The position numbers and the translations under genes are program-made. Below are positions 1 to 14,431 of a stretch of 14,431 nucleotides of DNA, one piece after another. The notes beneath the pieces were generated by a model. It ran no database searches and was not told where the DNA came from. It was given only the letters and a program-made list of their open reading frames with translations. Origin of the DNA: Nitrospinota bacterium (GTDB lineage Bacteria > JADFOP01); NCBI GenBank assembly GCA_022562795.1, contig JADFOP010000049.1, positions 1 to 14,431 of the forward strand, in the 5' to 3' direction. Position 1 is the stretch's first letter. Every line of letters begins with the position of its first letter.

Positions 1-342
1 CAAATTATAGTGCGCCCCGACAAGGTCGGGCTTCAGAAGTATCGCCACCTTGAATGCCATCACCGCTTCTTCGTAGCGGCCAAGATTCCCGTAAGCCGAT
101 CCCAAGTTATAGTGGGCCTCGGCATCGGCAGGCTTAAGGCCTATCGCTTCCTTGTATGACGCTATCGCTTCCTCGTGTTGCCCAAGTCGTCCACAAGCCA
201 CCCCATAACCAAGGTGCGCCGCTACATCATCAGGCTTCAGACGTATCGCTTCCTTGTACGACGCTTTTGCATCCTCGTGATGCCCTGAACGAAGTCCCTT
301 AAGCCCCCGTTCTAACAGCGAAGAAAGATCTTGGTGGACCAT
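1..342 (-). CDS. TPR-repeat protein, C-terminus beyond window edge
   Basis: The reading frame is open for 114 codons from the ATG at 342 down to base 1, so this is the N-terminal part of a longer protein. It contains consecutive 34-residue tetratricopeptide repeats, with the motifs AxxxLGxxxxxLGxxEEAIxSYKEAIxLKP and AHYNLGSAYGNLGRYEEA. At DNA level the repeats recur with an exact 102-base period (CTTCAG or CTTAAG at 31, 133 and 235). TPRs form helical scaffolds that bind other proteins; no catalytic domain is visible in the part present. The start is supported by a GGAG seven bases upstream. The gene begins 38 bases after the TenA-like gene on the same strand, so co-transcription is likely. 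The partner or substrate cannot be inferred. Confidence 0.85.
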   Translation of the reverse strand, partial: MVHQDLSSLLERGLKGLRSGHHEDAKASYKEAIRLKPDDVAAHLGYGVACGRLGQHEEAIASYKEAIGLKPADAEAHYNLGSAYGNLGRYEEAVMAFKVAILLKPDLVGAHYNL

Positions 343-380
343 CGAAAGGCTCCAATAATTAGAAGATCACTTAACTCTGA

Positions 381-1043
381 TTAGATAGGTGTGGACATAG
401 CATCCCAGAACATCAACTCATATCCCTGAAGCAGTCTTGCCGCGCGTTTGATCAGTCGAGGTGAGAGTCCCCGAGCCAGGTCGCGGCCCACAATTTCGAC
501 GGCCCGATTTTCCAAGTCTGAGGGAGGGGTTGCAAACAGGTCAAAAAATCCCACGTCTTCTTCGGAAAAGCCGTACCGATCCTTCAAGCCGGCGCTCATC
601 CTAGCACAGTTGTCCCCCCAGGCAGAAAAGTTAAGTGCAAAGGCCGCAGCGACTTGCCCGGCCCAGCCATAGGCGGCCAGCCACGCCATATAGGCTGTGT
701 AAGCATGAGCGCGGGGGTCGGGCTCATGGGCCGACAGGGCCTCTAGGTCCATCCCAACGGCGGCCCCGAATCGTACGAGCCTCTCGAAAGCAGCCTTCTC
801 TCCCTGGAGGATTCCCCAAAAGAAGTCGTGGGCGGGGGAGGCAGAATGGCGGCTAAGGAGGTGGGCAACGCTTCTCAGGTCGCTCTCGATGATGTGGTAC
901 TGCTCCCCGGCAAGTAGACGAAACCGCTCTCGTGGAACGGAGCCGGATTCCACCGCCGAGAGGAACGGATGGCTCCGGATGCGATCCTCCAGAGGCAACA
1001 TTTCGACCTTCATTTCATCGAATAGGCGCTGTGCATCGGACAT
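381..1043 (-). CDS. TenA/PqqC-like (haem-oxygenase-fold) protein
   Basis: This 220-residue protein looks like a member of the TenA/PqqC/haem-oxygenase-like all-helical family, of usual length 210-250 residues. Recognisable parts are the N-terminal HPFLSAVESGSVPRERF block, the EQYHIIESDLRSV helix and a C-terminal YELMFWDAM helix, which resembles the end of TenA with its conserved Glu and FW pair. The only cysteine is in WGDNCARM and does not clearly sit where the thiaminase-II catalytic Cys does. Thiamine salvage is therefore not assured; PQQ-like or other small-molecule chemistry is possible. A GTG at 1058 would add five residues. I prefer the ATG at 1043 because GGAGAG lies just upstream of it. 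No TPP riboswitch-like element is visible upstream. Confidence 0.75.
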   Translation of the reverse strand: MSDAQRLFDEMKVEMLPLEDRIRSHPFLSAVESGSVPRERFRLLAGEQYHIIESDLRSVAHLLSRHSASPAHDFFWGILQGEKAAFERLVRFGAAVGMDLEALSAHEPDPRAHAYTAYMAWLAAYGWAGQVAAAFALNFSAWGDNCARMSAGLKDRYGFSEEDVGFFDLFATPPSDLENRAVEIVGRDLARGLSPRLIKRAARLLQGYELMFWDAMSTPI

Positions 1044-1092
1044 CGTCGTGCTCTCCACTCGGGTGGCCCTAAGGCGTCTTGGGCAAGCATTA

Positions 1093-1113
1093 GAGAGCGA
1101 AATCCACGCTCTC
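1093..1113. repeat. Perfect 7-bp inverted repeat between the GYD and TenA-like genes
   Basis: GAGAGCG is followed by a seven-base spacer and CGCTCTC. It could form a stem-loop in the RNA between the two minus-strand genes, or be a protein-binding site. There is no T-run on either side, so it does not look like an intrinsic terminator. Confidence 0.45.
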
Positions 1114-1171
1114 GATGACCAATGACCCTCGAGGAACCTTTGTCGTAGTAGATCTTAATGGCCTCCTCGTC

Positions 1172-1462
1172 TTACCCTTCCTTGACCATATCGCTGAATT
1201 CAGAGATGGGTATCGCCGACAGGGTCTTAGCGCGAAAATTCCCTTTGGCGGCGATGAGAGCGCTTACATGGGCCGCGGTCTGTACATCCGGAGCATCGAT
1301 AATCGCTATGACATCATAGTCGCCAAGCGTTACCCATCCATGAAGCAAGCTTACCCCGTGGTTCTCCATGATTTCCCTCGCCTCACCAATCATCTGGGGA
1401 AAATTCTTTATGTTTTTGACTCCCTGTTCGGTGAGGGATGCGAGGCGGATAAAAGTGGCCAT
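1172..1462 (-). CDS. GYD-domain protein
   Basis: This 96-residue protein matches the small GYD-domain family (single-domain, about 90-105 residues, ferredoxin-like alpha/beta fold). The signature is seen in GWVTLGDYDVIAIIDAPD, preceded by a typical N-terminal strand MATFIRLASLTEQGVKNI. The biochemical function of the family is not established. The ATG at 1462 is preceded by AAGGAGG at good spacing. A promoter can be drawn about 75 bases upstream. The TenA-like gene follows 128 bases downstream on the same strand, with an inverted repeat between them, so the two may or may not share a transcript. Confidence 0.85.
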   Translation of the reverse strand: MATFIRLASLTEQGVKNIKNFPQMIGEAREIMENHGVSLLHGWVTLGDYDVIAIIDAPDVQTAAHVSALIAAKGNFRAKTLSAIPISEFSDMVKEG

Positions 1463-1765
1463 AGTCTTTCCTCCTTGTCCTAAGTTTGTTCAAGGATAAG
1501 AGCAGGCGAAAGAATTCTTATTGCCCCCCTTTTAATCATAAGCAATCTGCATAAGCCAGACAAATATTGGCAACGGGGCCACTTATCTGGCAGGCAAGAC
1601 CCGTAACAATCTAGGGTTCCTATTTCAGGAACGGATGGGTCGGCAGTTACAATAGTCCCAGGGAAATCGTTACTAGCCAGGATTACAGAGAGGGACAGAT
1701 TGCGGGGTTATTTACCCCTTGGAGGCAGGAGAGCATCATGGCCGAGCTGAAATCATCCAGGCGGC
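1463..1765. other. Intergenic region between GYD gene and yggX-like gene
   Basis: About 300 bases without a convincing gene. It holds the GYD promoter (1535-1563) and a small hairpin, GGGGT-TATTT-ACCCC, at 1704-1718 with no T-run. A short plus-strand ORF from an ATG at 1738 runs antisense into the end of the yggX-like gene and is not supported. No terminator for the yggX-like gene was found. Confidence 0.5.
1535..1563 (-). promoter_or_regulatory. Predicted sigma-70 promoter of the GYD gene
   Basis: Read on the minus strand, TTGTCT (1563-1558) and TATGAT (1540-1535) are separated by 17 bases. The predicted start, near 1528, leaves a leader of about 65 bases ending in the strong AAGGAGG ribosome site. 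Confidence 0.55.
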
Positions 1766-2047
1766 TCAGCCTTTCGTCTGGGGCGGAACGTAGCCCTCCG
1801 GCATCTTGCCCCCTTCCCCGAAAAAGAAATCTTCAACGCAATTGTTGAAAATTTCGTCCGTCGCATCATCCGTTAAATCGAGCTGATTTTCGTTGAGAAC
1901 CATCGTGAAATACTCGCGGAACATGTCCCAGCCTTCCTGAGATACATTCTCGTACACCTTCTGGCCGAGGTCTCCGAGAAGGGGGGCCCTTGGGAGGCCT
2001 GGAGCCTCTCGGTCCAGCTTTACACAATGGACCGTTCTTTCTGTCAT
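1766..2047 (-). CDS. yggX: YggX-family Fe(II)-trafficking / oxidative damage protection protein
   Basis: The 93-residue product has the length and layout of YggX (about 90 residues). It begins with a TVHCVKLDREAPGL block that matches the family N-terminus, including the conserved early cysteine (C8 here). Then follow GDLGQKVYENVSQEGW, a MVLNEN segment and a C-terminal EGYVPP. In enterobacteria YggX is a soluble protein that protects iron-sulfur enzymes and limits damage from labile Fe(II). The ATG at 2047 has GGAGGAG eight bases upstream. Genes on either side give no obvious iron or DNA-repair context (in many proteobacteria the gene sits next to mutY). A possible promoter with an eight-base homopolymer in its spacer lies at 2070-2099. 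Confidence 0.85.
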   Translation of the reverse strand: MTERTVHCVKLDREAPGLPRAPLLGDLGQKVYENVSQEGWDMFREYFTMVLNENQLDLTDDATDEIFNNCVEDFFFGEGGKMPEGYVPPQTKG

Positions 2048-2069
2048 GTCGTCTCCTCCGCAGACTCGT

Positions 2070-2099
2070 ACTCTAGCATGAGCACGGGGGGGGATACAA
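2070..2099 (-). promoter_or_regulatory. Possible promoter of the yggX-like gene with a C8 tract in the spacer
   Basis: On the minus strand TTGTAT (2099-2094) and TAGAGT (2075-2070) are 18 bases apart. The -10 box is preceded by TGC, an extended -10 feature. Eight of the spacer bases are an uninterrupted C run (G run on plus, 2086-2093). The match to consensus is moderate. Confidence 0.4.
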
Positions 2100-2153
2100 T
2101 GCGGCGGGAGTGCGTATGAAGGGCAGGTCGTTGCCCTAGAGGCCGGACACCCA

Positions 2154-2275
2154 TCCGCCTTAGGCGGACCTTAGGCGGACTACACAGGATTAGGCCAATG
2201 CAGCCTCCGTTCTCTTGTTATGTAGGTACAGGGCTTGCCCCTGTCCGCATCTTGGGTAGTTCCGCCTCAGGCGGA
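2154..2275. repeat. Cluster of small palindromic repeats in an intergenic region
   Basis: A perfect 7+1+7 palindrome, TCCGCCTTAGGCGGA (2154-2168), is followed at once by a second half copy, TTAGGCGGA (2171-2179). A variant, TCCGCCTCAGGCGGA, appears at 2261-2275. Between them lies the hairpin ACAGGG-CTTGC-CCCTGT (2228-2244). This is the look of dispersed intergenic palindromic elements (REP-like) in high-G+C bacterial genomes. They lie between the 5' side of the yggX-like gene and the 3' end of the exported-protein gene. No gene was found in the 2048-2298 gap. Confidence 0.6.
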
Positions 2276-2298
2276 GACCCCGACACCCTTCCACCTTC

Positions 2299-2709
2299 CT
2301 ACTTCCCCCCCGGCTTCCTTGCCCAGGCGGCCCATTTGGCCACAGCCCGGCTGCGCTTTAGCCGGGAGGCGGAGTCGGCGTAGCCGAAATCCTGGCCCGT
2401 CCGGCGGCGAAGCTCCGCCGCGATGGGGTCTTTGACTATAAGATACTGGTCCTGGAGGCTTCGTACAAGCTCGGCGGCGGTGTCGGCATCCTTCCGCTTC
2501 AAGAGGGCGGCGCCCACCCTGGGGGTGTCGATCAGGTAAGCGGCGGGGAAATCCCAGACGGCAGTCCGGGCCGCGTAGAGGCTGAAGGAGGCCGGCCAGA
2601 GCCACCCGGCCGGCTCGCCGTCAGGCGCGAAAGGGGCCTCCCCGGCGAGCGCCGCCGGCCCGATAAGGATAACCGACAGGATGAGGAGGGTGCCACAGAG
2701 CCGACGCAT
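2299..2709 (-). CDS. Small exported protein of unknown function
   Basis: The predicted 136-residue protein starts MRRLCGTLLILSVILIGPA. This is a classic Sec signal peptide with a basic n-region, a hydrophobic core and an ALA-GE signal-peptidase-I site near residue 22. The mature part of about 114 residues has aromatic segments (WLWPASFSLYAARTAVWDFPAAYL) and a basic C-terminus (RLKRSRAVAKWAAWARK). I do not recognise a family. An upstream in-frame ATG at 2733 would add eight residues. I prefer 2709 because AGGGAGAG lies just ahead of it and the signal peptide then begins properly. The gene is divergent from folE, and no clear promoter was seen. Confidence 0.6.
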   Translation of the reverse strand: MRRLCGTLLILSVILIGPAALAGEAPFAPDGEPAGWLWPASFSLYAARTAVWDFPAAYLIDTPRVGAALLKRKDADTAAELVRSLQDQYLIVKDPIAAELRRRTGQDFGYADSASRLKRSRAVAKWAAWARKPGGK

Positions 2710-2766
2710 GGAAAAGCTCTCCCTGGCTGGCACGGGCGTTCGTCAATACCCGTCCCTGAAGGTTTC

Positions 2767-2795
2767 TTGCCCGCATACTTCCGTAGTGCTATATT
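2767..2795 (+). promoter_or_regulatory. Predicted sigma-70 promoter of folE
   Basis: TTGCCC (2767-2772) and TATATT (2790-2795) are separated by 17 bases. Transcription would start around 2802. That would make the upstream GTG at 2803 nearly leaderless and favours the ATG at 2869 as the folE start. Confidence 0.6.
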
Positions 2796-2868
2796 CTAGC
2801 AAGTGGTGGGATTCGGTCAATACCACTCGGTAAACCATCCACCGGCCGCTATCGGCGAGGAAGACCAA

Positions 2869-3432
2869 ATGATGGAAGAGCACATCCGAGAGGTTCTAGC
2901 CAAGCTGGGCGAGGACCCCGACCGGGAGGGCCTCCGCGACACTCCCGCACGGGTGGCCGAGGCCTTCCGCTCCCTGACGGCAGGCTACTTCATGGACGTG
3001 GACCAAGTCGTAAACGGCGCCATCTTCGAGGAGGAGTACGACGAGATGGTCATCTGCAAGGGCATCGAGGTCTACTCGCTATGCGAGCACCACATGCTCC
3101 CCTTCTACGGCCAGGCCCACATAGCCTACGTGCCCGACGGGCGAATCCTGGGCCTAAGCAAGATGGCCCGGGTCATGGACGTCTTCGCCCGCCGTCTCCA
3201 GCTGCAGGAGCGCCTGACCCACCAGGTGGCCGAGGCCTTGAACGACATCCTTTCGCCGAAGGGTGTGGCGGTCGTCATCGAGGCCAAGCACCTCTGCATG
3301 CTCATGCGGGGGGTCGAGAAGCAAAACTCCATCGCCACCACTAGCTGCATGCTCGGGGTCTTCAAGAGCCGGCACGAGACCCGGATGGAGTTTTTGAACC
3401 TCATCGGGGGGCGGTCGGAGGGATCGGGCTAA
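2869..3432 (+). CDS. folE: GTP cyclohydrolase I
   Basis: GTP cyclohydrolase I converts GTP to 7,8-dihydroneopterin triphosphate, the first step of tetrahydrofolate synthesis and, in some bacteria, of queuosine. From the ATG at 2869 the protein is 187 residues, close to the minimal core of the family. Diagnostic features are LREDTPARV-like [11 protein letters not shown], the zinc and active-site motif [10 protein letters not shown] (C72, H75), [22 protein letters not shown] and HLCMLMRG (zinc ligand C143). The frame stays open up to a GTG at 2803. However, the predicted transcription start is there, while GAGGAAG precedes 2869. An ATG at 2872 is also possible. The gene is monocistronic: a strong terminator follows within 25 bases and the neighbours on both sides are on the other strand. 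Confidence 0.95.
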
Positions 3433-3452
3433 ACTCCACGCACGGACCACGT

Positions 3453-3489
3453 AAACCGGTGGCCTGACTGCCTACGGCCGCCGGTTTTT
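3453..3489 (+). terminator. Intrinsic terminator after folE
   Basis: AAACCGGTGGCC (3453-3464) pairs with GGCCGCCGGTTT (3476-3487), a 12-bp stem with one G-U pair and an 11-base loop, followed by more T. On the minus strand the same stem has a C-A mismatch and a shorter T-run, so it serves folE better than the convergent mreB. Confidence 0.85.
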
Positions 3490-3549
3490 ATTGTGCCTGG
3501 ATTGAGATAAACGGAATTTAGAGGAAAGGGCCACCCTGAAAAGGCTCGG

Positions 3550-4575
3550 TCAGTTAAGGCAGACCCTCTTGAATTCCTGAAAGTTTTCCATGACCATGCC
3601 CGTCCCCCTGACGACCGCCCTAAGAGGCTCGCGGGCCCGGTAGATGTGGATATTCGTCTCCCGGTGGAGGCGGCTCCCGATGCCCCTTAGCAGCGCGCCC
3701 CCGCCGGCCAGCACAATGCCCCTCTCCATAATCTCCATGGTTACCTCCGTAGAGATGTTGTCGAAGGCCTTCGTGATGGCGCCGATGATGGCCTTGATCG
3801 GCTCGTCCAAAGCCTCTCGCAAGACCTCGTCGTTCAGGGTCAGCTTCTTGGGTATTCCACGTATGATGTCGCGGCCGCGGGCTTCGACCTGGAGACGTTT
3901 TTTAAGGGGGCTCGCGCTTCCGGCGGCGATTTTGATCCGCTCGGCCTCGAATATGCCCACCTCCATCTTATAGCGGTTACGGAGGTAGCGGACGATGGCC
4001 TCGTCCATCTCGTCGCCGGCGACCCGGATTGATTCGTTGTAGGAGATGGCCGACCGGCTTATGATGGCCACCTCGGTCGTTCCCCCCCCTATGTCGACGA
4101 CCATGCTCCCCAGCGTGTTGTCGATGTCGACCTTGGCCCCGATGGCGGCGGCCATGGGCTCTTCGATGAGGTTTATCTGGCGGACGCCGGCCTCATAAGA
4201 CGCCTCGATGACGGCCCGCTTCTCGACGGGGGTGATGCCGCTGGGGACGGCCACAAGCACCCTTGGCCGGGCGGACTTTCGCCTATGGACCTGCCGGATG
4301 AAGTACTGGATCATCTTCTGGGTGACGTCGAAATCGGCTATTACCCCGTCCTTCATGGGACGGACGACTTTGATGGAGTCGGGCGTCTTGCCGTAGAGAA
4401 TCTTGGCATTAGTTCCGATGGCGACGATGTCGCCATTCGGTCCGGAAAGGGCCACCATGGATGGTTCGTCGACGACAATCCCCTCCCCACGGACGTGGAT
4501 TAGGGTGTTGGCAGTTCCCAGGTCGATCGCCATGTCCTTGGAAAACCATCCGAAGAGCCTGCTAAATAGACCCAT
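3550..4575 (-). CDS. mreB: Rod shape-determining protein MreB
   Basis: MreB is the bacterial actin homologue. It forms membrane-bound filaments that direct lateral cell-wall synthesis, so the cell is probably a rod. The 341-residue length is standard. The start MGLFSRLFGWFSKD carries the amphipathic membrane-binding helix. Nucleotide-binding motifs are present: DLGTANTLI (phosphate 1), VVDIGGGTTEVAII (phosphate 2) and AGGGALLRG (adenosine motif). The ATG at 4575 is preceded by GAGGAGG; an in-frame start at 4590 is less likely. The gene start overlaps the end of the GAF/GGDEF-like gene by 14 bases, pointing to translational coupling. mreC and mreD, usually downstream, are absent; folE converges instead. 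No strong minus-strand terminator was found. Confidence 0.95.
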   Translation of the reverse strand: MGLFSRLFGWFSKDMAIDLGTANTLIHVRGEGIVVDEPSMVALSGPNGDIVAIGTNAKILYGKTPDSIKVVRPMKDGVIADFDVTQKMIQYFIRQVHRRKSARPRVLVAVPSGITPVEKRAVIEASYEAGVRQINLIEEPMAAAIGAKVDIDNTLGSMVVDIGGGTTEVAIISRSAISYNESIRVAGDEMDEAIVRYLRNRYKMEVGIFEAERIKIAAGSASPLKKRLQVEARGRDIIRGIPKKLTLNDEVLREALDEPIKAIIGAITKAFDNISTEVTMEIMERGIVLAGGGALLRGIGSRLHRETNIHIYRAREPLRAVVRGTGMVMENFQEFKRVCLN

Positions 4576-6078
4576 GGCGTCCCTCCTCAACGGCTACGAG
4601 CCGCCGCTCGCCACGCCGGCCCCCCCGCGCGGCCACCGCGCCCTGGGCTGCCTTGGCCAGGAGCTTATCAAGGTTTGTCGTATCATCGGGGAAGACGGCC
4701 AGCCCCGCTGTCGCATGAAGGTTGAACGGCCCGTTGGGGCCGGTGAAGGCGATCCGGCCCAGCCCGGCAATGAGCCGGTCTGCCAGGGCCCGTCCGTTGG
4801 CGGCGTTGAGCCGGTAACATAGGATCACAAAACGGCCTTCATCGTCGCGCCCCAGGAGGTCCTTATCCCCGATGTGCCCCGGCAGTGATCAGCCACCCCC
4901 CTGAGGGCCTCGTCCACAGCGGAGCGGCCGGCCGACAGCCTAAGCGCGTCAAGCTCTTGGAGGGCCAAGGTGAGACAGGCGACCCGATGGCCCTCGGCTG
5001 TCGCCCGATCGAGGAGCGCCCCCCCCAGCTCACTGAGGCGCCGGAAGTTGGATATGCCCGTAGTCGGCTCCAGGTGGGTGAGCAGTCGCTCCCGCCGCTT
5101 CGAGGCGGACGCGCTCAATGCGGCGGCCACCTGAGCGGCCAAGAGGCGCGCCGTCGAGACCTCGGCCTCCTTGAAAGCCCCTCGCCGCCGTGCGAGAAAA
5201 ACAAGCACCCCGAGAAGCTCGGCCCCGGCTACCAGGGGGACGCCCAGAAAAGCCTTCACCCCGAAGAAGGGCTCTTCGGGAGAGAAGACGAAGGTCTTAG
5301 AGTGATATTCCCGGCACTCGGTCAAGGCCAGGGCCTTGGAGTTTCGAATCACCCACCCGGCAAGGCTTTGTTCGAGGCTGACCTCCAGCTCCCGGCAGTT
5401 GGGCATCCCCTCCCCGGCAGAGCTGACGACCCGGCAGGCGCCGTCCTCCTCACCCACGAGGGCCACCGCGACCGCGTCCGCCCCTACCAGGTCCGGCGGA
5501 CAGGCCACCGCCGCCTCGACCACCGACGCCGGGTTTATGGCCTGGCCCAAAGAATCGCATACGGCCAGAAGGTTATCTATGGCTGACGTGTTCTGGACCA
5601 TGAGGGCCTGGACGGTGCTGTTATGAAACCACCGACCCACGTGGTCGGCGAAGAGGGTCATCAGTTTTTGCATCCTTGGCGGGAAGACGTAGGAGCGCTT
5701 GCTGTCGATGGCCAGCACGCCCCTTCTCTCGCCTACCGGGATGGGAACGGCCAGGAAGCTCTTGATCTCCTCGTCGGCCCGATAGAAGCCGAGGGTGGTG
5801 GTTTCAGGCTTGAAATCGCTTACAACGATGGGCTCCCCGTTGGCGGCTACCCAACCGACGAGGCCGCTTCCTACCTCGATTATGCACTCAGGAATAATGT
5901 GGGGGCTCAAGGAGTGGCATGCAGCGAGGGTTAAGGTGTCGCCATTATCGGAAGGGAGAAAGATCGCAGCGGTAAAGGCCTCGGCGACCGATGCGATTAG
6001 CTTGATGAGATGGTCGATATCGCGGTCAAAGCCCATGATGCCTAAGAAACGTCTCCAAGCATCCAATCGGGAAGGCAC
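4562..6078 (-). pseudogene. GAF-GAF-degenerate GGDEF protein, split by a frameshift
   Basis: The first frame (6078-4825) encodes a GAF domain at about residues 20-150, a second GAF at about 165-320, and the start of a GGDEF-like domain (LEPTTGISNFRRLSEL...). It ends early. The rest of that domain continues in another frame to 4562, including RFVILCYRLNAANGRALADRL and HATAGLAVFPDD. Restoring one base near the CCCC run at 4877-4880 joins the frames as ADHCRG-HIGDKDLLGRDDEGRFVIL. At the GGDEF position the sequence reads DEGRF, so diguanylate cyclase activity is unlikely even if the gene is intact. GAF domains usually sense small ligands, so a signalling or scaffold role is inferred. The start is uncertain: GTG 6078 has no clear ribosome site, and ATG 6036 is an alternative. 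The gene end overlaps mreB. Either a real mutation or a sequence error could explain the shift. Confidence 0.75.
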
Positions 6079-6086
6079 GCATCGTT

Positions 6087-6116
6087 AACATAACACAAAA
6101 AGGCCCAAGCCTTCAA
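6087..6116 (-). promoter_or_regulatory. Weak candidate promoter upstream of the GAF/GGDEF-like gene
   Basis: On the minus strand TTGAAG (6116-6111) and TATGTT (6092-6087) are 18 bases apart. It overlaps the terminator-like hairpin that follows the phosphatase gene. If used, the start point lies almost on the GTG at 6078, which would favour a later start codon. Confidence 0.3.
6097..6113 (-). terminator. Terminator-like hairpin after the phosphatase gene
   Basis: Read on the minus strand, AAGGC-TTGG-GCCTT is followed by a short T-run (TTTGTG). The stem is only five base pairs, so termination may be partial. It lies about 40 bases after the phosphatase stop codon. Confidence 0.4.
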
Positions 6117-6154
6117 GCGGATTTTCTTGTCTTTCGTTCCGGGAGCAGTAAAGG

Positions 6155-6625
6155 TCAGCCGCCTAGGGCAAGACCATCCGAGGCCAGGAACCCATTGAGG
6201 GCCTCCTGGAGCTCCACGGCGCAGGCGCGGTAATGGAAGGCGCTACCGCCGTAAGGGTCGGGAATCCCACGGTCCGGATCATCCCCAGGCCCGTAGGCGC
6301 CGAGCAGCCAGACCCTCTCAATTGCCTCGGGCGCCATAGAGCTTACGAAATCCCGGTGCTCATGCGTCATTACCAGTATGCAATCGGCCCACTGGATAAG
6401 CTCCTCGGATATCATCTGACCCCTGTGTTCGCTCACGTCAGCTCCAAAGGGCTTCAGGGCCTCGTGGACCAGAGGCTCCGCGGGCCAGTCAACCAAAGCG
6501 GCTATTCCGGTGCTCTGCACCTCGACGCCGTCCACGCCTTTGTCGGCCAGAGTCTTTTGCAATAGCCCAACCGCCATGGGGCTGCGGCAGATGTTGCCGG
6601 TGCAGACGATTAGAACTCGTTTCAT
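6155..6625 (-). CDS. Low-molecular-weight protein-tyrosine phosphatase
   Basis: The 156-residue cytoplasmic protein has the full LMW-PTP architecture. The P-loop CTGNICRS at the N-terminus gives nucleophile C8 and R14 (C-x5-R). The general-acid loop DPYGGS (D123) lies near the C-terminus, and the length is typical. In the related arginine phosphatase YwlE a Thr occupies the P-loop position that is Ile here (I12), so a phosphotyrosine-type specificity is more likely than phosphoarginine. The ATG at 6625 overlaps the stop of the nuclease-like gene in ATGA, a sign of translational coupling. LMW-PTPs often accompany exopolysaccharide tyrosine kinases, but none is seen here. The partner appears to be the upstream nuclease-like protein. 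Confidence 0.9.
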   Translation of the reverse strand: MKRVLIVCTGNICRSPMAVGLLQKTLADKGVDGVEVQSTGIAALVDWPAEPLVHEALKPFGADVSEHRGQMISEELIQWADCILVMTHEHRDFVSSMAPEAIERVWLLGAYGPGDDPDRGIPDPYGGSAFHYRACAVELQEALNGFLASDGLALGG

Positions 6626-7548
6626 AGGGTCGGGGGGATATTGAGAACGGGGGCGGTCGGCCTGGCACGGGTACCGAGAAAATCCCTGAGACAGACGGTG
6701 AAGTTACCCGCGACATCTGGTCTGGCATTTACGATGTATAGGGAATTGTTGACGTGGAAGAGCTCGTCTTGGAGGCGAGAGACGGGGTATTGCGTAGCCG
6801 CAGGCCCATACTCATCCGCCAGGACCTCCTCGACCATGGGTACGATTTTATCGGCCATTCTGAGCTCCGTGTCCTCAAAGAATATGGCCATCTGTGGCTT
6901 CAAGGTCCGCACCCTCCGAAAGAAGGCGGCCAGCTCGGGGCTCGCTATGTGCTTGGGAGGGGCGCTCTTGACCTCCACGTAGACCATGTGTCCCTCCACG
7001 AAGGCTATCACGTCGTAGTCTCCACCGTGCTTGGTGTCTCGAAGGGTGATGCCCCAGGAGGCCTCGCAGCCTAACTCTCGTCGGAAGAGCTCGGCCACGA
7101 ACCATTCCAGGGTCTCACCGAAGCTGTCCCTGGCCCCAGCCGCCATCCGCCATCTCTGGGGGCCGGCCGGCTCTACGAGGCCGAGTTCGACGGCCTGCTC
7201 GACGTATCGCTCACACTGCTCCCGGGCACAATAGCGGGTGAGGCTACCAATGGTGAAACCCTCAGCCTCCCTTATCATATCCCTCAACACGAGGCGGAAG
7301 GAGTACTTCTTAAGCCACTCGTAGAAGGTATCGAGAAAACCTGCATCAGCGCCGATGGGAAAGCAACATGCCTCGAGGGGCTCGGCCCGATGGATGTCAA
7401 AGCCCCGCCTGGCCAGGCGGTTGACGACCGACTCCCCGGCGCCGTCGATTCGACGTGCGATAGCCTGGACCTCCCGGCGCAGCGATGCCAGCTCGGCCAC
7501 AACGGAGGTTAAGTCATCTTTGTCGCTAATAGTGGTGGGGTCATTCAT
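6622..7548 (-). CDS. Coiled-coil, PD-(D/E)XK nuclease-like protein
   Basis: From the ATG at 7548 the product has 308 residues. The N-terminus holds a short predicted coiled coil (SVVAELASLRREVQAIARRI). A middle region with a winged-helix look follows (FTIGSLTRYCAREQCERYVEQ, shortened here: residues about 98-118). The C-terminal half has the pattern of a restriction-endonuclease-like fold: a glutamate in FGETLEWFVAEL (E145), then GGDYDVIAFVEGHMVYVEVKS with D177/D179 and the E192-x-K194 signature. The catalytic residues appear intact. It resembles the uncharacterised coiled-coil plus nuclease proteins grouped as COG5493 or DUF3782, but I could not test this. A further 43 upstream codons are open; I reject them because they cover the upstream gene. 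The ATG overlaps that gene's stop in ATGAATGA. Repair, defence or RNA processing are all possible roles. Confidence 0.7.
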   Translation of the reverse strand: MNDPTTISDKDDLTSVVAELASLRREVQAIARRIDGAGESVVNRLARRGFDIHRAEPLEACCFPIGADAGFLDTFYEWLKKYSFRLVLRDMIREAEGFTIGSLTRYCAREQCERYVEQAVELGLVEPAGPQRWRMAAGARDSFGETLEWFVAELFRRELGCEASWGITLRDTKHGGDYDVIAFVEGHMVYVEVKSAPPKHIASPELAAFFRRVRTLKPQMAIFFEDTELRMADKIVPMVEEVLADEYGPAATQYPVSRLQDELFHVNNSLYIVNARPDVAGNFTVCLRDFLGTRARPTAPVLNIPPTL

Positions 7549-7735
7549 CGGACAGATTTGCGTCGCGGCGACGAACATCCCTATAGTGCTTTTCGAACTG
7601 GTCGACGAGTTTATCGATGTCCGGGCGCTTGGTTTTAGCTTTTGGTCGGCCACCGAAGCGGTACAGGAGGTAGGCAACGAGGAGGCCCACGATGAAGCCC
7701 ACCCCTAAGCCATCAAGGAAGAACTGGTAATTCAT
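7541..7735 (-). CDS. Small single-pass membrane protein
   Basis: A 64-residue protein, MNYQFFLDGLGVGFIVGLLV..., has one transmembrane helix at about residues 8-25. It is followed by a basic stretch (RFGGRPKAKTKRP) and a charged helical tail (DIDKLVDQFEKHYRDVRRRD). By the positive-inside rule the tail is cytoplasmic. No family is recognised. An in-frame GTG at 7771 would add twelve residues, but it lies at the predicted transcription start. The ATG at 7735 follows GGAGGGAG. The gene's last codons overlap the start of the nuclease-like gene by eight bases. It may anchor the nuclease or phosphatase at the membrane (inference). Confidence 0.65.
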   Translation of the reverse strand: MNYQFFLDGLGVGFIVGLLVAYLLYRFGGRPKAKTKRPDIDKLVDQFEKHYRDVRRRDANLSDE

Positions 7736-7765
7736 CCCACGGCTCCCTCCCGACGAACCATCATC

Positions 7766-7777
7766 GGGCACGTGCCC
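7766..7777. promoter_or_regulatory. Perfect 12-bp palindrome at a predicted transcription start
   Basis: GGGCACGTGCCC is fully self-complementary with no spacer. It covers the predicted +1 of the promoter at 7780-7808. This is a plausible operator for a dimeric repressor. No regulator gene is adjacent. Confidence 0.45.
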
Positions 7778-7779
7778 CT

Positions 7780-7808
7780 AATATGACAGGGCGAGCCGGA
7801 TAAGTCAA
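7780..7808 (-). promoter_or_regulatory. Predicted sigma-70 promoter of the TM-nuclease-phosphatase cassette
   Basis: On the minus strand TTGACT (7808-7803) and CATATT (7785-7780) are 17 bases apart. The predicted start near 7773 gives a leader of about 38 bases before the ATG at 7735. It separates this cassette from the upstream dnaN-VWA pair. Confidence 0.6.
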
Positions 7809-7832
7809 CTTAAGAGCGTTTGGGAATGGGTC

Positions 7833-8840
7833 TCAGCGGGTGGTGATCTCTACTCTCGCCTCTCCCTCGACGAAGAGGACATCCAGGCGGGTGGTCTTTC
7901 CTCTCACTACGGGAAGGTCCGACAGGCGGGTCGGCTTTGTGGAGACCCCCGGGATGGGCGGAATCACCAGGCTGTAGTTGCCCACGGGAACCCGGGTTGG
8001 GGAGGCAGTGGATACCGGGAATGACTTCTGGGAGGTTTGGTGTCTGGCCGTGGCGTTGGCGACCAATGCTTCGGCTGTCTCGGCCAACACCTCTCGGAGC
8101 TCCCCCGGCCTATCCAGGGTGAGGACTTCGGCGGAGCCCAGGGTCTCCAGCTCGGCGAGAGATTGACGAATCTCCGGCGGCGCATCTTCGCCTATGAAAG
8201 CCACCTTTATCTCAATTCCAGCCTCTGTGAGGGCTTTGATCGCCTCGGCCGGGTTTCCGCCGAACGATTGGCACCTCTCCCGACCGTCAGTGATCACGAC
8301 GAGTCGCTTCTGGCCCTTCACGCCTCGGAAGTCCTTGATGACCTGCCGAATGGAATAGCCCAGAGGGGTCCAGCCTCTTGCCTTTATCCCCTGGATGGCC
8401 TTTAAGACATCTTTGGGCCTCCCCTTACCCAAGGGGATGAGCAGCTTCGTATCACGGCATCCTTCGGTCTGATATGGCTCTGTATTGGGGGTGCTGGCGC
8501 CGAAGACCCGTAGGCCCAACTTAAGCCCATCAGGGGCGCGCTTCACAAAGCGGCTGAGGGCTTCCTTGGCCTCGTCAATCTTGCGCCGTCCAGAGGCGGG
8601 GTGGGTTCTCAACATGGAGCCTGAGGCGTCGAAAAGCACCTCTACGGCAAGGCCTTCCGGCTGCACGGCACGGCCGCTCGCCCGCCGAGCCGTCACACGA
8701 AGCTCCAGCGATCCCGTTATTTGTGTCCGGCCTAGTAATCCTGGCGGCAGAGCCTCGGGCTTGAAAAAGAAGAAGTATGCGCCAGTCCCGCCGGCGGCTA
8801 AGATAGTTAGAAGGACGATGTATTGAAAAGCGCGGCTCAT
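7833..8840 (-). CDS. Membrane-anchored VWA-domain protein
   Basis: The 335-residue protein has an N-terminal hydrophobic helix (FQYIVLLTILAAGGTGAYFFFF) without a clear cleavage site, so it is probably anchored with the rest outside the cytoplasm. A von Willebrand factor A domain spans roughly residues 65-260. It has a complete metal-ion-dependent adhesion site: DASGS (D71, S73, S75), T158 in TPLG and D185 in TDGRE. Two cysteines in the domain (GCRD, RERC) may pair. The C-terminal 80 residues look beta-rich. VWA domains bind proteins in a divalent-metal-dependent way; the ligand here is unknown. The ATG at 8840 has GAGGTGGGAG upstream, which overlaps the dnaN stop region. The gap to dnaN is 12 bases, so co-transcription is likely. 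Confidence 0.85.
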   Translation of the reverse strand: MSRAFQYIVLLTILAAGGTGAYFFFFKPEALPPGLLGRTQITGSLELRVTARRASGRAVQPEGLAVEVLFDASGSMLRTHPASGRRKIDEAKEALSRFVKRAPDGLKLGLRVFGASTPNTEPYQTEGCRDTKLLIPLGKGRPKDVLKAIQGIKARGWTPLGYSIRQVIKDFRGVKGQKRLVVITDGRERCQSFGGNPAEAIKALTEAGIEIKVAFIGEDAPPEIRQSLAELETLGSAEVLTLDRPGELREVLAETAEALVANATARHQTSQKSFPVSTASPTRVPVGNYSLVIPPIPGVSTKPTRLSDLPVVRGKTTRLDVLFVEGEARVEITTR

Positions 8841-8852
8841 CCGGCTCCCACC

Positions 8853-9956
8853 TCAGATACGCATGGGCATAATGACGCACTTGTAGCGGCCCCCATCGAC
8901 CGGCTCGATGAGCCCCGGCGCCAGGGGATCGGTGAGTCCGATGGCCACCTCCTCAGTTTCCATCGCGTTAAGGGCGTCGAGAAGATACCTGGAGTTAAGG
9001 CCGATAAGGAATTCCTCTCCGTCATACTCAGCCGCAAGCTCCTCATGAGCCGTGCCGATCTCCGTGTCTTCACTTGCCAGGGCCAGGGTTCCTGAGGCAA
9101 GGGTCAGTTTCACCATCTTCGACTTGTCGCTGGCCATGAGACTAACCCGCTTGAGGCCCTGGATGAACTCTTGGCGCCCCAACGTCATCACCACTTCGCT
9201 TTTCTGGGGGATGATTTGATCGTAGTTAGGAAACTGGCCTTCAATTAGACGTCCAATAAGGACGGCCTGCGGTAGCAGGAAGACAACATGGTTTTCCTGC
9301 AAGACAATCTCCAGGGTCTCGATCTCCGGCTCCAGGAGTCGGGTAAGCTCGTGAAGGGCTTTCCGGGGAATGACCACCTGCATGGGCTCACTGACCTTCT
9401 CCAGCCCGTCCCCGAAAATTTGGGCCAGACGGTGCCCGTCTGTAGCCACCATCTCAAGGGTTTTCTCCTCCAGGTTCAGAAGCACCCCGTTTAGGACGAG
9501 GCGGCTCTCATCGGTGGAGACCGAATAAAGGGTCTTGGCCACCATATCACCGACCACACCTGGGGGAAGCTTCATGGCCTGGGCCGCGTCGAAGGAGGGC
9601 AGGGGCGGGTACTCCCCAGCCGGCATACCGGCCAGCTTAAAAGAGGCTCTTCCGCACGTGAGGCCTGCCCAGTGCTCTTTCTGAGCGACCAGGTGAACGG
9701 TCTCCTCCGGCAGTTCTCGGACGATGTCATACAACCGGCGGGCGTTCAGGCTTAAACTACCTGCCTTGACAACCTCGGCCTCCAATGTGGCCTTAACGGC
9801 GATCTCGAAGTCGGTCGCAGTCAGGACGAGTGTCCCCCCGTCACTCGCCTCCAGCAGAACGTTCGCCAGGATGGGCTGGGGCGCTCTAGCGTCGGCCACC
9901 CCTTGGACCTTGGACAAGCCCTTGTGGAGGGCCTCCCGCGGAATGCGAATTTCCAT
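8853..9956 (-). CDS. dnaN: DNA polymerase III beta subunit (sliding clamp)
   Basis: The 367-residue length and sequence fit the beta clamp, the ring-shaped dimer that tethers DNA polymerase to DNA. Family hallmarks are the N-terminal PREALHKGLSKVQGV, LTATDFEIAVK, GEYPPLPSF, SVSTDESRLVLNGVLL, TDGHRLA and the C-terminal VIMPMRI. The ATG at 9956 has GGAGGAGGG immediately upstream. dnaA and recF, the usual neighbours, are not here: the upstream gene is a divergent GHMP kinase and the downstream gene is a VWA protein. No DnaA box (TTATCCACA) was seen in the upstream gap, so this does not look like the replication origin. Confidence 0.97.
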   Translation of the reverse strand: MEIRIPREALHKGLSKVQGVADARAPQPILANVLLEASDGGTLVLTATDFEIAVKATLEAEVVKAGSLSLNARRLYDIVRELPEETVHLVAQKEHWAGLTCGRASFKLAGMPAGEYPPLPSFDAAQAMKLPPGVVGDMVAKTLYSVSTDESRLVLNGVLLNLEEKTLEMVATDGHRLAQIFGDGLEKVSEPMQVVIPRKALHELTRLLEPEIETLEIVLQENHVVFLLPQAVLIGRLIEGQFPNYDQIIPQKSEVVMTLGRQEFIQGLKRVSLMASDKSKMVKLTLASGTLALASEDTEIGTAHEELAAEYDGEEFLIGLNSRYLLDALNAMETEEVAIGLTDPLAPGLIEPVDGGRYKCVIMPMRI

Positions 9957-10046
9957 GGTCCCTCCTCCGTGCCGCAGTTAAAACTCGGATTTATTACAGG
10001 AAGGTCCTCATAGACCTGGAAAAATGATGTTAAATTATGTAGCTTG

Positions 10047-10076
10047 ATATTACCATCTCTTAGGAACCGTCCGCAA
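10047..10076 (-). promoter_or_regulatory. Candidate promoter of dnaN
   Basis: On the minus strand TTGCGG (10076-10071) and TAATAT (10052-10047) are 18 bases apart, about 90 bases ahead of the dnaN start. The region between is A+T-rich and could hold other -10 boxes. Confidence 0.4.
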
Positions 10077-10091
10077 GAGAAATCTGCGCCT

Positions 10092-10137
10092 AGGGGGGCA
10101 AATTCTCCCCCTCGGGCAACCTGGAGTTAGGTATAAT
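10092..10137 (+). promoter_or_regulatory. Candidate promoter of the GHMP kinase, with an inverted repeat over the -35 region
   Basis: A perfect TATAAT lies at 10132-10137, but no good -35 box stands 16-18 bases upstream. In that place is an inverted repeat, AGGGGG (10092-10097) and CCCCCT (10107-10112) around a nine-base centre. The weak -35 suggests activator dependence, or the repeat may be a repressor site. The leader to the ATG at 10174 would be about 30 bases. Confidence 0.45.
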
Positions 10138-10173
10138 GAATTTTTCATGATGCTAGTTCGCCTGGAGGATCCC

Positions 10174-11190
10174 ATGTCTGTCGTCGCCACCGCGCCGACG
10201 CGCATCGACCTGGCCGGGGGAACCCTCGATCTAGAGGGTCTTTACGCCTTCCTCGGGGGCGTGGTGACGGTGAACATAGCCGTGGAGCTCAGGGCCCGGG
10301 CCTTCGTACGCAGGCTACGGCCGGGCAAGGTGCGCCTCGTGGCCCTTGACCTCGGTGCGGAGGCGACGGGCCGATCCGTCGGGCAATTGGCCCTGCCGGC
10401 GGCTTTGGCCATTCACGGGCGGGCCCTCTCCCATTACGGTCCCCCGACGGGTATCGAAGTGGTGACGGAAGCCGCCGCCCCCGCCGGAGGCGGCCTTGGA
10501 GGCTCCTCAGCCCTCCTTATGGCTGTATCGGCGGCGTTGCTGCGCCTCCAGGGCCGAAGGGTCATCAAGGCCCCCCTCATTGAGACGGGAGCGCGCCTCG
10601 AGGCCTCTCTGCTCGGTGTGCCTACTGGAAAGCAGGACTACCTGGCGGCGGTATTCGGGGGACTGGCCGCCTACCACTTCTCGTACGACGGCTGGAGGGT
10701 CGAGCGGCTCAATGTCTCCCGGTCCTTTTTAGAATCGCTTGCCGGTCGCCTCGTTTTGGCCTTCACAGGGGCGAGCCGACTCTCCGGGGTAACCAACTGG
10801 GAGAAATTTAAAGCCTATGTCGAGAACGTGGGCCCGACCCGGCGCCGCTTCGCACGTCTTAAGGCGATCGCCGAGGCGATGCGCGAGGCGCTTCTGGACG
10901 AGGACGTCGAAGCGGTAGGAAAGCTCCTCGTAAAGGAGTGGGCGGAGCGACGCAGGCTGGCTCCTGGAGTGAGCGTCCCTTCGGTAGAGGCGGCGCTTGG
11001 AAAAGCGAGGCGGGTCGGGGCCATTGGCGGGAAGCTATGCGGGGCCGGCGGCGGCGGGTGCTTGGCCGTCCTGGCGGCCGACGGGAGGCGCGAGGCGGTG
11101 GAGCGCGTTCTTGAGAAGGCGGGGTTTCGTCTCCTGCCGTTTCAAGTTGCCCGGCGTGGACTGATTGTCAGGGAGGGAGTGCAGGGCTAG
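10174..11190 (+). CDS. GHMP-family sugar kinase
   Basis: The 338-residue protein has the three GHMP kinase motifs. N-terminal APTRIDLAGGTLDLEG is the substrate side. The glycine-rich ATP loop PAGGGLGGSSALL is at about 103-115, and the C-terminal GGKLCGAGGGGCLAVL at about 285-300. GKQDYLAAVFGG (D155) carries the likely catalytic aspartate. This set is closest to the D-glycero-D-manno-heptose-7-phosphate kinase and fucokinase branch, which phosphorylates sugars for nucleotide-sugar and surface-glycan synthesis. The exact substrate cannot be read from motifs. A start at 10147 is possible, but the ATG at 10174 has GGAGG at ideal spacing and begins just before motif 1. No other sugar gene is adjacent. 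Confidence 0.85.
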   Translation: MSVVATAPTRIDLAGGTLDLEGLYAFLGGVVTVNIAVELRARAFVRRLRPGKVRLVALDLGAEATGRSVGQLALPAALAIHGRALSHYGPPTGIEVVTEAAAPAGGGLGGSSALLMAVSAALLRLQGRRVIKAPLIETGARLEASLLGVPTGKQDYLAAVFGGLAAYHFSYDGWRVERLNVSRSFLESLAGRLVLAFTGASRLSGVTNWEKFKAYVENVGPTRRRFARLKAIAEAMREALLDEDVEAVGKLLVKEWAERRRLAPGVSVPSVEAALGKARRVGAIGGKLCGAGGGGCLAVLAADGRREAVERVLEKAGFRLLPFQVARRGLIVREGVQG

Positions 11191-11483
11191 AAGGTCTCTT
11201 CATCCCGTTTGGTTTTGAACCGAATAGTGTAACCATCGGGAAAGCCGATCTCTAAGCCTTCGACTTCCACCGGCGGCTCCTCCATGGTCATGATCCAGAG
11301 ATCGGTTAGGAATTGGCGCTGAGGGTCGGTGAGCTTGAAACCCATCTCCTCCAAGACAGCAACATCATCGAGCATCTCGATGGTGACCTCTCGCCCGATG
11401 GCTCCGATGTTGGAGTCACAATGAGGGCACGTGGTAGCTGAGGGGTCAAGGGCCCCGTGACAAATTCGGCAGGTGTAGCCCAC
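11187..11483 (-). CDS. Small zinc-ribbon protein of unknown function
   Basis: From a GTG at 11483 the protein has 98 residues. The N-terminus carries a zinc ribbon with two CxxC pairs, YTCRICHG and TTCPHC (C5, C8, C19, C22). After it comes a helical segment (VTIEMLDDVAVLEEMGFKLTD) and a strand-rich tail (EVEGLEIGFPDGYTIRFKTK). I do not know the family. The start rests on AAGGAG seven bases ahead of the GTG. A longer reading to an ATG at 11618 would overlap the divergent lipoprotein gene and adds unconserved-looking sequence, so I reject it. A promoter fits at 11535-11563. It converges with the GHMP kinase, and both stop codons lie in one CTAG. Confidence 0.65.
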   Translation of the reverse strand: MGYTCRICHGALDPSATTCPHCDSNIGAIGREVTIEMLDDVAVLEEMGFKLTDPQRQFLTDLWIMTMEEPPVEVEGLEIGFPDGYTIRFKTKRDEETF

Positions 11484-11534
11484 GGTTGCGCTCCTTTTGG
11501 AACAGGAGATTGGTGGTGCGTTACGTGGGAATGT

Positions 11535-11563
11535 AGCATACCCCATCCGAGACACACGCGCAA
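11535..11563 (-). promoter_or_regulatory. Predicted promoter of the zinc-ribbon gene
   Basis: On the minus strand TTGCGC (11563-11558) and TATGCT (11540-11535) are separated by 17 bases. The start would be near 11528 with a leader of about 45 bases, consistent with the GTG start at 11483. Confidence 0.5.
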
Positions 11564-11608
11564 ACGGCTCTTTGCGGCCGGGGTCTGACTGAAGAAGGAG
11601 CGAGAACG

Positions 11609-12022
11609 ATGAATCCACGGCGTGGTTTCGTACTGCTCTTGGCGCTCCTCACGGCCAGCGGGTGCGGCGCCGTCCACGCTCGCTGGCCCGGCGTGCCTGT
11701 CTCGCTGAGCGTACCTCTCCGCGGCCTGTCCAAACCATCGCCCTTCACTCTGAGCCTGACCGTTGAGACCGACCCGCCCGGGGCCGAGGTCCGCCTCGAC
11801 GGGCGTCTCGTAGGCGTGAGCCCCACAATCGTGCACACCGTTTTCCAGCGTAGCTTCACCGGCCGCTGCATGGCCAATCCGATCCACCGGATTCTCGTCA
11901 AGAAAGTGGGCTACCGGTCGGCTGGACTCAGCTACACCTGCCAGCTCGCCTGGGACCTCTCCGCCGGCACATCAACCGATCGCAGCCTGACCCAACGGCT
12001 GCGCCTCGAGCCCGAATGGTAG
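11609..12022 (+). CDS. Putative lipoprotein with PEGA-like domain
   Basis: The 137-residue protein begins MNPRRGFVLLLALLTASGC, a lipoprotein-type signal with the acylated Cys at position 19. The lipobox ASGC has Ala at -3, which is acceptable but not ideal. Residues of about 48-72 (LTVETDPPGAEVRLDGRLVG) match the PEGA-type beta repeat, found in surface and periplasmic proteins and thought to bind cell-envelope components. The rest contains two more cysteines and strand-rich sequence without a recognised fold. GAAGGAG lies eight bases ahead of the ATG. It is divergent from the zinc-ribbon gene, sharing a gap of about 125 bases. Surface anchoring in the outer membrane is inferred. Confidence 0.75.
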   Translation: MNPRRGFVLLLALLTASGCGAVHARWPGVPVSLSVPLRGLSKPSPFTLSLTVETDPPGAEVRLDGRLVGVSPTIVHTVFQRSFTGRCMANPIHRILVKKVGYRSAGLSYTCQLAWDLSAGTSTDRSLTQRLRLEPEW

Positions 12023-12138
12023 GCGCGTGGAGTTGCGGGGTGGGAAGGTCCGGCATGGTCGCCCAGCAATAGCGGGAGGAAAGGATTCGGAAACAAGCCT
12101 CATGAACTTGCGATTTTAAGGGAGTCACAGCGTAAAGC

Positions 12139-13505
12139 ATGGGAAACAATCGCATTTTAAAGATGTCCGCCAGGTTGTTTGAGCCTGTAGATGCCGCCTC
12201 TCTCGTGTTCTTTCGGGTGACTTCTGGGCTGATAATGCTCTGGCATGTTTCCGGTTATTGGCCCCATGTCGAAGAACTTTACCTCAGTCCACTCATTCAT
12301 TTTAAGTATTACGGATTTGGTTGGGCGCAAGTATTGCCAGGCGATGGGATGTATTACCTGATCTTCTTGCTAGGTTTTCTTGCTTCACTCGTTACATTGG
12401 GACTGTTTTATCAGATTGCAACTATCCTGTTCTTTTTTGGTATTACTTATGTATTCCTGATGACTCAAGCGATTTACTTAAATCATGTATATTTGATTTG
12501 TCTTCTCAGTTTCCTTTTAATTTTTATCCCTTGTCATCGGTCCTTTTCCCTGGATGCTATAATTTTTCCCAAAGCACGCTCTAAATTTGCTCCTGCTTGG
12601 TGTGTATGGTTGTTACGCGCTCAAATAGGCTTGGTCTACTTCTACGGTGGTATTGCCAAGTTGAACTCCGACTGGTTGCATGGAGAACCAATGAGGACGT
12701 GGCTTGCAGGACGTACAGGCTACCCAGTCTTGGGTCATTTCTTTAAAGAAGAGTGGTTTGTTTATCGATTAGCCTTGGTGGGCTGGGCTTCGATTTATTT
12801 ATTGTACCGCTATTGCTCTTTCGCAAAACCAGGGTAATGGGGCTCCTGCTGGTAACCGCATTTCATCTAACGAATAACTATCTTTTTTATATTGGGATAT
12901 TTCCATGGTTAATGATCGCGGCGACCTTGATATTCTTCTCCCCAAGTTGGCCTCGTCGATTAATGGCAACCATTCAACGGAAAGAATTTCATCCGGCAGA
13001 TGACGTGGCCTACTTGCCAGCCTTCTCCCCTTCCCATCGTTTGTTGACAACACTCTGCGTAACGGTATATTTGGGTATTCAACTGCTCGTTCCACTCAGG
13101 CACTACTTTTATCCCGGTAACGTGAGTTGGACTGAAGAAGGGCATCGCTTTTCTTGGCATATGAGGCTACGCAGTAAAACAGGTAATTCCATCTTTTTTG
13201 TGACAGACCCCGAAAGCCGTAGGATGCGTGAATACCCTCGTGATAAAATTTTGGATTTTATAACACCACTTCAGTACCGTAATATGTCTACTAGACCGGA
13301 TATGATTTTACAGTTTAGTCACTATCTAGCTGATCGCTTTCAAGAAAGAGGTTATCCTGGCGTTGAAGTCCGAGCTCGTGTGCTAGCCTCCCTTAATGGG
13401 AGGGCGCCTCAGCTTTTGATCGACCCGGCCGTAGACCTTGTAAGAGTGAAGGCCCGGCTATGGCCACCGGCGCCATGGATTCTTCCCCTTAATGAAGAAA
13501 AATAA
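12139..13505 (+). pseudogene. HTTM / vitamin-K-dependent gamma-carboxylase-like membrane protein, copy 1, frameshifted
   Basis: The first frame (12139-12837) encodes the N-terminal membrane part. The second (open at 12753, to 13505) encodes the rest. Adding one base near 12774-12781 joins them into about 455 residues, and copy 2 reads through the same place intact (GGLSFDLLIVPLLLF). The N-terminal half has several membrane helices and the motif YFYGGIAKLNSDWLHGEP. K174 there aligns by eye with the catalytic lysine of human gamma-glutamyl carboxylase. The soluble C-terminus (WTEEGHRFSWHMRLR, PDMILQFSHYLA, VRARVLASLNGR, QLLIDPAVDL) also matches bacterial carboxylase homologues. Such proteins carboxylate glutamate in eukaryotes; the bacterial role is largely unknown. 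Base use looks more A+T-rich than its neighbours, suggesting transfer. It may be a true pseudogene or carry a sequence error. Confidence 0.8.
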
Positions 13506-13711
13506 TATGGCTACGTATGGGGAGACGATGTGAGGCGGGGTGGAACGGATGGGGCTGTGTGGTAACAGGGTTAATCCCTGTTCTCCGAAAGGGGTATCAG
13601 CCTGGCGTTTTGTGGCATTGCTGGAGTAGCTAGAAAGCGACCTATTAAGGATAGGCTCCGGAAACCAGCCACAGTGCAAGGATGCTCTTGAAGGAGGTCA
13701 CCGCGTAAAGC
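13506..13711. other. Spacer between the two HTTM/VKGC-like copies
   Basis: About 200 bases without a supported gene. It holds two small hairpins: AACAGGG-TTAAT-CCCTGTT (13564-13582) and CCTAT-TAAGG-ATAGG (13641-13655). Neither is followed by a T-run, so they are not clear terminators. The last 20 or so bases repeat the leader found before copy 1. Confidence 0.55.
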
Positions 13712-14431
13712 ATGGGAAACAATCGGCTTTTAAAAATGTCCGCAAAGCTGTTTGAGCCTGTCGATGTCGCCTCCCTCGTGTTCTTTCGGGTGGTCTTTGG
13801 GCTGATAATGCTCTGGGAGGTTTTCCGTTATTGGCCCCGCATAGAACGGTATTACCTCCTGCCGAAGTTTCACTTTAAATTTTTCGGTTTTAGTTGGGTG
13901 AAGGTTCTACCCGGCGCCGGGATGTATTACGTATACGCCTTGCTGGGTATTCTTGCTTGCCTCATCACACTAGGACTTTTTTACCGCATCGCAGCCGCCC
14001 TGTATACCCTTACTCTTTCGTATGTTTTTCTACTCGATAAGACGTACTACCTGAATCACATTTACTTGATTTGCCTTATAAGTTTTCTTTTAATTCTCAT
14101 CCCCTGCAACCGCTCTTTTTCCTTGGACGCTTTAATAAACCCCAAAATACGGTCTCAATCTGTTCCTATCTGGTGTGTTTGGCTGTTCCGTGTCCAGATA
14201 GCAATTCCTTACTTCTATGGCGGTCTTGCCAAGTTGAACCCAGACTGGTTTCGAGGAGAACCACTGAGGACGTGGCTCGCAGCCTTTTCAGACACCCCCC
14301 TTGTGGGTCAATTCTTTACTAAGGAATGGGTGGTCTATCTATTTACCTATGGCGGGCTTTCCTTCGATTTATTGATAGTGCCGCTCTTGCTCTTCCGTAG
14401 AACACGGCTAATTGCGTACATCGGGGCGGTA
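13712..14431 (+). CDS. HTTM / vitamin-K-dependent gamma-carboxylase-like membrane protein, copy 2, C-terminus beyond window edge
   Basis: The frame is open for 240 codons from the ATG at 13712 to the window end. It aligns without gaps to copy 1: by hand count 128 of the first 190 residues are identical. It has the same membrane helices and the motif YFYGGLAKLNPDWFRGEP with K174, the position equivalent to the carboxylase active-site lysine. Unlike copy 1 it passes the frameshift point intact. AAGGAGG lies 14 bases before the ATG, longer than usual, and an in-frame TAA sits two codons upstream, which excludes a longer start. The pair is a tandem duplication that has since diverged. The C-terminal soluble domain should lie beyond the window. 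Confidence 0.85.
   Translation, partial: MGNNRLLKMSAKLFEPVDVASLVFFRVVFGLIMLWEVFRYWPRIERYYLLPKFHFKFFGFSWVKVLPGAGMYYVYALLGILACLITLGLFYRIAAALYTLTLSYVFLLDKTYYLNHIYLICLISFLLILIPCNRSFSLDALINPKIRSQSVPIWCVWLFRVQIAIPYFYGGLAKLNPDWFRGEPLRTWLAAFSDTPLVGQFFTKEWVVYLFTYGGLSFDLLIVPLLLFRRTRLIAYIGAV

What the first reader, a model, noticed from the sequence alone, without database searches (positions are those of the whole stretch)
6097..7808. Self-contained three-gene cassette: TM peptide, PD-(D/E)XK nuclease-like protein, LMW tyrosine phosphatase
The three genes overlap (ATGAATGA, then ATGA), have their own promoter and operator-like palindrome, and are followed by a terminator-like hairpin. A nuclease with intact-looking catalytic residues coupled to a phosphatase and a membrane peptide is not a combination I know. 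It could be a phosphorylation-controlled, membrane-tethered nuclease for defence, repair or stress. The function is inference; the gene overlap and motifs are visible.
Basis: partly seen in the sequence, partly recalled or inferred. Interest (0 to 1): 0.6.

Follow-up and report, generated by a model that had tools for sequence, protein, structure and literature searches.

The report
CARF-less Can2-like nuclease in phosphatase operon
The genes are real and belong to one operon: the nuclease is an undescribed, vertically inherited cousin of the CRISPR-activated nucleases Can2 and Card1 that lacks their signal-sensing domain, and its pairing with a tyrosine phosphatase is seen in only two bacterial lineages, so it is an interesting new nuclease family rather than an established phosphorylation-controlled system.

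Summary
Three minus-strand genes with 8-nt and 4-nt overlaps encode a 64-aa single-TM protein, a 308-aa PD-(D/E)XK protein and an intact LMW tyrosine phosphatase. They are not a self-contained cassette. Homology with the sister genome runs without break from the promoter through all three genes and on through a GAF/GGDEF gene and mreB. The terminator-like hairpin and the palindrome are not conserved and are expected by chance. The nuclease is the main result. Its AlphaFold model (pLDDT 90.6) matches the winged-helix plus nuclease half of the type III CRISPR effectors Can2, Cdn1 and Card1 and of VC1899 (Z 12-13). It has no CARF domain; a coiled coil takes its place. Catalytic residues D177, D179, E192 and K194 are invariant in 82 of 82 homologues. 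No Pfam, NCBIfam or PADLOC family recognises it. It is usually single-copy, largely follows phylum and is absent from searched viruses and plasmids, so it looks like a housekeeping gene. Its usual Nitrospirota partner is a Cys4 microprotein. The phosphatase follows the nuclease, overlapping it, in only two lineages (this genus and one Ca. Tectomicrobia genome). The TM gene sits beside the nuclease only in this genus. Phosphorylation control and membrane tethering are untested.

The parts
7780..7808 (-). promoter: TTGACT, 17 nt, (TG)TCATATTA
   Evidence: scan; -35 and -10 blocks conserved in sister genome L008 at the exact start of homology
7766..7777 (.). 12-bp palindrome GGGCACGTGCCC just downstream of the -10; probably chance
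   Evidence: sequence; broken in L008; about 3.5 expected per window
7541..7735 (-). 64-aa single-TM protein, C-terminal basic/amphipathic tail (ATG start; GTG at 7771 is an alternative)
   Evidence: 81% identical in L008, dN/dS about 0.13
6622..7548 (-). 308-aa coiled coil + winged helix + PD-(D/E)XK nuclease, related to the C-terminal half of Can2/Card1
6155..6625 (-). 156-aa low-molecular-weight protein tyrosine phosphatase, CTGNICRS P-loop and DPYG
   Evidence: Pfam LMWPc 2.2e-28
6099..6114 (-). terminator-like hairpin, not conserved, probably not an operon end
   Evidence: stem broken in L008
4562..6036 (-). GAF-GAF-(degenerate) GGDEF gene of the same conserved block; reading frame shifted near 4870 in this assembly
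   Evidence: one 491-aa frame in L008
3550..4575 (-). second mreB of the genome, overlapping the GAF/GGDEF gene by 14 nt; last gene of the block
   Evidence: same overlap in L008

Best explanation
The operon is built round a CARF-less relative of Can2/Card1. SHOWN: the predicted fold (coiled coil 9-37, winged helix about 69-135, PD-(D/E)XK core 143-225, C-terminal helix/strand region), invariant catalytic residues, operon structure with translational overlap, and largely vertical, usually single-copy inheritance. INFERRED: the N-terminal coiled coil holds two subunits together in place of the CARF dimer, so that the paired PD-(D/E)XK sites, with metal, nick or cut DNA (or RNA, as Can2 does) in a housekeeping nucleic-acid process rather than in CRISPR defence. 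Activity is probably set by partner proteins that differ between lineages: a Cys4 microprotein in Nitrospirota, and in this genus possibly the co-translated 64-aa membrane protein. The overlapping LMW-PTP (its Ile in the P-loop predicts phosphotyrosine rather than phosphoarginine as substrate) most likely reverses Tyr phosphorylation made by the two BY-kinases of this genome. Whether the nuclease is one of its substrates is unknown.
For: AF2 model pLDDT 90.6, pTM 0.85. Foldseek top hits Cdn1, Can2 and VC1899, E down to 1.5e-5. VIA Z 13.4 to Can2 7bdv over 194 residues, model 37-288 on chain 139-365; the first 14 rows are all Can2/Cdn1/Card1/Can1/VC1899, the next unrelated rows are Z 8.9. hhalign of A2 against Card1-domain proteins aligns E148 with E234, D177-x-D179 with E269-x-D271, and E192-x-K194 with E-x-K, P = 0.0016. 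SthCan2 E276/D278 and TsuCan2 E302/K304 are the residues mutated to inactivate those enzymes (PMC7969007). Catalytic residues 82/82. Tree largely follows phylum; single copy in nearly every positive genome. Sister-genome homology covers promoter to mreB without break. Nuclease-LMWP overlap and GAF/GGDEF-mreB order in Tectomicrobia L024. Two BY-kinase-type genes in G000; the other LMWPc protein there has an arsenate-reductase-like P-loop CTGNSCRS. Precedent: B. subtilis PtkA phosphorylates and activates the ssDNA exonuclease YorK (PMC4304235).
Against: No biochemical data. Sequence similarity to Card1 is weak: no PF09002 match was listed for P0002 even at E 10. The phosphatase tree is unresolved and its linkage to the nuclease occurs in only two lineages, so functional coupling may be coincidental. 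Dimerisation by the coiled coil is inference, and many deltaproteobacterial members appear shorter at the N-terminus and may lack that segment.
Confidence: 0.55

Rival explanations
1. The nuclease and phosphatase only share a transcript. The phosphatase belongs functionally with GAF/GGDEF and MreB (envelope and cell-shape signalling), and the nuclease is an unrelated housekeeping enzyme.
For: The phosphatase is absent beside the nuclease in all other lineages examined, while LMWP-(155 aa)-GAF/GGDEF-mreB and LMWP-GAF/GGDEF-mreB follow it in both lineages that have it. The nuclease has other partners elsewhere. The P0003 homologues whose flanks were checked are in unrelated contexts.
Against: The tight 4-nt overlap is with the nuclease, in both lineages, whereas about 117 bp separate LMWP from GAF in the window.
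Confidence: 0.3
2. It is an anti-phage defence cassette: a membrane-held nuclease released or activated by dephosphorylation.
For: Fold shared with CRISPR defence nucleases Can2/Card1. A Card1-like protein with two N-terminal hydrophobic segments and a coiled coil exists (L150). Weak PADLOC Csx1 and CARF-PDDEXK scores in a few members.
Against: No CARF; no homologue in phage, plasmid or viral collections; inheritance largely by phylum and usually single-copy; Nitrospirota neighbours are lpxK, kdtA, folK, UPF0047 and DUF116 genes.
Confidence: 0.08
3. The combination is an accident of gene order in one small genus, with no joint function for any of the three genes.
For: The trio including the TM gene occurs only in the two genomes of this genus. 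TM-protein homologues in other phyla lie in other contexts such as next to UvrD.
Against: Double translational overlap kept across about 0.8 synonymous changes per site; nuclease-LMWP overlap also in Tectomicrobia.
Confidence: 0.25

Closest known systems
Can2 / Card1 / Cdn1 (DUF1887, Pfam PF09002 Card1_endonuc + PF23400 CARF_Card1)
   Same: Winged-helix-like plus PD-(D/E)XK half, catalytic acidic-x-D and E-x-K motifs
   Different: No CARF domain, so no cyclic oligoadenylate sensor; N-terminal coiled coil instead; largely vertical inheritance; not found by PF09002
VC1899 (PDB 1xmx), CRISPR-independent DUF1887 protein
   Same: Same nuclease half (Z 12.2); not linked to type III CRISPR according to PMC7969007
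   Different: VC1899 still carries a CARF domain
CARF-less Card1-domain proteins with UPF0150 (L153, L155) or two hydrophobic segments plus coiled coil (L150)
   Same: Same idea of swapping the sensor domain; L150 puts a hydrophobic N-terminus and a coiled coil in front of the nuclease
   Different: Separate sequence families, recognised by PF09002 (L150 above its cut-off, L153 and L155 just below)
LMW-PTP (Wzb/Ptp type, PF01451)
   Same: CX5R P-loop, DPY(G), Ile at the Tyr-specific position
   Different: Coupled to a nuclease gene rather than to a BY-kinase gene

Membership tests
PD-(D/E)XK nuclease superfamily | fold and catalytic D / ExK residues | tested here: met
   AF2 and VIA Z 13.4 to Can2, 8.9 to AF1548; D177, D179, E192, K194 82/82
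Can2/Card1 (DUF1887) | winged-helix-like + nuclease C-terminal half | tested here: met
   model 37-288 on Can2 139-365
Can2/Card1 (DUF1887) | N-terminal CARF domain | tested here: not met
   residues 1-37 are disordered plus one helix; no CARF_Card1 match although L147 gives 1.2e-16
Can2/Card1 (DUF1887) | match to PF09002 over its curated cut-off | tested here: not met
   not listed for P0002 at E up to 10; not among the 25 families shown for the 82 homologues; no match in G000
Can2/Card1 (DUF1887) | association with type III CRISPR | tested here: inconclusive
   no cas gene among the window ORFs scanned with Pfam; the genome was not searched for cas10
LMW-PTP | CX5R(S/T) P-loop and D-P-Y general acid | tested here: met
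   CTGNICRS and PDPYG in P0003; LMWPc 2.2e-28 over the whole domain
Protein arginine phosphatase (YwlE/PtpB) | Thr at the P-loop position that is Ile in Tyr phosphatases | tested here: not met
   Ile in P0003; rule from PMC8001253
Anti-phage defence system (PADLOC-DB) | confident match to a defence-protein model | tested here: not met
   P0002 none; best of 82 homologues 4e-4 in one or two members

The most novel reading that the evidence does not exclude
The CARF sensor of a Can2-type nuclease has been replaced by a phosphotyrosine switch and a membrane anchor. The 64-aa TM protein holds the coiled-coil nuclease at the membrane, and the co-translated LMW-PTP sets its activity, tying DNA or RNA cleavage to BY-kinase signalling and to the MreB/GAF envelope module of the same operon.
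Probability: 0.1. Interest if true: 0.78.

Novelty: new variant of a known kind. Interest (0 to 1): 0.43.

Why it matters
Can2 and Card1 are known as cyclic-oligoadenylate-activated CRISPR effectors. A family with the same nuclease half but no CARF, conserved through much of the sampled Nitrospirota phylum and in deltaproteobacterial groups as a usually single-copy gene, suggests that this nuclease module also serves an older or parallel housekeeping role. It comes with partner genes (Cys4 microprotein, LMW-PTP) that make the question testable. It is unrecognised by Pfam, NCBIfam and PADLOC, so it is a concrete target for assay.

Tried and rejected
Pfam, NCBIfam, PADLOC and PDB sequence searches gave no confident family for the nuclease. 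NOV_C, DUF4143, Hjc and UPF0102 were weak hits, all (to my knowledge) of the same superfamily. mCpol/OptS E 0.04 aligns only to the N-terminal helix region and was rejected. A defence-system reading was rejected on inheritance and collections. Co-inheritance of the phosphatase with the Tectomicrobia copy could not be shown: the LMWP tree is unresolved, and the Tectomicrobia LMWP ranks about 31st by similarity to P0003. Search for a TM small gene upstream of other nucleases: a first scan missed the positive control and was discarded; the repeat recovered the control and found plausible cases only in this genus. The ZapG-like hit of the TM peptide (E 0.1) is not significant. The Cys4 microprotein model is poor (pLDDT 55), so no fold claim is made.

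Full report
OBSERVATION. The three genes, their overlaps and the promoter-like sequence are at the stated coordinates. The TM gene is most likely read from ATG 7735: the upstream GTG extension is not conserved in the sister genome, where the -35 and -10 blocks and the ATG are. All genes of the block evolve under purifying selection: dN/dS about 0.13 (TM), 0.15 (nuclease), 0.21 (phosphatase), 0.20 (GAF), 0.15 (MreB) against G001/L008. The hairpin and palindrome are within chance expectation and are not conserved.

EXTENT. blastn of the window against the sister contig gives one unbroken match from 7819, just upstream of the -35, to 3581, inside mreB; the DNA upstream of the promoter is unrelated. 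The unit is therefore promoter - TM - nuclease - LMWP - (about 117 bp) - GAF/GGDEF - mreB, the last two overlapping by 14 nt. G000 has a second, more canonical mreB elsewhere. The GGDEF part lacks the signature motif (GRDDEG in the window, GRDEEG in L008), and the window copy of the gene is frameshifted near 4870, probably in a G run.

NUCLEASE. No curated family recognises it. A genome scan found 109 homologous stretches, of which 80 loci were fetched, in Nitrospirota, deltaproteobacterial groups (Myxococcota, Thermodesulfobacteriota), Nitrospinota and Ca. Tectomicrobia. In a sample of the phylum of G262 (Nitrospirota, by its sequence similarity to the named loci), 97 of 345 genomes and 73 of 156 genera have it, in nearly every case once; across 386 genomes of the domain, 22 have it. 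Viral, phage and plasmid collections gave none. The tree largely follows phylum. An 82-sequence alignment shows invariant E148, G175-G176-D177, D179, E192, K194, P197-P198, R212, D226-T227 and, in the N-terminal part, G49 and Y82/F84/R85. The AlphaFold model (pLDDT 90.6, pTM 0.85) has a coiled coil (9-37), a helix-rich winged-helix region (69-135), the nuclease core (143-225) and a C-terminal helix/strand region. Foldseek and VIA-align place it with the C-terminal half of Can2, Cdn1, Card1, Can1 and VC1899 (Z up to 13.4, 194 residues, 3.7 A), clearly above the ArsR and other winged-helix matches at Z 8.9. Profile comparison with Card1-domain proteins aligns the catalytic motifs in the same register (weak alone). 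The Can2 literature names the acidic-x-D and E-x-K residues that align here (PMC7969007). The CARF domain is missing, so cyclic-oligoadenylate control is not expected.

PARTNERS. In Nitrospirota the nuclease is typically followed, often with a 4-nt overlap, by a 50-60-aa protein with a CxxC-A-W-R-xx-C ... C pattern that no Pfam model matches, and preceded by UPF0047 or DUF116 genes with lpxK/kdtA or folK nearby (the lpxK, kdtA and folK names are my reading of the sequences). None of these partners is in the window. Among about 130 nuclease-bearing loci examined (some of them duplicates), an LMW-PTP adjoins the nuclease only in the window genus and in one Ca. Tectomicrobia contig, where the start codon overlaps the nuclease stop and GAF/GGDEF and mreB follow, with one extra 155-aa ORF between. 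That shared order points to an old gene block in these two lineages. But the phosphatase tree cannot show that the two phosphatases are sisters, and by similarity the Tectomicrobia copy is only about the 31st best match. The TM gene adjoins the nuclease only in the two genomes of the genus (the Tectomicrobia contig ends before that position). TM-protein relatives in other phyla sit in other contexts.

MECHANISM. Shown: the predicted fold, invariant catalytic residues, operon structure and largely vertical inheritance. Inferred: a dimeric, metal-dependent nickase or RNase in a housekeeping role, with lineage-specific partner proteins. The phosphatase has Ile at the P-loop position that separates Tyr from Arg phosphatases (PMC8001253). 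It is the only LMW-PTP of this type found in G000, the other LMWPc protein having an ArsC-like P-loop, and the genome has two BY-kinase-type genes. A Card1-like protein in G049 (L150) with hydrophobic N-terminal segments and a coiled coil fused to the nuclease shows that membrane attachment of this nuclease module probably occurs elsewhere; this is an analogy, not proof.

VERDICT. The trio is real, but it is a lineage-specific part of a five-gene operon. The valuable content is an undescribed CARF-less family next to Can2/Card1; literature searches found no description of it, within the held open-access library. New variant of a known kind; interest 0.43.

Noticed in passing
L036:6798-6956 and about 43 other Nitrospirota loci: A 50-60-aa Cys4 microprotein (C..CAWR..C.....C) directly follows the nuclease, often with a 4-nt overlap; no Pfam family, AF2 model poor.
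   Followed up: partly
window 6036-4562: GAF-GAF-GGDEF gene with degenerate GGDEF motif and an apparent one-base frameshift near 4870; intact in L008.
   Followed up: partly
L008 near 6040: The sister genome's phosphatase gene is frameshifted at a G run after PDPYG; the rest of the frame is preserved, so probably an assembly error.
   Followed up: no
L153:796-1884, L155:826-1884: Card1-like nucleases without CARF that carry a UPF0150 domain (PF21748, resembling TTHA0281) at the N-terminus instead.
   Followed up: partly
L150:712-2442: Card1-domain protein with two N-terminal hydrophobic segments and a coiled coil in front of the nuclease, no CARF match.
   Followed up: partly
L193, L194: Relatives of the 64-aa TM protein lie between a UvrD-like helicase gene and a phosphoglycerate-mutase-like gene in another family.
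   Followed up: partly
window 3550-4575 and G000:C26:16872-17852: Two mreB genes in the genome; the one in the window is the less canonical (408 against 511 bits).
   Followed up: no
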